A stretch of 64,000 bases of DNA, taken from Lacrimispora sp. BS-2. GTDB lineage: Bacteria; Bacillota; Clostridia; Lachnospirales; Lachnospiraceae. Position numbers and translations under genes: made by a program. Positions within the stretch are counted from its first letter, which is position 1; each line of letters begins with the position of its first letter. The stretch covers positions 3,286,001 to 3,350,000 of the forward strand of contig NZ_CP157940.1 in NCBI RefSeq assembly GCF_040207125.1. Reading direction: 5' to 3'. The notes beneath the pieces are model-generated. The model did not search any database. It saw only the letters and a program-made list of their open reading frames with translations, and was not told the DNA's origin. Below are positions 1 through 64,000 of this stretch, piece by piece.

Positions 1-580
1 AAAGCCGTATGCTTGCTTCTGATATCTGACCGGCGCCGCTCAAAACCTGCCCTGACGTATCGCATATTTGAGACAGAATGCAGTTATTTTTCTCTACGAT
101 GCTGCTTAAGGCCATGCCAAGGACATCCTTTTCCGAATTTATTTTCACCTGGACGGTTAAGTCCCCGCGGGCTATTGCCTCGGCTGTCTGAGCCTGGTTT
201 CTGGTATTTTCCACCATGGCCTTAAAGGATTTCATTAATTCTCCCACCTCATCCTTTGTGAGGACCCGGACGTTTGCGCTTGCATCTCCCACGGACAGCT
301 GCCTCGCAATATTGTTAAGTATTTTAAGAGGGCGAACAATGCTTCCGTTTAAGGCCCTGCATATTATTACGCTTGCAACAACGGATATGATAGTCAACAG
401 AAGAATTGCTGCCGAAAAAAGTGTAAAAGTTGCAGATGAAACGCTGCCTGCGGAATATGATCCGTAAATGGTGAAAAAGCTTATCAAAAAAATTAGAACG
501 GTTATCATGTTTACTACGCCGAATCCTATTGCCATCCTTTTGCTAAGGGCAATTGAATTCTGTTTTTCATGTTTTTCCAT
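1..580 (-). CDS. Methyl-accepting chemotaxis protein, N-terminal part (runs off window)
   Basis: The reading frame starts at an ATG at 578-580 with an AAGGGGTG ribosome site just upstream and continues off the left edge, so only about 193 residues are visible. A charged N-terminus is followed by two hydrophobic membrane stretches separated by a very short outer segment (about residues 17-60). A HAMP-type region then follows (about 63-115, with the RPLKILNNIA and LTKDEVGELMKSF motifs), and the start of the cytoplasmic helical signalling region. The small extracytoplasmic part suggests an internal or membrane-proximal signal rather than a large ligand domain. The conserved signalling tip lies outside the window, so a HAMP-containing sensor of another kind is not strictly excluded. 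Confidence 0.8.
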   Translation of the reverse strand, partial: MEKHEKQNSIALSKRMAIGFGVVNMITVLIFLISFFTIYGSYSAGSVSSATFTLFSAAILLLTIISVVASVIICRALNGSIVRPLKILNNIARQLSVGDASANVRVLTKDEVGELMKSFKAMVENTRNQAQTAEAIARGDLTVQVKINSEKDVLGMALSSIVEKNNCILSQICDTSGQVLSGAGQISEASIRL

Positions 581-728
581 TTGAACTGCACCCCTTGTTT
601 TTATTTATATAGTTATAGTATATATCGACAGGTTTTTGTATAATTTTAGCAAAATAAAGATTTTGTTTATCTGCAAAGGGAGAAATGGGTCATTAATAAA
701 TTTTGCTGATATGAAAACCACACAAAAA

Positions 729-762
729 GCAGTTGGAAAAGTAATACTACCTCTCCAACTGC
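729..762 (-). terminator. Rho-independent terminator
   Basis: A 9-bp inverted repeat (GCAGTTGGA / TCCAACTGC) is followed on the minus strand by TTTTTG. It overlaps the stop codon of the oxidoreductase remnant and probably now ends the transcript of the tauE-like gene. Confidence 0.7.
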
Positions 763-935
763 AGGTAAATACGGCGTTTTTCCAGAGAAGATAAATAGAT
801 GCCCTTGATCATCTCAAAAGTCTTTCTTCCCTCAAGGCCGTCTATGGTCACAGGCCGGTCATACAGAATGGATTCGTAAAAATCCCTTATCTAAAGATGA
901 GGGCCGCTTCCCCATATGATTTCCTTTCTTATAGT
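747..935 (-). pseudogene. Remnant of a Gfo/Idh/MocA-type oxidoreductase (C-terminal end only)
   Basis: The minus strand encodes a 62-codon tail containing IIWGSGPHL, an in-frame TAG at 891-893, then IRDFYESILYDRPVTIDG and EGRKTFEMIKGIYLSSLEK, ending at TAG 747-749. The GSGP-H-x-IRDFYESI and DG-x-EGRK-x-x-EMI pattern is typical of the C-terminus of sugar-type Gfo/Idh/MocA dehydrogenases. The rest of the gene (normally about 330-380 residues) is absent: the frame begins directly after the stop codon of the neighbouring exporter gene. The truncation plus the nonsense codon make it a dead fragment. Family assignment is by motif only. Confidence 0.65.
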
Positions 936-1730
936 TTACATAAATTGATAAATATTATATAGATTGATCCCAATGATAACTACCATCAAAAACAGGAAAA
1001 GCCTGTCCACCACCTTCTCGTCAATCCTTTTATTAATCACCCGGCCGCTCATCCCGCCTAAGATCCCTCCTATCACCATGAGAACTAAAAGCCAGATAGA
1101 GAATTCCGGTACTGTTCCTGTTACCAGGGAATTCATAAGCCCTGTGATCTGGGAAAACAGGATGATGTAAAGGGAATTCTGGGCGGCTGCCTTGGTATCC
1201 ATGGAAAAAAAGAAAAACAGCACCACCAGATTAATGGGGCCTCCTCCAATTCCCAAAAATGAAGAAAGTATCCCAAGCACCAGTCCAATCAACACACAAA
1301 TTACCGGATTGGTCACATGATGGGTATGGATCTTGTCCTTTTTTATGGTATAGATCAGCGTTCCAAGAGTAATCACCAGGAGACATGCTGCCTGGACGGC
1401 CCCCACCATGTCCTTGTCTGCAAATAAGGAAGAAACCGCCTGAAACATAGACTTTCCCACAACTCCGCCTATTGCCGCCCCTATGGCAAGAGGCGTTCCC
1501 GTCTTCATATCCACCAGGGACTCTCCGCTCATTTTTCCTTTAATCACAGAATAACAAGTCATTGCAAGCACCGTACAGCCTGACAGAAAGCTTATGGCAG
1601 CTACGCTTAACACTCCAAATGCATCCAGGGTGGGCTTTATAATAACGCCTCCGCCTATTCCACAAATGGCGCCTGCAATGGATGCGCCAAAGCTGATCAA
1701 CAAAAACAATCCATATAAATAACCACTCAT
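936..1730 (-). CDS. TauE/SafE family anion exporter (sulfite exporter-like membrane protein)
   Basis: A 264-residue polytopic membrane protein with about eight hydrophobic segments in two halves. The family repeat signature is visible twice: GAICGIGGGVIIKPTL near residues 21-36 and LSSFLGIGGGPINLVVL near 155-171. Family members are thought to move sulfite, sulfoacetate or related organic anions across the membrane; the substrate here cannot be read from sequence. The start at 1730 has a GGAAGGA ribosome site. It appears monocistronic, with an oxidoreductase remnant immediately downstream in the same frame. Confidence 0.85.
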   Translation of the reverse strand: MSGYLYGLFLLISFGASIAGAICGIGGGVIIKPTLDAFGVLSVAAISFLSGCTVLAMTCYSVIKGKMSGESLVDMKTGTPLAIGAAIGGVVGKSMFQAVSSLFADKDMVGAVQAACLLVITLGTLIYTIKKDKIHTHHVTNPVICVLIGLVLGILSSFLGIGGGPINLVVLFFFFSMDTKAAAQNSLYIILFSQITGLMNSLVTGTVPEFSIWLLVLMVIGGILGGMSGRVINKRIDEKVVDRLFLFLMVVIIGINLYNIYQFM

Positions 1731-1755
1731 TTTTCAAGATCCTTCCTCGCCGGTA

Positions 1756-1878
1756 TTAGCGGCATTCTCTTCCATGTACATATGCCTTAAGGACATTGTA
1801 TTTTTCATCAACTACCACCTGCCCCTTTTTCAGAGCAGCTTCGCCATCAGAGAACCACCGTTTTTCTATGTCCAGCGT
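1756..1878 (-). other. Open fragment of about 40 codons, possible 3' remnant of an unidentified gene
   Basis: Between stop codons on the minus strand, 26 bases upstream of the tauE-like start, there is an open stretch with protein-like composition (KRWFSDGEAALKKGQVVVDE, then KYNVLKAYVHGREC). It has no start codon or ribosome site, so it could be the tail of a lost gene. I do not recognise the family, and the protein-like look could be chance. Confidence 0.25.
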
Positions 1879-1937
1879 TTATCATATCACACTTCAGATA
1901 AAACAGGCAAATAAAAAGAGGTAACTCCTGTATTCCC

Positions 1938-1970
1938 TTATCTTCCATTCAAATACTCCGTAACCCCCAT
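1938..1970. repeat. Direct repeat of the cwlD 3' end (candidate prophage attL site)
   Basis: These 33 bases match 4599-4631 with a single mismatch (position 1960 G versus A) in the same orientation; weaker similarity extends a few bases further left. Read on the minus strand it encodes MGVTEYLNGR and a stop, the last residues of CwlD (MGVMEYLNGR). The two copies flank about 2.6 kb that holds phage lysis genes and broken phage-like fragments. This is the pattern left by site-specific integration into the 3' end of a gene. No integrase gene is visible. Confidence 0.65.
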
Positions 1971-2166
1971 TTATGGTAAGGCATAATTCTACTAAACATG
2001 TATTAGCATTTGTATACACCTGATTCATTGAAAAATAAAGGATTTATGAGATTCAAGAAAACTACAAGACATTTTATTGCATGAATAATCCTATTAAAAA
2101 ATCTGATCGGCGTAGACAAGGAGCAGACAAAAAGGCTGGCCCGAAATTTGGGATACCCCCAGCAAT

Positions 2167-2196
2167 TTGTTGTAATATTTTAACAGTAGGTATAAT
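2167..2196 (+). promoter_or_regulatory. Promoter of the putative antitoxin RNA
   Basis: TTGTTG (2167-2172) and TATAAT (2191-2196) are separated by 18 bases, a good sigma-A promoter directed rightward. No protein gene follows on this strand, but a terminator lies about 80 bases downstream, so the product would be a small RNA. Confidence 0.6.
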
Positions 2197-2202
2197 ATAA
2201 TA

Positions 2203-2285
2203 AAAAGGGCAATCGCCACAGGGTGGTTGGCTAATTAGAAAAGCAAAGACCTTCCCAACCGGCCAAAGTACAGGGAAGGCTTTTT
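2203..2285 (+). ncRNA. Putative antitoxin small RNA of a type I toxin-antitoxin locus
   Basis: A predicted transcript of about 83 nt starts downstream of the TATAAT box and ends at the hairpin CCTTCCC/GGGAAGG (2250-2279) followed by TTTTT. It runs convergently to a 28-residue hydrophobic peptide gene on the other strand. This is the arrangement of Fst/par and TxpA/RatA type I systems, where the two RNAs meet at a shared terminator. The 5' portion can form a short GGC-AATC-GCC hairpin. The assignment rests on architecture, not on sequence identity to a known antitoxin. Confidence 0.5.
2250..2285. terminator. Bidirectional terminator of the toxin/antitoxin pair
   Basis: A 7-bp perfect stem (CCTTCCC/GGGAAGG) with a 16-base loop has T5 on the plus side (2281-2285) and a T-rich stretch on the minus side. 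It lies immediately beyond the stop codon of the toxin peptide. Confidence 0.6.
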
Positions 2286-2289
2286 GCAT

Positions 2290-2376
2290 TTAGCGACATG
2301 TCTTAATGACGAATGTCAGCAGTGCTAGAAGGAACATACCAAAAGACATTAGGTCCTTAAAGTCAAGATTCTTCAT
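2290..2376 (-). CDS. Putative holin-like toxin peptide (type I toxin), 28 residues
   Basis: The peptide begins MKNLDFKDLMSFGMFLLALL and ends TFVIKTCR. A short polar N-terminus, one transmembrane helix (about residues 11-24) and a basic C-terminus are the hallmarks of the TxpA/Fst/holin-like toxin peptides of Firmicutes, which insert in the inner membrane when overproduced. A perfect GGAGGTG ribosome site sits 6 bases before the ATG. A TATAAT box in the region 2450-2470 (minus strand), embedded in a GTTC/GAAC inverted repeat, could be its promoter; the leader of about 80 bases can fold. It lies inside the prophage remnant, where such modules are common. The toxic activity itself is inferred. 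Confidence 0.65.
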   Translation of the reverse strand: MKNLDFKDLMSFGMFLLALLTFVIKTCR

Positions 2377-2515
2377 GAGCAACACCTCCATTCTATGTAG
2401 AATCGAGGCCTACCATCCTATACACGATTGCCAGCAGTTTGTACCTGCCAGTATAATTATATGTTCTTAAGTTGGAACATACTATTAAATATATCTTACA
2501 AATTCCCTTGGGACC

Positions 2516-2706
2516 CTATTTCGCCAATACCGGAAACTGCAGCGCACCGTCCTGATCCGGCGTGAGTGTCACCGATTCTACAACCATTTTCCCTTCACCG
2601 TCCAGACAGAAAACCTTTCCGGATTCAGCAATCAGGGTGCCCTTGAGCATGACGCCGTCTGTATTAAGATAATACCACCACCACCCTTGTACTTGTACCA
2701 CTTATT
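2516..2706 (-). pseudogene. C-terminal fragment of an endolysin or cell-wall-binding protein
   Basis: The frame encodes WWWYYLNTDGVMLKGTLI and KVFCLDGEGKMVVE, an aromatic-rich cell-wall-binding (choline-binding-like) repeat of the type that ends many clostridial phage amidases. A few bases upstream, the sequence NKWYKYKGG is readable in a different frame, so a one-base shift splits the repeat. The catalytic domain is missing and a terminator closes the holin operon just upstream. It is a leftover of the lysin gene that normally follows a holin. Confidence 0.6.
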
Positions 2707-2741
2707 TGTGATCATTATCCCGGCACCATCAAATTGAAAAA

Positions 2742-2762
2742 GGCCCAGGATTATCCCAGGCC
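2742..2762 (-). terminator. Terminator after the holin gene
   Basis: On the minus strand GGCCTGGG-ATAAT-CCTGGGCC forms an 8-bp stem (two G-U pairs) followed by TTTTT. It lies 24 bases beyond the holin stop codon. Confidence 0.7.
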
Positions 2763-2785
2763 TAAAAGTTGTGATATAACAACAA

Positions 2786-3079
2786 TTATTCAGTTTTTCT
2801 AGACTGCTTAATAATCTGATCTACATATGTACTCAATCCGGCAACCAGGACCCCCTGCGTAATAGCCGTAAATACCGCCATAGCAATTTCCTGCCCGGTC
2901 TGGCAGCTACTTGTGCCCAACACGTATATACCGCACAACAAAATGCCTACAGCCCCATTGATAAGGGGGATATACTTACCCTTGATGGTCTGGCTCTTTT
3001 TAATCGCCTGTCCTAAAAAGTACAAAACTACTGCCACTACGATCAGTTCCGGTTTGACATAATTCGTAATCTGTTCCAT
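2786..3079 (-). CDS. Phage holin (Hol44/holin superfamily V-like)
   Basis: A 97-residue protein with hydrophobic segments at about residues 12-28, 38-56 and 65-82, and a basic tail ending IKQSRKTE. The layout VKPELIVVAVVLYFLGQAIKKS, then GKYIPLINGAVGILLCG, then ITQGVLVAGLSTYVDQIIKQ is the pattern of small clostridial phage holins. Holins form membrane lesions that release the endolysin at the end of the lytic cycle. The gene starts 3 bases after the stop of the upstream phage gene and is the last intact member of the cassette. With the lysin gene destroyed it is unlikely to cause lysis by itself. Confidence 0.75.
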   Translation of the reverse strand: MEQITNYVKPELIVVAVVLYFLGQAIKKSQTIKGKYIPLINGAVGILLCGIYVLGTSSCQTGQEIAMAVFTAITQGVLVAGLSTYVDQIIKQSRKTE

Positions 3080-3082
3080 AAA

Positions 3083-3280
3083 TTAACCCTCTCTTTCTTC
3101 CGGTTCCTCCGGCATGGATAATAAATTGTCTTTAAGTCTCGTTGCCACATCATTCCCGCCCAGGTCATGATAGGCGTCGTACATCCGCTTTACATTCTCT
3201 TTGGCATAAATGGGACAAAATTTCTTATCTTGGTAATAATTGTATACCCCGATTATTCTATCTCTAAGCAGCGCTTGCAT
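3083..3280 (-). pseudogene. Phage lysis-cassette protein, C-terminal (soluble) half, separated by a frameshift
   Basis: 65 residues (MQALLRDRIIGVYNYYQDKK..., then YDAYHDLGGNDVATRLKDNLLSM) match the conserved soluble half of a small membrane-anchored phage protein common beside clostridial holins, as far as I can judge from memory of that family. The same frame is open further upstream as EESVKNKALHDG, without a start codon, and overlaps the end of the next open frame (3304-3438), which supplies a transmembrane segment ending LLRDKQRKA. Together they would make one protein of about 115 residues. A single-base change near 3305-3315 therefore seems to have broken one gene; independent translation from the ATG at 3280 remains possible. 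Confidence 0.55.
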
Positions 3281-3303
3281 TCCGTCATGGAGTGCTTTAT
3301 TTT

Positions 3304-3438
3304 TTACGCTTTCCTCTGCTTATCTCTTAGCAAGCCTTCAATACCCCAGCCCAATAAAGCGGAAATAATTAAAAATAACCATTCCACCCATTGCCTGTCC
3401 ATATACTCTATGATTTCTAACAAAGGATCATACCTCAT
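3304..3438 (-). pseudogene. Phage lysis-cassette protein, N-terminal membrane-anchor half
   Basis: An open frame of 44 residues begins MRYDPLLEIIEYMDRQW, continues with one transmembrane helix (about residues 16-33) and ends GLLRDKQRKA. The reading frame stops at TAA 3304-3306, while the adjacent -1 frame carries on into the conserved soluble half at 3083-3280. It starts 6 bases after the stop of the CmpB-like gene, consistent with one operon. It is best read as the 5' half of a frameshifted gene. An efficient programmed frameshift is less likely because no classical slippery heptamer precedes the stop. Confidence 0.5.
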
Positions 3439-3444
3439 TCTTTC

Positions 3445-3861
3445 TTATATCAATTTATAATATGGCCGGTCTTCTCCAAACAGCCAGTAACGCAGCCAGT
3501 CATCCAATATGATCCCTGCCCCACTGATCCAGAACCAAAAGAAAGTAAATAGCGGACAGATCTGCCCCAAGATATTGCCGGGCATGTTGCTGTAATCCCA
3601 AATCCCCCAGCCCAGCCATATATTAACTACACAACCGGTTAAAAACTCAAAATATGTAATTATAGCCGCACCAATTAACATCTGCTTTAAAAGGGGCATC
3701 TGCCAAGGAATCAATTCATTGATCAGGCCCAGGCACACAAAACACACACCGCCTAATACAAACATGGTCCAATGTGAACGGCCGCGGAATGCCAGCTCCA
3801 TACCTATGTAAATAAACCCTCCTACCAACCAAAGGAATAAATATTTAAAAGCCTGCTTCAT
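3445..3861 (-). CDS. Putative ABC-transporter type IV/CmpB-like membrane protein of the lysis cassette
   Basis: 138 residues, four predicted transmembrane helices, and the family end-signature WDYSNMPGNILGQICPLFTFFWF followed by DDWLRYWLFGE. This matches the PF06541 type, called a putative ABC-transporter permease although its role is unknown; copies are frequent in phage lysis regions of Lachnospiraceae. The ATG overlaps the TGA of a degenerate upstream reading frame (ATGA), implying past translational coupling. It appears intact. Confidence 0.7.
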   Translation of the reverse strand: MKQAFKYLFLWLVGGFIYIGMELAFRGRSHWTMFVLGGVCFVCLGLINELIPWQMPLLKQMLIGAAIITYFEFLTGCVVNIWLGWGIWDYSNMPGNILGQICPLFTFFWFWISGAGIILDDWLRYWLFGEDRPYYKLI

Positions 3862-4052
3862 CGCTTTTCCCCTTTCTGTCCGGACAAGGCGGAAATTTGT
3901 GCCAGATATGTTTTTAAGACTTCGGATTAATATTTTACCGGAACGTCAGCACCATAAAAGATCTCCGACTCTGCTCCGGATGCAAGCTGAGCCTGCAGAC
4001 CACTTATCATATATCCACTCCGGCTCGCGAGTGCAGATGTAACTGTTATTCC
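3858..4052 (-). pseudogene. Decayed phage-structural fragment with in-frame stop
   Basis: The frame reads ITVTSALASRSGYMISGLQA, continues QLASGAESEIFYGADVPVKY, a TAA at 3927-3929, then SEVLKTYLAQISALSGQKGEK and a TGA that overlaps the next start codon. Protein-like composition on both sides of the stop, continuation in the same frame, and coupling to the downstream gene indicate one coding region interrupted by a nonsense codon. No start codon is evident. The location just upstream of a lysis cassette suggests a tail or baseplate gene; I cannot name the family. Confidence 0.4.
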
Positions 4053-4261
4053 GGTATGTATTCCTGCGGATTTACACCTGCAGGAGCTCCCGCCTGGATG
4101 CTCATTTCAAATTGAAGCGGATCCACCAGCTTCTTTTTACGGTTTCTCATTTCCTTAAGCTGCTTTGCAAGGGCTTCCTCTCTTTGAGCGGCAACATCTT
4201 CTGCGGCCTGCTTTTCTGCCTCCTCAATATCTATAGGGCATCCGGCCTTTGCTGTCCCCGT
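4046..4261 (-). pseudogene. 3' fragment of a charged, coiled-coil phage-type protein
   Basis: The frame DIEEAEKQAAEDVAAQREEA / LAKQLKEMRNRKKKLVDPLQ / FEMSIQAGAPAGVNPQEYIPE ends at TAA 4046-4048. The first 40 residues have heptad-like charged composition. It lacks a start, and a neighbouring frame upstream carries protein-like sequence (FKAAEVNGDSKGRMPYR), so a frameshift near 4240 is likely. It belongs with the prophage remnant by position; no function is assigned. Confidence 0.4.
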
Positions 4262-4298
4262 TTACCTCGGCAGCCTTAAATCCCTTTACCGCACAATA

Positions 4299-4460
4299 AT
4301 GTTTGGAAACTCCCTATATTCTGCATTAAAGGCCGAAAAGAAAGGCCAGTCTGAAAACCGGATAAAGTATGGAGAATACTACTATAAACATTATATTTTG
4401 GATTCTGAAATTATGATTACCCAAGAATGTTTAGATATAGATAAAATACTATGTTTTTGA
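4299..4460 (+). CDS. Possible small protein of 53 residues, function unknown
   Basis: This plus-strand open frame encodes MFGNSLYSALKAEKKGQSEN, RIKYGEYYYKHYILDSEIMI and a tail TQECLDIDKILCF. The composition looks protein-like and it lies in the prophage remnant. No ribosome site is visible before the ATG, so it may be the tail of a truncated gene or not expressed. No family recognised. Confidence 0.25.
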   Translation: MFGNSLYSALKAEKKGQSENRIKYGEYYYKHYILDSEIMITQECLDIDKILCF

Positions 4461-4554
4461 CATGGAGCAGGGGGATCAAAATGCTGTAAACATCTATGAG
4501 GAATTCGCTTAATTTGTCTACCGCTAAAAAAGGCATTGACAAAAGGTAGACAAA

Positions 4555-4581
4555 GGGCACCTTTTCCTGGAAAAGATGCCC
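4555..4581 (-). terminator. Terminator after cwlD
   Basis: On the minus strand GGGCATCTTTTCC-A-GGAAAAGGTGCCC forms a 13-bp stem (with G-U pairing) followed by TTTG, 18 bases past the cwlD stop codon. If the adjoining direct repeat is a prophage attachment site, this terminator was supplied by the phage side. Confidence 0.6.
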
Positions 4582-4598
4582 TTAAATCCCGTATTTTG

Positions 4599-4631
4599 TT
4601 ATCTTCCATTCAAATACTCCATAACCCCCAT
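4599..4631. repeat. Direct repeat at the cwlD 3' end (candidate attR/attB core)
   Basis: The last codons and stop of cwlD, repeated at 1938-1970 with one mismatch. Integration inside the end of a gene that restores its coding sequence is a common strategy of phage integrases. Here the copy next to cwlD remains functional coding sequence. Confidence 0.65.
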
Positions 4632-5312
4632 GTGGATCGTCCAGGCCAGCCGGTCCTGGTAATCCGGGGAGTTTAAAAGAGCAGATTCCTTCCAATTGGT
4701 TAAAAAGCCGCATTCCACGATCACGATCGGGGTCCGCACATGTAAAAGCAGATAATAGTTGTCGTTAGGCTTTGCCAGTCTGGTATTCTTCTCTCCCAGC
4801 ACATAATCAAACCGGCTCTGTAAAATCTCAGCCAGTTCCTTTCCCTTATCGGACCTTTTATAGTAAAATACCTGTCCTCCGAAAACGTCCTCCTGATGAT
4901 AGCTGTTCTGATGGATGCTGACCGTAAGTGCCGGACTTACATCATTGATGATCTCACAGCGCTTACTCATGTCCGCCATCTTTTTTCTGCTGTCCTTTTC
5001 CGAGTACAGTCCGTTGTCATCTTCTCTGGTCAGAATCACTTTCACGTCAGAAGCTTCCAGATATTTTTTTAACCGGTTCGCTATCTGCAAATTTATATCC
5101 TTTTCCAGGGTTCCGTCAATGCCTATCTTTCCCGGATCATTTCCTCCGTGCCCCGCATCTATAACGACCACAGGTTTTTCTTTTCCGGCTTTTGCATTGA
5201 CTCCTGCCGCCATCTTTCCAGCCTGACTTGATATCACATATACCAGCACCAGCAAAACCAGCGCCATAAAAGGTTCCCACTTCTTAAATTTCACATTTTC
5301 TACCTGATTCAT
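4599..5312 (-). CDS. cwlD: N-acetylmuramoyl-L-alanine amidase CwlD (spore cortex muramic-lactam synthesis)
   Basis: 237 residues: an N-terminal signal-anchor helix (about 16-31) and an Amidase_3 domain. The zinc ligands are recognisable as His in VVVIDAGHGGNDPG, Glu in GTLEKDINLQ and His in TVSIHQNSYH; the catalytic Glu lies in IVIVECGFLTN. CwlD-type enzymes act outside the forespore membrane, removing the peptide from muramic acid so that the deacetylase PdaA can form the muramic-delta-lactam recognised at germination. Length and anchor fit CwlD rather than a large autolysin. Its last ten codons form the repeat also found at 1938-1970. The lipoprotein phosphoesterase gene upstream is separated by 61 bases. 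Confidence 0.9.
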   Translation of the reverse strand: MNQVENVKFKKWEPFMALVLLVLVYVISSQAGKMAAGVNAKAGKEKPVVVIDAGHGGNDPGKIGIDGTLEKDINLQIANRLKKYLEASDVKVILTREDDNGLYSEKDSRKKMADMSKRCEIINDVSPALTVSIHQNSYHQEDVFGGQVFYYKRSDKGKELAEILQSRFDYVLGEKNTRLAKPNDNYYLLLHVRTPIVIVECGFLTNWKESALLNSPDYQDRLAWTIHMGVMEYLNGR

Positions 5313-5373
5313 CTTCTTAATGAATTATATCTTTCAGTGAAATAAAAAAGAACTGCTCCCTGTGACTTTCCTG

Positions 5374-6825
5374 TCATTCTGAACTTAATACATTATAGTC
5401 CTTTGTCCCATCCGCAGTGATCCATTCCAGATATTGAGCCAGAATGCTGGGATACCCTTCTTCCTCCCACATCTTGTAACCGGCCTTGGCTTTGGCCTTG
5501 TCCCTGATGTCTGTAACCTTTCCTGCATAGCAGGCGGCATTAAGCTCTGCATAAACCTTTGCCATCTGCTCCTTCTGGGATCTGGTTAGCCCTTTTAGTG
5601 TATCAAGCCTCTCAAATTCATCCTGAGCCTGATTGTAAAACACCTTGCTTAAAAATCTTTTTCCAAACTCATTAAAATTTAAAAGATTTTTATCCGTGCT
5701 TCCCGTCTTTTTGGCCCAATCCTTCATATCCAAAGACTTTGTATGGTAACGGAAGCTTCCGTCATCTCCATAATATAAGATCCCATATTGGCAGGGCGGC
5801 GTGGACAAGGAACTGGTCACGATCTCATAGATCCCGGAATCGCTGCGGGATCTCATATAGTGCTGCACATGAAGGTGTCCGCTTAAAAACAAGGGAACCT
5901 CCCAGCTTTCCAGCTGGTCAATAAGCTGCTCACTGTGTTCAATGGTACAGTCCTGTAAGTATACTTCACTTTCATCAAGAAGATTATGGTGGCCCACAGG
6001 AATCACATTCATTCCCAGATTCCAGGCTTCCTCCATCTGTTCCTCTATCCAGTCATATGTATCATCCCGTATCATTCCCCCAACCAGATTTTTCGGTTCG
6101 TACTGGCATGTATCAAGCATTAAGGCCCTGGTATAATCGTTTACCTGGTATACGTAGCTTAAGGATGCAGGATCCCGGCTGACCGCCTCATTGTATCCAA
6201 AATCCTGATAAATCTCTTCAAATTTATCCGGGGTTATATTTTCCGCTCCCAAAAAGGTATCTCCCACAAACTGAGCTGCCTTGGAGTTATTGATATCATG
6301 ATTTCCCGGAATAACGATCACAGGAATTCCGGCATCTTCAATCTCTCCAAGCTTTTCGGCAAGCTCTTCATGGCTCTCCTTTTCTCCTTCATAGGTCAGA
6401 TCCCCGCTTAAGATCACCAGATCAGGCCGTTCCTTCTTCACCTCTTCTACAAAAGCATCCGTGATCTCCCAAATATATTGCATCACCTTGCCGTCACCAT
6501 GGTCCACACTGTATTGAAAGCCCTTCTTAAAATCCGTCAAATCCCTGGCTAAATAATGGATATCCGTAGCGACAATGATCTTGCAGCCGTTGTCAAAGGC
6601 TTCCTCAGAAGGCTGTGCAGCCGGGTTCTCCGAAGTCTTGGGAAATTCTTCTATGGTGGGCGGTTCTGTCCTCGTTGTCTCTGTTTCCGGCGGTGAAGTG
6701 CTCTCTGCACTGGTGCTTTCCGGCACTGTTCCTTTCAAAGAACAACCTGCCAGCATACATACCGTGGCCAATAATGCTGCCAATACGATCCTGTTTCTCA
6801 TACCTGACCTTCCTGTCTGTTCCAC
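5374..6825 (-). CDS. Metallophosphoesterase lipoprotein
   Basis: 483 residues. A lipoprotein signal with LAGC lipobox (Cys at about residue 28) is followed by a Thr/Ser/Pro/Glu-rich linker and a calcineurin-like domain. The metal-binding blocks are all present: VATDIHYLA, LSGDLTYEGE, IPGNHDINN, PVGHHNLL and LSGHLHVQH. It should be a surface-anchored phosphatase or phosphodiesterase using two divalent metals; the substrate is unknown. It starts 9 bases after the GH18 gene ends, so the two are probably cotranscribed. Confidence 0.85.
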   Translation of the reverse strand: MEQTGRSGMRNRIVLAALLATVCMLAGCSLKGTVPESTSAESTSPPETETTRTEPPTIEEFPKTSENPAAQPSEEAFDNGCKIIVATDIHYLARDLTDFKKGFQYSVDHGDGKVMQYIWEITDAFVEEVKKERPDLVILSGDLTYEGEKESHEELAEKLGEIEDAGIPVIVIPGNHDINNSKAAQFVGDTFLGAENITPDKFEEIYQDFGYNEAVSRDPASLSYVYQVNDYTRALMLDTCQYEPKNLVGGMIRDDTYDWIEEQMEEAWNLGMNVIPVGHHNLLDESEVYLQDCTIEHSEQLIDQLESWEVPLFLSGHLHVQHYMRSRSDSGIYEIVTSSLSTPPCQYGILYYGDDGSFRYHTKSLDMKDWAKKTGSTDKNLLNFNEFGKRFLSKVFYNQAQDEFERLDTLKGLTRSQKEQMAKVYAELNAACYAGKVTDIRDKAKAKAGYKMWEEEGYPSILAQYLEWITADGTKDYNVLSSE

Positions 6826-6834
6826 GTCATTTGT

Positions 6835-8496
6835 TTATTTTTTATCCAGCCGGATTTCATCCCATAAGTCTGACGGTTCAAATCCCAGCTTCCAGCAGGC
6901 CACACCTGCCAGGCCATACTGCCTTATCAGATTCATCTTAAGGCCTATGGAGCGCTCTTCTTCCAGCCACAGCTTTTTAAGCCCTTCCTCTGTCTGCAAT
7001 TCTCCGTAATACTGGCCAAGCTCCTCCTGCCAATATAATTCCACCTGATTTTCGCTGACCCATTCCTTTGCACGGGCAATGCCCATGGCGGAAGAGGCAG
7101 TCTTTCCGTCTGGTCCCTCGGTCCACACCCTTGTATAGAGAGGAATCCCGTTGATCACCTTTTCCTTTGGCACCTGAGCCAGGGTATCCTTGATGCCTTT
7201 TTCCACATAATTAATGGAAGCCACAGAACCGGCGTCCCCGCCTGCATAATGTTCGTCATATCCCATTATAATTACGTAGTCAGCCACGATTCCCTGCTCT
7301 TTTCGGTTATAAAACTGATTGCCGGGAGCAGGAACATAATTATCTACGGACAAGACGATCCCTTTCTTGCGGCAAGGGATGGAAAGCTCCCGTATGAACT
7401 GAATATAATGGACTCCTGCTTCTTCCTTGATTCCCTCAAAGTCCAGGTTAATTCCGTCAAGGCCGTACCTGTCCACCTCCGACATAAGGGCTTCAATCAG
7501 CTTCCGTCTGGTGGAGGTCTTTGACATCAGGATTTCCGTATTCACATCCGGGCTGAAATTATTGATGAGGGCCCAGACCTTCATTCCCTTGTCATGTGCT
7601 TTCTTTACATAATCCGCCTGGGCCAGGGAACGGAAATTTCCTTCATTATCCGAAAGCTCAAACCAGGTCGGGGAAATGACATTGACTCCCTTTGTATTAG
7701 CAATCAGATTGTCAAAAGAACCATTTCCATCAAGGTTGGTCATCTGATGCCAGGCAAGACAAACTGGTTCCTTCATGGAAACATTGGTGTAAACCGGCTT
7801 TACAAAGGTGCTTACAGGAACCTCGCTGGCCACATCTCCCAGACGCTTGCGTTCCACATAGCCTACAAATCCGTCTTCCGTCCGTACCTTGTCCCACCTT
7901 TTCATGGATTCCAGTACAGTAACCTGGCTTCCGGGAGAAACCCACGTTACTATGGGGCTTTTCAGTCCGCCTTTCACCCTCACATTGCCCTTCTCGGAAA
8001 CCAGCGCCTTTTGCTGGGCCTCCCAGCTATTATTTATAAAAACCCGTTTATACTGAATGCCGTCATAAGCCGTTACGCGGATATCCGTATAATTAGCCAC
8101 CAGGCCAATGGACAAATAAACTCCCTTTTTATCCACCCATATCAGGGGCTTCCCTGAATCCCCGACAGTGGAATGATCCGCATAGACAATGGAGTCCGGC
8201 AGGGCATACACAAGAAGATTTTCATGGCTGTCCCAGTAAAACCGCTCATTCAGCATATCATTCACCCAATCAATGGGGAGATAGGTTTGGCCCTGCAGGT
8301 AAAGACCCTTTGCCTCCTGCAGATCCTCATTGAGATAAAGAGCCACTTCATCTCCTTTTACTCCCAGCAGTTCGGCTATATCTGCCTGTTCCTTTGACGG
8401 AATATACCGCTCCAGAAACTGCACCCCGAAAAACCCGGCGGTCACTAATAAAATCAATCCTAGCGCCGCAAAAACCGGCACTGTTTTTTTCTTCAT
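6835..8496 (-). CDS. Glycoside hydrolase family 18 protein with SH3b domain
   Basis: 553 residues. An N-terminal signal-anchor (about 6-24) precedes a copper-amine-oxidase-N-like region (about 40-150, LNEDLQEAKGLYLQGQTYLP), a bacterial SH3 domain (about 160-220, KGNVRVKGGLKS to GFVGYVERKRL), then a GH18 TIM barrel. The GH18 active-site strand DGINLDFEGI lies near residue 350, with the acid/base Glu present, and a C-terminal WKLGFEPSDLWDE motif. Proteins of this build (YaaH/YdhD/CotE relatives) bind peptidoglycan and cleave beta-1,4 linkages in spore cortex or cell wall. Proximity to cwlD supports a wall or spore role. Ribosome site GGAGGAAAG precedes the ATG. Confidence 0.85.
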   Translation of the reverse strand: MKKKTVPVFAALGLILLVTAGFFGVQFLERYIPSKEQADIAELLGVKGDEVALYLNEDLQEAKGLYLQGQTYLPIDWVNDMLNERFYWDSHENLLVYALPDSIVYADHSTVGDSGKPLIWVDKKGVYLSIGLVANYTDIRVTAYDGIQYKRVFINNSWEAQQKALVSEKGNVRVKGGLKSPIVTWVSPGSQVTVLESMKRWDKVRTEDGFVGYVERKRLGDVASEVPVSTFVKPVYTNVSMKEPVCLAWHQMTNLDGNGSFDNLIANTKGVNVISPTWFELSDNEGNFRSLAQADYVKKAHDKGMKVWALINNFSPDVNTEILMSKTSTRRKLIEALMSEVDRYGLDGINLDFEGIKEEAGVHYIQFIRELSIPCRKKGIVLSVDNYVPAPGNQFYNRKEQGIVADYVIIMGYDEHYAGGDAGSVASINYVEKGIKDTLAQVPKEKVINGIPLYTRVWTEGPDGKTASSAMGIARAKEWVSENQVELYWQEELGQYYGELQTEEGLKKLWLEEERSIGLKMNLIRQYGLAGVACWKLGFEPSDLWDEIRLDKK

Positions 8497-8552
8497 CTGC
8501 TTTCCTCCTGCTAATGGATCATATTATCTTTTGCCTGTACTATCTTTTAGAT

Positions 8553-8636
8553 ATATCATGAACCAGCGGTTCATGATCGACATTCAACTTTCGCGCCGAT
8601 GAACAAACTCATCTTCGCTCATTATATCACAATTCT
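8553..8636 (+). repeat. Dispersed palindrome-containing repeat, copy 1
   Basis: It begins with a perfect 10-bp palindrome (ATCATGAACC-AGC-GGTTCATGAT) and continues to CTCATTATATCA. A second copy at 32027-32114 shares the palindrome and about 80% of the remainder, with a small insertion (CTCTTGCG). Both sit in intergenic DNA downstream of or between genes. No coding capacity. Confidence 0.65.
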
Positions 8637-8761
8637 TATTTTTTGAAATTTACATTTTCATTACATTACAAATCCCCTGATCCCGCCCTGACGCACTTAA
8701 ACGGCCTTCTTAAGGCTAAAGATGGCATCCCCTATGCGTCCCTTTTGGCACTTACTAAAAT

Positions 8762-9013
8762 TTACCGGTTGTAAACCCGGTCAAATCTTATTTCCCTCAG
8801 CTTACCGGTCTTTCCGTCAGGAATGTAATCGGCCATATAAAAACTATTATCCTCTCTTATCTCAAATATTTTATTCCAATCTTCTTCCGGCAGCTCTTCC
8901 CCATCTATAAGGATGGCAATTCCCTGATCACGGTATTTTTTAAGCCCTGCCAGATACTGACCTCTATCTGTCTGCCTGTTTCTTTCCCTGGCATCTTCTT
9001 TTTTCATCCACAT
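8762..9013 (-). CDS. Conserved-looking small hypothetical protein, 83 residues
   Basis: A hydrophilic protein beginning MWMKKEDARERNRQTDRGQY, with a central GIAILIDGEELPEEDWNKIFE and an ending DGKTGKLREIRFDRVYNR. There is no signal or membrane segment. The ATG at 9013 follows an AAGGGGATATG stretch that can serve as ribosome site. It stands alone between the GH18 gene and the P-loop gene, both on the same strand. I do not recognise the family; composition and codon use look genuine. Confidence 0.6.
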   Translation of the reverse strand: MWMKKEDARERNRQTDRGQYLAGLKKYRDQGIAILIDGEELPEEDWNKIFEIREDNSFYMADYIPDGKTGKLREIRFDRVYNR

Positions 9014-9096
9014 ATCCCCTTACATTTCTCTTATGTGCCGTATGGCAGGGGGAGGACCACAAGGGTTATGCCGTGACACACTTCCTCCCCCAGCGT

Positions 9097-9714
9097 CTAT
9101 AAAAGCTGCTGATAAAATCCTATAATTTCACCTGTGACAGCAAACACGTCTACTGAAACCGGAATTCGAGCGATGGGTATATTAAGCCTCTTTTCTGCAT
9201 TCCTTCTGGCTTCCTCGCTGCCAAACGACACGAGCGTCTTCCAGCTCTTTTCCGCTTTTTTCCCTTTTCTCTCAAACTCCAGAAACGCTTCCAGCTGCCA
9301 CTCGCTTAAGCTCCCGAGAACAAATTGCCTGTCGCATCTTAAAAATTCTTCCAGACTGCCCTCCTTTACGGTCCCGTAATCCACAATCACCGCCTGGTAA
9401 CCAGATTTTTTACACAATAAAAGCGTATCAATCCCCGCTTTTTCATAATAATCCGCTTCCAGCATCTGAAAACATCCGGTTTGTGCCTTTTCCTTTTCGC
9501 ACAGTTTTCTTAAATTCCTGAAATCCCCATGGCTGTTCCATTCCAATACTGCGCACCGCTTTCTAAGAACTCCTCCCAGGTATCCTGCTGTCATAACCGT
9601 AAAATGGGTCGCTCCCACTCCTCTGCCGGTTCCAATGATCCCAATGGTCTCCTGGCTGACCGTTTTTTTACCGGAGCGTATAAGCTTCCATACCTTTTTT
9701 ACCGTTTCCTTCAT
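9097..9714 (-). CDS. Degenerate ParA/CpaE-like P-loop protein paired with the kinase
   Basis: 205 residues from the ATG at 9714, chosen because it has a GAAAGGG site and lies 7 bases after the kinase stop; a longer frame to 9792 overlaps the kinase. Near residues 25-60 IGIIGTGRGVGATHFTVMTA resembles the first strand and loop of MinD/ParA/CpaE ATPases, but the P-loop lysine is replaced (RGVGATH). Later segments (AVIVDYGTVKEGSLEEFL, RQFVLGSLSEWQLEAFLEF) fit the Rossmann-type core. CpaE/TadZ-like proteins with such loops act as localisation or scaffolding factors. The closest similarity seen is to the C-terminal domain of the adjacent kinase, so the pair may be partners; function unknown. Confidence 0.55.
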   Translation of the reverse strand: MKETVKKVWKLIRSGKKTVSQETIGIIGTGRGVGATHFTVMTAGYLGGVLRKRCAVLEWNSHGDFRNLRKLCEKEKAQTGCFQMLEADYYEKAGIDTLLLCKKSGYQAVIVDYGTVKEGSLEEFLRCDRQFVLGSLSEWQLEAFLEFERKGKKAEKSWKTLVSFGSEEARRNAEKRLNIPIARIPVSVDVFAVTGEIIGFYQQLL

Positions 9715-9721
9715 AAGGCGT

Positions 9722-11125
9722 TTACCCTTTCCCAGGAATACGGCCTTTGCCTGGAAGCATCCGGAAAATCCACTCCCTGATCCGTATTCCAAATAAGTGT
9801 CCCCTTTTTTTCTTCCTGCTTTTTATTTCTAAAATTTCTTCCAGAAGAGTATTATAAAAATCTCCCGTTTCTGCATTCATTTTAAAAGGATTCGGATAAT
9901 AAGGGGCTTTTAAGCATCGGGAAGGAACTGTCCCGTCAGGCAGCCTTACCCTGGTTCCTCTGGTTACATGATTATAAACGATCCCATAGGAACTATGGCC
10001 TTTTACCACATATTCTGCGGAGAAAAAGGCACTGCTTCTGCTCCAGCTGCTGCCGTCGCATACCAGTATCACCACATCGGGATTTCCCGTCAGCGCCTGA
10101 TCAACACTTTTTCCATAATCCAGAATGCGGATCTTATAAGGCGGCTCCTTCAGCTTCACTCCCGGGCCGTAATAGGGTCTCCAAACAAAGCCCTGATACC
10201 TCATCAGGCCAAAATGGTCCCTCTTTGCGGCTGCAAAGTCACCAAGCCCGGTGCCCATGCCGGAGTCATTCTTTTCTACAAATAAATTGGGGTATCCATG
10301 ATTTCTAAGATAAACAGACAGGCCGATTCCAATATGAGTCGTTCCGGCCCCTGATTTGCTCCCTGCAAGAGCAATTGTAAGAGATGATGATTGTAGACGG
10401 TTTTTTGCAGCCGTTCCCATGTTTTTAAGCTGTCCCAGCCTCTCCCCCAGCTCCTGTGCTGATGAAAACCGTTCTTCTTTTTCCTTTTTTATGCACCGCT
10501 TCAGGACGGCAGCCAGATCGGCATCCATTGATGAAGCCGGTTTATAGGGCAGTTTGGGAAATTCTCCTGTAAATAGATAATGGATGATAGCACCAATGGC
10601 ATATATATCTGTTCGTTCATCCAGTACTCCATCCTTTGAATACTGCTCCGGCGCCGCACATCCTACGGTTCCGTACCGCTCTCCGGGCATATTTGCATCC
10701 TCCACGGATGCAGCAAGTCCAAAGTCAATCAATTTAACGGTGTCATGGCACAATAACAGGTTCTTCGGCTGTAAATCCAAATGTAATATGGGGTTTGGTC
10801 CTGCGAGATGCAGGTAACTGATGATGCCGGCCAACTGGATTCCATATGATATGGCCAGTTCCCGCGATAGATGGCCCTGCTCTTTTACAAGGTCAAATAA
10901 AGATTCTCCTTCCAGATACTCTTCGATTAAATAACTATAAAATTCGTCTTCCTCTACGTCAAAAATAATGGGAATTCCAGGATGGCGCAATTCCTTAAGA
11001 ACAAGTGCTTCTCGCCTTAGAAGTTCAAATTTCAGAAAGCTTTTAGGTACCCGCTTAATTGCCCGGTACTCCTCAAGCCCAAGATGAACCGCCAGAAATA
11101 CTGTCCCTGCCCGGCCGGTTCCCAA
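9722..11125 (-). CDS. Serine/threonine protein kinase fused to a degenerate P-loop (CpaE-like) domain
   Basis: A 467-residue frame from a TTG; homology clearly extends 14 codons further upstream (VSAVLFGKYQLCGI) to 11167, where the codon is GTA rather than ATG/GTG although a GGGAGG site is placed 8 bases before it. The kinase domain (about 1-240) has the Gly-rich loop LGTGRAGTV, the ATP lysine in RAIKRVPK, catalytic HLDLQPKN, DFG (LIDFGLAA) and the APE-like CAAPEQYS, so it should be active. The C-terminal half (about 250-450) starts ALAGSKSGAGTTHIGIGLSV, a ParA/CpaE-type loop lacking the usual lysine. No transmembrane segment or PASTA domain, so it is a cytoplasmic kinase, not a PrkC. The next gene encodes a second copy of the P-loop-like domain. 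Confidence 0.75.
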   Translation of the reverse strand: MGTGRAGTVFLAVHLGLEEYRAIKRVPKSFLKFELLRREALVLKELRHPGIPIIFDVEEDEFYSYLIEEYLEGESLFDLVKEQGHLSRELAISYGIQLAGIISYLHLAGPNPILHLDLQPKNLLLCHDTVKLIDFGLAASVEDANMPGERYGTVGCAAPEQYSKDGVLDERTDIYAIGAIIHYLFTGEFPKLPYKPASSMDADLAAVLKRCIKKEKEERFSSAQELGERLGQLKNMGTAAKNRLQSSSLTIALAGSKSGAGTTHIGIGLSVYLRNHGYPNLFVEKNDSGMGTGLGDFAAAKRDHFGLMRYQGFVWRPYYGPGVKLKEPPYKIRILDYGKSVDQALTGNPDVVILVCDGSSWSRSSAFFSAEYVVKGHSSYGIVYNHVTRGTRVRLPDGTVPSRCLKAPYYPNPFKMNAETGDFYNTLLEEILEIKSRKKKRGHLFGIRIREWIFRMLPGKGRIPGKG

Positions 11126-11296
11126 GATGCCGCATAGCTGATATTTGCCAAACAGAACGGCGCTTACTTAAACCACCTCCCTTTGTCTGTCCAATATCAT
11201 CTCTTGGGGTATATTCTAATATATTCCGTTTGTTTTTTCAACTATTTTTTATGAAAACCTCAAATTTATAATTATAATAGCAATTAATAAAAATTA

Positions 11297-11326
11297 ATGC
11301 CAGCATAATCTTTTTTTGTCTGGCAT
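11297..11326 (-). terminator. Candidate terminator downstream of the HxlR region
   Basis: A 7-bp inverted repeat (ATGCCAG / CTGGCAT) is followed on the minus strand by TAATTTTTATT. It would end the HxlR transcript or the short frame after it. Confidence 0.45.
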
Positions 11327-11339
11327 CATTACGAACAAT

Positions 11340-11462
11340 TCAGGCTTCTTTGTTAAATATAAGCTTTTCTTTTATTTGTTCAATAGATAACCCTTTTTCT
11401 CTTAAACGCTTAATTTCATTCACTAATTTTACTGTTAACTCCCGATTGTAATACTTCGTCAA
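11340..11462 (-). CDS. Possible small protein or MerR-like fragment, 40 residues
   Basis: The frame from a TTG reads TKYYNRELTVKLVNEIKRLR then EKGLSIEQIKEKLIFNKEA. The pattern of a helix, LREKGLSIEQIKE, and a second helix is like the N-terminal winged-helix part of a MerR or phage-type DNA-binding protein. It lies 11 bases after the HxlR stop. No convincing ribosome site or ATG, so it may be a gene fragment. Confidence 0.3.
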   Translation of the reverse strand: MTKYYNRELTVKLVNEIKRLREKGLSIEQIKEKLIFNKEA

Positions 11463-11473
11463 TTTTATATCTT

Positions 11474-11869
11474 TTAGTTATCAGCTTTATCTTTCAAACC
11501 ACCTTTTCCTTCCATGTGAGCAATGTATGAATCTCCCCATTTTTCCAGACTGTCCAAGACCGGCTTAAATTGAAGGCCCAGCTCGCTCAACGAGTATTCC
11601 ACTTTGGGCGGGATTGTATTGTATACGGTACGGGTAATCAAGCCATGTTCTTCCAAATTGCGTAACTGTTTTGTAAGTGTAGCCTGGGTAATGGGAGCTA
11701 ATTCACGCTCCAATTCCTTAAACCGTAATGTCCGCTCACTTAAATAGTGAAGAATCAGCAATGCCCATTTCCCGCTCAATACCTTTTGAGAGGTAAAATA
11801 GGGACAGACACCGAACAGGTCTTTTTTTTCACTTTCATTTTTCACGAGAAATCCTCCATTACTATCCAA
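11474..11869 (-). CDS. HxlR family transcriptional regulator
   Basis: 131 residues with the winged-helix core of HxlR proteins: CPYFTSQKVLSGKWALLILHYL, the recognition region LERELAPITQATLTKQLRNLEEHGLI, and the wing TRTVYNTIPPKVEYSLSELG. Members sense redox-active or electrophilic compounds, often through an N-terminal cysteine; Cys at about residue 22 is in the expected place. It is divergent from a flavin-binding pyridoxamine-oxidase-like gene 114 bases away, which is therefore its probable target. The intergenic region has a TTGTAA-16-TATAAT promoter for the divergent gene and repeated TACTT boxes that might be operators. Confidence 0.85.
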   Translation of the reverse strand: MDSNGGFLVKNESEKKDLFGVCPYFTSQKVLSGKWALLILHYLSERTLRFKELERELAPITQATLTKQLRNLEEHGLITRTVYNTIPPKVEYSLSELGLQFKPVLDSLEKWGDSYIAHMEGKGGLKDKADN

Positions 11870-11983
11870 TTAGATACTTACTATATTAAAAAATCGTACT
11901 TGTAATTTAATCTGTGCACACTATAATTATAGCATAAAGCACGGCAAAATACAATTTGCCAATTAGAGAATGGAGGATCAATC

Positions 11984-12385
11984 ATGATTGATTATGCAGC
12001 TGTTTTAAAGGAAAACCCCAACGGAGTCCTGGCGACACAGGATGGCAGCAAGGTAAAGACCCGGGTGTTCCAGTATCTGTTTACAGACGGCGACAAGGTA
12101 TATTTCTGCACCAGTAATAAAAAGCCTGTCTACGACCAGATCAAGGCCAGCCCTTATGTTTCTTTCTGCACCTATCCCGCCAACTTTACACCAGTGGTAT
12201 CTGTTAATGGTAAGGCAGTCTTTGTAAACGATGTTTCCTTAAAAACCCGTGCACTGGATGAAAATCCCGGCATAAAGGGCATATACAAAACACCAGAAAA
12301 TCCTGTTTTTGAGCTTTTCTACATTGATGTAGAGGAAGTGGAAACTTTCAGCTTTACAGAAGGCCCCAAGACTTATACCATTTAA
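11984..12385 (+). CDS. Pyridoxamine 5'-phosphate oxidase family (FMN-binding split-barrel) protein
   Basis: 133 residues with the split-barrel pattern NPNGVLATQDGSKVKTRVFQ, YFCTSNKKPVYDQIKASPYV and FCTYPANFTPVVSVNGKA. Small proteins of this type bind FMN or related flavins and are commonly nitro/quinone reductases or flavin-shuttling proteins in anaerobes. GGAGG precedes the ATG. The gene is divergent from HxlR, the usual partner for such redox proteins. The precise substrate cannot be inferred. Confidence 0.8.
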   Translation: MIDYAAVLKENPNGVLATQDGSKVKTRVFQYLFTDGDKVYFCTSNKKPVYDQIKASPYVSFCTYPANFTPVVSVNGKAVFVNDVSLKTRALDENPGIKGIYKTPENPVFELFYIDVEEVETFSFTEGPKTYTI

Positions 12386-12554
12386 TCCCAAGCATAAATG
12401 TACCATCTTCAGGATGATTTTGGCTGCTGCTTTTCTTCGGAAAAGGATAAAAAGGATTTCATGCACACCGGATAAAATCCCTTTCACCAACGGTATTTTT
12501 CTGCTATAATTTACTCAAACTCAAAGGTAATACACGAATTTATGAGGTGCAGAT

Positions 12555-12940
12555 ATGATTGAGGATTATATTATAGCCACAATGAATATAGATACTATAA
12601 AGAAATATGGTGCACTGGACTTGGTCTGGCAGGTTTTTCTGAAATTTGAAGCTCCGGATTATACACCGGTGAGAGCATTGCAGGAGTAATCGCAACCAGA
12701 CAACCGTGCCACATTTCTCTTTTGTTTTTGGATAGGGAACACCACCGGCAAGGAATTGGGCGGAAATTATTTAATACCATAACATCTTTCTATAAGAATG
12801 CGGGTATCTATGAAGAAATAACGATCAATTCATCACCTTATGCAGTAGAGGTATATCATAAACTTGGTTTTGTGGATACAGACACCGAACAACTTGTAAA
12901 TGGAATACGGTTTACTCCAATGAAGTATAAATTCACTTAA
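12555..12940 (+). pseudogene. GNAT acetyltransferase pseudogene with internal deletion
   Basis: The 5' part (from ATG 12555, good GAGGTG site) encodes KKYGALDLVWQVFLKFEAPD and stops at 12690. Starting in a shifted frame at about 12663, the second half ESIAGVIATRQPCHISLLFL / DREHHRQGIGRKLFNTITSF contains the acetyl-CoA loop (HRQGIGRKL) and a normal GNAT C-terminus (YAVEVYHKLGF). Compared with typical members about 15-25 residues around the junction are missing and the frame is lost. Both halves look well preserved, so the break is recent. Confidence 0.7.
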
Positions 12941-13089
12941 TACTTCTTGGCACAAGCAGACAGAACAGAAGTCTCTTATTGTATCAGCATTCAAACCCTG
13001 TGCAAACTTTTATTCACAGCAAAACATCACCGCTATAGCTGACTTATACAAAGTACAATTTTTACTTTGATAAAAAATTATTAAAAAAT

Positions 13090-13139
13090 AAGAACAAACC
13101 TAAAACTCTCTTTCTATGCAAGTTTTGGGATTTGTTCTT
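13090..13139 (-). terminator. Strong hairpin with minus-strand T tract
   Basis: Outer 9-bp arms (AAGAACAAA / TTTGTTCTT) and inner 6-bp arms (AAAACT / AGTTTT). The minus strand continues with ATTTTTTAATAATTTTTT. It would end a leftward transcript, but no leftward protein gene lies upstream, so it may belong to an unannotated RNA. Confidence 0.5.
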
Positions 13140-13251
13140 ATAAATCAATATGGCAAATAATGTTAGCAGGCAATTCCATCCAGACTGACACACAGAGATT
13201 CCGAAAAAATCACACAAAATAATATAAAACTATCATCACATCAAAAAATAA

Positions 13252-13289
13252 AACCGGGAAATTCCAATAATCTTATAGGATTCCCGGTT
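13252..13289 (-). terminator. Second hairpin with minus-strand T tract
   Basis: Arms AACCGGGAA / TTCCCGGTT (9 bp) plus an inner TCC/GGA, followed on the minus strand by TTATTTTTTG. The rest of 12941-13425 shows no coding potential. On the plus strand this hairpin lies in the region leading to mecA. Confidence 0.5.
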
Positions 13290-13425
13290 ATTAGCATACA
13301 AACCTTAAAATTATATAAATTTTTTCACATAGTAATTGCTTTTTCGCTATATTATATAGTATAGTTATGTTGAGGAAGTATGTAAATATTCATTCACCAT
13401 TTTAAAAAGAACAGGAAGTGATCCT

Positions 13426-14148
13426 ATGAAGATAGAACGTATTAACGAAAATCAAATTCGCTGTACGCTTACCAGCTTTGATTTAAGCGTCAGAAACTTA
13501 AATTTAGGCGAGCTTGCCTATGGCAGTGAAAAAGCCCGCAACCTGTTCCGCGAGATGATTCAAAAAGCCTCTAACGAAGTGGGATTCGAAGCAGAAGACA
13601 TTCCTCTCATGGTAGAAGCAATTCCATTGTCCAACGAAAGCGTAATGTTAGTAATCACCAAAATCGACGACCCGGAAGAATTAGATACAAGGTTTGCAAA
13701 ATTTTCTCCATCAGCCGACGAAGACTTGGATTCCATGCCAGGAGACTTAGCAAGCGAGCTTTTGGAAGGCGCCGACGGACTGTTGAATCTGTTAGGTATT
13801 GACAAGAAAGAAGAACCGGAGGCAGAAGAACCAACAAAAGAGCAATCAAGTGCTTCCTCTATAAGAATCTATTGTTTTCAGAGCCTGGATCAGATATCTG
13901 ATGCTGCAAGGACCATCGGACAGGTTTACGATGGCGAGAATACATTATATAAAAAACCTGATACCAGACAGTATTATCTGGTGATCAGGAACACCCCTGA
14001 CAAATCTTTAAATTTCAGCCGTGTCTGTAACCTGCTTGCAGAATATGGCTCCAAGATTCATCAGGACTACGCCTCCGAAGCGTACTACAGGGAACATTAC
14101 GAGGTGTTGATTGAAGGCCACGCCCTTCAGTCACTGGCCAAACTTTAA
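13426..14148 (+). CDS. mecA: Adaptor protein MecA
   Basis: 240 residues. The N-terminal substrate-recognition domain (MKIERINENQIRCTLTSFDL, EMIQKASNEVGFEAEDIPLM) and the C-terminal ClpC-binding domain (IRIYCFQSLDQISDAARTIG, then YYLVIRNTPDKSLNFSRVCN) are both complete, joined by an acidic linker (about 110-145). MecA delivers substrates to the ClpCP protease and stimulates ClpC hexamer assembly. It is monocistronic with an AGGAAGTGAT ribosome site; a TATAGTATAGTTATG AT-rich promoter region lies upstream. Confidence 0.92.
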   Translation: MKIERINENQIRCTLTSFDLSVRNLNLGELAYGSEKARNLFREMIQKASNEVGFEAEDIPLMVEAIPLSNESVMLVITKIDDPEELDTRFAKFSPSADEDLDSMPGDLASELLEGADGLLNLLGIDKKEEPEAEEPTKEQSSASSIRIYCFQSLDQISDAARTIGQVYDGENTLYKKPDTRQYYLVIRNTPDKSLNFSRVCNLLAEYGSKIHQDYASEAYYREHYEVLIEGHALQSLAKL

Positions 14149-14184
14149 TCCGTTCCTTTGTTCATAGTACTTCATCACAAACCA

Positions 14185-14225
14185 AAAATGAGGTTCGGCC
14201 CCTGAAAAGGACCGAACCTCATTTT
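14185..14225. terminator. Bidirectional terminator between mecA and the hydrolase gene
   Basis: Perfect 14-bp arms AAAATGAGGTTCGG / CCGAACCTCATTTT with a 13-base loop. It serves mecA on the plus strand and the converging hydrolase gene, whose stop codon lies inside the stem, on the minus strand. Confidence 0.85.
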
Positions 14226-15123
14226 AAAATCCCAAAGCTCCTTCCAGAAAAAATGCAAAAATCAATTCAAAAGTGGCATCGGTTTCCTTACATGGAATCA
14301 AGATCCAGTCATGAACCATTTTAGCCCCTTTTTTATAAATGATTTCCGTTCCCTGCAATTTTCCCGCCTTTTCCGCTAACAGTTCGCAGTCCGGCGTAAG
14401 AATCTCTTCTGTCCCGGAAAATACCAGAATCTTTCCCAGATGATCCCAGTTCCCATAAAGGGGAGAAACAAAGGGATGTTCCGGTTCCAAAGGACCGCAG
14501 TAGCGGGCGCCGGCCTCTTTCAGCCCTTCCACGGGAAGGATCGGATCTGTTTTTTTCATTATTTTTATCTTTGGATTATTAAGGGCAATATCAAGCCACG
14601 GGGACACTACGGCAGTCCTCACCGGCATAGGAAGGTTCCCCATGTCCCGCAGCTCCTGTAAAAGTGAAAGGGCCAGACCGCCGCCGGAAAAATCCCCAAA
14701 CAGAAAGAACTCATCTTCCGGATACTCTGACATTAGCCAGTTGTAAACCCTGACCAGATACCGGTGGACATCTAAGGCTGTATACTCCGGAGCCAGCGGG
14801 CAGGAAGGTATGGTCACCTTTACCTGCTTTTCTATGGCAAATTGCTCCGCCATTTCCCTGTAACGCTCTGACGGCTCCAGAGTATAGGCCCCTCCCGGCA
14901 GCATGAGGATATGGGCAGCCTTTGCATAGCTTCCGTTTATGGTGACTCCGGGAAACCCATCCACGTTCCAGGCTTTTACCCTCACCCTTTTTGTAAACCG
15001 TTCCTGGGCCAGGGCTAACCTGCCTCTGGCAGGCTGTTCCAGCTCAAGAGCCATCTTTCTATCCGCTTTTTTAAGCCCGGCAAAAATCCTCGTCATCTCC
15101 GTTTTCATGCTCATGGCTTCCAT
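14224..15123 (-). CDS. Alpha/beta hydrolase-fold protein (HSL/esterase type) with altered nucleophile motif
   Basis: 299 residues of the AB_hydrolase_3 type. The oxyanion-hole region LMLPGGAYTLEP, the pattern VTIPSCPLAPEYTALDVHRY, the acid-region DPILPVEGLKEAG and the histidine in KMVHDWILIP are recognisable. The nucleophile elbow is FGDFSGGGLAL instead of GDSAGGGLAL, so the position of the catalytic serine is phenylalanine and a serine occupies the next place. Activity is doubtful unless the register shifts. It ends within a terminator and starts 25 bases after the MATE gene, perhaps in one operon with MarR-MATE. Confidence 0.75.
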   Translation of the reverse strand: MEAMSMKTEMTRIFAGLKKADRKMALELEQPARGRLALAQERFTKRVRVKAWNVDGFPGVTINGSYAKAAHILMLPGGAYTLEPSERYREMAEQFAIEKQVKVTIPSCPLAPEYTALDVHRYLVRVYNWLMSEYPEDEFFLFGDFSGGGLALSLLQELRDMGNLPMPVRTAVVSPWLDIALNNPKIKIMKKTDPILPVEGLKEAGARYCGPLEPEHPFVSPLYGNWDHLGKILVFSGTEEILTPDCELLAEKAGKLQGTEIIYKKGAKMVHDWILIPCKETDATFELIFAFFLEGALGF

Positions 15124-15148
15124 CTCTCCTTTCCCTGTATTCCATGTG

Positions 15149-16537
15149 TTACGATTCCTTGCATAATCTGTTTAATTTTTTCAATTCATACAGAACAAAC
15201 TGGCTGACAATGACCATTGAAGTAATATCCGCCACAGGCCCTGCATACAGAATTCCTTCCAGACCAAATGAAAGAGGAAGGATAAGAATCAGCGGGATCA
15301 ATAACAAAAGCTGGCGCAGCATGGATAAAATGGAAGCCTTTAAGGGTTGTCCCGTTGACTGGAAATAGCTGGTGGACACAACCTGGAAACCGGCAGTAAA
15401 GATTCCCAGCATATACACCTTCAGGCAGCGGATGGCAAACTGGGTAAACTGCACATCCTCCGTCCCAAACAGACTTATAATCTGCTCTGTGAACAGCTGA
15501 CAGGCCAGCCAGCCCGTAAAGGCAACTGTGGTTGCTGCCGCTGCTGCCAAAAGAAAGGTCTTCCTCACACGCTTTGGCTGATTCGCCCCCTTGTTAAAAC
15601 CAAGAATGGGCTGGGAGCCGATACCGATCCCGATACAGATGGAAATAAGGATCATTCCTATCTTATTTACAACACCCATGGCGCTTAAAGCCACATCACC
15701 GCCGATGGCCGTCTTATTTCCATAATACACCAGAGAATTGTTCATGACAACCTGCAAAATGGTAGATGCCACCTGGGTGATGCCGCTTGATATCCCAAGA
15801 GGCAGCGCCAGCCTGCAGATATCCCCGTTAATGCGTAAGCCATTTTTATGAAGGCGCATATGTTTTCCTCTGTACACAAAATACAGCACAAGCACAACTG
15901 TGGAAATGATCTGTGAAGTAATGGTGGCTATAGCCGCTCCGGTCACGCCCCAATGAAATACGAAAATATAAATCGGATCCAAAATGGTATTTAAAGCGGC
16001 GCCGACTAAAATAGCGCACATGGATAAGGTCGGATTCCCGTCTGTCCTGGCCATATTGCTTAACACCACGGAAAGCATGTTAAAGGGAGTGCCCAGCAAT
16101 ATAATAGAAGTATACTGCCTTGCATATTCCATGGTATTGGCGGTTGCTCCAAAAATCTTTAGCATAGGTGTCATAAGCGGGAATCCCACAGCCATAAGTG
16201 CTATACTGGCTGCCAGGGTCACAAGGAAAACGGTCCCAAGAGTCTTGTCCGCCTCTTCCTCATTCTTTTCGCCCAGCTTAATGGCTGCATAGGCGCTTCC
16301 GCCCGCTCCCAAGAGAGTCGACATGGCTAAAATGATGGTGACAATAGGAAACGCTATGGTAGTCGCCGCATTTCCCAGATACCCGACGCCTTGTCCGATA
16401 AAAATCTGGTCAACAATGTTGTAAACCGAATTTACCAGCATGGAAACAATCGCCGGAAGTGCAAACTGCAGCAGCAAATGCCCCACGGGCTTATATCCCA
16501 GGGGATTTTCCCCCTGTTTTATCCTGTTTTGTTCCAT
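15149..16537 (-). CDS. MATE family efflux transporter (MepA-like)
   Basis: 462 residues with twelve hydrophobic segments and MATE landmarks: LLLQFALPAIVSMLVNSVYN then IVDQIFIGQGVGYLGNAATT, and in the second half GIGIGSQPILGFNKGANQPK. It should export cationic drugs or dyes by Na+ or H+ antiport. It begins 8 bases after the MarR gene, which is its likely local repressor. Confidence 0.88.
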   Translation of the reverse strand: MEQNRIKQGENPLGYKPVGHLLLQFALPAIVSMLVNSVYNIVDQIFIGQGVGYLGNAATTIAFPIVTIILAMSTLLGAGGSAYAAIKLGEKNEEEADKTLGTVFLVTLAASIALMAVGFPLMTPMLKIFGATANTMEYARQYTSIILLGTPFNMLSVVLSNMARTDGNPTLSMCAILVGAALNTILDPIYIFVFHWGVTGAAIATITSQIISTVVLVLYFVYRGKHMRLHKNGLRINGDICRLALPLGISSGITQVASTILQVVMNNSLVYYGNKTAIGGDVALSAMGVVNKIGMILISICIGIGIGSQPILGFNKGANQPKRVRKTFLLAAAAATTVAFTGWLACQLFTEQIISLFGTEDVQFTQFAIRCLKVYMLGIFTAGFQVVSTSYFQSTGQPLKASILSMLRQLLLLIPLILILPLSFGLEGILYAGPVADITSMVIVSQFVLYELKKLNRLCKES

Positions 16538-16545
16538 AAAATGTT

Positions 16546-17010
16546 CTATTCCTTTCCTTTCTGCTCCACAATGTGATCATGGGCATTGCAGGCCATGCGG
16601 ATGAGCATTTGCTCCGCCAGATCACGTTCCTCTTTGGTAAACCCCTTTAATATAATTTCCGCCCATTCATTTACGCTCTCCAAGGTCTTCTTCACAACAG
16701 AAGCTGCCTTGTCGGTAACGTAAATCCTCCGGATCCGTTTATCCTCCTGTGCCATTTCCGTCACAACATATCCCTCTTCCTCCAGCTTCTTAACCGCGCG
16801 GGTAGCAGTTGCTTTATCGTAATGACCAAAAGAAGCCAGTTCATGCAGGTTCATACCCGGATTTTTAAAAATCTGCAATAAAAAAAACTGTTGTCCACAG
16901 CCTATCTGATAAGAAGATAATTGATTTGCAAAATACATATTGTTCAGTCTCTGGATAATCGATATATATTTCCCGATTTCCTTGTGCTCTTTCATATTTT
17001 CCACCTCCAA
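16546..17010 (-). CDS. MarR family transcriptional regulator
   Basis: 154 residues. The winged-helix segment is clear: PGMNLHELASFGHYDKATAT, RAVKKLEEEGYVVTEMAQED, KRIRRIYVTDKA. It heads an operon with a MATE pump, a common pairing in which MarR represses both genes and is released by ligand. A perfect 8-bp palindrome (17064-17083) at the promoter is a candidate operator. Good GGAGGTGG site upstream of the ATG. Confidence 0.88.
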   Translation of the reverse strand: MEVENMKEHKEIGKYISIIQRLNNMYFANQLSSYQIGCGQQFFLLQIFKNPGMNLHELASFGHYDKATATRAVKKLEEEGYVVTEMAQEDKRIRRIYVTDKAASVVKKTLESVNEWAEIILKGFTKEERDLAEQMLIRMACNAHDHIVEQKGKE

Positions 17011-17063
17011 GCCTTAAGGACGGCATTTTATCTTTTTTTAGATGATAATCAGCATATCACAAT

Positions 17064-17083
17064 ATAGTTGCATTCGCAACTAT
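17064..17083. promoter_or_regulatory. Candidate MarR operator
   Basis: The perfect inverted repeat ATAGTTGC-ATTC-GCAACTAT lies 54 bases upstream of the marR start and overlaps a TATATT box for leftward transcription. Size and position fit a MarR dimer site; binding is inferred. Confidence 0.5.
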
Positions 17084-17100
17084 TTTTTTATGTAATAAAA

Positions 17101-17132
17101 AGCGATACCGATTTCGCAGAACCGGTACCGCT
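17101..17132 (-). terminator. Terminator of the serine dehydratase operon
   Basis: On the minus strand AGCGGTACCG pairs with CGGTATCGCT (one G-U) and is followed by TTTTATT, 13 bases beyond the sdaAA stop. Confidence 0.75.
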
Positions 17133-17147
17133 TATCACGATAACTTT

Positions 17148-18026
17148 TTACTTTGTTTTAAAAATCTCGCAGGTCTTTCTGCAGGCAGCATCCGTAACTG
17201 CGCAGCCGCCAAGTGATGTTTCCCTTAATTCAAATGGGATGGAACGCCCCACCATCATCATGGTATCCACCATCTGATCAAACGGTATGAACTGTTCTAC
17301 TCCTGATAATGCCATTTCTGCACACACCAGTGCATTGGCAGCCCCTAAAACATTACGGTTCTGGCAGGGGTATTCCACCAAACCGGCTACAGGGTCGCAG
17401 ACCAGCCCTAAGAGATTTACGATTGCAGAAGTAGCTGCATCCATGCACTGCTTGGGCGTTCCGCCCATGATTTCCGTTGCTGCTGCCGCTGCCATTGCGG
17501 CAGCAGCTCCAACCTCAGCCTGGCAGCCAGCCTGTGCTCCGGCCACGGTAGCATTCCTCATAATCAGATAACCAACCGCACTTGCTGTAAAAAGGCCATC
17601 TATGATCTGTTCGTCGTCTAAAGAAAACTCTTCTTCCAGAGCAAGCAGCAGCCCAGGCAGCACCCCGGAGCTTCCGGCTGTTGGCGCGGCCACAATAAGG
17701 CCCATGGAAGCATTCACTTCTAAAACAGCCAGAGAATAGGTAATCGCCTTAGATAACATGCTTCCGCATATGGATTTTCCTGATCTCCTTCTGTTCCGTA
17801 CCTTTGCAGCTTCTCCTCCGATCAATCCGCCGATGGAAGCCACAGGTTGATCTAACGGCTTGTGGCAGGCTTCCTTCATAATACGGTAAGCTTCCTTCAT
17901 CCGGCTTATAGTCTCCTCCGAATCCGCGCCAAACTCACTGGCTTCACGCTCCCGCATCACTTCTGAAATCCGGCAGTGATTTTCTTCACATAATTTCAAT
18001 AATTCACTTCCTGATATAAAATCCAT
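17148..18026 (-). CDS. sdaAA: L-serine ammonia-lyase, iron-sulfur type, alpha subunit
   Basis: 292 residues. The family blocks GGLIGGEAAKVRNRRRSGKS, SMGLIVAAPTAGSSGVLPGL and AAAAATEIMGGTPKQCMDAA are present, as are the cluster cysteines in LVCDPVAGLVEYPC and GGCAVTDAAC. The enzyme converts L-serine to pyruvate and ammonia using an oxygen-labile [4Fe-4S] cluster. The beta subunit gene is 9 bases upstream and a transporter precedes it, so this is a serine uptake and deamination operon feeding pyruvate. Confidence 0.93.
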   Translation of the reverse strand: MDFISGSELLKLCEENHCRISEVMREREASEFGADSEETISRMKEAYRIMKEACHKPLDQPVASIGGLIGGEAAKVRNRRRSGKSICGSMLSKAITYSLAVLEVNASMGLIVAAPTAGSSGVLPGLLLALEEEFSLDDEQIIDGLFTASAVGYLIMRNATVAGAQAGCQAEVGAAAAMAAAAATEIMGGTPKQCMDAATSAIVNLLGLVCDPVAGLVEYPCQNRNVLGAANALVCAEMALSGVEQFIPFDQMVDTMMMVGRSIPFELRETSLGGCAVTDAACRKTCEIFKTK

Positions 18027-18035
18027 AAAAGCCTC

Positions 18036-18704
18036 CTAAACCTGAATAAGCATAACATCTTCTACTTTCGGATGTTCCCGCAGCTTTTCCAGCAATTCCT
18101 GTGGAATTTCCTCATCAGATTCCACCACAGAGTAAGCAGTTGCCCCTTTCTGTTCCCGGAACAGGCGCATAAATGCAATATTTACATTGCGCTCACTTAA
18201 GCTGGTAGCAATATAGGCCACCATGCCGGGATAGTCTAAATGCCGTATGACCAGTGTGGAATATTCTCCGGTAAAGTCTACATCAATGCCGTTGATCCTG
18301 ACAATTTTAACTTTGCCGCCTCCTAAGGAAACGCCGCGGACGGACATGGTCCCGCCCTCTTCTCCTGACACATGGATCTCTACTGTGTTTGGATGAACTT
18401 CTGTTTCCTTTTCATCTACGCGGAAAGAATACTTTATCCCGCATTCATCAGCCAGCTGGAAGGAATTCTTAATTCTAAGATCATACGTCTCAAACCCCTG
18501 GATTCCTCCAAGAAGTGCACGGTCGGTTCCATGGCCCTTATAGGTCTTTGCAAAAGAACCGTACAAAACAAACTCCACTTCGCTGATCGGCTCATTGAAC
18601 ATTTTTTTAACCAGAAGAGCAATCGCCACAGCACCTGCAGTATGGGAGCTGGATGGCCCTACCATATTGGGGCCGATTACTTCAAAAATACTGATAGACG
18701 GCAT
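18036..18704 (-). CDS. sdaAB: L-serine ammonia-lyase, iron-sulfur type, beta subunit
   Basis: 222 residues. The SDH_beta domain opens with FEVIGPNMVGPSSSHTAGAV, the serine-binding motif of this family, and continues with EFVLYGSFAKTYKGHGTDRA. The C-terminal third (about 148-220, TLVIRHLDYPGMVAYIATSL) is an ACT domain that likely binds serine as an allosteric ligand. Pairs with the alpha subunit gene directly downstream. Confidence 0.93.
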   Translation of the reverse strand: MPSISIFEVIGPNMVGPSSSHTAGAVAIALLVKKMFNEPISEVEFVLYGSFAKTYKGHGTDRALLGGIQGFETYDLRIKNSFQLADECGIKYSFRVDEKETEVHPNTVEIHVSGEEGGTMSVRGVSLGGGKVKIVRINGIDVDFTGEYSTLVIRHLDYPGMVAYIATSLSERNVNIAFMRLFREQKGATAYSVVESDEEIPQELLEKLREHPKVEDVMLIQV

Positions 18705-18737
18705 AAACAGCCTTCTCCTTTCGCAGTCACCTTAACC

Positions 18738-19946
18738 TTAGTTATCTTTCTTAATATATTTATGATAATACAAGTCAACCAGCGCGCTGATCGCATTATC
18801 TCCGGATACGTTACATGCAGTTCCGAAGCTGTCCTGTGCAATATACATTGCCTGTAAAAGGCTGGCAATATCTCCTACTGCAGGTATTCCTACAATCGGG
18901 AAGAATGGAGTCGCCGTAAAGATAGAGCCTCCCGGAGCTCCCGGAGATGCAACCAGAGCCACTCCCAGTACACAGATAAACGGGAACAGGGTAAGGAATC
19001 CATGAGGCATACCGTAAATGAGCAGGGTCGCGGTCACACAGCAGGTAATGGTGATCATTGAACCTGCCATATGAATGTTAGCACACAGCGGAATTACGAA
19101 ATTACGGATTTCTTCTGAAATACCATTGCTTTCCGCACATTTAATATTAACCGGAATGGTGGCAGCGGAAGACTGGGTACCAATGGCAGTCAGGTAGCCA
19201 GGCAGCTGGTTCTTCAGCATGGTAAGCGGATTTCTCTTTGTCAATATACCTGCAAAGGTAAAAGCTGCAAGCAGATAGATCAAATGAAGAAGGATAACGA
19301 TCACAAATACCTTCCAAAGCACTGACATAATCGCAAAGGTAGTTCCCTGATAAGTCATCTTGGCAAAGGTTCCGCAGATGTACAAAGGAAGAAGCGGAAT
19401 GATCACCCGGCCCAATACCTTTGTAATGATCTCGGAAAACTCTTTGATCACATTATAGAGGGTATCTCCGATCTCTTTGCCCCGCATGGTGCTGATGCAT
19501 ACTCCCAGAACAAAGGCCAGTACAACAGCAGCCGTTGTTTCAAGCAGCGGTGTGATTTCCAGTGAGAAATATCCGCTGATAGCCTTGTCGCTTGCAGAAG
19601 CAACTTTCGCAACTACCTCTTCATTCACAAAAGAAGGGAAAAACGAACTTGCTACAGCGTAAGATGCGCTTCCTGCCAGCAGTGTGGAAGCATAGGAAAT
19701 CGCTGCGGTAAACGCTAACAGCTTTCCGGCTCCCTGAGACAGGTCTGCGATTCCCATAGTAACAAAAGCTACCACCATAAGTGGAATAATGAACATTAAA
19801 AACTGTTTAAACAAATCCGATACTGTTATCAATATCGAAGTTACAAAACTGGGGCAGTACATACCAATCAAAATACCAATGATAATTGCAATAATCAGCC
19901 TTGGTACCAGTCCCAATCCCTTCTTACTCTTTTTACTTTCCTCCAT
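18738..19946 (-). CDS. Dicarboxylate/amino acid:cation symporter (DAACS family)
   Basis: 402 residues, eight helices plus re-entrant loops of the DAACS fold. Visible signatures are FKQFLMFIIPLMVVAFVTMG near the N-terminus, the serine-rich hairpin AIGTQSSAATIPVNIKCAES (about 255-275) and the substrate-binding helix end ASPGAPGGSIFTATPFFPIV, then QDSFGTACNVSGDNA. Members import glutamate, aspartate, serine or threonine with Na+ or H+. The operon with serine dehydratase 33 bases downstream argues for serine as substrate. Confidence 0.85.
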   Translation of the reverse strand: MEESKKSKKGLGLVPRLIIAIIIGILIGMYCPSFVTSILITVSDLFKQFLMFIIPLMVVAFVTMGIADLSQGAGKLLAFTAAISYASTLLAGSASYAVASSFFPSFVNEEVVAKVASASDKAISGYFSLEITPLLETTAAVVLAFVLGVCISTMRGKEIGDTLYNVIKEFSEIITKVLGRVIIPLLPLYICGTFAKMTYQGTTFAIMSVLWKVFVIVILLHLIYLLAAFTFAGILTKRNPLTMLKNQLPGYLTAIGTQSSAATIPVNIKCAESNGISEEIRNFVIPLCANIHMAGSMITITCCVTATLLIYGMPHGFLTLFPFICVLGVALVASPGAPGGSIFTATPFFPIVGIPAVGDIASLLQAMYIAQDSFGTACNVSGDNAISALVDLYYHKYIKKDN

Positions 19947-20156
19947 ATCAATACCTTCCTTTCACTCGAATAAAATAAATTTTATTATTTTGTTTATTTG
20001 GTGTAATTTATTTTATCACAGATAACTTCAGATTGCAATATTATTCTATTTTTCTAATAAATAAACAAAAATCCTGCGCGTTTTTTGTCACATTGCACAA
20101 AAAGTTGCAGGGCTTTGTTTTGTCAACCGATTCTGCTGTATTAATGTTTATTCGTT

Positions 20157-20840
20157 TTACTTTTCTGTATTTACGCCTGCGTTCCGAATGTGCATATATA
20201 CGGTATTTTTTGAAATTCCCAAATAAACAGCCACCTTTACAACCGCATCTTTCAGGGTAAAAACCCCCTGCTGGTGCAGAGAATTAATGATCTCCTTGTT
20301 TTTAAGAGACGGAAGTATCCCATCATCTTCCATTACCTCCTTCCGAACCTCCTGGACTTTGCTGAAAATCAATTCATCTAAATTATTTGCAAAAGTTTCA
20401 GTTTTAACCAGGGAATGAGTGGATATTTGAGGAATATAGCTGGACAGGATCTCGGCAAAGCCTGTATTTAAGTAAAAATTGATGCATAAAAGTCCGATAA
20501 TCCTTTTTTCTTCCCCTCGTACCACGATGGTAGAGGATTTTAACGGTTCTTCTTTTTTGTTCTTGGTAAAATAGGAAATATAGCTTTTTTCACCATCTTT
20601 TTCGATTTCTTCCAGCATCTGGAGAGCCAGGTCCGTAATCGGCATCCCTTCCGTACGTCCTGTGTGGTGCCCATTGATGATCTTAATGACAGAATGTTCC
20701 GTATCCTCCAGGCTGTGAAGCACCATCTCATAGCCTCCCCCCAGGTAATCCGCCAGCCCTTCCATCATGATCTTATAAGATTCCAGTATAACTCGGTCAA
20801 TCAGTGTTAAATGTACATTATAATCCTTCATTGTAATCAT
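20157..20840 (-). CDS. YheO/DauR-type PAS and helix-turn-helix transcriptional regulator
   Basis: 227 residues. The N-terminal PAS_6 (YheO-like) domain spans about 10-120 (ESYKIMMEGLADYLGGGYEM, GMPITDLALQMLEEI) and the C-terminal HTH_22 domain about 165-225 (INSLHQQGVFTLKDAVVKVA, VYLGISKNTVYMHIRNAG). DauR, a named member, controls D-amino-acid dehydrogenase genes; relatives often sit next to amino-acid catabolism genes. It lies 210 bases upstream of the symporter gene on the same strand and probably controls the serine operon. Confidence 0.82.
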   Translation of the reverse strand: MITMKDYNVHLTLIDRVILESYKIMMEGLADYLGGGYEMVLHSLEDTEHSVIKIINGHHTGRTEGMPITDLALQMLEEIEKDGEKSYISYFTKNKKEEPLKSSTIVVRGEEKRIIGLLCINFYLNTGFAEILSSYIPQISTHSLVKTETFANNLDELIFSKVQEVRKEVMEDDGILPSLKNKEIINSLHQQGVFTLKDAVVKVAVYLGISKNTVYMHIRNAGVNTEK

Positions 20841-20956
20841 CCCCTATGTTCATTTTTTCAGGAATAATGCATTAATTTATGGAATTATAACATGCTATAA
20901 AATATTTTTCAATAAAAAACAGTAGTTACTTGAAAATAATGTAATTTATTACATTG

Positions 20957-20984
20957 AAAAGTCCAGACAATGGCTGCCTGGACT
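20957..20984. terminator. Bidirectional hairpin terminator
   Basis: GTCCAG / CTGGAC arms with 11-base loop, extended by flanking A/T pairs; T7 follows on the plus strand and TTTTC on the minus strand. It ends the leftward alpha-galactoside transport operon. The rest of 20841-21006 shows nothing else. Confidence 0.65.
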
Positions 20985-21006
20985 CTTTTTTTATTCCGTT
21001 TTTTTC

Positions 21007-21150
21007 TCAATACAAAGGAGGAAAGAGGCAAGCCACATACCAGTCTCCTAAGCCTCTGTGGCCGTCATTGCGTTCACCAAACCAGCCATCGTCAAGAACA
21101 AACAGCTCGACTCCCGTTTCTTTTGCTTGTTCATGATAAATGATAGGCAT
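21007..21150 (-). pseudogene. Remnant of a GH36 alpha-galactosidase
   Basis: The 47-codon frame contains QAKETGVELFVLDDGWFGER and NDGHRGLGDWYV, the strongly conserved core of GH36 alpha-galactosidases (normally about 350 residues into a 730-residue protein). Everything else is missing: the sequence changes to unrelated codons and stops after YVACLFPPLY. A fortuitous GGAG-ATG sits at its start. It follows the sugar permease genes, exactly where a GH36 gene is expected in such operons. An intact GH4 alpha-galactosidase gene persists nearby at 25427. Confidence 0.75.
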
Positions 21151-21163
21151 AATTGGACTCCTT

Positions 21164-21994
21164 TTATAATTTTCCTCCTGATGTAGCAATTCCTTCTATA
21201 AACTGCTTCTGGAATATAAGATATATGATAATCATGGGAATACAGGCCAGTAAGGATGCCGCCATAAGCTCCGGATAGTTTGTTTCAAACTGCCCCTGCA
21301 GCTTTGCAAGGGCGGCAGACAAGGGCATGGTATTCTGCTCCGTGTTTACCACCAAAGGCCACATCAGCTCTTTAAATCCAAACAGCGCGGTAAAGATGCC
21401 AAGAGCCACCATGGAAGATTTTGTAAGGGGGGCCATCACATAGAGAAAGGTCTGGCCGATATTGCAGCCGTCAAGCCGGGCCGCCTCCTCCAGGGAGGAG
21501 GGCAGCCCCATATAGGCCTGCCTTAACAGGAAGGTTCCAAAGGCCGTCACAAGCCCCGGAAAAAGCAGGCCAAAGGAGGTGTTTAGCATTCCCAGCCTGC
21601 TCACCATTAAGTACTGTGGGATAATAAAAATCTGGGATGGTACCATCATCTGAAACAGAACCAGAGAAAACGCCAGATTCTTTCCCCTAAAGTGAAGGCG
21701 TCCAAAGGCATATCCCGCCATGGTTGCGGTGAGAACTGCACAAATGACACGTTCCACAATGAGCAAAAGGGTGTTCCAATACAGCCTCAAAAAGTTCATC
21801 TTGCTCACCACCGAAAGAAATGCTTCCTTCCGCCATACTGTTGGAAAGATGATGAACGGATTCATCTGAGTGGCCTCTGATGTGCTTTTAAAGGCTGTTA
21901 AAAACATCCACAAAAAAGGCACCAGCATAATAACGGACCCTATGACAAGGATTAAGTAAATGATGCCTGATTTGATTTTTCTATTCTTATCCAT
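21164..21994 (-). CDS. Carbohydrate ABC transporter permease (MalG type)
   Basis: 276 residues, six transmembrane helices. The binding-protein-dependent permease motif EEAARLDGCNIGQTFLYVMA (EAA loop, about 185-205) contacts the ATPase. First helix IIYLILVIGSVIMLVPFLWM, then FLTAFKSTSEATQ, are typical of the MalG/UgpE branch. It pairs with the MalF-type gene 12 bases upstream. No ATPase gene is in the operon, so a shared MsmK/UgpC-type ATPase encoded elsewhere is expected. Confidence 0.9.
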   Translation of the reverse strand: MDKNRKIKSGIIYLILVIGSVIMLVPFLWMFLTAFKSTSEATQMNPFIIFPTVWRKEAFLSVVSKMNFLRLYWNTLLLIVERVICAVLTATMAGYAFGRLHFRGKNLAFSLVLFQMMVPSQIFIIPQYLMVSRLGMLNTSFGLLFPGLVTAFGTFLLRQAYMGLPSSLEEAARLDGCNIGQTFLYVMAPLTKSSMVALGIFTALFGFKELMWPLVVNTEQNTMPLSAALAKLQGQFETNYPELMAASLLACIPMIIIYLIFQKQFIEGIATSGGKL

Positions 21995-22006
21995 ATTTCT
22001 CCTTTC

Positions 22007-22912
22007 CTAGCTATAGTTCACCCATTTTTTCTGGCAGAACATCTGGATCACCGTTATCAGAAGAATGACCAGAAGCAGCAGCATGACAATAGAAGAGCCG
22101 TACCCCTTGTTTCCTTCAATAAAGGAATATTTATAGAAAAGATACACCAGGGACTGGGTCTTTCCCAGGGCCGGATTACTTCTCCCCATCATCATATAGA
22201 TGCTGTCAAACACCTGCATGGCTCCTATAACTCTTGTCACGGTCACAAAAAACATGGTAGGTGATATTAAAGGCAATGTAATCGTAAAAAACTGGCTGAT
22301 GCCATCCGCCCCGTCAATCTGCGCCGCCTCATAATAATCCCGGGGTATTTCCTGGAGACCTGCAAAAAACAGCACCATATTGTACCCGATCACGGACCAG
22401 ATTCCTACAACAGCAACAGAGATGAAGGCAATATTGGGATTGGATATCCAGTTTACCCCGGAAAAGCCCATTCCCCGCAGGATATGGTTAAGCAGCCCGA
22501 ACTCCGAATTATAAAGCCATCTCCAGACCATTGCCACCGCAGCAGGAGCTGCCACCATGGGCAGGAAATAAATGGTCCGCCATATAGAGCGCCCCCGGAT
22601 CTTACCGTTTAAAAAGACAGCTATTAAAAGGGCAATGGCAATGGAAAAGGGGACCTCCACCAAGGCATATTTACATGTATTCCACAAGGCCTGCCATACA
22701 GTCCCATCACTGAAAAGCTGACCGTAATTGTCAAGGCCAATAAATACATTGCCTTTGCCAAAAGCCCCTGTTTTAAAAAGGCTTTGATAAATGGTCTGGA
22801 AAATGGGGATGATATTTAAAATAATAAGACCCGCCATGGTTGGAAGCAAAAACAGCCACCCCCATAAAAATTCACTTCTCTCCCGCCTTGATACCTTTGA
22901 TTTTCTATTCAT
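22007..22912 (-). CDS. Carbohydrate ABC transporter permease (MalF type)
   Basis: 301 residues from the ATG at 22912, which has a GGAGGG site; an open frame continues upstream to 23041 but crosses an intercistronic hairpin and is not coding. Six helices, opening with FLWGWLFLLPTMAGLIILNI, and an EAA loop YYEAAQIDGADGISQFFTIT near residue 205. It forms a heterodimer with the downstream MalG-type permease and works with the lipoprotein encoded upstream. Context predicts alpha-galactosides (raffinose or melibiose type) as substrate. Confidence 0.9.
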   Translation of the reverse strand: MNRKSKVSRRERSEFLWGWLFLLPTMAGLIILNIIPIFQTIYQSLFKTGAFGKGNVFIGLDNYGQLFSDGTVWQALWNTCKYALVEVPFSIAIALLIAVFLNGKIRGRSIWRTIYFLPMVAAPAAVAMVWRWLYNSEFGLLNHILRGMGFSGVNWISNPNIAFISVAVVGIWSVIGYNMVLFFAGLQEIPRDYYEAAQIDGADGISQFFTITLPLISPTMFFVTVTRVIGAMQVFDSIYMMMGRSNPALGKTQSLVYLFYKYSFIEGNKGYGSSIVMLLLLVILLITVIQMFCQKKWVNYS

Positions 22913-22981
22913 GCAGACCCTCCGTATTTCTTTGTCAAACGGATATTCCCAATCCGCTTCACTGCCTGATCCGGTTAAAAA

Positions 22982-23010
22982 GGGGAGGCGCTTAAAAAAC
23001 CTGCCTCCCC
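22982..23010 (-). terminator. Intercistronic terminator/attenuator between binding protein and permeases
   Basis: On the minus strand GGGGAGGC / GCCTCCCC (8-bp stem, 13-base loop) followed by TTTTTAA. Partial termination here, or 3' protection, would leave the binding protein in excess over the permeases, as is usual for sugar ABC operons. Confidence 0.7.
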
Positions 23011-23018
23011 AGCTCCTC

Positions 23019-24356
23019 TTATTCCTGTGCCAGCATAGCATTCATTTCCTGAGTAATATCCTTGCAGACATCCTCCACGCTCCTGGCTCCGGTCCACGCA
23101 TCAATCAATTTTTCGCCGGTCATATTGTTCCACGCAACCGTTGATTTTGAGTAGGGCCTGATGACCAGGTCGCTCATCATATCTAAGTATGCCTGAAGGT
23201 TAAAGCCTGAATATGCCTTTATCCAGTTATCCGTTGTTCCTTCATAAGCAGAAATAACGATTCCAAGGTCAGACTGTTTCTGCTGGGCTTCCTTTGATCC
23301 CATATACTCGATGAGCTTCCATGCTTCCTCAGGCATGCCGGTATTGGCGGAAGCCGCCCAGCCCAGTCCATTATAAATGGAGATTCTCTTTCCAGAGGCC
23401 CCATCCTTGGGAAGGAGTGCGATGTCCCCGTTTGCTTTTACGTAATCATTATTGCAAAGCTCCGGAAGCATCCAGGAGCCAGCCGTAATCATAGCTACCT
23501 TGCCGGCTTCAAACAAAGCTTCCTCTGTATTTTCTGCCATCACTTCATATGACGGCGCATATCCCTCTTTCATCAGGCCGGTTATAAATGTTAAGGCCTT
23601 GATGGTTCCCGGCTGGTCAAATCCGGAGGTTTTCTTATCATCGCTGATCACATAACCGCCCATATCATAAACGATATTGTTCCAGCCTGCCTGGTCATTG
23701 GTGGGCCTTAAAGCAAATCCATACTGGCTTCCATCCCCTTTGGTCAGCTTTTTGGCTGCTGCTGCAAAATCATCCCAGGTCCAATCCTTGTGGGGATAGG
23801 GGATTCCTGCTTCATCAAACATGGTTTTGTTGTACCAAAGCGCGATGGTATCAATATCTTTTGGCACCGCATACTGCTTTGTGCCTTCCCAATTATAGAT
23901 CTGCACAATGTCTTTTGGGAATTTATCCATTTCCAGCGTCTTGCTTTCCTTGATCCGGTCCGTTAAGTCCAAAAGCATTTCGTATTCGGAATACCTTGCA
24001 ATCTCATTGGAATGCATCCAGAAAACATCGGGAAGAGATCCGCCGGTTGCCCCTGCTTCCAGCATGGTCCAGTACTGCTCCCATGGGGTTACCTGAATCT
24101 GTGTCTTAATTCCCGTTTCCTTTGTAAAGTCCTTCATGATCTCCGTAAGTCCCGGCTCCTGGTTCTTGTCCCAGATTGCAACCGTCAGGGTTCCCTGGGC
24201 ACCGGTATTTCCCGGTTCACCGGAGCTTTCCGCTGCCTCAGTTGTTTCTCCTGCGCTTGCAGGGGCAGTTCCATTCCCGGTCTTGCTCCCGCAGCCCGCC
24301 AGTGTTGCTGCCATAACTGCTGCCATTGCTGCTGTCAACCACCATTTGCGTTTCAT
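23019..24356 (-). CDS. Sugar ABC transporter substrate-binding lipoprotein
   Basis: 445 residues. Lipoprotein signal MKRKWWLTAAMAAVMAATLA with lipobox LAGC (Cys about 22), a Ser/Gly/Glu linker, then a family-1 extracellular binding fold: LTVAIWDKNQEPGLTEIMKD, GSLPDVFWMHSNEIARY, DWTWDDFAAAAKKLTKGDGS and GKVAMITAGSWM. It captures an oligosaccharide outside the membrane for the permeases downstream. Perfect GGGAGG site before the ATG. Confidence 0.9.
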   Translation of the reverse strand: MKRKWWLTAAMAAVMAATLAGCGSKTGNGTAPASAGETTEAAESSGEPGNTGAQGTLTVAIWDKNQEPGLTEIMKDFTKETGIKTQIQVTPWEQYWTMLEAGATGGSLPDVFWMHSNEIARYSEYEMLLDLTDRIKESKTLEMDKFPKDIVQIYNWEGTKQYAVPKDIDTIALWYNKTMFDEAGIPYPHKDWTWDDFAAAAKKLTKGDGSQYGFALRPTNDQAGWNNIVYDMGGYVISDDKKTSGFDQPGTIKALTFITGLMKEGYAPSYEVMAENTEEALFEAGKVAMITAGSWMLPELCNNDYVKANGDIALLPKDGASGKRISIYNGLGWAASANTGMPEEAWKLIEYMGSKEAQQKQSDLGIVISAYEGTTDNWIKAYSGFNLQAYLDMMSDLVIRPYSKSTVAWNNMTGEKLIDAWTGARSVEDVCKDITQEMNAMLAQE

Positions 24357-24510
24357 TTTGTTACCTCCCTTTAATTAGTCGATTTATATAGTTAAATCTG
24401 ATTTTACAGCATATTTTTATATACTTTTCCATCTCTTACTGCTGATTATAAACCATTTTTCATCTACATTACATAGACTAATGTGACAGGTACATGGTGT
24501 TTTGTTATAT

Positions 24511-25308
24511 TTACCGAACCTCTTCTCTCATCTTCTTCCGATACTGGAGAGGGGATTCTCCCTCCGTCTGAAGGAAGCTTTTGCAGAATACCGAGGTATC
24601 ATGAAAGCCGCAGGATAAACCGGTTTCCGTTACGCTGAGGCCCGTATCCTCCAGCAGGCGCTTTGCTTCCATAATACGGTAGGCCGTTAAATACTGTTTT
24701 GGCGAAATCCCTTTATATTTCATAAAAAGCCTGTATAAGTAGGTCCGGTCGATCCCCACATATTTTGCCACATCTCCGATCTGAATGGGATAGCTGTAAT
24801 TATGGCGTATATAGGATTCCGCCCTGGATAAATAGCTCTGCTCATACTCTCCCACTTCCTTTCCCCGTTTAGGGAGCCTGGAAAACAGCAGATAAAGATG
24901 CCCCGTCATCTCATCCACATGATGGCCCCCGTTCTGAAAGGCAGTCACCAGCCGTTCCATATCAGTCCGCCATTCATTCCCTTCATCAAAGTGGTAAACA
25001 TACCCGCTTTCTTCCTGCCGGTAATCACTTAAAAGCCGTTCTGCCTCAGTCCCTGCAAAAGCTGCCCAGGCATATTCCCATGGCTCGTCCTTATCCGCCT
25101 GATAATAAGTGACCTCCTGAGGCTTAATTAAAAATGCATCTCCCTCCTTTAAGGCATATTCCTCGCCTCCCGTCCGATAGATTCCCTTTCCCCGGAGTAT
25201 TACGTGCATCAGGTAATGCTTCCGGATCGCAGGTCCGAAAAAATGTCCTGATGAACATTGTTCTCGCCCGCAGTAATAAATGGTCAGTGCCCGTACCCAT
25301 TGATTCAT
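24511..25308 (-). CDS. AraC family transcriptional regulator
   Basis: 265 residues from the ATG at 25308 (GGAGGG site, 6 bases); an upstream ATG at 25350 lacks one. An N-terminal cupin-like sensing domain (HFFGPAIRKHYLMHVILRGK, AFLIKPQEVTYYQADKDEPW) is followed by two AraC helix-turn-helix motifs (about 175-260: IGDVAKYVGIDRTYLYRLFM, YKGISPKQYL, TGLSCGFHDTSVFCKSFLQT). It sits between the transporter operon and the divergent alpha-galactosidase gene and probably activates one or both in response to the sugar. Confidence 0.88.
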   Translation of the reverse strand: MNQWVRALTIYYCGREQCSSGHFFGPAIRKHYLMHVILRGKGIYRTGGEEYALKEGDAFLIKPQEVTYYQADKDEPWEYAWAAFAGTEAERLLSDYRQEESGYVYHFDEGNEWRTDMERLVTAFQNGGHHVDEMTGHLYLLFSRLPKRGKEVGEYEQSYLSRAESYIRHNYSYPIQIGDVAKYVGIDRTYLYRLFMKYKGISPKQYLTAYRIMEAKRLLEDTGLSVTETGLSCGFHDTSVFCKSFLQTEGESPLQYRKKMREEVR

Positions 25309-25426
25309 GCTTAACCCTCCATTCAACAAAACGACAATTTTATGAAACAAACGTCCTATCTTTTTTTCTGCTGCAATTATACAATATCCTCATCAGACAG
25401 ACAAGGAAAAACAAGGAGGAAGGAAC

Positions 25427-26749
25427 ATGGTAAAAATAACTTTTATGGGGGCAGGAAGCACGATATTTGCAAGAAATGTCTTAGGTGACTGCATGTGCAC
25501 TCCCGTACTCCGGGACGCCAGGATCGCTCTTTACGACATTGATCCGGTCCGCCTTTCGGATTCAGAGCTCATCCTGAATGCAATCAACAAAAATGTAAAT
25601 CAGGGACGGGCTGATATAAAAACTTATCTGGGAGAGGAAAACCGGAAGGAAGCCTTGTCCGGTGCCACCTTTGTAGTAAACGCCATTCAGGTGGGCGGAT
25701 ACGATCCCTGTACCATAACTGACTTTGAAATCCCTAAAAAGTACGGCTTAAAGCAGACCATTGCGGATACCCTGGGAATCGGCGGCATCATGCGGGGTCT
25801 AAGAACCATTCCCGTTATGGAGGATTTTGCCAGAGACATGGAAGATGTTTGCCCGGATGCTTACTTCTTAAATTATACCAATCCCATGGCTATCTTAACT
25901 GGATACATGCAGCGTTATACGTCCATTAAAACCATTGGTTTATGCCACAGCGTCCAGGTATGCTCAGAAACCTTATTAAAGGGGCTTGATATGGAGGATA
26001 AGCTGGAAGGGCGGACAGAATTAATCGCAGGAATCAACCATATGGCCTGGCTCTTAAAGCTCCATGACAGGGATGGAAACGATCTTTATCCCGTCATCCG
26101 CCAAAAAGCCCTTGAGAAAAACCAGACAGAAAAACATAAAGATATGGTCCGCTTTGAATACATCAACCATTTGGGCTATTATTGTACGGAATCCAGCGAA
26201 CACAATGCAGAATACAATCCATTGTTCATAAAATCCAGATATCCGGAAATGATCGAAGAATTCCAGATTCCCTTAGATGAGTATCCGAGGCGCTGTATCA
26301 AGCAGATCAACGAATGGGAGGAAGAAAAGAACTCGATACTAAACAACGGCCAGATCACCCATGAACGTTCTCATGAATACGCCTCCTATATTATGGAAGC
26401 GATTGTGACTAATAAGCCCTATAAAATCGGAGCAAGCGTATTAAACCACGGGCTGATCGATAACCTTCCTGCCGACGCCTGCGTAGAGGTTCCCTGTCTG
26501 GTAGACGGAAGCGGAATTACTCCCTGCCATGTGGGACGCATTCCTACCCAGCTGGCAGCCATGAACATGACAAATATAAATCCACAGCTTCTCACCATAG
26601 AGGCAGCCCGTAACAGAGATAGAAAAACCATTTACCAGGCAGCCATGCTGGATCCTCACACCGCCGCCGAACTGAACATAAAAGATATCCGCGCTATGGT
26701 GGATGAACTTATTGCAGCCCATGGCAGCTACATGAAAATGTACCATTAA
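25427..26749 (+). CDS. melA: Alpha-galactosidase, glycoside hydrolase family 4 (MelA type)
   Basis: 440 residues. The NAD+-binding N-terminus is KITFMGAGSTIFARNVLGD. The family motifs QTIADTLGIGGIMRGLRTIP, NYTNPMAILT, the metal-ligand cysteine in GLCHSVQ and histidine in AGINHMAW mark GH4. These enzymes cleave by NAD+/Mn2+-dependent oxidation and elimination inside the cell. The closest pattern is MelA-type alpha-galactosidase; an alpha-glucosidase (AglA) specificity is possible. Strong AGGAGG site. Flanked by two AraC regulators and next to a sugar ABC operon. With the GH36 gene reduced to a remnant, this should be the working hydrolase of the locus. Confidence 0.88.
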   Translation: MVKITFMGAGSTIFARNVLGDCMCTPVLRDARIALYDIDPVRLSDSELILNAINKNVNQGRADIKTYLGEENRKEALSGATFVVNAIQVGGYDPCTITDFEIPKKYGLKQTIADTLGIGGIMRGLRTIPVMEDFARDMEDVCPDAYFLNYTNPMAILTGYMQRYTSIKTIGLCHSVQVCSETLLKGLDMEDKLEGRTELIAGINHMAWLLKLHDRDGNDLYPVIRQKALEKNQTEKHKDMVRFEYINHLGYYCTESSEHNAEYNPLFIKSRYPEMIEEFQIPLDEYPRRCIKQINEWEEEKNSILNNGQITHERSHEYASYIMEAIVTNKPYKIGASVLNHGLIDNLPADACVEVPCLVDGSGITPCHVGRIPTQLAAMNMTNINPQLLTIEAARNRDRKTIYQAAMLDPHTAAELNIKDIRAMVDELIAAHGSYMKMYH

Positions 26750-26801
26750 CAGAATTTCCCGGGAATCGTCATTTCAAGCTGCGCTTAATATCTGTATACT
26801 T

Positions 26802-26846
26802 GACCCTATCAAACATCCAAATGAAAGCGGATCGTCTGACAGGGTC
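26802..26846 (+). terminator. Terminator after the GH4 gene
   Basis: GACCCTATCA / TGACAGGGTC arms (one mismatch) with a 25-base loop, followed by TTTC. The T tract is short, so some read-through into the downstream araC gene is plausible. Confidence 0.5.
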
Positions 26847-26872
26847 TTTCACCATTTTGAGGGGGTATATAT

Positions 26873-27745
26873 TTGAGTGAAAAACAGACAACTTATAAGA
26901 ATGTAGCCGGGTTCCGCTGCTTAAGGAACATCAAACGGCAGACCAATGATCTGTACCTGGTTCACTGCGGAATCCAGCAGTGTCCTCCCGGATACACCTA
27001 CGACCACAAGATTCCAAATGAATATCACCTGCACTTTGTGATAGGCGGCGCAGGGTCCCTGGAAGTTAATGGAAAACGGTATGATTTAAAAACCGATGAC
27101 ATCTTTCTCATTCCCAAGGGCCATCCCGTTCTTTACAATGCTGATTGCAAAAACCCCTGGGAATACATGTGGATCACCTTTGACGGAGAAATGGCGGAGG
27201 CTTATTTAAGCTATGCGAGCCTGTCTCCACAGCTCCCAGCCATCCATTCCCAGATTCCCAATCAGCTTTATCTTCCCATGATACACAAAATACTGGATAC
27301 CAGCGAGCTGACCTTTGCCAATGAAATCAAACGGGTGGGATACTTATACGAAATACTGTCCACCCTGATCGAAATGCAGAATACCATAAGAATCATTAAA
27401 AAGAACCAGCACGACTATTCCATCGATACTTATGTGGATTATGCCCTTCAGTATATTAAGCTGAACTATGATCACATCAAAGTCCAGGACATTGCGGACT
27501 ACATTGGGATCAACCGCTCCTATTTAACCTCAATCTTCAAAAAGCAGCTTCACGTTTCACCTCAGGAATACTTAATGAGGTTCCGGCTTAACATTGCCGC
27601 CCACCAGCTTTCCGCCACATCCTTATCCATTCAGGAAATCGCCACAGGAATCGGATATCATAACCCTTTAACCTTTTCCAAAATATTCAAACAGGAATTC
27701 GGCGTCAGCCCCAAGCATTACAGGGAAGAAAAACGGCAGCCATAA
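26873..27745 (+). CDS. AraC family transcriptional regulator
   Basis: 290 residues starting at TTG (26873) with GAGGGGG 8 bases upstream. Cupin-type N-terminal domain (YEYHLHF-like NEYHLHFVIGGAGSLEVNG, DIFLIPKGHPVLYNADCKNP) and two C-terminal helix-turn-helix units (VQDIADYIGINRSYLTSIFK, KQLHVSPQEYLMRFRL, IATGIGYHNPLTFSKIFKQE). It shares its plan with the AraC protein at 24511-25308; two such regulators in one sugar locus may sense different sugars or form a cascade. Confidence 0.88.
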   Translation: MSEKQTTYKNVAGFRCLRNIKRQTNDLYLVHCGIQQCPPGYTYDHKIPNEYHLHFVIGGAGSLEVNGKRYDLKTDDIFLIPKGHPVLYNADCKNPWEYMWITFDGEMAEAYLSYASLSPQLPAIHSQIPNQLYLPMIHKILDTSELTFANEIKRVGYLYEILSTLIEMQNTIRIIKKNQHDYSIDTYVDYALQYIKLNYDHIKVQDIADYIGINRSYLTSIFKKQLHVSPQEYLMRFRLNIAAHQLSATSLSIQEIATGIGYHNPLTFSKIFKQEFGVSPKHYREEKRQP

Positions 27746-27821
27746 GAATTTCCTATAGCCATCGCTGCAGCTGCCAAATGAACATACAAACGTGTTCGCC
27801 CAGCTCCTTGGACACAAAAAA

Positions 27822-27854
27822 GCAGGAGGCTGGTCCTTTAGGACTGCCTCCTGC
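27822..27854 (-). terminator. Terminator of the DUF1858 gene
   Basis: On the minus strand GCAGGAGGC / GCCTCCTGC (9 bp), with an inner AGTCC/GGACC stem, followed by TTTTTTG. It also faces the convergent araC gene. Confidence 0.8.
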
Positions 27855-27862
27855 AACATATT

Positions 27863-28063
27863 CTATTTGTCTGCTAACACTTCATTAATCTGGGAAACCA
27901 GAACATCACAGTCTATTCCATGAACCTGGCAGGCTTCCTCCAGGGACTCACCCTGAGATGCCGGACAACCGAGGCAATGCATACCTGCACGCATTAACAT
28001 AGGTGCAATGTTCTCGTCCATTTCTAGCAATGCGCCTATTAACATATCCTTTTGGATCTGCAT
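27863..28063 (-). CDS. DUF1858 domain protein
   Basis: 66 residues: [40 protein letters not shown]. The CxxC in HCLGC with the preceding alanine-rich helix is the signature of DUF1858 small proteins, often linked to hybrid-cluster protein or iron-sulfur/redox genes; their biochemical role is unknown to me. It is transcribed divergently from the formate-lyase operon across 250 bases, which suggests shared anaerobic regulation. Strong AGGAGG site. Confidence 0.82.
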
Positions 28064-28192
28064 CTTGTGTTCCTCCTTAAAAAATTGTACTTACTGTCTT
28101 TATAATATAATACTTTTACTTATGATTAGCAAGGACTAAATTCTATTTTTTCATTCAGGTTCCCTTCTGATGGTTTTTCTCAATTAAGAACC

Positions 28193-28221
28193 TTGACATT
28201 GTATACAGTATTATGTATAAT
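28193..28221 (+). promoter_or_regulatory. Consensus sigma-A promoter of the formate-lyase operon
   Basis: TTGACA (28193-28198), 17-base spacer, TATAAT (28216-28221): a perfect consensus, implying very high expression. An 8-bp hairpin (CAAAGATT / AATCTTTG, 28231-28257) would form at the very 5' end of the leader, which could stabilise the mRNA. Confidence 0.85.
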
Positions 28222-28313
28222 ACATTCATACAAAGATTGTAGGAATTATAATCTTTGACGGCACTCATTTATAACTTACACTTATACAGTTAGATTTCAC
28301 GGAGGTAAATATT

Positions 28314-30374
28314 ATGAGAACAGAATGGAGAGCCTTCACAGGCGGTGTTTGGGAACGGGAGATCAACGTCAGGGACTTTATACAGAAAAATTACACTCCT
28401 TATGATGGAGATGATTCTTTTCTTGCCGGACCAACCACAGAAACAAACGCTCTTTGGGCGCAGGTTATGGACTTATCCAAGCAGGAACGGGATGCCGGCG
28501 GCGTCCTGGATATGGATATAAAGACCATTTCCACCATCACCTCCCACGGGCCGGGATATTTAAATAAAGATAAAGAAACAATCGTAGGTTTTCAGACCGA
28601 TAAGCCTTTCAAACGTTCTTTACAGCCTTACGGCGGCATCCGTATGGCAGAAAAAGCCTGTGCAGATAATGGTTATACCATTGATCCTGAAGTCAAGAAA
28701 TTTTTTACAGTTCACAGAAAGACACACAATGCCGGTGTTTTTGACGCTTATACCCAGGAAATGCGCGACTGCCGTTCCAACCACATCATCACAGGCCTTC
28801 CGGATGCTTATGGCCGCGGACGTATTATCGGAGATTACCGCCGGGTGGCCCTGTACGGCATTGACCGCCTGATTGAGGATAAGGAAGAACAGAAGGATAC
28901 GACCCGTACCACCATGTACTCTGACGTGATCCGGGAAAGAGAAGAGCTTTCTGAGCAGATCCGTGCCCTTAAAGAATTAAAGGAGCTGGGAAGAATCTAT
29001 GGCCTTGATATTTCCAAACCGGCCGCCAATGTAAAAGAAGCGATCCAGTGGCTGTACTTAGCTTACCTTGCCGCTGTCAAGGAGCAGAACGGAGCCGCCA
29101 TGTCCTTAGGCCGTACCTCCACCTTTATTGACGTATATGCACAGAGAGATTTAGAAGAGGGGACCTTTACCGAGGAAGATATCCAGGAGGCTGTAGACCA
29201 TTTCATCATGAAGCTTCGTCTGGTCAAATTTGCCCGTACTCCGGAATACAATGAGCTGTTCTCCGGCGATCCTACCTGGGTAACAGAATCCATCGGAGGA
29301 GTCGGCATTGACGGACGCCATCTGGTGACCAAGACCTCCTTCCGCTACCTCCACACCCTTAAGAATCTGGGAACAGCTCCTGAGCCGAACTTAACCGTGC
29401 TCTGGTCCACAAAGCTTCCGGAAAACTTTAAGCGCTTCTGCGCTAAGACCTCCATCGAGTCCTCTTCTATCCAGTATGAGAACGATGATCTGATGAGAGT
29501 GACCCATGGAGATGATTATGCCATTGCCTGCTGCGTATCTTCCATGAGGGTTGGTAAGGAAATGCAGCTCTTCGGCGCACGTGCCAATCTGGCAAAGTGC
29601 CTGTTATATGCCATTAACGGCGGCATTGATGAAGTTACCAAAAATCAGGTCGGCCCTAAATACCGTCCCATCACTTCTGAGTACCTGGATTATGAGGAGG
29701 TTATGGCTGCCTATAAGGATATGATGAGCTGGCTTGCAAGGGTTTATGTAAACACCCTGAACGTCATTCACTATATGCATGACAAATACAGCTATGAGCG
29801 CATTCAGATGGCTCTTCACGATAAAAAGGTAACCCGTTGGTTCGCAACCGGTATTGCCGGACTTTCCGTAGTGGCTGACTCTTTATCCGCTATCAAATAT
29901 GCCAAGGTAAAGACGGTCCGGGATGAAAACGGAATCGTGGTTGACTACATCGTAGAAGGAGACTTCCCAAAATACGGCAATAACGATGACCGGGTAGACC
30001 AGATTGCAAACGACCTGGTTCACACCTTCATGAACTATATAAAAGGAAACCATACCTACCGGGGCGGTATTCCAACAACCTCTATCTTGACAATCACCTC
30101 CAATGTCGTATATGGTAAGAATACAGGAGCAACTCCTGACGGACGTAAGAAAGGCGAAGCCTTTGCACCTGGTGCCAATCCAATGCATCATAGAGATACC
30201 CACGGCGCCGTCGCTTCCCTTGCATCGGTTGCAAAGCTTCCGTTTAAAGATGCCCAGGATGGCATCTCCAATACCTTCTCCATCGTACCGGGAGCTCTTG
30301 GTAAGGAAGATCAGATTTTCACAGGAGATTTAGAGGTAGATTTAGAGCTGGCTCTTAATGAAGACCAGAAGTAA
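28314..30374 (+). CDS. pflB: Pyruvate formate-lyase catalytic chain lacking its glycyl-radical domain
   Basis: 686 residues. It follows PFL throughout: [37 protein letters not shown], and the thiyl-radical site [10 protein letters not shown] with Cys406-Cys407. The C-terminal part [20 protein letters not shown] and [19 protein letters not shown] is where ordinary PFL (about 740-760 residues) continues directly into the glycyl-radical domain. Here the chain instead ends [10 protein letters not shown]. The radical glycine is supplied by a separate gene (30677-30922). The enzyme cleaves pyruvate plus CoA to acetyl-CoA and formate in the anaerobic cytoplasm. GGAGG site, consensus promoter; same operon as the two small genes and activase. 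No decay is visible, so the split looks functional. Confidence 0.9.
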
Positions 30375-30386
30375 GGAGTGGTTATT

Positions 30387-30656
30387 ATGGCAGACCCAAA
30401 GGAGAAACTGATTGACGATATCGTCTCCATGCTTGACCAGTTCATGGCCGGAAAGGTTGGCCACATGAACATCCGTGTATCAGAAGACGATACGGTAAGT
30501 ACCGATAAAACAATGGCAAAATCAGTTACCACCATGAACTCCACGGATTGTGCAGACGGAAATTCCGCCTGCAGAGTACCGACTTTGTTCGAGGCCATGG
30601 ACACAGACGGGGAATACCCGGAAAGCAACCGGCTGTTTATGGAAGACACTTATTAA
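30387..30656 (+). CDS. Small protein of the split formate-lyase operon, resembling a radical domain without the Gly loop
   Basis: 89 residues from ATG 30387 (AAGGAG site, 8 bases), 12 bases after the pflB stop. By eye, residues 7-39 ([20 protein letters not shown], then [10 protein letters not shown]) align with the start of the glycyl-radical protein ([30 protein letters not shown]), with matches at I, V, LD, H, N, V and DT. The remainder has no RVSGYA radical loop; it carries two cysteines (DCADGNSAC) and an acidic tail ending NRLFMEDTY. Function unknown. It could be a structural subunit that holds the radical domain or the catalytic chain, a regulator of activation, or a diverged duplicate. 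A small Fe-S subunit as in benzylsuccinate synthase is less likely with only two Cys. Confidence 0.75.
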
Positions 30657-30676
30657 TACAAAAGGAGGATCAGAAA

Positions 30677-30922
30677 ATGACAAATATCAGCGAATCTCAA
30701 ATCAATAACCTTGTTAATTTATTAGATGGCTATGTGGAAGAAGGCGGACATCACTTAAATGTCAATGTCTTCACCCGTGATACCCTGTTAGACGCCCAGA
30801 ACCATCCGGAAAATTATCCCCAGCTTACAGTCCGGGTATCCGGTTATGCGGTGAATTTTATTAAGCTTACAAAGGAACAGCAGGATGAGGTGATTTCCCG
30901 TACGTTCCACAACAATATGTAA
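30677..30922 (+). CDS. Stand-alone glycyl-radical domain (GrcA/YfiD-like) of pyruvate formate-lyase
   Basis: 81 residues, AAAGGAGG site 9 bases before the ATG. The sequence [59 protein letters not shown] is the complete C-terminal domain of PFL. The radical-bearing glycine is Gly56 in RVSGYAV, and the tail HNNM matches the usual HSxM-like end. In E. coli GrcA (YfiD) a comparable protein repairs oxygen-cleaved PFL; here the catalytic chain has no radical domain of its own, so this protein must be the obligatory partner rather than a spare part. The activase gene follows after 24 bases. Confidence 0.9.
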
Positions 30923-30946
30923 TAAAAAGCAAAGAAGGCGATCTGT

Positions 30947-31720
30947 ATGACAGGATATATACATTCCATTGAAAGCTTTGGTACCGTTGACGGGCCGGGC
31001 GTGCGCATGGTGATTTTTTTACAGGGCTGTCCCATGCGCTGCCAATACTGCCATAATCCGGACACCTGGAAAATGGCGGGCGGCACGCCGATGACAACAG
31101 AAGAACTATTAAAGCAGTTTGAATCGTCCCGGAATTTTTACCGGGGAGGAGGCATAACGGCCACCGGCGGGGAGCCCCTTATGCAGCTGGATTTTGTGAC
31201 TGAGCTTTTTGAAGCCGCAGCAAAGAAAAACATCCATACCTGTCTGGATACCTCAGGTGTCACATTTCATGGGAATGATCCGGATTACAGGAAGAAAATA
31301 GACCGTCTTCTGGACTCTACCGATCTTATCATGCTGGACGTCAAGCACATTGATGACACAAAGCACAAAACACTTACAGGGCATTCCAATGAAAACATTC
31401 TGGATTTTGCCCAGTACTTAAGTGACCGGGATATCCCGGTGTGGGTCCGTCACGTGGTAGTACCCCAGATCACAGATGAAACCCCTGATTTATACAGGCT
31501 GGGGCGTTTTATCGGCGGACTTAAGAATGTGAAGGCCCTTGATGTCCTGCCTTATCATGACATGGGAAAGGTAAAATACGAGAGCCTGGGTATGGAATAT
31601 CCTTTAAAGGATATTCCTCCCATGTCAAAAGAAGGAGCCGTTGCCGCCAAGAAGATCATCCTAAGCGGGATCAGGGATGTCCGCACAGGAATCCCTGATC
31701 GGTATTGCTCCCAAAATTAA
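30947..31720 (+). CDS. pflA: Pyruvate formate-lyase activating enzyme (radical SAM)
   Basis: 257 residues. IHSIESFGTVDGPGVRMVIF precedes the radical-SAM cysteines C28-x3-C32-x2-C35 (GCPMRCQYCHNPDTW). GGITATGGEPLMQLDFV and DTSGVTFHG belong to the SAM-binding barrel. It reductively cleaves S-adenosylmethionine and abstracts hydrogen from the glycine of its target, here presumably Gly56 of the small protein encoded just upstream. Length is typical. It is the fourth gene of the operon. Confidence 0.93.
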   Translation: MTGYIHSIESFGTVDGPGVRMVIFLQGCPMRCQYCHNPDTWKMAGGTPMTTEELLKQFESSRNFYRGGGITATGGEPLMQLDFVTELFEAAAKKNIHTCLDTSGVTFHGNDPDYRKKIDRLLDSTDLIMLDVKHIDDTKHKTLTGHSNENILDFAQYLSDRDIPVWVRHVVVPQITDETPDLYRLGRFIGGLKNVKALDVLPYHDMGKVKYESLGMEYPLKDIPPMSKEGAVAAKKIILSGIRDVRTGIPDRYCSQN

Positions 31721-31809
31721 ACAATAATTGTACCATTTTCTACTTGAATATTTCTGATTTATAGTATAAAATATAGAAAAATCTATAAATTATAAGGAGG
31801 TATTTTATC

Positions 31810-31980
31810 ATGGCACGTGTTATTAGTGACGCTTGCGTTAGTTGCGGAAGTTGTGAAGGTGAGTGCCCAGTAAGCGCTATCAGCCAGGGTGATTCTCAGT
31901 TTGTTATTGATGCTGATGCTTGTATCGATTGTGGCGCTTGTGAAGGCGTCTGTCCTACAGGAGCTATTTCTGAAGCATAA
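31810..31980 (+). CDS. 2[4Fe-4S] ferredoxin
   Basis: 56 residues with two clostridial ferredoxin cluster motifs: CVSCGSCEGECP (about 9-20) and CIDCGACEGVCP (about 38-49), separated by the usual pseudo-twofold repeat. It has an AAGGAGG site and lies 89 bases after pflA, ending in a strong terminator. It is a low-potential electron carrier and a plausible donor for the formate-lyase activase, as well as for hydrogenase and pyruvate:ferredoxin oxidoreductase. Confidence 0.92.
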   Translation: MARVISDACVSCGSCEGECPVSAISQGDSQFVIDADACIDCGACEGVCPTGAISEA

Positions 31981-31992
31981 TTATGAATACAT

Positions 31993-32024
31993 AAATGCCT
32001 CTTCCTTTACGGAAGAGGCATTTT
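31993..32024 (+). terminator. Terminator of the formate-lyase/ferredoxin region
   Basis: AATGCCTCTTCC / GGAAGAGGCATT (12-bp perfect stem, TTTAC loop) followed by TTGTTAT. Confidence 0.85.
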
Positions 32025-32026
32025 GT

Positions 32027-32114
32027 TATATCATGAACCTGCGGTTCATGATCGGCATTCAACCTTTGCAACCATGAACAAGCTCATCTTCGCTCTCTTG
32101 CGCTCATTATATCA
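32027..32114 (+). repeat. Dispersed palindrome-containing repeat, copy 2
   Basis: Same element as 8553-8636 in the same orientation: ATCATGAACC-TGC-GGTTCATGAT palindrome, a conserved middle (GATCGGCATTCAAC, CATGAACAAGCTCATCTTCGC) and ending CTCATTATATCA. It carries an extra CTCTTGCG compared with copy 1. It lies directly after a terminator. Confidence 0.65.
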
Positions 32115-32184
32115 TCAAGTTCTTCATATCTGCATAATAATGGATCAGACGGGTATGCCTGCATATCCAGCTGATTCAAAAACA

Positions 32185-32216
32185 AAGGGTTGAAAGATGT
32201 TTTTCTTTCAACCCTT
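32185..32216. promoter_or_regulatory. Leader hairpin before the C26 peptidase gene
   Basis: AAGGGTTGAAAG / CTTTCAACCCTT, a 12-bp perfect stem with an 8-base T-rich loop, 24 bases before the start codon. There is no T tract on the plus strand, but the minus strand continues TTTGTTTTTG. It may be a leader structure or a terminator for a leftward RNA. Confidence 0.4.
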
Positions 32217-32239
32217 CATTAGGAAAGGACATTTCTAAT

Positions 32240-32953
32240 ATGAGAAAACCACTGATCGGCCTGACCCCCGCCCACGATACCGAAAGCGGTGATATTAAGG
32301 CGCGCCCTACTTATATGCGGGCGTTAAAGGCTGCGGGAGCTATTCCAGTCGTAATGCCCCTTAATGCCCCGGAAGAGGATCTAAGACAGCTTTCACAGGA
32401 TCTGGACGGGTTTCTGTTTACAGGCGGCCCCGATGTACATCCCTTTCTTTTTGGGGAAGAGACACAGGCTCACTGCGGCAATGTATCCGCAGCCAGGGAC
32501 CAGATGGAGATATCCCTGCTTCCTATGATTATGGAGCTTAAAAAGCCGGTTCTTGGGATCTGCCGGGGAATTCAGGTTTTAAATATCGCTCTCGGAGGAA
32601 ACATCTGGCAGGATATCCCCTCCCAGGTAATACGGGAATTTCCTCTGGCTCATTCCCAGCCATTTCATTACGATATGCCGTGCCATAGGGTTGCTTTAAG
32701 GGAGGACACTCTCCTTGCCCGGATATCAGGAAGTTCCTCCATAAAGGTCAACAGCATGCACCATCAGGCTGTCAGGGATCTTGCTCCCGGACTTATTGCT
32801 TCAGCCCGCTCGACCGATCATTTGATTGAAGCCATTGAAATGCCTGGTTATCCCTTTTTTATTGGGGTTCAATGGCATCCGGAATATCTATGGGAAGAGA
32901 ATGAAGAAGCGTTTCGACTGTTTCAGACTTTTGTAAAGGCTTGTAAAGAATAA
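32240..32953 (+). CDS. Gamma-glutamyl-gamma-aminobutyrate hydrolase family (peptidase C26)
   Basis: 237 residues of the class I glutamine-amidotransferase fold. The opening RKPLIGLTPAHD, the oxyanion strand GFLFTGGPDVHP, the nucleophile Cys in VLGICRGIQVLNIALGGN, and the catalytic His/Glu in GVQWHPEYLWEEN are all present. PuuD-type members hydrolyse gamma-glutamyl-GABA in putrescine breakdown; others act on gamma-glutamyl amines generally. No other putrescine genes are nearby, so the substrate is uncertain. AGGAAAGG site upstream. Confidence 0.85.
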   Translation: MRKPLIGLTPAHDTESGDIKARPTYMRALKAAGAIPVVMPLNAPEEDLRQLSQDLDGFLFTGGPDVHPFLFGEETQAHCGNVSAARDQMEISLLPMIMELKKPVLGICRGIQVLNIALGGNIWQDIPSQVIREFPLAHSQPFHYDMPCHRVALREDTLLARISGSSSIKVNSMHHQAVRDLAPGLIASARSTDHLIEAIEMPGYPFFIGVQWHPEYLWEENEEAFRLFQTFVKACKE

Positions 32954-33055
32954 TCTGTTTGCGTAAAAAATCCGCAGTTCCTACTTTCATCGGCAGCTGC
33001 GGATTTCCTTGCCAGAGTCTGTTTGACTGCTCTATTATCTGAAAGTAGTGTGGTT

Positions 33056-33715
33056 TTATAACTTTTTTCCATTACGTCCGAATTTCTTTTTCTTGTTAAA
33101 AAATGGAATCCTGGAAGCGGCTGCTTCTGCACGCCCTTTGTTGTCCTTTTGATACGAACGCATAAGCTCGTCCAACTGCTTGAACCGTTCTTCTTCCTTT
33201 TCTTCCTTTAAATTCATTAAATATTCCATTTCCTTGATGACCTTGTCATTAACCAGGCAGCTGACATCCTGGCTCAACTGCTCATTATTTACTTCTAAAG
33301 CCCGTCCAATGATATGGTTCATGATCTCCTGGAACTGTTCCATCTTTTCCTGGGCTATGGAAATCTGCGCTGATGTTTGTACCTCCAGGTCTGCCCCATC
33401 CTCCGTACCAGATATTGCACTGTCCTTTAATTCCTGAGTCACCTGTCCCTCCAATAATTCATCTGGTATGACAGGGTCCCTGCCCTCCTCAACTACCTTG
33501 TCAAGCGCTGTCTTAATGGCCTTTAACTGATACCCCTTGTCCTTTAAGTCCTTGATCTGCTTGAATAAACGGATGTGTGCTTCAGTGTAATACCGGTGCC
33601 CCATCTCATTTCTGGGAATCTTTAACTCCAGCTCGTCCTCCCAGTATCTAAGGACATGTGACTCCACATCGACCTTCCTCGATGCATCCGATATTAAGTA
33701 ATGTATCTCAGCCAT
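33056..33715 (-). CDS. MerR-like helix-turn-helix protein with coiled-coil tail
   Basis: 219 residues from ATG 33715 (GGAGAGG site); the frame stays open to 33877, but that part lies in a region with palindromes and lacks a start signal. The N-terminal winged helix of MerR type (about 1-75: DASRKVDVESHVLRYWEDEL, HRYYTEAHIRLFKQIKDLKD) is followed by a long helical, charged region (about 110-200) and a basic end NKKKKFGRNGKKL. No metal-binding cysteines. The architecture is like RacA-type chromosome-binding proteins as well as ordinary regulators; I cannot decide between them. Confidence 0.75.
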   Translation of the reverse strand: MAEIHYLISDASRKVDVESHVLRYWEDELELKIPRNEMGHRYYTEAHIRLFKQIKDLKDKGYQLKAIKTALDKVVEEGRDPVIPDELLEGQVTQELKDSAISGTEDGADLEVQTSAQISIAQEKMEQFQEIMNHIIGRALEVNNEQLSQDVSCLVNDKVIKEMEYLMNLKEEKEEERFKQLDELMRSYQKDNKGRAEAAASRIPFFNKKKKFGRNGKKL

Positions 33716-33870
33716 AGCTATATCCTCTCCTTTGGTTCGTTTAGTTTTCATAACCTTACTATTTATATCATATGCTGGCTTCTGATGGATTATGAATGGG
33801 AATTGGAAATTTTTTGAAGGATTTGAGAAATTTTTGAAGGGAGAGGGTGGGAATGGCTGGGCCGCAGGGG

Positions 33871-33917
33871 CCATCATGGAGAAGGGATTCGAACCTCGAA
33901 TCCCTTCTCCATGATGG
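33871..33917. repeat. Perfect 22-bp inverted repeat carrying a tRNA 3'-end-like sequence
   Basis: Arms 33871-33892 and 33896-33917 are exact reverse complements, separated by ACC. The minus-strand copy includes GGTTCGAATCCCTTCTCC, which resembles a tRNA T-arm plus acceptor 3' strand, but no complete tRNA is present on either side. It is the first of three abutting palindromes. Confidence 0.85.
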
Positions 33918-33931
33918 GGGGCGTTCGCCCC
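33918..33931. repeat. Short GC-rich perfect palindrome
   Basis: GGGGCG-TT-CGCCCC, a 6-bp perfect stem directly abutting the palindromes on both sides. Confidence 0.7.
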
Positions 33932-34007
33932 ATAGAAAAAGAGGGGTCCCTGTTCCCGAAAAGCAAAAATGCTTGCTTTTCGGGAACAGGGACCCCTCTT
34001 TTTCTAT
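33932..34007. terminator. Perfect 35-bp inverted repeat, probable terminator of the dnaB operon
   Basis: Arms 33932-33966 and 33973-34007 are exact reverse complements with a 6-base loop. The outer part is AAAAAG / CTTTTT, so the minus-strand RNA would form a GC-rich hairpin of more than 25 bp followed by CUUUUUC. It begins 5 bases beyond the dnaB stop codon. The length and perfection exceed an ordinary terminator. The symmetrical tails make it bidirectional. Confidence 0.75.
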
Positions 34008-34012
34008 CCTGC

Positions 34013-35353
34013 TCATTGCCGGGCCATGTTTGCAAACTTCGTATATTCCGGTCTCCAGACCAGATTAATGGTCCCAATAGGGCCGTTTCTCTGTTTTGCA
34101 ATAATAACCTCTGCAATATTAGGCATATCCGTATCCTTATTATAATAATCATCACGGTATAAGAACATAACCACGTCCGCATCCTGCTCGATGGCTCCGG
34201 ATTCTCGGAGGTCGGAGAGCATGGGGCGGTGGTCTGGTCTTGTTTCGCAGGCCCGGCTTAGCTGGGATAAGGCAATTACGGGAGCGTTCATCTCTCTTGC
34301 CAGGGCTTTTAGGGATCTGGAGATTTCTGATATCTCCTGCTGGCGGTTTTCGCCGCCTTTTCCGCTTCCGCTCATCAACTGAAGGTAGTCGATGATGACC
34401 ACGCTAAGACCGTATTCCAGCTTCATCTTACGGCATTTGGAGCGCAGTTCCCCAATGGAGATTCCCGGGGTATCGTCAATGATCAGCTTGGAATTGCCGA
34501 TGACTCCGATCCCCTCCACTACGGCATCCCAGTCGGTATCGGATAAGGTTCCTGTTCTAAGCTTCTGGGAATCTACATTGGATTCCATGGCCAGCATACG
34601 ATTTACCAGCTGTTCCTTTGACATCTCAAGGCTGAATACCATACAGGGCAGGCCCTTTTTTACAGCAATATGGTCTACCAGGTTCAGCACAAAAGCCGTC
34701 TTTCCCATGGAAGGGCGGGCGGCGATCAGGATGAAATCGGAAGGCTGAAGGCCGGAAGTCTTATAATCCAGGTCAATAAAGCCTGTGGGGATTCCGGTTA
34801 CGGTTCCCTGGTTCTTGGAAGCCTCCTCGATCTTTTCCAAAACGTTCATGGCAACCTGGCGGATGGGTACGAAATCCCCGGAGTTACGGTTCTGAAGCAG
34901 ATCAAATATGGTCTTTTCCGTAACAGCCATAATGGTTTCCAAGGGTTCTTTTCCTGCGTAGCAGGTGTTGGCTATTTCTTCATTTGCCTTAATAAGCCGT
35001 CTTAGAACCGCCTTATCACGGACAATATTGGCATAGGACTTTATATTGGCGGATGTAGGAACCGTGGTGATGATGTCCCTTACAAATTCCAGGCTTGAAA
35101 CTTCGGGAGGAACATCCTTTTCCTTTAAACGGTTTTGAAGAGTTACCAGATCCACCGGCAAATTCTCATTAAAAAGCTCCAGCATGGCCTCAAACATGAT
35201 GCCATACTGGTGCTGGTAAAAATCTCCTGCTGTAACGATCTCGGAAGCCGTGATGATTGCATCCCGGTCCATCAGCATGGAACCGATGACGGATTGCTCT
35301 GCCTCTATGCTGTGAGGCAGCACCCGTTTGATCAGGGCATCATCCATGTTCAT
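34013..35353 (-). CDS. dnaB: Replicative DNA helicase DnaB
   Basis: 446 residues. The N-terminal DnaB domain begins LPHSIEAEQSVIGSMLMDRD (about 8-110), a linker follows, then the RecA-like helicase core with Walker A IAARPSMGKTAFVLNLVDH, Walker B VVIIDYLQLMSG, the GENRQQEISEISRSLKALAR segment and the C-terminal arginine finger region. It is the hexameric fork helicase. It starts 5 bases after rplI, completing the gdpP-rplI-dnaB cluster found in many Firmicutes (there the helicase is also called dnaC). Confidence 0.95.
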   Translation of the reverse strand: MNMDDALIKRVLPHSIEAEQSVIGSMLMDRDAIITASEIVTAGDFYQHQYGIMFEAMLELFNENLPVDLVTLQNRLKEKDVPPEVSSLEFVRDIITTVPTSANIKSYANIVRDKAVLRRLIKANEEIANTCYAGKEPLETIMAVTEKTIFDLLQNRNSGDFVPIRQVAMNVLEKIEEASKNQGTVTGIPTGFIDLDYKTSGLQPSDFILIAARPSMGKTAFVLNLVDHIAVKKGLPCMVFSLEMSKEQLVNRMLAMESNVDSQKLRTGTLSDTDWDAVVEGIGVIGNSKLIIDDTPGISIGELRSKCRKMKLEYGLSVVIIDYLQLMSGSGKGGENRQQEISEISRSLKALAREMNAPVIALSQLSRACETRPDHRPMLSDLRESGAIEQDADVVMFLYRDDYYNKDTDMPNIAEVIIAKQRNGPIGTINLVWRPEYTKFANMARQ

Positions 35354-35358
35354 GCCTC

Positions 35359-35805
35359 CTAGCTTTCCACTACCTTAACATTCAGTTTTGCAGTTACATC
35401 TTTATGAAGCTTGATCGGAACCTCATGAGAACCAAAGGTTTTAAGCGGTTCGGGAAGGACCAGCTTCTTTTTATCAATATCATATCCCAGCTGGCTCTTA
35501 ATAGCAGCGGAAATTTCTTTTCCTGATACGGAGCCAAAAGCTCTTCCGCCCTCTCCTGCCCGTATGGACAAGGTAACAGATGCTTCTGAAAGCTTGGTTC
35601 CAAGCTCCTTTGCAGCCTCCAGCTGTTCCGCTGCGATCCTTGCCTCATTGGCCTTCTGAAGCTTTAAATCATTTAAATTCTTAGCGGTTGCCTCAATTCC
35701 CAGTTTTTTAGGGAGAATGAAATTTCTTGCATATCCGTCGTTAACCTTAACGATCTGTCCCTTCTTACCTAATGCCTTTACGTCTTCTAATAATACAACT
35801 TCCAT
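35359..35805 (-). CDS. rplI: 50S ribosomal protein L9
   Basis: 148 residues: [40 protein letters not shown] at the N-terminal rRNA-binding domain, a long connecting helix, and a C-terminal domain with [20 protein letters not shown]. Standard bacterial L9 length. Its ATG overlaps the gdpP stop by one base (TAATG), indicating translational coupling. Confidence 0.96.
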
Positions 35806-37865
35806 TATGATATGTCTCCCTTCTCTAACATCTCTTTAATAACCGCTTTTACGCGGGTTTTCGCTTCTTCAATGCTGACGCCCGCAAGCTGTGCGCCTGC
35901 AATGGTACGGTGTCCGCCGCCGCCCAGCTTTTCCATCATGACCTGTACATTCACTTCATCAATGGAACGGGCGCTTATATACACCGCATGATTATAATCA
36001 GTCATTACAACGGAGGCCTTGATCCCGGCTATGTCCAGCAGCTCATTGGCTGCCTGGGCTCCTACGACCGTAGGGCTTCCGATTCCTTCCGAGGAACATA
36101 CGCTGATCGCAAAGGAACCCTCGAAAATCTCTGCATCCCGGACAGCCTCCGCCTTTGCCTTGTAATCTTCCAGGTCATCGCGGAACATCTTACGCACACG
36201 GACCACATCCGCACCGTTTCTTCTTAAGAAAGCGGCCGCTTCAAAGGTCCTGACGCCTGTCTGGTTGGTGAAATTATTGGTATCAATGACGATTCCTGCA
36301 TACAGGGCATCTGCTTCCGCAGATTTGATCTTAATCCCATCTGCAATGTATTGCAGCACTTCCGCTACCATTTCACAGGAGGAGGAAGCATACGGCTCTA
36401 CATAGGAAAGAACCGCATTGTCAATGATCTCACTGCTCTGTCTGTGATGATCCAGGACTACAATGGTCTTTACAAGACGCAGAAGCTCCGGCGCGTCGGT
36501 AATGCTGGGGCGGTTTACATCCACCACTACTAAAAGGGTATTGGCATCCACCAGCTCCGCTGCCTTCCCCCCTGTCAGGAATAGATCTTCCGGGTAATCG
36601 GGATTACCCACAAAACGGTCCAGAATAGGACGGACCGAGGTAGTCACTTCATTAATAATGACATGGGCCTTCTTATCCATGGCCGTAGCAATGCGGTAAA
36701 TTCCAATTGCAGCGCCAAAGGCATCGATATCTGTTAACCGGTGCCCCATGATCAGCAGCCGGTCCTTTGTTTCCATCAGCTCTCTAAGGGCGTGAGCTTT
36801 TACGCGGGCCTTTACCCGGGTGGTCTTCTCTACCTGCTGGGCCTTGCCTCCGAAATACTGGATCCGTTCACCATCTTTAATTACCGCCTGATCGCCGCCC
36901 CGTCCAAGAGCCATATCAATGGCGATTCTTGCAAATTCGTAATTCCGGTAATAGCTGTCTCCATTCATTCCGAGACCAATGCTTAAGGTCACTGCCATCT
37001 CATTGCCGATATTGACGGTTTTAACTTCCTCCAGAATGGAAAAACGGTTCTCCTTAAGCTCGGTGATATAGGACTGCTTAATGGCGATAAAGTACTTATC
37101 CTTTTCCAGCTTTTTAACGATTCCATTCATATTGGTAATGTACTTGGTGATCTTCCGGTCGATGAGGGCAGTAAGCAGAGAACGGCGTACTTCTTCCACA
37201 CTCTCCAGCGCCTCATCATAATTATCCAGATAAATAAGGCCGGCAACCATTTTCTGGTCATCCACCATCTGCTTGTAGGTGAGAATTTCCGTTTCATCAA
37301 AAAGATAGACTGCCACAAGCATCTGTCCGGCAGCCTCCACTCCAACCGATGAAACAATGACCTCCGGTGATTCTTTCATATAGACAGCCTTTAAACGGAT
37401 CTGGTATTTCCGTTCATTGCACTCGGCATGGAGAACGGCAGTACCCTCGTTAAGCTTTAACACTTCCTTAGTTATCTCCGGAAAAATGGTCATGATGTTC
37501 TTTCTCGTGACCTTTAGAGGTTTTTCTTCCCCTAACACCTCTGAAAACGCTGTATTCCCCCATAGAATCCTTCCGTTTTCATCCGTCATTCCATACGGAA
37601 GTTCCAGATCGGTAAGGAGCTGCTTCTGCATCCAGGAATATTCTGCAGAAAATTCCACAAGTCCGCTCATCAGAAGTCTCCTTCTGTAAGTATAAAGCCA
37701 GACTGCTATGCCTACATACAGGAGTGTAAAAAACGCCATGATAATGCCCGCCTTTGTACTGGCTGCGCCAATCACCGTATTGGCGGCGATCAGCAATGCG
37801 CTCAGATAAAGCGGCCACTGCATATACGTCCTCAGCTGTCCCTTTATTTTGAACTTTTCTTTCAT
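35805..37865 (-). CDS. gdpP: Cyclic-di-AMP phosphodiesterase GdpP
   Basis: 686 residues with the full GdpP build: two N-terminal transmembrane helices (about 15-60), a degenerate PAS domain (about 75-190), a GGDEF-like domain without the GGDEF motif (about 200-330), and DHH/DHHA1 phosphodiesterase domains (about 355-680). DHH motifs visible: [35 protein letters not shown] and [12 protein letters not shown]. It hydrolyses c-di-AMP to pApA at the membrane and so affects potassium and osmotic homeostasis. First gene of the cluster with rplI and dnaB. Confidence 0.94.
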
Positions 37866-37999
37866 ATCTTTCTCCTTATGGAAAAAAGGGTTCTCTTTTC
37901 ACTGTCCTAACATTATAACATAGTCATCTGTGTTCGTCCATTAAAATACAAAAACTAAGGAAATACAAGGGTTTCAGCAGATTTGAAACAATTTTTAAA

Positions 38000-38031
38000 G
38001 GGTTTTTGCGTTACATAAAACGCAAAAACCC
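38000..38031 (-). terminator. Terminator after the response regulator gene
   Basis: GGGTTTTTGCGTT / AACGCAAAAACCC, a 13-bp perfect stem with 6-base loop, followed on the minus strand by TTTAAAAATTG. It separates the regulator from gdpP. Confidence 0.75.
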
Positions 38032-38090
38032 CCTGTGACGGTATAACCATATGCCATTGTTATTTGATTCAGCCAGCCTTTTTCCTGGTT

Positions 38091-38468
38091 TTATACGACT
38101 TTACTTTTATCCATTATATATTGATCGATCATTTTAACAATCTGCGTTTTTTTATAGGGCTTTATAATAAAGCCAAAGGCCCGGATCTTCCAGGCTTCCA
38201 GCGAAAAGCCGGGAATACCGGAAAGTAGTACCACTTCCGGCGGGTCCGGCAGTTCATACAGCTTAGCTGCAAGGGTAATTCCGCTGATGTCCGGCATGAC
38301 CACATCCGAAAACACCATATCAACCGGATTTTCTCTCACATATTGCATGGCTGCAATGGCTTCATTGAAGCTTCCGCACAGTTCAATGCCGTCTATTTCC
38401 TTTAAAATACGAGTTAGCTTCACTAATAATTCCTCTGAGTTATCCACTGCTACAACCCTGATGTTCAT
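38091..38468 (-). CDS. Single-domain response regulator (CheY-like)
   Basis: 125 residues from the ATG at 38468 (GGGAGGAATT site); the frame is open to 38561 but the leading part lacks a ribosome site and family match. Receiver-domain residues are in place: acidic pocket VVAVDNS, phospho-acceptor Asp in DMVFSDVVMPDISG (about residue 53), Thr/Ser switch VVLLSGIP, and Lys in GFIIKPYKK. The acidic pair is reduced (AVDNS rather than VDDE). There is no output domain, so it probably acts by protein contact or in a phosphorelay. No kinase gene is adjacent. Confidence 0.82.
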   Translation of the reverse strand: MNIRVVAVDNSEELLVKLTRILKEIDGIELCGSFNEAIAAMQYVRENPVDMVFSDVVMPDISGITLAAKLYELPDPPEVVLLSGIPGFSLEAWKIRAFGFIIKPYKKTQIVKMIDQYIMDKSKVV

Positions 38469-38857
38469 AATTCCTCCCTGGTTCATTCTAACTTTTTCAA
38501 TGAATGTAATAATACTATTATACATAGAATTGAATATTCTTTCAACGGGTGACAGTAACAAAACATGGGATCAGCCTGAGCTATATCCGGTTATTTCTCT
38601 TTTGCTGCCTCTGATCTCAGGGAATGGACATGGCCCATTCATGTTTTGTCTTTTCCTTAACAAATTCATTTATAACCTGTTTTTGGTTATTCCATTCCAT
38701 TTCTGTTCAATATTCTGGTTATTTTTACTGAATTTGATTCTTGATTCAGTCAAGCGAGTATTTGCAATCCGCGCCCCTACTTGCTCACAGCGTGCCCCGC
38801 TCCACCGGGCATAACCGAATAGCAGCTATTGCTGATTGATTCGGTTAAAATAAAAGA
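38469..38857. other. Intergenic region without recognisable gene
   Basis: No convincing open frame, RNA gene or promoter. A hairpin TAACCGAAT / ATTCGGTTA (about 38813-38847) closes it and precedes a transposase remnant; it might be part of a former insertion sequence. Confidence 0.5.
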
Positions 38858-39043
38858 ATGGATAAGATGACGATATTTTTTGTATCTGGATCGCGTGTAC
38901 TTCGAGACAAGCTGAAACTGCTGATTGGCTTTGTCAATGGGATTGGATCAGAATGGCGGCTGGAACAGGAAATTACAGTGAATATGTCTTACCAATGGTT
39001 TCCTGGATCAGACTTGAATGAGCGTGGGATTGTGAAGCTATAA
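38858..39043 (+). pseudogene. Transposase remnant (IS1182-like)
   Basis: The 61-residue frame contains DKLKLLIGFVNGIGSEWRLE then QEITVNMSYQWFPGSDLNE. This resembles the N-terminal block of IS1182/IS5-type transposases, usually of the form VxxIQYLFGIRSxRxLExEIxVNxAYRWFLGxxLNE. Most of the transposase (over 350 residues) is absent and flanking DNA does not continue it. Identification is by motif recall. Confidence 0.5.
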
Positions 39044-39108
39044 CAAGAACAGGGAGCAATGTCAACATGACACCGCTCCCCCCATAATTGCTTCTATCCT
39101 CATAATGG

Positions 39109-39633
39109 CTATCTAAGCTTTTTGCTAAAATACAGATTTAAGCTGTCATCGTTGCAGTAAGTTTTATGCGGCTCTGCTATTTTATCTTTATACCAGACAC
39201 CTTTGCCGTCAGGTATGTAACCACGCTTATGATACATTCTTTGAGCGCTGCCATATCCGCTGTGTAAGCCTACCCCAAGATAAACTACATCTGCATATTC
39301 CAAAGCAATCTTTTCAGCGGTATCCATTAGTTTAGAGCCTATTCCGCAACAACGGTATTTTGCTAATACACCAAAATCAACAATTTCGCAATACCCCATA
39401 TTTGCGAAAGAACCCCAGGAAGAATCGACATACACATTTATATATCCAGCAACGTTACCTTCGTATTCCGCGACAAGAGAAACAGCTTTACCAGAAGCGT
39501 TGTCCGCTAACCTTTTCAAATACTTTTCTTCGTTTGCCTGCCAGCCTTGTGCTACTTCTTCTTTGCAGATAGTTTTAGGGTCTGTTTCAATCATTGTCCT
39601 TATTAAAACCTCCTCATCAAGGTAATAAACCAT
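39109..39633 (-). CDS. GNAT family N-acetyltransferase
   Basis: 174 residues from ATG 39633, which has a GGGAGGTGG site; a longer frame to 39699 begins within non-coding-like sequence. GNAT landmarks: LVAEYEGNVAGYINVY, EIVDFGVLAKYRCCGIGSKL (acetyl-CoA pyrophosphate loop) and a C-terminal GSAQRMYHKRGYIPDGKGVW. The substrate amine cannot be predicted. It stands alone. Confidence 0.82.
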   Translation of the reverse strand: MVYYLDEEVLIRTMIETDPKTICKEEVAQGWQANEEKYLKRLADNASGKAVSLVAEYEGNVAGYINVYVDSSWGSFANMGYCEIVDFGVLAKYRCCGIGSKLMDTAEKIALEYADVVYLGVGLHSGYGSAQRMYHKRGYIPDGKGVWYKDKIAEPHKTYCNDDSLNLYFSKKLR

Positions 39634-39766
39634 GCCTCCACCTCCCATTATATAAATAATCAGAAACTCAACTTTTGTTATTGTGATCATACCATACATT
39701 ACAATAATTATCCATCAGCCTTATTAATCCATAATTGCAGCTCCTTCATTTAAATTTGAATAAAAA

Positions 39767-39812
39767 ATGAAGCCATAACCCTGTGCGCCACTGCACAATG
39801 TTATGGCTTCAT
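39767..39812 (-). terminator. Terminator of the phosphonate-type operon
   Basis: ATGAAGCCATAAC / GTTATGGCTTCAT, a 13-bp perfect stem with an inner GTGC/GCAC, followed on the minus strand by TTTTTTATTC. Confidence 0.85.
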
Positions 39813-39876
39813 TGTCTTGAAGCTTTCTGCCGCCTCCAATATAGGGCCAGATTAAAAGAAAAACATGACGCTGCCT

Positions 39877-41394
39877 TTACAGCAGAATCATTCCGCCGTT
39901 TTTCCTGATTTCCACCTCAGAATGCCTTTTCAAATAATCCAGGGCCATCTGGGGAACCTCTGTCCCAATGCGTTTTATAACCCGGCATTCCCTGTATACC
40001 TCATAGCCGCCGGTGCCGCTGGCCCGGTAATCGCTCATGCAAAGGCTTAAAGAACGGTCTCCCATAGGCTCTCCCTTATACAGGATCTTTTTCACCCGTT
40101 TTCCCACAGGTTCTTTTAAGTCCACTTCAAAGGTTATCCCGAAAAAGTAATCATAATTATAGTGCTCCACTTTAGGCTTCAAAAACACATCGGATATCTC
40201 AATATTTCCATCTTTTAAAGTAAAATATTCAGCACAGCGTTCCAGGGCCTTTTTAAGGGCGTCTTCCTTTACCTCCAGGACCACAAGGGTATTGGAAAAT
40301 GGATACACCCGGACCATGTCCCGCATGGTCACATGGTCCGGCAGGCTGATAGGCGAATTTCCCAGGCCAACGCAGGAAATATCCGCTCCCGAATATTCCA
40401 GCTGGACCTGATTGAAAAAATCTGCGATGGCTGACCCATGAAGGGCCATTTCCAGCTTATTCTCTTCCGGAACCGGCTCTTTTAAGCGTCCAATGTCCGC
40501 ATCCAGCCATTCCTGCACTGCTTCCTCCAACGGAAGCAGGGACTCATAGGGCTCTTTCCCATGAACCTCTCCTGCCGGGCAGATGGAGGATTTCACTGAA
40601 ACCTTTCCGTTTTCAAGCCTGATATCCAAACAGGCATACTGGATCGCATTAGGGGCCAGCTGCAGGGTATGGGTCCCATAAAGTTCTCTTCCGGGAACGG
40701 ACATGTGCTGGTGTGCCGTCAAAAGGATATCATAATCCAGCTCCTTTAAAATACGGCAGCCCACATTTTCACCTGTTGTACTTAAAACCATTCCGTTGTC
40801 AAGATCACATTCATAGCCGCCATGATAAATGCATACGGTGACATCTGCCTGGCTTTTCAGCGCTTGCAGCTCTTCTGCAGCCGCTTCAAACGCATCGGTA
40901 ATGTGGATCTTCTCTAAATGCTCCGGCTGCTCCCACACGTTTACATAATCCGTAACAATGCCGGTCACTCCCAGGCGAAGCCCGTTTTCCAGGGTAAAGA
41001 CATGGCTCCTTGATATACGGGCCTTTCCTTCCAGATCCTTTGCATTGGCACAGAGGCAGACTCCCTGAAGCGCCTGAAAGTATTCTGCAAGGCATTCATA
41101 GCCAAAATTAAAGTCATGGTTTCCCGGGACTACGGCATCGTATCCAGCTTCATTATACACCCTTGCTATGGGGTTCCTCTCAGGGACAGCTTCTTTCCGG
41201 GAAGTGATATAGGTGGCAAAAGGGGCTCCCTGCAGGGTATCCCCTCCGTCAAAAATAAGGGTATTTCCATCCTTTTTAAAGTTAAAAATACAGTTTAAAA
41301 GCCCCATGGGCCGTTCTTCTCTGTCTCCGTAAGAGGTAGGGAAGAAGTATCCGTGAACATCCGAGGTGTAATAAATTCTTGCTTGTTTCTCCAA
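39877..41394 (-). CDS. Bifunctional metallophosphatase/5'-nucleotidase family protein
   Basis: 505 residues of the UshA/YfkN type. The N-terminal calcineurin-like domain has YYTSDVHGYFFPTS, DGGDTLQGAPFATY, PGNHDFNFGYE, CIYHGGYE and LLTAHQHMSVPG. The C-terminal 5'-nucleotidase domain (about 310-505) includes GLGNSPISLPDHVTMRDMVR and VYPFSNTLVVLEV. No signal peptide is present, so unlike UshA it should act in the cytoplasm. It begins 4 bases after the last permease gene of the PhnCDE-type transporter, suggesting that it processes the imported phosphorus compound or a nucleotide. Confidence 0.85.
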   Translation of the reverse strand: MEKQARIYYTSDVHGYFFPTSYGDREERPMGLLNCIFNFKKDGNTLIFDGGDTLQGAPFATYITSRKEAVPERNPIARVYNEAGYDAVVPGNHDFNFGYECLAEYFQALQGVCLCANAKDLEGKARISRSHVFTLENGLRLGVTGIVTDYVNVWEQPEHLEKIHITDAFEAAAEELQALKSQADVTVCIYHGGYECDLDNGMVLSTTGENVGCRILKELDYDILLTAHQHMSVPGRELYGTHTLQLAPNAIQYACLDIRLENGKVSVKSSICPAGEVHGKEPYESLLPLEEAVQEWLDADIGRLKEPVPEENKLEMALHGSAIADFFNQVQLEYSGADISCVGLGNSPISLPDHVTMRDMVRVYPFSNTLVVLEVKEDALKKALERCAEYFTLKDGNIEISDVFLKPKVEHYNYDYFFGITFEVDLKEPVGKRVKKILYKGEPMGDRSLSLCMSDYRASGTGGYEVYRECRVIKRIGTEVPQMALDYLKRHSEVEIRKNGGMILL

Positions 41395-41398
41395 CTGA

Positions 41399-42208
41399 TC
41401 ACCCCCTGGCCAGCTTTACGCGGATTTTGGTGGAAATGTATTCCACAATAAGAACCAGAACCACAAGGCCTACCAAAATAGCGCCTGCCTCATTCCACCT
41501 ATAGGAATTCATGGCAAAGATCAGTGGTGCGCCAATGCCTCCGGCTCCTACAAGTCCCAGAACCGTTGCATCCCTTAAATTAATGTCAAACCGGTAGATC
41601 ACCGTTGATGCAAAGTTGGGAATGAGCTGAGGCAGAATTCCATACCGTATTTTCTGGAAGGTATTACAGCCGCAGGCATCTAAGGATTCCAGAATCCTGG
41701 TGTCTAAATCCTCAATGGCTTCGATATACATCTTGGATACCATACCAATGGAGCAGACGGACATGGTCAAAAGTCCGGTAAAAGCACCGGGTCCGCTGAC
41801 GCGGATGAACATAAGGCCATATACAAAGGCCGGAATGGTCCTCACCGCCATGATCACCAAACGGCTGAAATAGGCAATGGGAGCCGGCATTAAATTAGAA
41901 GCAGACAAAAAGGACAAGGGAATAGCAAGAACTGCCCCCACAATGGTTCCTAAAAATGCAATACAAATCGTTTCCAAAAGAAGATAGGGAACTCCCTGTA
42001 CGGTCAGGTTAAACAGCAGCTTCCTGTCCGGATGAAAGATGCCGTTTAAAATATTTCCGGCAATCTGAAGCCCCCCAAGCCCGCCTCCTGAAAAATCCAA
42101 GGCAGAACCGGACCATAGAATGAGGGCCAGGATGACCATTGACACGGATATCTTATAAACCGTGTTCCTTGGGCGCTCTTCATATACTTTTTCAATCTGT
42201 TTATTCAT
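41399..42208 (-). CDS. phnE: Phosphonate-type ABC transporter permease (PhnE)
   Basis: 269 residues, about six helices. The permease loop ESLDACGCNTFQKIRYGILP (about 185-205), the segment RDATVLGLVGAGGIGAPLIF and the opening after the first helix follow PhnE. It forms a heterodimeric channel with the second PhnE-like protein encoded 12 bases upstream. Substrate may be phosphonate, phosphite or a phosphate ester; the adjoining nucleotidase suggests the last. Confidence 0.9.
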   Translation of the reverse strand: MNKQIEKVYEERPRNTVYKISVSMVILALILWSGSALDFSGGGLGGLQIAGNILNGIFHPDRKLLFNLTVQGVPYLLLETICIAFLGTIVGAVLAIPLSFLSASNLMPAPIAYFSRLVIMAVRTIPAFVYGLMFIRVSGPGAFTGLLTMSVCSIGMVSKMYIEAIEDLDTRILESLDACGCNTFQKIRYGILPQLIPNFASTVIYRFDINLRDATVLGLVGAGGIGAPLIFAMNSYRWNEAGAILVGLVVLVLIVEYISTKIRVKLARG

Positions 42209-42220
42209 CTGTCAGCCCTC

Positions 42221-43042
42221 CTACACCAGTTTCCGGCGGCAGTAACGGCTCACCGACTCAATTAAAAATACGGCAACAAACAGCATAATAAGGATCATGC
42301 CCACGCTGGGATATTCCCTCCAGCCTAATTTCTCATTCAGGATCAGACCAAGGCCGCCTGCACCTACATAGCCTAAAATAGCCGCGTAGCGGACATTTCC
42401 TTCAAAGCAGAACAATCCATTGGAAATGTAGGAAGGAAGCACCTGAGGAATGATGGCGCTCACAAAAGCCCGGACCTTGGTGGCTCCAATGGCTTCCATG
42501 GCCTCAAAGGCCCCCATATCGGCAGTTTCGATCTCTTCATATAAAATCTTACCCATATAGGCAAAGGTGAAAATCGCTATGGCCGTAGTTCCTGCCAGGG
42601 TACCCAGGCCGAACACATAAGTAGCGATCAGAGCGGTCACCAGGGTGGGAAGTGTCCTTACAATGCTTAAGAACAATCTCATGACGCCGACGATCGCAGC
42701 GCTTTTTATGATGTTGGTGGAAGCAGCCATTGCAAAGGGAATGACCACCACCGCGCCTGCCACGGTCCCCAGAAGAGACATCTTGATGGTGTCAAACAAA
42801 GGCTTCCACACCTGCGCACTATAGGAAAATGCCGGTGGAACCATCATCCCAAGAATAACAAAGAACTGGTTTCCCCTTTCCATTAAAATCCTCATGTCAA
42901 AGCCGGTGATTTTCACGGACAGCACGGTTAAAAACACCAGGATCAAGACAATCAGAGGAAGCCTGGAAGCCGGCCGAAAGACGGTCTTTCCGTCAGACAA
43001 TACGATTTTCCTGGGTGGAAATATCTTGTCATATAAACTCAT
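42221..43042 (-). CDS. phnE: Phosphonate-type ABC transporter permease (PhnE), second copy
   Basis: 273 residues. Six helices with the coupling loop EAMEAIGATKVRAFVSAIIP and the PhnE end pattern VRYAAILGYVGAGGLGLILN. Its ATG overlaps the phnC stop by four bases (ATGA), giving tight coupling with the ATPase. Two PhnE proteins per transporter are common in Firmicutes. Confidence 0.9.
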   Translation of the reverse strand: MSLYDKIFPPRKIVLSDGKTVFRPASRLPLIVLILVFLTVLSVKITGFDMRILMERGNQFFVILGMMVPPAFSYSAQVWKPLFDTIKMSLLGTVAGAVVVIPFAMAASTNIIKSAAIVGVMRLFLSIVRTLPTLVTALIATYVFGLGTLAGTTAIAIFTFAYMGKILYEEIETADMGAFEAMEAIGATKVRAFVSAIIPQVLPSYISNGLFCFEGNVRYAAILGYVGAGGLGLILNEKLGWREYPSVGMILIMLFVAVFLIESVSRYCRRKLV

Positions 43043-43794
43043 CCTGCTGCCTCCTCTTCTTTTCCTTCATATATTTTATCTAAAATATCCTGGGTAACTT
43101 CTGAGGCCGGGCCATCGTATACGATCTGGCCGGCCCGTATGCCTACAACACGGCTGGCATATTGGAGCGCCAGATCTACATGGTGAATGTTCAACAGGAT
43201 GGTAATATTCATTTCCTTATTGATCCTTAAAAAGTCCCCCATAACCTGTTTTGCCGTAACCGGGTCAAGGGAGGCTACCGGCTCATCCGCCAGGATGATC
43301 TGAGGGTTCTGGGCAAGGGTCCTTGCAAGGGCAACCCTTTGCTGCTGGCCTCCTGACAACTGATCCGCACGGACAAAGGCCTTATCCAGAATCCCCACCT
43401 TGTCCAGAGCTTCTAAGGCTTCCAGCTTATCCTCTTTTGGATAAATGCCGAATAATGCTTTTAAAAACGGCAGTTCCGGTACCTTTGACATAAGGACATT
43501 GTTAATGACCCGGGTTCTGGTCACCAGGTTAAAGGACTGGAAGATCATGCCGATCCTGCGGCGGAAGCGTCTTAACTCCTTTCCCTTTAACTGCATCACA
43601 TCGGTCCCATCCACTGTCAGGGTGCCTTCCGTGATATCATGCATGCGGTTGATGGTCCGAAGAAGGGTGGATTTTCCGGCACCTGAAAGGCCGATAATCG
43701 CCACAAATTCTCCCTGCTCAATTTTCAGATCAATATCTTTTAAGGCGTGAAAGCCATTGGGATACTTTTTGCCCACCTGATTAAATTCAATCAT
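43039..43794 (-). CDS. phnC: Phosphonate-type ABC transporter ATP-binding protein (PhnC)
   Basis: 251 residues with Walker A IIGLSGAGKSTLLRTINRMH, the PhnC-like RRIGMIFQSFNLVTRTRVIN, signature DQLSGGQQQRVALARTLAQN and Walker B PQIILADEPVASLDPVTAKQ. It powers the two PhnE permeases. It is 83 bases after phnD, with a hairpin between. Confidence 0.93.
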   Translation of the reverse strand: MIEFNQVGKKYPNGFHALKDIDLKIEQGEFVAIIGLSGAGKSTLLRTINRMHDITEGTLTVDGTDVMQLKGKELRRFRRRIGMIFQSFNLVTRTRVINNVLMSKVPELPFLKALFGIYPKEDKLEALEALDKVGILDKAFVRADQLSGGQQQRVALARTLAQNPQIILADEPVASLDPVTAKQVMGDFLRINKEMNITILLNIHHVDLALQYASRVVGIRAGQIVYDGPASEVTQDILDKIYEGKEEEAAG

Positions 43795-43822
43795 ATTTTC
43801 CTCATTTCCCAGGATAGAGAGC

Positions 43823-43859
43823 GGAGGCGCCGCAAATGTTTTCCGTTTACGACGCCTCC
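43823..43859 (-). promoter_or_regulatory. Intercistronic hairpin between phnD and phnC
   Basis: GGAGGCG / CGCCTCC, 7-bp GC-rich stem with further pairing inside a 23-base interval; no T tract follows. Likely a 3' stabiliser for the phnD message or a pause element. Confidence 0.5.
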
Positions 43860-43877
43860 ACAGCCTGTATGTATTAT

Positions 43878-44972
43878 TTATTTTGCATTTAATTCCTTGA
43901 TCATCTTCTGTGCTGCACGTTCGTTATCATAGTCAGCGCTCTGGGCAGGCTCATATCCCATGTGGCTGTAGATGGCGATAACTTTCTTGCCCTCTTCTGT
44001 GTTTCCGATATTGATAAATGCATTCTGAACTGCCTTTTTAAAGCCATCATCCATGATCTTGGAGGTTTTGCTTACGCTGACCGTATCATTAAAGATTGGA
44101 GGGGTCACACCGATCACACCTGTTTCTTCCCAGATGGAACCGGCTCTGCCGTATTCAGAGTTCCATTTGTCCACATAATCCCTGCGGGCATCTGCATAGG
44201 TACAGAGAACATCCACCTGGCCGGAAGCAAGTCTTGCAAATGCACTTCCATAGGAATCAGACTGTACGGCATGGGAAAGATTTAAAATATTCTTCTGGAA
44301 ATTATCCTGAAGCCATAAGGAAGGGTAAATGTATCCTGCTGGGGAGGAGGATGACATAACGCTCCAGTTTGCTCCGTCTAAATCCTCAAAGGTCAACTCT
44401 TCGCCTTTGTTTACCTTGTCTGCTAAGGCTTTCCCCTTTTCAGAAGGTCCTGCAATAATAAGCGCCCGGTAGGAAGTTGCCTGATCTGTAATTCCCTCGG
44501 TGGCTTTCCCGTCATTCCAGTCCTTTGCGGAATCGGAATTCTTACTCAGTGCATCTCTGGTAGCCGTAAGAACCACTTCTGCTCCATCATCATAAAGGAC
44601 ATAAGTTCCTCCGGGAATCAGACCGATATCTGCGGTACCTGCGGAAAGAGCTTCTCCAACCGCTTCATAGCTGGTGCCAACTGTAATCACTACTTCACCG
44701 ATCTCATAGCCTTCTTTTCCCAACTCTGACTTCAGCATGTCTTTTAAAGGCTCTGTGGCGGTGACGATCTCTTCCGGCTCTCTGGAAGGAACAAAGTAAA
44801 CATTCAGTTTGTCAATCTTTTTGTTCTCAGCTTTTGCAGTCTCTCCTGCTGCAGAGGTCCCTGCCTCCGTCCCTGCTGCGGTTGTGGCTCCTGTTTGGCT
44901 GCCGCCAGAACATCCGCCGATCATTGCTGCACAAAGTGCTGCTGCCATTAATACAGAAACTGTTTTTTTCAT
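43878..44972 (-). CDS. phnD: Phosphonate-type ABC transporter substrate-binding lipoprotein (PhnD)
   Basis: 364 residues from ATG 44972 (AGGAGAG site); the ATG at 45014 lacks one. Signal MKKTVSVLMAAALCAAMIGG with lipobox GGC, a Thr/Ala linker, then a PhnD/SsuA-type fold: LNVYFVPSREPEEIVTATEP, AGTADIGLIPGGTYVLYDDG and the WSVMSSSSPAGYIYPSLWLQ segment that closes over the phosphonate group. It delivers the ligand to PhnE. The serine-rich pocket supports a phosphorus oxyanion ligand. Confidence 0.9.
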   Translation of the reverse strand: MKKTVSVLMAAALCAAMIGGCSGGSQTGATTAAGTEAGTSAAGETAKAENKKIDKLNVYFVPSREPEEIVTATEPLKDMLKSELGKEGYEIGEVVITVGTSYEAVGEALSAGTADIGLIPGGTYVLYDDGAEVVLTATRDALSKNSDSAKDWNDGKATEGITDQATSYRALIIAGPSEKGKALADKVNKGEELTFEDLDGANWSVMSSSSPAGYIYPSLWLQDNFQKNILNLSHAVQSDSYGSAFARLASGQVDVLCTYADARRDYVDKWNSEYGRAGSIWEETGVIGVTPPIFNDTVSVSKTSKIMDDGFKKAVQNAFINIGNTEEGKKVIAIYSHMGYEPAQSADYDNERAAQKMIKELNAK

Positions 44973-45020
44973 ACTGCTCTCCTTTTTGTGTGGTTCATCG
45001 GTTCTTGGGATCATGGGTCA

Positions 45021-45995
45021 TTACGCACTGTCCCCTACCTCTAGCTTTGTCGGGAGATAAATTGTCATATTGTCTTTGCGGCCTTCCTGGATCTGCTCCA
45101 GCAGAAGCTTGATCGCTGTCTGCCATACAATATCAGGAAACATCCGGACCTTGGTGTAAGTGGGCCATTTGGATTCTAAGGTCTCAATGTCCTTATAGAT
45201 GACTACCGCCACATCCTTTGGCACGCGAAGTCCCGCATCCTGGAAGGCTTCCAAAGCACCTTCCGCGACTTCTTCGCTTCCTAAGAGCACCGCTTCCGGC
45301 AGACAGCCTGACTGGATTGCCTGCTTTGCCTGCTCATAACCGCTTTCCCTGCTGATATCGCCTATGTAAAAATTCCCTTCCTCATAAAAGCCTCTCTGCT
45401 TAAAAGTCGCCCGGATTCCTTCCAGCCTCCGGTAGCCGATCCTTACCTGGCCTTCTTCATAAAGGCCTCCGATATAGCCGACACTGCAGTATTTTTTCCT
45501 GTCCATGAGATAGTCCAGCATTTCATGGATTCCCTTATTAAAATCCATTACAATGCTGTCGTAGGCATAATCCTTTGGATCTGAATTGATGAATACGATT
45601 GCATAGCTCTGCATCCGCAGAAACTCCATCTCTTCCTCGGAAAAAACGCCGAAGGCCATGATACCGTCGTACTGTCCGGGCTTATTTTTATCCAGCCGCT
45701 CAAACCGCACATCATTTTTTCCTGACATGGACTTTACGATCAAGTCCAGGGAAGAAAGCCTGATATTGGTCCGGTCCTTCCGGATAATATGCCAGTCAGC
45801 CACTCCTATGACAATTTCTCTTTCTTTTTGCGCATGACGCCTCCTGGGTGGGACATATTTTAACTCGTGGGCAATTCTGAATATCCTTTTTTTCACTTCC
45901 AGACTCACTACAATGGTATCATCCTGATTCAGCACCCTTGATACCGTTGCAATGGATACATCCGCAAGCTGTGAAATTTCTTTTATTGTAGCCAT
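45021..45995 (-). CDS. LacI family transcriptional regulator
   Basis: 324 residues. The N-terminal LacI helix-turn-helix and hinge are clear: MATIKEISQLADVSIATVSR, VLNQDDTIVVSLEVKKRIFR. The sugar-binding-like sensor domain follows (VIGVADWHIIRK, YAIVFINSDPKDYAYDSIVM, GYIGGLYEEGQ). It precedes phnD by 48 bases on the same strand and ends GDSA. LacI proteins normally sense sugars or nucleosides, so the downstream transporter plus nucleotidase may serve a phosphorylated sugar or nucleotide rather than a true phosphonate. Confidence 0.88.
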   Translation of the reverse strand: MATIKEISQLADVSIATVSRVLNQDDTIVVSLEVKKRIFRIAHELKYVPPRRRHAQKEREIVIGVADWHIIRKDRTNIRLSSLDLIVKSMSGKNDVRFERLDKNKPGQYDGIMAFGVFSEEEMEFLRMQSYAIVFINSDPKDYAYDSIVMDFNKGIHEMLDYLMDRKKYCSVGYIGGLYEEGQVRIGYRRLEGIRATFKQRGFYEEGNFYIGDISRESGYEQAKQAIQSGCLPEAVLLGSEEVAEGALEAFQDAGLRVPKDVAVVIYKDIETLESKWPTYTKVRMFPDIVWQTAIKLLLEQIQEGRKDNMTIYLPTKLEVGDSA

Positions 45996-46109
45996 AATCT
46001 ATATCCTCACCTTTCAATTTTCATTATAATTGCAGTTTCTGCCACCGTCAATAAGCAAAGTAAAATTTTACTAAATTTTTACTTTATTGGAAGCCCATAT
46101 TCAGAAAAA

Positions 46110-46158
46110 GGATGTCTCAAGGGTATATTTCCTAGCAGAAAACATACTTGAGACATCC
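46110..46158 (-). terminator. Terminator of topB
   Basis: GGATGTCTCAAG / CTTGAGACATCC, 12-bp perfect stem, 25-base loop, followed on the minus strand by TTTTTCTG. Confidence 0.85.
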
Positions 46159-46200
46159 TCTCATTGTCCAGGCCGGCACATGGATCTCAGGGCGGACAGG

Positions 46201-48405
46201 CTACTTCTCATTTCCTCCCAGGTTAAGCTTTGCAAAAGCATCTGCAAAGGCTGAATTGATGGGCTTATCCCCTTCCTTTTTCTGCTGGTTCAAATACTTG
46301 GCCACATCCTTTTTGGATACCCCGGCTCCTTCCTTAGTACGCCGTTCCTTAAAGGCTGAAAGCTTTTCCTTATAGCCGCATCTGCATACAAAGATCTGTC
46401 CGTCTCCCTTTCCCCTAAGCTCCAGCTTCTTATGGCACACCGGACATCTTGCATTGCTGGTCCTGGAAACTACCTCCCGGTGTCCGCACTCCCTGTCCTG
46501 GCAGACCAGCATCTCACTGTTTTTCCCTTTGACTGCCAGCATCCGCTTGCCGCAGTCCGGGCATTTGTGATTGGTCAGGTTGTCATGGTTAAAGCTGCCT
46601 TCCCCGGCCCTGATCTGGTGGATCAAGTCCCCGGAATACTGCCTGATATCCTTCATAAACGCGGCCCGTTTTAATTTTCCACCTGCGATTTCAGAAAGTC
46701 TCATCTCCCATTCAGCCGTCAGCTCCGGTTTCTTTAGATCCTCCGGCACAAGAGTGAGAAGCTGTCTGGCCTTGGAGGTCAAACAGATATCCTTTCCGCG
46801 CCGTTCCATAAGAAAACTGGAGAACAGCTTTTCAATGATATCCGCCCTTGTGGCCACAGTCCCAAGCCCTCCGGTTTCTCCCAGGGTCCTTGCCATATCC
46901 CGATCCTTTGTTTCCATATAGGAAACAGGATTTTCCATGGCAGAAAGAAGGGTCGCTTCCTGAAAGGGTGACGGAGGCTTTGTCTTTCCTTCGGTCATGG
47001 CGGCCGTCAGCCCCGTAAGCCGGTCCCCTTTTTTTATAACAGGAAGCTTCTGTTCCTTTAATTCCTGTTCCTCGTCTTCCTCATCCTGGTTTTCATATAC
47101 TTCCTTCCAGCCCAGGGCCTTTACGGTCTTTCCTCTGGCTGCCAGAGTCTCTCCCCCTAAATCCAGGGTGATCTCTGTCTGTTCATATTCAAAGGGAGGA
47201 TACAATACCGCCAGGAATCTGCGGACCACCAGATCATAGATCTTCCGCTCATCAACGGTCATATGATCCAGTTGGACAAACTGCTCCGTAGGAATGATGG
47301 CATGATGGTCTGTTACCTTCTTGTCATTTACAAAGGAAGGAGATGCCTGGATCTTCTGGTTCACCATTCTTCCTGCCAGCTTCCGGTACGGCCCAACGCC
47401 GCAGGCTTCAAGCCTTTCCCTGATAGATGGAACGATATCAGAGCTTAAATACCTGGAATCTGTTCTGGGGTAAGTCAGGACCTTATGGTTTTCATAAAGC
47501 CTCTGCATGATATTTAAAGTCTCTTTTGCAGAATAGTTAAATCTTCGGTTGGCTTCTCTCTGCAGCTCCGTCAGATCATAAAGCTGGGGAGAATCGGTCT
47601 TCTTTGGGACGCTTTTCACCTCCGTGACCACGCCTTCGCCCTGAGCTTTCATTTTACTTAAAAGGGCTTCTACCCGGTCCTTGTCAAAGGAACGGAAGCT
47701 CTTTGATTTCTCATCCCGCCAGGTAAAGGAAAGGGCCGGGCTTGTACATTTGGCCGTAATCCCATAGTAGGGCCTGGGAACAAAATTTTTGATCTCTTCT
47801 TCTCTTCTTGCGATAATCGCCAGTGTGGGCGTCTGCACCCGGCCGCAGCTTAAGCTGGCGTTGTACTTGCATGTCAGCGCCCTGGTTGCATTGATGCCCA
47901 CCAGCCAGTCCGCTTCCGCACGGCACATGGCTGCATCGTACAGGTTATCATACTCATGGCCGTTTTTTAATTTTGCAAAACCTTCCTTAATGGCCTTATC
48001 CGTAACAGAAGAGATCCACAGCCTTTTTATAGGCTTCTTATTCCCTGCCTTTTCCAGGATCAGCCTGGCTACAAGCTCCCCTTCCCGCCCGGCATCAGTG
48101 GCAATGATGATTTCACCCACATCTGCCCGGTGGATCTGGGATTTTACCACACGGTACTGCTTTCCGGTCTGTTTGATGACTTCAAGCCGGAACTGGTCCG
48201 GCATCATGGGAAGATCTTCCATCTTCCATTCCTTATATTTGGGATCATAATCTTCAGGGTCCGCCAAGGTTACCAGATGGCCAAGCCCCCAGGTTACCAC
48301 ATATTTTTCTCCTTCTATCACACCGTCATGATTCTTTGTGCAATGCAGCACACGGGCAATGTCCCTGGCTACTGACGGCTTTTCCGCTATAATTAATGAT
48401 TTCAT
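46201..48405 (-). CDS. topB: DNA topoisomerase III
   Basis: 734 residues. The TOPRIM domain starts MKSLIIAEKPSVARDIARVL and has IIATDAGREGELVARLIL. The type IA core carries the active-site tyrosine in VLTYPRTDSRYLSSD and the family segments LSCGRVQTPTLAIIARREEE and HHAIIPTEQFV. Two zinc-ribbon-like motifs close the protein (CPDCGKRML...CQDRECGH, and CPVCHKKLEL...CRCGYKE). It decatenates DNA via single-strand passage. TopB of this length with tail is common in Firmicutes chromosomes and also on mobile elements; nothing mobile is nearby. Confidence 0.93.
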   Translation of the reverse strand: MKSLIIAEKPSVARDIARVLHCTKNHDGVIEGEKYVVTWGLGHLVTLADPEDYDPKYKEWKMEDLPMMPDQFRLEVIKQTGKQYRVVKSQIHRADVGEIIIATDAGREGELVARLILEKAGNKKPIKRLWISSVTDKAIKEGFAKLKNGHEYDNLYDAAMCRAEADWLVGINATRALTCKYNASLSCGRVQTPTLAIIARREEEIKNFVPRPYYGITAKCTSPALSFTWRDEKSKSFRSFDKDRVEALLSKMKAQGEGVVTEVKSVPKKTDSPQLYDLTELQREANRRFNYSAKETLNIMQRLYENHKVLTYPRTDSRYLSSDIVPSIRERLEACGVGPYRKLAGRMVNQKIQASPSFVNDKKVTDHHAIIPTEQFVQLDHMTVDERKIYDLVVRRFLAVLYPPFEYEQTEITLDLGGETLAARGKTVKALGWKEVYENQDEEDEEQELKEQKLPVIKKGDRLTGLTAAMTEGKTKPPSPFQEATLLSAMENPVSYMETKDRDMARTLGETGGLGTVATRADIIEKLFSSFLMERRGKDICLTSKARQLLTLVPEDLKKPELTAEWEMRLSEIAGGKLKRAAFMKDIRQYSGDLIHQIRAGEGSFNHDNLTNHKCPDCGKRMLAVKGKNSEMLVCQDRECGHREVVSRTSNARCPVCHKKLELRGKGDGQIFVCRCGYKEKLSAFKERRTKEGAGVSKKDVAKYLNQQKKEGDKPINSAFADAFAKLNLGGNEK

Positions 48406-48513
48406 CCAATTCCTCCAAACTCAATTCTTACCCAATTATAACGTATTGCCTGGGTTATTACAACTTTTACATAGGATCCGGACTTTTTTATTTTCCCATT
48501 AAACCCATAACAA

Positions 48514-48552
48514 AAAGGCCGGCCCTGTCATGCGGTTACAGGGACGGCCTTT
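48514..48552 (-). terminator. Terminator after the MATE gene
   Basis: AAAGGCCGGCCCTGT / ACAGGGACGGCCTTT arms (14 of 15 pair) with a 9-base loop; TTTTTG follows on the minus strand. The remaining part of 48553-48708 has a small GTTAG/CTAAC hairpin and no gene. Confidence 0.8.
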
Positions 48553-48708
48553 CCGTAGGAGTTATGGTCCTTCACAGGTTAATGAAGGATATTCTCAGAG
48601 GGTTAGTCTGATGTATAGAATATTCACATTTAGTTAGTGTAGGCTAACTACCTTTATATTAGCATAAGACGGCTTATAATACAAGAGTTTTTTTGAAAGG
48701 ATTTCTCA

Positions 48709-50097
48709 TTAATCTTCTTGTCCCAATACGATGTTTTGTATCCAGAGTCCCCTCTTTACCAGTATAAAGCCAATGGCGCACTTCATGATATCCACCATCT
48801 GGCACGCAAAATATAGGGGAACGATTGGAATTGCCGTATATCGGCTGAGAACATAAGCAACCGGAATGCTGGCCACCCACATGAACACACTGTCAAACAA
48901 AAAGGTGACAATGGTCTTTCCGCCGGAGCGTAAGGTGAAATAAGAGACATTTATAAACGCGTTCATGGGCATACATAAGGCCAGAATACGGATAAACTGT
49001 GCAGCCAGGCTTTTGACCTCATCCGTAGTGTTATAGATCATCGGGAAAATCGGGGCCATGAAAGCCAGAAGGCCTCCGATCACCACACAGGAACCAACGG
49101 AAAATGCAATCAGCTTGTTATCCGTATCCCTGGCTTCCTCCATTTTCCCAGCCCCCAAAAGCTGGCCCACGATAATGGAAACCGCACTTCCAAGTGCTAT
49201 GTATACCACGTTAAACACATTTCCTATGGTAGAGGATATATTAAGCCCTGCAATGGCTGTCAGGCCTCTTACGGAATAACACTGCATCAAAAATGCCATT
49301 CCTCCGGCCCACAAAGCCTCATTTACCATGAGGGGAGTCCCTTTAACGAGAATCTTGCCCACAAGGCCGGCCGGTATGTGAAGGCTCTCATAAGCTCCCA
49401 CAATAAATGGGTTTTTCTTTTTATTTTTGTGGGTCCAGCCTATGACAATGGCAGTTTCCACAAATCTGGCGGTCACGGTAGCTGCAGCAGCCCCTGCAAC
49501 ACCCATAGCCGGAGCGCCGAATTTTCCAAAAATCAGGATGTAATTAAGCACAAGATTTACCAATACTGCCGCAATCCCCGCTTTCATGGGGATCACAGTT
49601 TCTCCGCACTCTCTCAGCGTACTGGTATAAGCCTGATTCACTCCAAAGGGCAGCATTCCCAAAATCATGACCAGTATATACATTCTTCCGTGGGCCAATG
49701 CAGCAGCAAGCTCCGAATCATTCCCTTCCCCATGGAGATACATGGCAATCAGGTTCTCTCCGGAGAAAAAAAACACTGCCGCAGCAACTGCACTTAAGAG
49801 CACACAGCAGATGATCTTAAACCGGAACGTATGACGGACACCGTCATGTCTGCCGCAGCCGAAGAACTGGGCTCCGAATATACCTGCGCCGGATATGATT
49901 CCAAAAATGCTGATGTTAAAGACAAACATCAACTGGTTTACAATGGCTACACCGGACATCTGCTCCGTTCCTACCATTCCCACCATAATATTATCCAACA
50001 GGCTGACAAAATTTGTGATACCGTTTTGAATCATAATGGGAATGGCAATTGTCAGCACCATTTTATAAAATGCCTTGTTTCCAATAAATTTTTTCAT
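48709..50097 (-). CDS. MATE family efflux transporter
   Basis: 462 residues, twelve helices. Landmarks: MVLTIAIPIMIQNGITNFVS, LLDNIMVGMVGTEQMSGVAI, IISGAGIFGAQFFGCGRHDG in the first half and YIALGSAVSIIVGQLLGAGK in the second. It differs in sequence from the MATE protein at 15149-16537, belonging to a different subgroup (NorM/DinF-like). No regulator gene is adjacent. Substrate unknown. Confidence 0.88.
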   Translation of the reverse strand: MKKFIGNKAFYKMVLTIAIPIMIQNGITNFVSLLDNIMVGMVGTEQMSGVAIVNQLMFVFNISIFGIISGAGIFGAQFFGCGRHDGVRHTFRFKIICCVLLSAVAAAVFFFSGENLIAMYLHGEGNDSELAAALAHGRMYILVMILGMLPFGVNQAYTSTLRECGETVIPMKAGIAAVLVNLVLNYILIFGKFGAPAMGVAGAAAATVTARFVETAIVIGWTHKNKKKNPFIVGAYESLHIPAGLVGKILVKGTPLMVNEALWAGGMAFLMQCYSVRGLTAIAGLNISSTIGNVFNVVYIALGSAVSIIVGQLLGAGKMEEARDTDNKLIAFSVGSCVVIGGLLAFMAPIFPMIYNTTDEVKSLAAQFIRILALCMPMNAFINVSYFTLRSGGKTIVTFLFDSVFMWVASIPVAYVLSRYTAIPIVPLYFACQMVDIMKCAIGFILVKRGLWIQNIVLGQED

Positions 50098-50245
50098 ATG
50101 TGTTTCCAGTAAAAGCGCGCTTTTCTGTCATACCTCCGCCATGTGTATTTGCCGCCATATGCAGCCTTAATTTTTCCGTATTATAACTTTATATGGTATA
50201 GCGGTTTATGTCAACAGAATCTCACACTTTTATCTAATCTTCTAT

Positions 50246-51363
<1,118 letters not shown>

Positions 51364-52550
51364 TTCCTGCCTCAACCTGCTTTTTATCGCTGGCCTTTAA
51401 GCTTACAAAGCTGTTCATATTGGATATAAGCACAGGAGTGGTTAAGGATAAGCCAGCTTCCTTAATTTTCTCCATATCAAATTCTAACAGAAGGCTTCCC
51501 TTTATTACCCGGTCCCCTTCCTTGCAGTGAAGGGTAAAGCCTTCTCCTCCAAGGCGCACCGTATCAAGCCCTACATGGATGAGAACCTCTGCTCCTGTAT
51601 CCGTAGTGATGCCAACCGCATGCTTTGTGTCGATCACCGCGCTGATGATTCCGTCCGCAGGAGCATATACCTTTCCCTCCTCCGGGATTATGGCTATCCC
51701 TTCTCCCAGCACTCCGCCTGCAAATACCGGAAGTTTCCGGCTCCCCTGCCTTCTCCTCCGGCTTATAAAGAATAAGGGTCATGACAAAGGATACGGTCAA
51801 AGAGATAATCATGGCAATCACACCATTTATCAGGTTGCCGAAGCCCTCGCCGCCGATCATGGTAATCAGGGTCAGGGAAGAAGGTGAACCACCCATGGAA
51901 TGGGCTACCAGATGGGTAATTCCGGCATAAAGACCTGATGCTGCCGCTCCGATCACAGCTGCTATCATGGGTGTTTTGTATTTTAACGTCACGCCATACA
52001 TGGCAGGCTCTGTAACACCTGCTACAATTGCTGAGATTCCGGAGGCAGATGCAGTAGATTTTACATTTTCATCCCTGGAACGGACTGCAACTCCCAGAGA
52101 GGCACCTCCCTGCGCCAGGTTGGAGCAGAACATGGTAATAAGTACAATTGCATCAAATCCGAAGGTTGCCATACTGATGGCGAACATGGGGATCAATGCA
52201 TAATGCATTCCAGTCATAACGATAAACGGCATGGCCGCAGAGATCAGCATAATGGTGAGCCAGCCTGCTTTGCCATATAAGAAATTGATTCCGGCTGCCA
52301 GATAGTTTCCAAGAATGCTTCCCAAGGGTCCGACAACAACCAATGCAATGGGCACGATAATGAATATGACCATCAGCGGTTTCAAAAATACCTTTAAAAG
52401 GCTGGGGCAGACCTTATCAGCAAACCGTTCAACATATCCCATAATCAGAACGATAAGGAAGATAGGAAGAACGGAAGAGCTATATACGGCCGTTGTAACA
52501 GGCAATCCAAAATATGTGGTGTTTCCCTGATGAATTATTCTATTATTCAA
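51364..52550 (-). pseudogene. Beta-glucoside PTS transporter (EIICA) pseudogene, 5'-truncated and frameshifted
   Basis: The remaining part starts within the EIIC domain (NNRIIHQGNTTYFGLPVTTA) and includes EIIC motifs GMHYALIPMFAISM and ASGISAIVAGVTEPAMYGVT. The EIIB domain and first membrane helices are missing. After ILYKPEEKAGEPE a one-base frameshift near 51735 separates it from the EIIA domain (GKVYAPADGIISAVIDTKHA; phospho-His in VLIHVGLDT). The EIIA end then runs straight into GH1 sequence at about 51363. It resembles BglF/BglP-type transporters for beta-glucosides. Three lesions make it a pseudogene. Confidence 0.85.
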
Positions 52551-52596
52551 CTTTTCCGTCTTAATCCCCTAATGGAAAATAGATTTTTACTTAATA

Positions 52597-54054
52597 TCAG
52601 TCATCTTCCTCTGGAACCAACTCCGTAGTTTCTTCCTTAGGCGGCATCACATAAGAAAAAATAACAAAACAGATAAGTCCTGCAATCAGTCCGGGTATGA
52701 TTGGCTGGCTGAATTTGATCCCAAAGAGCACACCTGCAGAAATATGCTCAAGATACACAACAACGATAGTTCCTGCTATCAAAGAGGCAATGGTCCCTGC
52801 CGGTGATGCCTTTTTCCAGTAATGTCCCATGACATAGGGGAAGAAAGAGCCAGCCGCGCGAAGGGTAAAGCAGAACATGAGGATGGATACGATACTCTGG
52901 GTATTAAATAAAGCAATCAGCATGGAAGCCACACCGACCAGGCACATAACGATCTTTGTAACTCTCATGACAGACTGGCTGGAAGCGTTTGGCTTTAATA
53001 CTGCCTTGTAAATATCGTTGGAAAAGATCGACCCAGCCCCCAGTAAGTCGGAATCTGAGCTGGACATGGTGGCAGAAATAATGCCGGAGAATAAAAGTCC
53101 GCAGACAACGGCCGGCATGGTATTAATCGCCAGGATGGGAAGCGCATAGCGGGCTCCCACCTCTGCAAACTGATCAGAGCTGAATTTCCCCATATTCATT
53201 AATGCCAGTGTTATAATACCGAGAATTGTAGGAACAAAGGCATAGATGAAGTTAATAAGCGCTGCCAGCCAGGCTCCGCCTCTTGCCGCCTTCTCATCCT
53301 TTGCCGCATAAAAACGTGATACCGCCTCCTGCCCCACGGAGAATGTAGCGGTGTACATGATAATAAGGGAAAGAATCCCAAATAAATCATAGCCCTGGAA
53401 CATGCTTAAAGTCCCCTCCGGAATGTTAGCTGCCACATTGCTCCAGCCCCCTGCATACCGGAGCGCAAAAGGAACCGCTATGATCATACCGATAACGATC
53501 AGAAACACCTGGACAAAATCCGTTAAAGTAACGCTCCATAAGCCTCCCATAATGGAATAAACCGTTACCACCACCGCTACGATGATGACTGCCACCTGAT
53601 AATCAATACCAAGCATCGTGGACAAAATGACCGCCGAAGCAATGAACTGTCCTGCCGTAAGCCCGACCAGGGGAAGAAGCATAATAATAGCCGTGATAAT
53701 GCCGCAGGTCTTATTGTAACGTCTCCGGAAATATTCCGGCACGGTCTTGACCGTTGCCGCTCTGAACCTGGGAGCAACAAAGCTTAAAATGGAAAATGCA
53801 ATTCCCATAGTGATTATGTACCAGGCTGCGCTGAGTCCAAAGCCTGACATCCCGTTCTGCACTACTCCCAGGGAGCTTCCCCCTCCAATTTCCGTAGCCG
53901 CCAGCGTACCGGCCATAAGAAGCGGCCCCAGACGGCGGCCCGCCACCAGAAAATCCGTATTGGTGGAAATCTTGGTGGATGAATACCAGCCGATCCACAG
54001 CATCAGCAGCAGATAAATGATAACAATGCCAGTTACAACAATATTTGCTCCCAT
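52597..54054 (-). CDS. Sodium:solute symporter (SSS family)
   Basis: 485 residues from ATG 54054 (AGGAGGGG site); an upstream start at 54126 has no such site. About 13 helices with SSS features: DFLVAGRRLGPLLMAGTLAA, TEIGGGSSLGVVQNGMSGFG, QFIASAVILSTMLGIDYQVA and the Na+-site region SGIISATMSSSDSDLLGAGS. Sequence is of the pantothenate/proline-like branch; the substrate is uncertain. It is divergent from a LytTR response regulator 177 bases away, a plausible regulator. Ends with an acidic tail (TTELVPEEDD). Confidence 0.85.
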   Translation of the reverse strand: MGANIVVTGIVIIYLLLMLWIGWYSSTKISTNTDFLVAGRRLGPLLMAGTLAATEIGGGSSLGVVQNGMSGFGLSAAWYIITMGIAFSILSFVAPRFRAATVKTVPEYFRRRYNKTCGIITAIIMLLPLVGLTAGQFIASAVILSTMLGIDYQVAVIIVAVVVTVYSIMGGLWSVTLTDFVQVFLIVIGMIIAVPFALRYAGGWSNVAANIPEGTLSMFQGYDLFGILSLIIMYTATFSVGQEAVSRFYAAKDEKAARGGAWLAALINFIYAFVPTILGIITLALMNMGKFSSDQFAEVGARYALPILAINTMPAVVCGLLFSGIISATMSSSDSDLLGAGSIFSNDIYKAVLKPNASSQSVMRVTKIVMCLVGVASMLIALFNTQSIVSILMFCFTLRAAGSFFPYVMGHYWKKASPAGTIASLIAGTIVVVYLEHISAGVLFGIKFSQPIIPGLIAGLICFVIFSYVMPPKEETTELVPEEDD

Positions 54055-54177
54055 AAAAACCCCTCCTGTTTTTTGTAAAAAAATTCTTTTGTAACTCCAG
54101 TCTAACATAATCACCGTCCCTGTCACACAACCGATTCTGTCAATTTCCCACCAAATATGCAGATTCCCTCTCTTATC

Positions 54178-54206
54178 TTGACTTCTGCCATAAATCTAAA
54201 TACAAT
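54178..54206 (+). promoter_or_regulatory. Promoter of the LytTR/GHKL two-component operon
   Basis: TTGACT (54178-54183), 17-base spacer, TACAAT (54201-54206), 26 bases before the start codon. Confidence 0.7.
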
Positions 54207-54231
54207 GGAATGAGATCGGAGGGACTTTTCT

Positions 54232-54939
54232 ATGCTGAAGATTGCCATCTGTGACGACAGCAGGGAAGACAGAAAGAAAATTCTTGACTCTGTGTACGAC
54301 TACTATAAAAAGTATGATATGGATGCTCAGATTGATGATTTTGAAACTGCCGGAAAATTACTTTCCGCAGAAGAAGCCTATGACATCTATCTGCTGGATG
54401 TCATTATGCCTGACATGACCGGAATAGAAACCGCCAGGCAACTGCTTAAAAAGGCCGAAGCTCCTGTTATCATATTCATCACTTCATCCCTGGAATCCGC
54501 GGTAGACGGTTACAGGGTGAGCGCCGCAGGCTTCATCCTAAAGCCCTTAATCCAACAGGATTTTGAGGAAACCTTAAGACGGGTCATGGAACAACATTTC
54601 AAATCCAGGGAAGCCACTATTTCCATTGTACATAACCGGGTCCCCATGGAGCTAAAGCTAAGCCGGATCCTATATTTTGAAAACAGGCTGCACCGGGTCT
54701 ACATTGTCCTTAGAAACGGAGATATCCTTTCTATTCACCAAAAGCTTAATGAGCTTCAGGAAGAATTAAAGCCTCAAACCTGTTTTCTCCGGTGCCATCA
54801 AAGCTATATCGTAAATTTAAACTATGTGGAAGCCCTGGAACCCATGGGCTTTTTGATGATAAACGGGCAGACCGTTCCGGTTTCCCGCAATTTTTACAAA
54901 GAATGCAAGCATGCTTACTACCATTTTCAATTAAAGTGA
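54232..54939 (+). CDS. LytTR family response regulator
   Basis: 235 residues. Receiver domain (1-120) with IAICDDSREDRKK, phospho-acceptor Asp in YDIYLLDVIMPDMTGIE (about residue 57), and Lys in AAGFILKPLIQ. The LytTR DNA-binding domain (about 138-232) has SRILYFENRLHRVYIVLRNG, TCFLRCHQSYIVNLNYVEAL and NGQTVPVSRNFYKECKHAY. Such regulators bind direct repeats upstream of targets. It is cotranscribed with a GHKL kinase 7 bases downstream and is divergent from the SSS symporter. Confidence 0.92.
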   Translation: MLKIAICDDSREDRKKILDSVYDYYKKYDMDAQIDDFETAGKLLSAEEAYDIYLLDVIMPDMTGIETARQLLKKAEAPVIIFITSSLESAVDGYRVSAAGFILKPLIQQDFEETLRRVMEQHFKSREATISIVHNRVPMELKLSRILYFENRLHRVYIVLRNGDILSIHQKLNELQEELKPQTCFLRCHQSYIVNLNYVEALEPMGFLMINGQTVPVSRNFYKECKHAYYHFQLK

Positions 54940-54946
54940 GGCCGAC

Positions 54947-56260
54947 ATGAATGAAGCAGCATGTAACGTCGTATTAAATCTGATCAATCTTGCAGTCCGC
55001 ATGATGCCTATTTTCGTTTGTCTGGAACCAAAGAGAAAAAACAGGGAAAACATCGCGGCCATATCGGCATACCTCTGGGTCATTATGTTTTCCCTGGAAT
55101 CCCTGTTTCATATCAGGGAACCGGTTTTTCTCGTGATCCAGGGGATATTTTCCTGCCTCTTTTTTCTTCTGCTCCTCATATTTTTTAATGGGGAATTGAT
55201 GAAAAAGGTATTTCTCTACTTATCCGCCTGGCTTTTTGCAGTCCTGTCCATGTCATTAAACGAATTTGCCGCCTCAGTCCTTGGAAAATCCCTATTCCTT
55301 TCCTATGGCCAGATCTGTGTCATTGTCTCTCTCCTGTCTGCCTGCGGATTCTATATCTTTGTCCGCTGCTGGCTGAAAGAGATGACCAGCCAGCTGTTCA
55401 TTCAGTTATCCAAACGCTCCAACTTACTCCTGACCGCCTATCCGGCCATTTCACTGACCATTTCACTGTTTGGTACCTCCACCATATTTTCCAGAGAATC
55501 CCTGACAAAAAAAGGTTTTGAAGACGTTGTATTTTATCTGGCCTTCTGTACCATGATCCTGGTGCTTTATGTCATGATACTCTCCAGTACTCTGGAAGCT
55601 GTTTCAAGAAAAAAGACGGAAGAAGAGCTTTTGTTTGCAAGACAACTGATCGGAAAACAAAGGGAACATTATAATCAGATGCTGGAACATGCAGAGGAGC
55701 TTCGGATAATCCGCCACGATTTCAGGCACCACATCCACGCCCTTCTCAATATGGACAGGAACGAGCAGCGGAAATACCTCCTTGACTTAAATAAAGAACT
55801 GGATACCTCAAGGGAACAAAATTACTGTGAAAATCCTGCCGTCAACCAGATCCTTCAGGAATACGGCATCCGATGCCAGGAAAACCAGATAGAATTTGTG
55901 ACCGGCCTGGATATTTCCGCTCATATCCCTATTGATGACCTGACTCTTTGCATTATCATAGGAAACCTGATGGAGAATTCCATGGAAGCCTGTATGAAGC
56001 TTAGGGAGAACCGCTTTATCCATTTGCAGGCAAGATGGAGGCAGGATCACCTGATGATGCTGGCGGAAAATTCCTATAACGGTCACATCAAAGAACGCGG
56101 GGGAAAACTACTATCCAGCAAGCAGGATGGCGGCCTGGGACTTTTAAGCATCCGCAGGATATTAAACCGGCCCGGTGATGATTTTGACGTGTACTTTAAT
56201 GAAACTACCTTTACAGCTATGGTAAACATTATGGACCGTTCCAGGATTTCATTTGAATAG
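54947..56260 (+). CDS. GHKL-type sensor histidine kinase (AgrC-like)
   Basis: 437 residues. Six or seven hydrophobic segments fill the first 210 residues, without an obvious ligand domain. The dimerisation helix carries the phospho-His in RIIRHDFRHHIHALLN (about residue 265). The GHKL ATPase domain shows the N box LCIIIGNLMENSMEACMKLR and a GLGLLSIRRI G box. It belongs with the LytTR regulator upstream. The multi-helix sensor resembles kinases that detect peptides or membrane-soluble ligands; no peptide-precursor gene is visible. Confidence 0.88.
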   Translation: MNEAACNVVLNLINLAVRMMPIFVCLEPKRKNRENIAAISAYLWVIMFSLESLFHIREPVFLVIQGIFSCLFFLLLLIFFNGELMKKVFLYLSAWLFAVLSMSLNEFAASVLGKSLFLSYGQICVIVSLLSACGFYIFVRCWLKEMTSQLFIQLSKRSNLLLTAYPAISLTISLFGTSTIFSRESLTKKGFEDVVFYLAFCTMILVLYVMILSSTLEAVSRKKTEEELLFARQLIGKQREHYNQMLEHAEELRIIRHDFRHHIHALLNMDRNEQRKYLLDLNKELDTSREQNYCENPAVNQILQEYGIRCQENQIEFVTGLDISAHIPIDDLTLCIIIGNLMENSMEACMKLRENRFIHLQARWRQDHLMMLAENSYNGHIKERGGKLLSSKQDGGLGLLSIRRILNRPGDDFDVYFNETTFTAMVNIMDRSRISFE

Positions 56261-56371
56261 TCATAATCCTGAAATTCATCTGTAATACTATCACCAACTG
56301 GTAATAAACCCGGATTCTGTAAATGAATCATATATAGAAACTTTCTATTAATGTACATTATCTATAGCATA

Positions 56372-56425
56372 TTTCAATTTGACTATTTTATATGGCTACG
56401 GCATAATAAAATAGTCAAATTGAAA
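56372..56425. repeat. Perfect 20-bp inverted repeat upstream of the MetNIQ-type operon
   Basis: Arms TTTCAATTTGACTATTTTAT (56372-56391) and its exact reverse complement (56406-56425) are separated by 14 bases. It ends 48 bases before the transporter start codon and contains TTGACTATTTTAT-type elements, so promoter and operator functions may overlap. No S-box, T-box or other riboswitch was recognised here. Confidence 0.75.
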
Positions 56426-56472
56426 CAGCAGTCTGATACATAATAATCGACATCAACAGATTAGGTGCAGCC

Positions 56473-57435
56473 GTGATTGAAATAAAAAACATAAGTAAGA
56501 CCTTTGGAAACCTGCAAGTTTTAAAAAATATCAGCCTGACCATAGAAGATGGAGAGGCATATGGGCTTGTAGGGCCAAGCGGAGTTGGAAAATCTACACT
56601 TTTAAATTGTCTTGCCGGACTGGATTTTTATGAGTCCGGATCTATTATTGTGGACGGCGTGTGCCTCGAATCCCTGGGAGAGAAGGAGGCAAGGCTTTTC
56701 CGTAAAAATATGGGAATGATTTTTCAGAACTTTTCTCTGGTAAACAGAAAAAATGTATACCAAAACATTGCTCTCCCCATGGAATGCTGGAAAATTCCAA
56801 GATCTGATATCAAAAAAAGGGTCTATGAGCTGGCAGAGATGGTAGGGTTGCAGGACAAGCTAAAGACCAGGCCTTCCGAGTTAAGCGGCGGACAAAAGCA
56901 GAGAGTCGCCATTGCCCGGGCTCTGACCATGAATCCCAAATACATACTTTCCGATGAAAGTACCTCCTCCCTGGACCCCAGCATCACCGCCTCTATTTTA
57001 AATCTCCTGGATAAAATACGAAAAGAAACGGGCATCACCCTTATCATGGTTACCCATGAAATGCCGGTGGTGCAGCAGTTTTGCAGTAAAATGACAATTA
57101 TGGAAGCCGGAAAAGCAGTTGTCTCCGGAAATGTAAGAGAGCTTTTCTTCCAAAAGCCTCCTGCTCTGCAAAAGCTTCTTGGGATGAAGGAAGGAGAAAT
57201 GATTCCCGGATCAGGGGTCAATCTCATATTTGAGCTTTCCTTTGATTCTCTGCTATGGGAGCTTGGAAAATTGCTGGAAAGACCTTATACCATGGTAAAT
57301 TCAGACTTTTTTGAATTTCAGAACCAGAAACATGGCAATGTAACTATAAATATAAATGCAGAGGATTTGCCCGCTTGTGAGAACTATCTCCAATCTCGCG
57401 GCGTCGTTTACAGAACCGAGAGGAGGTCACTTTGA
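56473..57435 (+). CDS. metN: MetN-type ABC transporter ATP-binding protein
   Basis: 320 residues from GTG 56473 (AGGTG site). ABC core: Walker A LVGPSGVGKSTLLNCLAGLD, QNFSLVNRKNVYQNIALPME, signature SELSGGQKQRVAIARALTMN and Walker B KYILSDESTSSLDPS. The last 80 residues (VNLIFELSFDSLLWELGKLL, GNVTININAEDLPACENYLQ) look like the NIL domain that gives MetN feedback inhibition by its substrate. Its stop overlaps the metI start. Methionine is the usual substrate, but this operon has no methionine riboswitch, so another amino acid or related compound is possible. Confidence 0.87.
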   Translation: MIEIKNISKTFGNLQVLKNISLTIEDGEAYGLVGPSGVGKSTLLNCLAGLDFYESGSIIVDGVCLESLGEKEARLFRKNMGMIFQNFSLVNRKNVYQNIALPMECWKIPRSDIKKRVYELAEMVGLQDKLKTRPSELSGGQKQRVAIARALTMNPKYILSDESTSSLDPSITASILNLLDKIRKETGITLIMVTHEMPVVQQFCSKMTIMEAGKAVVSGNVRELFFQKPPALQKLLGMKEGEMIPGSGVNLIFELSFDSLLWELGKLLERPYTMVNSDFFEFQNQKHGNVTININAEDLPACENYLQSRGVVYRTERRSL

Positions 57436-58118
57436 TGAACACCATATCACAATGGCTGGAAAGATCCTATTTACTGCAATATTTACCTACGGTAATCCTA
57501 CCGGCTATCCTGGCTACCCTTCAGATGGTTTTTGTCTCTGCCATTTTATCCATTTTTTTCGGCATGATCCTGGGTATCATTCTCTTTATTACAGACAAAG
57601 ACGGGCTTTCTCCTAATCGGACAGTGAATTATGTCCTTGGAAAGATAACGGATATTATCCGGTCATTTCCCACCATGATATTGATTGTTGCCATTGGTCC
57701 ATTGACCAGACTGGTGCTTGGAACAAGAATCGGAGCGGAAGCTGCCATATTTGCAATTACCATCGGCTGTACGCCCTTTGCAACCAGAATGACGGAGAAT
57801 TCCCTCCAGACAGTGGATCCTCAGCTCATAAAAGCGGCCAAGGCCTTTGGCGCTTCCAAGCCTCAGATTATATACAAAATCATGTTAGTAGAGGCATTGC
57901 CAAGCCTTGTATCCAATTTCACCATTATGATGATCAACATGCTGAATATGACAGCCATGGCAGGAGCCGTGGGAGCCGGCGGTCTTGGGGCTGTCGCCCT
58001 GACATACGGGTACCAGCGGTTTGACTATGCAATTATGTATTTTGTAGTTATCATTCTTATTTTGTTCGTTCTTCTGATCCAGGGATTAGGAAAAATGATA
58101 TATAACAAGCTGAATTAG
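57432..58118 (+). CDS. metI: MetI-type ABC transporter permease
   Basis: 228 residues, five helices. The MetI pattern is visible: ILPAILATLQMVFVSAILSI, DIIRSFPTMILIVAIGPLTR, the EAA loop QLIKAAKAFGASKPQIIYKI and AGAVGAGGLGAVALTYGYQR. It forms the homodimeric channel with MetN. ATG lies within the last codons of metN (4-base overlap), and the binding-protein gene follows 14 bases later. Confidence 0.9.
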   Translation: MMNTISQWLERSYLLQYLPTVILPAILATLQMVFVSAILSIFFGMILGIILFITDKDGLSPNRTVNYVLGKITDIIRSFPTMILIVAIGPLTRLVLGTRIGAEAAIFAITIGCTPFATRMTENSLQTVDPQLIKAAKAFGASKPQIIYKIMLVEALPSLVSNFTIMMINMLNMTAMAGAVGAGGLGAVALTYGYQRFDYAIMYFVVIILILFVLLIQGLGKMIYNKLN

Positions 58119-58132
58119 CAAAGGAGAAAATA

Positions 58133-58999
58133 ATGAAAAAAAGAACTTTATTTTTAGCTTTAACTGCCATGCTGGCAATCGCAGGCACAGTAGGATGCGG
58201 AAAAAATGATCTCCCGCCGAAAGCGGAAGAAACCACCCAAAGCGTAGAAAACCCAAAAGAGGCTTCCAAAAAAATTGTAATTGGCGGAACCTCTATATCC
58301 AAGGTTTACTACGATGCCATTAAAGATATCTTCGAAGCAAAAGGTTACGAAACAGAATTCAAAACCTTTGATTCCAACCCAGTGGTTCTGGAAGCATGTG
58401 CAAGCGGAGAGACGGACATGGCTTTGGGACAGCACAAAAAATTTGTTATGAGCTACAATAAAAATAACAATGCAAATCTTGACATGGCAAAACCATACGC
58501 CATGTATACAGGAATCGGCCTGTACTCTGAAAAACATTCCTCAACCGCAGAATTCCCTGACGGTGCAAGAATTGCAGTGATGAACGACGCCATGAATGAA
58601 GACATTGCCCTTCGGATTCTGGAAAGCCAGGGTCTGATCAAATTGAATGCGGACCAGAAGCAGGCAACCGTCGCCGACATCGTGGAAAACCCAAAAAAAT
58701 TTGAAATCATTGAGATGGATCAGGGACAGACAGTGACCACTTTATCTGACGTAGACGGTGCATGTGTTTTCTTTACCCATATGGCTGCAGCAGGGAAGGA
58801 TGCATCTTCTTATATTGCAAGAGATACTTCCATGATCAATTATCCCATGGGTGTCATTGTCCGGAAAGAGGAGGTGGATTCCGACTGGGCGGCTGCCTTT
58901 GCAGAGTGCTTTAAGGACCAGGCCGTTCAGGAAAAGATAAACAAGGCATTTCCAAATGTATTTGAATTCTATACAAGCGACGATCAGGTAAAGGAATAA
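58133..58999 (+). CDS. metQ: MetQ/NlpA-family substrate-binding lipoprotein
   Basis: 288 residues. Lipoprotein signal with GTVGC lipobox (Cys about 23). The NlpA fold follows: KIVIGGTSISKVYYDAIKDI, DSNPVVLEACASGETDMALG, and the segments GARIAVMNDAMNEDIALRIL, ESQGLIKLN typical of MetQ. Some pocket residues differ from classical MetQ (for example ACASGETDMALGQHKKF in place of ALKAGDIDANFFQH-like sequence), so the ligand may not be methionine. Its stop overlaps the following start by one base. Confidence 0.85.
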   Translation: MKKRTLFLALTAMLAIAGTVGCGKNDLPPKAEETTQSVENPKEASKKIVIGGTSISKVYYDAIKDIFEAKGYETEFKTFDSNPVVLEACASGETDMALGQHKKFVMSYNKNNNANLDMAKPYAMYTGIGLYSEKHSSTAEFPDGARIAVMNDAMNEDIALRILESQGLIKLNADQKQATVADIVENPKKFEIIEMDQGQTVTTLSDVDGACVFFTHMAAAGKDASSYIARDTSMINYPMGVIVRKEEVDSDWAAAFAECFKDQAVQEKINKAFPNVFEFYTSDDQVKE

Positions 59000-59778
59000 T
59001 GGCTGACCATTGGAAAGAAGATGTTTCAAAATTATATGCTTCTCTTGACCTTGCCCGTAAGGCCGTAGGAGTAAAGCTGATTGAAACAGAAGCCGAATTT
59101 CAAAGCGTGGAAGCGGTATTTCCTCAAAAGCCCATCCGTTACTGTCAGATGGTAAAAGGAGCCAGCGCAGGGCACAGCATTAAGGCCAATGCAAGTTCTT
59201 TCTCCTGCCAGAGCGGCCCAAGAGTCCTTGGAATCAACTGTGCCGATGAAAAGAACGCTCACGGAGAAAACTGGGCCAGATTAGGCCTTTACTCCAGCCT
59301 GGAATTAAGCGCACAGGTACGGGCAGGGCTTTCCTACTCCCAACAGCCGATGCACGGAGTGTTGGTACAGCCTTTAGAAAAGTATGAGGCCCCGCCGGAT
59401 GTGGTCGTGATCGTGGCCAATCCCTACAGCATCATGAGAATCACCCAGGGATACGCTTATTCTTATGGGATGCCTGGGAACATCAATATGCTGGGCAATC
59501 AGGCCGTCTGCCTGGAATGCTCCGCAAGGCCATATGTGACCCAGGACATGAACATTTCCCTGTTATGCATCGGTACACGGCATCTGGCCGGTTGGGGAAA
59601 GGATGAGATGGCTGCCGGAATCCCTGTATCAAGATTTTCCAAGGTAGTTGACGGGATTTATCAGACCATTAACATCATGGAAGACGATGAAAGCAAAAAG
59701 AAGATTGCAAAGAATTTTGCGGAATGCAAAATTCCACTTGATATGAAATATCAGTATAATTACTATAAGGATTGTTAA
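58999..59778 (+). CDS. DUF169 domain protein
   Basis: 259 residues. The DUF169 features are GVKLIETEAEFQSVEAVFPQ, KPIRYCQMVKGASAGHSIKA, conserved cysteines in SSFSCQSGPRVLGINC and CLECSARPYVTQDMNISLLC, and VVVIVANPYSIMRITQGYAY. The biochemical function is unknown to me. It is the last gene of the MetNIQ-type operon, overlapping metQ by one base, which ties it to the metabolism of whatever that transporter imports. Multiple cysteines suggest metal or redox cofactor binding. Confidence 0.85.
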   Translation: MADHWKEDVSKLYASLDLARKAVGVKLIETEAEFQSVEAVFPQKPIRYCQMVKGASAGHSIKANASSFSCQSGPRVLGINCADEKNAHGENWARLGLYSSLELSAQVRAGLSYSQQPMHGVLVQPLEKYEAPPDVVVIVANPYSIMRITQGYAYSYGMPGNINMLGNQAVCLECSARPYVTQDMNISLLCIGTRHLAGWGKDEMAAGIPVSRFSKVVDGIYQTINIMEDDESKKKIAKNFAECKIPLDMKYQYNYYKDC

Positions 59779-59801
59779 GACAGGTTTAGATCTTGCAAAA
59801 A

Positions 59802-59846
59802 ACAAGCATGAAAATCACCAGGAAAACCGGTATTTTTCATGCTTGT
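59802..59846 (+). terminator. Terminator of the MetNIQ-DUF169 operon
   Basis: ACAAGCATGAAAA / TTTTCATGCTTGT, 13-bp perfect stem with 19-base loop, then TTTTATTTCC. Confidence 0.85.
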
Positions 59847-59974
59847 TTTATTTCCTGGCTTTTATCTCGAAAGAGGTATATCAAATAATCTGTACTGTAT
59901 CATACAGTCTATTTGACATACCCTTTTTGCTTAAACATGAGTATTCAGATCGCTTCAGGATATTTTTTACTATT

Positions 59975-60235
59975 TTACTCAGTCTTTTGTCTTCTCACTG
60001 CATTTACAATCCATAATAAAATAACGGAACCAACAATAGAGACGATCAAGCTCCAGACATTAAATCCGGTAATGCCGGTTCCTCCAAGAAGGTTCATTAA
60101 AAACCCGCCTATTAAACCGCCGATGATCCCTACCACGATATTGGCGCCAGCGCCCATACTTTCATTATTACCAGTGAACATACTGGCAATCCAACCGGCA
60201 AGAGCACCAATAATAATCCAACTTATAATTCCCAT
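59975..60235 (-). CDS. GlsB/YeaQ/YmgE family stress-response membrane protein
   Basis: 86 residues: MGIISWIIIGALAGWIASMF, IVVGIIGGLIGGFLMNLLGG, IVSIVGSVILLWIVNAVRRQ. Three glycine-rich helices and a basic end are characteristic of the transglycosylase-associated/GlsB family, small integral membrane proteins induced by envelope or acid stress. Role at the molecular level is unknown. Monocistronic, with AGAGAGG site. Confidence 0.88.
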   Translation of the reverse strand: MGIISWIIIGALAGWIASMFTGNNESMGAGANIVVGIIGGLIGGFLMNLLGGTGITGFNVWSLIVSIVGSVILLWIVNAVRRQKTE

Positions 60236-60458
60236 CGTTTATTACCTCTCTTTAAAAGAATTATTTATAATGAAATTCATCATTATTTGTGTAAAAACCT
60301 GTTAGTCAATCAATTCAAAAAACAAATCATTTTGAATTATTATAAAACCAAATAAGCATCCTCGTAAGACATACGGGACACCATGTATAAGTTTTTGTCC
60401 TCACCAGGTATTTATAGTTAGTTTGTACCATAATTGTATTTTTTATACACAGCAAAAA
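60236..60458. other. Intergenic region
   Basis: AT-rich sequence between the GlsB-like gene and the lipoprotein terminator. No open frame, RNA or repeat recognised. Confidence 0.5.
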
Positions 60459-60482
60459 AAAGGTACTGTTTCCAGCACCTTT
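60459..60482 (-). terminator. Terminator after the lipoprotein gene
   Basis: On the minus strand AAAGGTGCTG / CAGTACCTTT (one G-U or mismatch) followed by TTTTT. Confidence 0.75.
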
Positions 60483-60513
60483 TGGATAATAAAAGAACAC
60501 ATGATCTCATTAT

Positions 60514-61266
60514 CTACTCTTGACTAAGATTTATTCCCATGATTCCTGCCTGCACTTCATTAATCCTGTCATTGGCAATAATTGCTTTCCCCTTTACACC
60601 CTCCAGACTATTTATTATCTCTCCATCCGGTACATTGGAGTAAGCACCATTATTAAACTTCAATACAGAATACTGAGCCTTGTTTTCGTAATAATACGGA
60701 ACAATTAATTCATGATATCCATTTTCTAACTTATCACTGACAATGATTGGTTCGTTGATTAATGTAAATTCCTGGACAACGTGCAGCTTTCCACCATTTT
60801 CAGATAACAGCAATGCACTGCTTCCACCGGAGCCGCTGGTATAAGGACCTGTTACCATTACAAATATTTCATCCTTACCATCATCATTTAAATCAATATA
60901 GTTATAAAAATAATTTGTCGTTTCATAATATTCCTCCGGTACCTCCATGTCTTCAATGATCAGATCTCTTAGTTCTTTCAACGGTTTTGACTCCGCCTTC
61001 ATGCCTGATATGCCTTCCGGTAACTTTAACATTGGCACTTCATCGGTTCCGCTGGTATTGGCAGCCGATGTTTCTTTAGAGCCAGTATTTTCAGAATATG
61101 TACTTTCTGACTGGGCCGGCTCTTTCTGGGTTACTTCCTCTGTTATTTCTGCAGACCCAGTATCCTTTTGCGTGCTTAATGCTCTATTTCCGCAAGCACT
61201 TATGGACAGTGTTACTGTAATTGCAAGGCTTCCTAATAGCAGCATCCCGTATTTTTTGTTTTTCAT
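60514..61266 (-). CDS. Hypothetical lipoprotein
   Basis: 250 residues from ATG 61266 (GGAGGATATT site). Signal MKNKKYGMLLLGSLAITVTL with lipobox SAC, a low-complexity Ser/Thr/Glu linker (about 26-75), then a domain with YNYIDLNDDGKDEIFVMVTG. That DLNDDGKDEI segment is like the calcium-binding loop of FG-GAP/VCBS-type repeats seen in many clostridial lipoproteins. Probably exposed at the outer membrane face; ligand unknown. It is downstream of a two-component operon on the same strand but has its own terminator. Confidence 0.75.
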   Translation of the reverse strand: MKNKKYGMLLLGSLAITVTLSISACGNRALSTQKDTGSAEITEEVTQKEPAQSESTYSENTGSKETSAANTSGTDEVPMLKLPEGISGMKAESKPLKELRDLIIEDMEVPEEYYETTNYFYNYIDLNDDGKDEIFVMVTGPYTSGSGGSSALLLSENGGKLHVVQEFTLINEPIIVSDKLENGYHELIVPYYYENKAQYSVLKFNNGAYSNVPDGEIINSLEGVKGKAIIANDRINEVQAGIMGINLSQE

Positions 61267-61337
61267 CTGAATATCCTCCATTTGTTTTTAGGTTATACTG
61301 TATTCTCACAAATAAATGTAACAAACTTGTATTATGC

Positions 61338-61886
61338 CTATGGGTTTTTTAAATATTCTTCCCACTGCATTTCCAAAATATCATCTTTTTCTCCCACTGG
61401 CTGAATAAACAGTATCTTGCCGCTTTCCTCTTCCATAGTGATTTGATATTTGATATCCTTTATTGTCAGAGATCCTTTCCATATAAGCATGGAACTCGAC
61501 GGTGTCTCTGAGTTAACTAACAGGTAAGGAGTTATATCAATCTCTCTTAATATGGGACCATAAATAGTAATCTCTAAAACAGGAATCCTGCTCAGTTCCC
61601 GAAAACATTGTCTGCGCGCCTCATATAAGCTAAATCTGTCTCCTGTTTTAAGTTCAATAAGCTTTAGATTTGCATTGTCGTCAGTTAACAGCTTCATTTT
61701 TTCCTCTAGTGTTAACGTATTATTTTCTATTTTATCCATCTCAAAAACATTCATATTCATTTCTTTTGTCTCACTTAACAGCTTCCGGTCCTGATACTGA
61801 AAATAAAGATATGGAAAGATCAGGATTGCCAAAGCTAAGGCAGCTACCTTGGTCAGATATAATACATAATTAGATGTCCTGTTCAT
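61338..61886 (-). CDS. Membrane-anchored hypothetical protein of the two-component operon
   Basis: 182 residues with one N-terminal transmembrane helix (about 8-27) and an extracytoplasmic region: KLIELKTGDRFSLYEARRQC, ISRIPVLEITIYGPILREID-like core, MLIWKGSLTIKDIKYQITME. It overlaps the kinase gene by 17 bases, so they are cotranscribed and coupled. Position suggests an accessory factor that modulates the kinase or a target of the system. No family recognised. Confidence 0.65.
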   Translation of the reverse strand: MNRTSNYVLYLTKVAALALAILIFPYLYFQYQDRKLLSETKEMNMNVFEMDKIENNTLTLEEKMKLLTDDNANLKLIELKTGDRFSLYEARRQCFRELSRIPVLEITIYGPILREIDITPYLLVNSETPSSSMLIWKGSLTIKDIKYQITMEEESGKILFIQPVGEKDDILEMQWEEYLKNP

Positions 61887-63288
61887 CGATACTTCCTTTC
61901 CATACCAATGTCACTGTAGTCCCTTTACCCACTTCACTCTCAAACAGCATCTCTCCTTTATGAATATTCATAATATTAGAACAAATAGCTAACCCCAGGC
62001 CTGCTCCCCCATCTGCTCTGGAACGGGCTTTATCCACCCGGTAAAAGGCTTCCTGAATTTTAGAAATCTCCTCTTTTGGCATACCCATCCCGTTATCCGT
62101 TATTGAAATCCATACATTACCACTCTTACAGCCAGTTTCTATCATAATCTTACCATTCACGCCAGCCGCTTTTCCGCCATTATCTAATATATTTAACAAA
62201 ACATTTTTCATAAGTTCCATATCTGCTTTGATCAGAAAATTGATAGAAGATTTTTTTACAGCAATTTTCTTTTTGTCAAAAACAGGGTTCATTGCTTCCA
62301 GGGCATCTTCCAACAAATTCTGAACGGTACTGACGGAATAATTGGGTATTGCATTTTTTTCAATTAATAACTGCATCATCCTGTTTGAAAGTGTTTCCAG
62401 TCTCTTTCCTTCCGAAATAATATAGTCCACGGCATATAGGAAATCCTGCTCCTCCATTTTGCTTCTCTTTATTAAATCCGCATATCCTATCATGGCAGTA
62501 AGAGGCGTTCTGATTTCATGCGCCAGACTGCCTGCCAGCTCTTCCTGCTTTTTTGCCGTTTCCTTCAGCAACTGGATTTTTTCTTCTAATTGTTCCGCCA
62601 TACCATTAAAATCGGATGCCAAAATACCAACTTCATCTTTCTCCTTATATTCCACTCTTTCCGTGTAGTCTCCTGACCTGATTTTTTTCACCGCATAAAT
62701 CAATTTATGAATTGGTTTCGTTAATTTTATAACATTGACAGCGTTCAGCAATGCGCTTATGGCTCCCACAACAATTATGGTTATTATAAATATTCTTTGC
62801 TGCTCCTCTTTCTCTAAAAAAACCTGTGTGAGATCTTTATAAACCTCAATTATAATAGGTTGTCCAAGCAGCTCTGTCAGAACTGACATTTGTAAAAAAT
62901 AACCCTTAGCATTCTTTTCCACACGATATACAATTCTATAAAGAGATAATTCACTACTCTCTTTATCTAAAAACCCTGCATTATCGTTCTGAAATAATAC
63001 CTTTCCATTTTCATCCCTTATTCTATAAAATTCTCCATTCCAATTGTTTTTCAAAGTATCAATTGCTTCCTCAATACTTTTTATTGGTTCCTTATACAAT
63101 GTACTGCTGTCATTCGCAAGCAGCGTTACCAGATCCCGATGAATGTTTTCAATATTTTCTTTTTCCCTCTCAACCTCCAGCAAATATGCTTTATGGAATG
63201 TCATTGACAGCAGTATAACGCCCTCTAATGTCAATGCGAACAGAACGACCAGAAATGTATTTGAGAATATCTTCCAGGAAAGTTTCAT
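61870..63288 (-). CDS. Sensor histidine kinase
   Basis: 472 residues. Two transmembrane helices (about 8-28 and 165-185) border an extracellular sensor of about 135 residues. A HAMP domain follows (about 186-240, IKLTKPIHKLIYAVKKIRSG), then HisKA with the phospho-His in GSLAHEIRTPLTAMIGYADL (about 258). The HATPase domain has NVLLNILDNGGKAAG, ITDNGMGMPKEEI and GGAGLGLAICSNIM. It partners the OmpR-type regulator encoded immediately upstream. Confidence 0.92.
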   Translation of the reverse strand: MKLSWKIFSNTFLVVLFALTLEGVILLSMTFHKAYLLEVEREKENIENIHRDLVTLLANDSSTLYKEPIKSIEEAIDTLKNNWNGEFYRIRDENGKVLFQNDNAGFLDKESSELSLYRIVYRVEKNAKGYFLQMSVLTELLGQPIIIEVYKDLTQVFLEKEEQQRIFIITIIVVGAISALLNAVNVIKLTKPIHKLIYAVKKIRSGDYTERVEYKEKDEVGILASDFNGMAEQLEEKIQLLKETAKKQEELAGSLAHEIRTPLTAMIGYADLIKRSKMEEQDFLYAVDYIISEGKRLETLSNRMMQLLIEKNAIPNYSVSTVQNLLEDALEAMNPVFDKKKIAVKKSSINFLIKADMELMKNVLLNILDNGGKAAGVNGKIMIETGCKSGNVWISITDNGMGMPKEEISKIQEAFYRVDKARSRADGGAGLGLAICSNIMNIHKGEMLFESEVGKGTTVTLVWKGSIDEQDI

Positions 63289-63942
63289 TTAATCCTCCAA
63301 ACGGTATCCAATTTTAAATACAGATACCAATTGATCATATAGATCTAATTTTTTACGCAGCCTTTGTATATGCATATCAACTGTTCTGCTATCACCAGTA
63401 TACTCCCCTTCCCATACTCTCTCATAAATCTGCTCTCTAAATAATGCCAAGTTTTTATTTTTAATGAATAGCACCAGTAATTTAAACTCTTTTTCTGTTA
63501 GTGTAATCTCCTGCCCAGCCTTTGTCACTTTGTGTGATGATACATCCACAGAAATATTTCTGTAAGACAAGACTTCATCTGTTTTATAATACCGCCTGAG
63601 CACGTTTTCAATCCTGGCCTGCAATTCCTCTATCTGAAAGGGCTTTGTCAGGTAATCATCAGCGCCTAACTTGAAGCCCTTTACTTTGTCCTGCACACTT
63701 CCTTTTGCAGTCAAAAATATTACCGGAATCCCCATAGGCCGGATAAATTCCATTAATTCAAATCCATTGACCTTTGGCAGCATGATATCCAGAAGAATCA
63801 GCGAATACCTTTTTTCCAAAACTTTATTTGCAGCCGCTTCCCCGTCATAGACCTGCTCACACTCATATCCCATGGTTCTCAAGCTTATCTTAATAAAATC
63901 AGATATAGGTTTTTCATCTTCGACAATTAAAATATTATGCAT
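63289..63942 (-). CDS. OmpR/PhoB family response regulator
   Basis: 217 residues from ATG 63942 (AAAGGAAAT site); the frame stays open to 63996 but MHNILIVEDEKPISDFIKIS is the natural N-terminus. Receiver: acidic pair EDE, phospho-Asp in YSLILLDIMLPKVNGFELME (about residue 51), VIFLTAKG and DDYLTKPFQ. Winged-helix Trans_reg_C domain (about 125-217): ITLTEKEFKLLVLFIKNKNL and SRTVDMHIQRLRKKLDLYDQ. It should be phosphorylated by the kinase whose gene begins right after its stop codon. Confidence 0.93.
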   Translation of the reverse strand: MHNILIVEDEKPISDFIKISLRTMGYECEQVYDGEAAANKVLEKRYSLILLDIMLPKVNGFELMEFIRPMGIPVIFLTAKGSVQDKVKGFKLGADDYLTKPFQIEELQARIENVLRRYYKTDEVLSYRNISVDVSSHKVTKAGQEITLTEKEFKLLVLFIKNKNLALFREQIYERVWEGEYTGDSRTVDMHIQRLRKKLDLYDQLVSVFKIGYRLED

Positions 63943-64000
63943 TTTTATTTCCTTTCTATCCAGTTCCCCTCTTTTCATAAAAAAACCAGGTCCCAAATCT

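Follow-up and report, generated by a model that had tools for sequence, protein, structure and literature searches.

A split pyruvate formate-lyase in Lacrimispora sp. BS-2 and a cysteine module that may replace its lost covalent tether

Many fermenting anaerobes obtain acetyl-CoA and formate from pyruvate formate-lyase (PFL), an enzyme known for bearing the radical on its own chain: PflA places the radical on a glycine, and the glycine passes it to an active-site cysteine. In the stretch of DNA analysed here (64,000 nucleotides of Lacrimispora sp. BS-2, contig NZ_CP157940.1, referred to as the window), the pflB frame ends before the radical domain, which is encoded by a small gene of its own. 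This raises the question whether such a divided enzyme is native or the product of damage and, if native, what takes the place of the covalent link between the catalytic chain and the radical domain.

Organisation of the locus

The genes pflB, MID, grcA3 and pflA follow each other on the + strand in that order (Table 1). Against TIGR01255, PflB scores 1098.6 bits (cut-off 994.2) and has the Cys pair, while the match covers only positions 2–665 of 744, the same-chain glycyl-radical loop being missing; the last 25 residues come after [11 protein letters not shown]. GrcA3, the NCBI name for family NF038360, reaches 166.7 bits (cut-off 158) and possesses the radical glycine motif, and PflA reaches 308.6 bits against TIGR02493 (cut-off 231.75). 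The 106 positions of the Pfam domain Gly_radical are divided between the two chains, with 1–51 on PflB and 50–106 on GrcA3, which are complementary halves of one domain. As PflB aligns with E. coli PFL up to residue 682 and GrcA3 with residues 681–759, the two together make one complete PFL. Cys406-Cys407 of PflB and Gly56 of GrcA3 were located by script.

Table 1. Features of the split PFL locus (positions in the window)
Feature	Position	Strand	Basis
Putative sigma-70 type promoter, TTGACA-17-TATAAT	28193..28221	+	consensus match 12/12
pflB, truncated catalytic chain, 686 aa, without radical loop	28314..30374	+	profile and motif
Cys406-Cys407 codons, active-site pair	29529..29534	+	homology
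Gly_radical first half (1–51 of 106), on PflB	30162..30314	+	Pfam
MID, 89 aa, GrcA3-like N-half and two-cysteine C-half	30387..30656	+	ORF, alignment
MID Cys55 codon (30549–30551) to Cys62 codon (30570–30572)	30549..30572	+	29-row alignment
grcA3, glycyl-radical protein, 81 aa, Gly_radical 50–106	30677..30922	+	profile
Gly56 codon in RVSGYAV, radical glycine	30842..30844	+	homology
pflA, PFL-activating radical SAM enzyme, 257 aa	30947..31720	+	TIGR02493
Intrinsic-terminator-like hairpin past pflA	31993..32023	+	consensus match only

The original prediction, made from the window alone, had described a 686-residue PflB with the Cys406-Cys407 pair and no radical domain, a separate 81-residue radical gene with a perfect ribosome site, and a consensus promoter. 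The profile and Gly_radical matches agree with this description, as do the ribosome site of grcA3 (AAGGAGG, 7 of 7) and the promoter-like sequence TTGACA-17-TATAAT (12 of 12); promoter-like sites in the region total 12, against 8.9 in shuffled sequence. The 302 bases between the pflB stop and the grcA3 start, previously taken as a mere gap, turned out to hold the gene of an 89-residue protein, MID, with its own ribosome site. Matches to the seven-base ribosome site number 7 for GrcA3, 6 for MID, 5 for PflB and 4 for PflA. An Rfam scan of positions 27000–33000 gave no match.

Two further observations concern the surroundings. A DUF1858 gene of 66 aa (27863–28063, − strand) lies divergently upstream of pflB, and a very similar protein is encoded in the same position at a second locus (L011:1476-1676, − strand). 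At 33768–34182, frames overlapping on both strands repeat the peptides EKEGSLFPKSK.. and GVPVPEKQ.., which suggests an inverted repeat between two genes.

The MID protein

A protein search yielded 43 MID sequences, that of the window among them. The C-half carries the motif ..C..ACxVPTLFEG.D with two cysteines, Cys55 and Cys62, both invariant in a 29-row alignment. The N-half resembles that of GrcA3 (hhalign 95.9%, E 5.6e-9, for one pair), the single-sequence NCBIfam comparison of MID with GrcA3 covering residues 6–37 only at E 0.048. The RVSGYAV radical loop that marks the GrcA family is missing from MID. MID has no Pfam match, and no relative was found among solved structures; its predicted structure is poor (pLDDT 54), with a helix at residues 4–21 and a short second helix.

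MID was also sought in genome contigs with back-translated patterns, which gave four loci (L010-L013). L010 and L011 belong to Lacrimispora and a relative, while the matches in Verrucomicrobia (L012) and Lentisphaerae (L013) were taken for chance, as they lie antisense to a long unrelated ORF.

Evidence for a native split

The genome of the organism is a single contig of 4,489,992 bases, 99.97% complete. Pfam PFL-like and Gly_radical searches found no second or full-length PFL in it, and, of other glycyl radical enzymes, they found CutC and NrdD alone. Throughout the genus, 24 of 25 genomes (our own included) have one PFL match, counted at E 1e-100 with weaker pieces outside the listing, and it is truncated in each: none of the 24 reaches the end of the profile. 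The matched span is profile 2 to 665–669 in 22 cases and 33–665 in G598, while that of G605 stops at 625; the latter match (G605:C1:3247226-3249094) is interrupted, with one TGA inside. MID is present in the same 24 genomes.

Across the four genes, dN/dS is 0.03–0.17 where computable. For MID it is 0.07–0.17 against four relatives, three of which give a dS above 1, and a fifth pair is saturated and gives no value. MID and the other operon genes are thus apparently under purifying selection.

The same arrangement recurs in a family sample of 299 genomes, one per genus, our own included. GrcA3 matches above the cut-off occur in at least 101 of the 299; those of G252, G096 and G074, counted within the 101, are the C-termini of full-length PFLs. 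We read the 134 GrcA3-match rows of other genomes that, among the matches listed, lie in open frames of less than 200 aa (lowest score 152 bits; 113 genomes). In at least 113 of the 298 other genomes, in one row each, GrcA3 stands alone and a truncated PflB ends upstream of it, which is the pattern of short PflB proteins beside GrcA-like genes that the original prediction had proposed to look for.

The remaining 21 of the 134 rows have no pflB in view. Twenty are second, unlinked grcA3 copies, and one (L153) abuts the edge of a contig at its start and allows no judgement; the genomes concerned all own a split operon, 20 of MID type and one, G097 (that of L153), of the type with a cysteine tail on PflB. 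Unlinked second copies, which would fit a supply of spares, occur in 20 of the 113 split-PFL genomes. Five of the 21 loci (L104, L166, L171, L184 and L189) have a regulator-like neighbour gene, presumably a Crp/Fnr-type regulator look-alike, and grcA3 genes in such company might provide regulated spare parts. Ribosome-site strength gave no clear sign of an excess of GrcA3 over PflB, the median being 6 of 7 matches for both (107 loci for PflB, 113 for GrcA3).

In a class sample of 291 genomes, there are at least 13 standalone cases outside the family and one of the same genus. In the phylum sample (398 genomes), matches passing E 1e-43 come from G180 and our own genome only. Two PflB records, P0178 (805 aa) and P0232 (821 aa), contain a long internal duplication and are perhaps assembly chimeras.

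Because no full-length PFL was found here or in the genus, the arrangement recurs in the family and the genes appear to be under purifying selection, we regard the split as the native state, which is well supported. A reading of GrcA3 as a normal spare part, serving a full-length PFL that is damaged by oxygen and encoded elsewhere, with the short PflB as a vestige, would agree with the NCBI family name, autonomous glycyl radical cofactor, and with the joint presence of split and full-length PFL in G265, G085, G296, G284 and G132 (among the matches listed). However, a GrcA/YfiD spare part presupposes a full-length PFL to rescue in the same genome, and none was found in ours or among the 24 matches of the genus, so that we hold this to be highly improbable. 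PFL is normally a single chain and truncated frames often mean errors, but a sequencing error parting the frames, or an operon decaying as a pseudogene, is hardly conceivable given a break point shared across the genus (22 of 24 matches running from profile 2 to 665–669), the same split in at least 113 of 298 other family genomes, a dN/dS of 0.03–0.17 and ribosome sites in the window matching at 4 to 7 of 7 bases; both were rejected. Two of the objections that the original prediction had itself named, joined frames and a second complete pflB, are answered by these results. That the native enzyme consists of two pieces stood in part only: the split is native, but there is a third part, either MID between the two genes or a cysteine tail on PflB. 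That an oxygen-cleaved GrcA3 might be thrown away and cheaply renewed, as the original prediction proposed, would be one possible use of a separate radical chain.

A cysteine module in cis or in trans

The 113 split loci fall into two types. In 72, MID is present and the tail of PflB has no cysteine (trans); in 36, the tail has at least two cysteines and MID is lacking (cis). MID never occurs together with tail cysteines (0 of 113), and five loci have neither. For three of these five (G282, G297, G002), MID lies elsewhere in the genome (L234, L235, L236), near a gene in G282 and adjoining it in G297 that we take to be proB. In the other two, G288 and G130, MID was not found anywhere in the genome and there is no recognisable module (2 of 113 loci). 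The two positions of the module, MID and the PflB tail, are thus mutually exclusive.

Both forms vary in sequence. Past the strand, MID has two cysteines in 21 cases, three in 48 and four in 3 (72 MID proteins). The motif of the cis tails is frequently that of MID: the strict form C.xP[TN] is found in 21 of the 36 cis tails and not in the other 15, and shorter variants such as DCACCEPN exist. A profile of the MID C-half matches 15 of the 36 cis tails and misses 21, and it matches none of the PflB proteins of the trans (67), full-length (35) and remaining (5) groups; it was built from the same loci, and the trans group excludes PflBs interrupted by a contig end. When a cis-tail PflB was the query, at least two tail cysteines were present in 117 of the 120 matches listed (two had none, one was unreadable), a count biased by the query. 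By comparison, the matching linker has no cysteine in 32 of the 34 readable full-length PFLs (35 in total), the exceptions being L217 with one and L199 with three. The cysteine module is tied to the split state. A predicted structure of a cis-tail PflB was unusable (pLDDT 51.5, from a shallow 41-row alignment).

Outside the family, MID-type loci are L238, L248 and L250, and cis-type loci are L240, L241, L244, L245, L246 and L247, the record of L247 having a frame break and the tail of L244 being a short CC only. The module is therefore found in 9 of the 13 split loci read there, or 8 if L244 is left out, and no recognisable module is present in the remaining four (L239, L242, L249 and L251).

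Evolutionary history

A tree was computed from 141 PflB cores, of which 108 are split (the window's included) and 33 full-length; L122, L225 and L227, where there was no cut point, were left out, as were five split loci whose PflB was partial or unread. Every split row lies within one well-supported branch, which also holds seven full-length PFLs. A single clade of split rows is rejected (AU p 0.0047, on 52 of the 141 rows), and full-length PFLs sit in two places within the split branch. With the root of the tree unproven, this suggests one split and two re-fusions as the simplest account; several independent splits are the alternative.

Among the nested full-length PFLs, only L199 has a cysteine-rich linker, while those of the other six are not. 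This protein (from G096) retains three cysteines (CGCEEVTC), and looks as if a cis-tailed PflB had been re-fused to GrcA3.

On the tree, the placement of the module must have switched between cis and trans at least 11 times. Of seven independent pairs with good support, 0 went in the same direction, 5.7 in opposite directions and 1.3 showed no difference on average (p 0.031, range to 0.0625).

Possible roles of the module

Of the possible explanations, we favour one in which the only PFL found in this organism is a natural split enzyme of separate parts, with the cysteine module most likely replacing the lost covalent tether, and we give this whole reading about an even chance. PflB would supply the barrel and the thiyl-radical cysteines, GrcA3 the loop with the glycyl radical, and the third part would be a short cysteine module, carried by MID here and by the C-terminal tail of PflB elsewhere. 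From the known chemistry of PFL and GrcA, PflA would install the radical on Gly56 of GrcA3, whose helix and GGHHLNVNV strand would dock into the open PflB barrel, and GrcA3 would pass the radical to the Cys406-Cys407 pair. MID, which seemingly carries a relative of the GrcA3 helix and strand with a cysteine motif instead of the radical loop, would dock on PflB, and the module would most likely keep PflB recognisable and loadable for GrcA3 and PflA.

This proposal draws on laboratory work with E. coli PFL, in passages of Andorfer 2021 (PMC8683613). The enzyme cut at residue 695 and combined with YfiD shows wild-type activity once activated, but binding of YfiD to it is undetectable and activation is 32-fold lower; binding needs PFL residues 696–733 and the N-half of YfiD. 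A naturally truncated PFL, like the present one cut near residue 682, should therefore need a replacement recognition element. We propose the module as this element because its location suits that role, it is tied to the split state and, in MID, it includes a GrcA-like part. In our alignment, E. coli PFL residues 681–759, which hold the recognition element, contain no cysteine, so that cysteines are not required for such an element in general.

The module might instead be a redox latch, in which a disulfide formed in air would block radical loading or shut the open barrel until released on reduction, a reading that is possible but that we consider rather unlikely. At least two cysteines lie past the strand in all 72 MID proteins (as in the 36 cis tails, which are so defined), their spacing varies as a disulfide would allow, and oxygen damages PFL, as passages of PMC8683613 state. 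However, conservation reaches past the cysteines (P-T/N-L..G-L-D), which points to docking.

We also regard as doubtful that MID is a dummy radical subunit. Docking through its GrcA-like helix and strand, it would occupy the vacant radical site of PflB, the cysteine motif keeping the barrel protected and loadable, and GrcA3 would displace it at radical installation and be discarded after oxygen damage. If this were true, PFL would cycle between a stored partner (MID) and an active partner (GrcA3), and the cis-type PflB would have a like cysteine element built in, lost in most of the re-fused chains. A related idea, with MID on one protomer and GrcA3 on the other (half-of-sites), was dropped, as passages of Kammel 2025 (PMC12338860) argue against half-site reactivity in E. 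coli PFL.

A metal or iron-sulfur site on the module, aiding radical installation, is quite improbable. The analogy is with NrdD, where a zinc site near the radical domain may help radical installation, and 48 of the 72 MID proteins have three cysteines past the strand and 3 have four; however, 21 have only two, the window's MID among them, and the spacing between the cysteines is variable. It is very unlikely that the function of this small protein is unrelated and its place in the operon accidental: MID lacks a Pfam match and a known solved relative and lies away from pflB in G282, G297 and G002, but its N-half resembles GrcA3, it excludes cis tails and it occurs in 24 of 25 genomes of the genus.

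Relation to known systems

The PflB of the window is like the E. coli type (TIGR01255; PDB 1h16) in its core of about 670 residues, its Cys-Cys pair and its paired PflA. It differs in aligning to residue 682 followed by a short tail, with 681–759 as a separate protein. GrcA3 (NF038360) shares with GrcA/YfiD (TIGR04365; PDB 6owr) the standalone RVSGYAV radical domain. Passages of PMC8683613 describe E. coli YfiD as a spare part that serves a full-length enzyme and whose N-half, 60 residues long, is disordered. The GrcA3 of the window, by comparison, lies beside a truncated PflB, and no other radical domain for PFL was found. The laboratory pair of tPFL (E. coli 1–695) and YfiD has the same two-part design and is active once activated, but this artificial pair, as passages of the same paper describe it, binds and activates poorly, while the natural split PFL usually has a cysteine module.

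The closest solved chains to the PflB of the window are PDB 38la and 38lb (Formate acetyltransferase; 1131 and 1158 bits). The former has 687 aa and ends LGKED, and the latter, of 739 aa, has a C-x2-C near the beginning of its tail. Both appear from their sequences to be large chains of split PFLs, though 38la could be a cut construct. GrcA3 as a query matches neither, and no GrcA3 or MID chain was found for either entry. A fold search with the poor cis-tail PflB model had E. coli PFL as its top match, and the two entries are not in the best 50 of its 182 matches; the library was that of 8 April 2026, and they were presumably released later.

The name GrcA3, and GrcA as a spare part, are already known, and the covered passages of a Fusobacterium review (PMC12288474) present GrcA only as a replacement for the cleaved enzyme. 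A natural split PFL, GrcA3 by name or the cysteine module did not appear among the open-licence papers listed. The split itself is at most freshly known, and the cysteine module in cis or in trans appears to be new.

Implications

A native and widespread split PFL would show that a radical cofactor can be a replaceable subunit, and would suggest how a cell affords the part of PFL that is most sensitive to oxygen. "Autonomous cofactor", the database name, would then be a wrong description of a protein whose radical domain is the sole one found here for PFL. As the module occurs in cis or in trans but never in both (113 loci), it would make the recognition and loading of a separate radical domain testable with two or three proteins.
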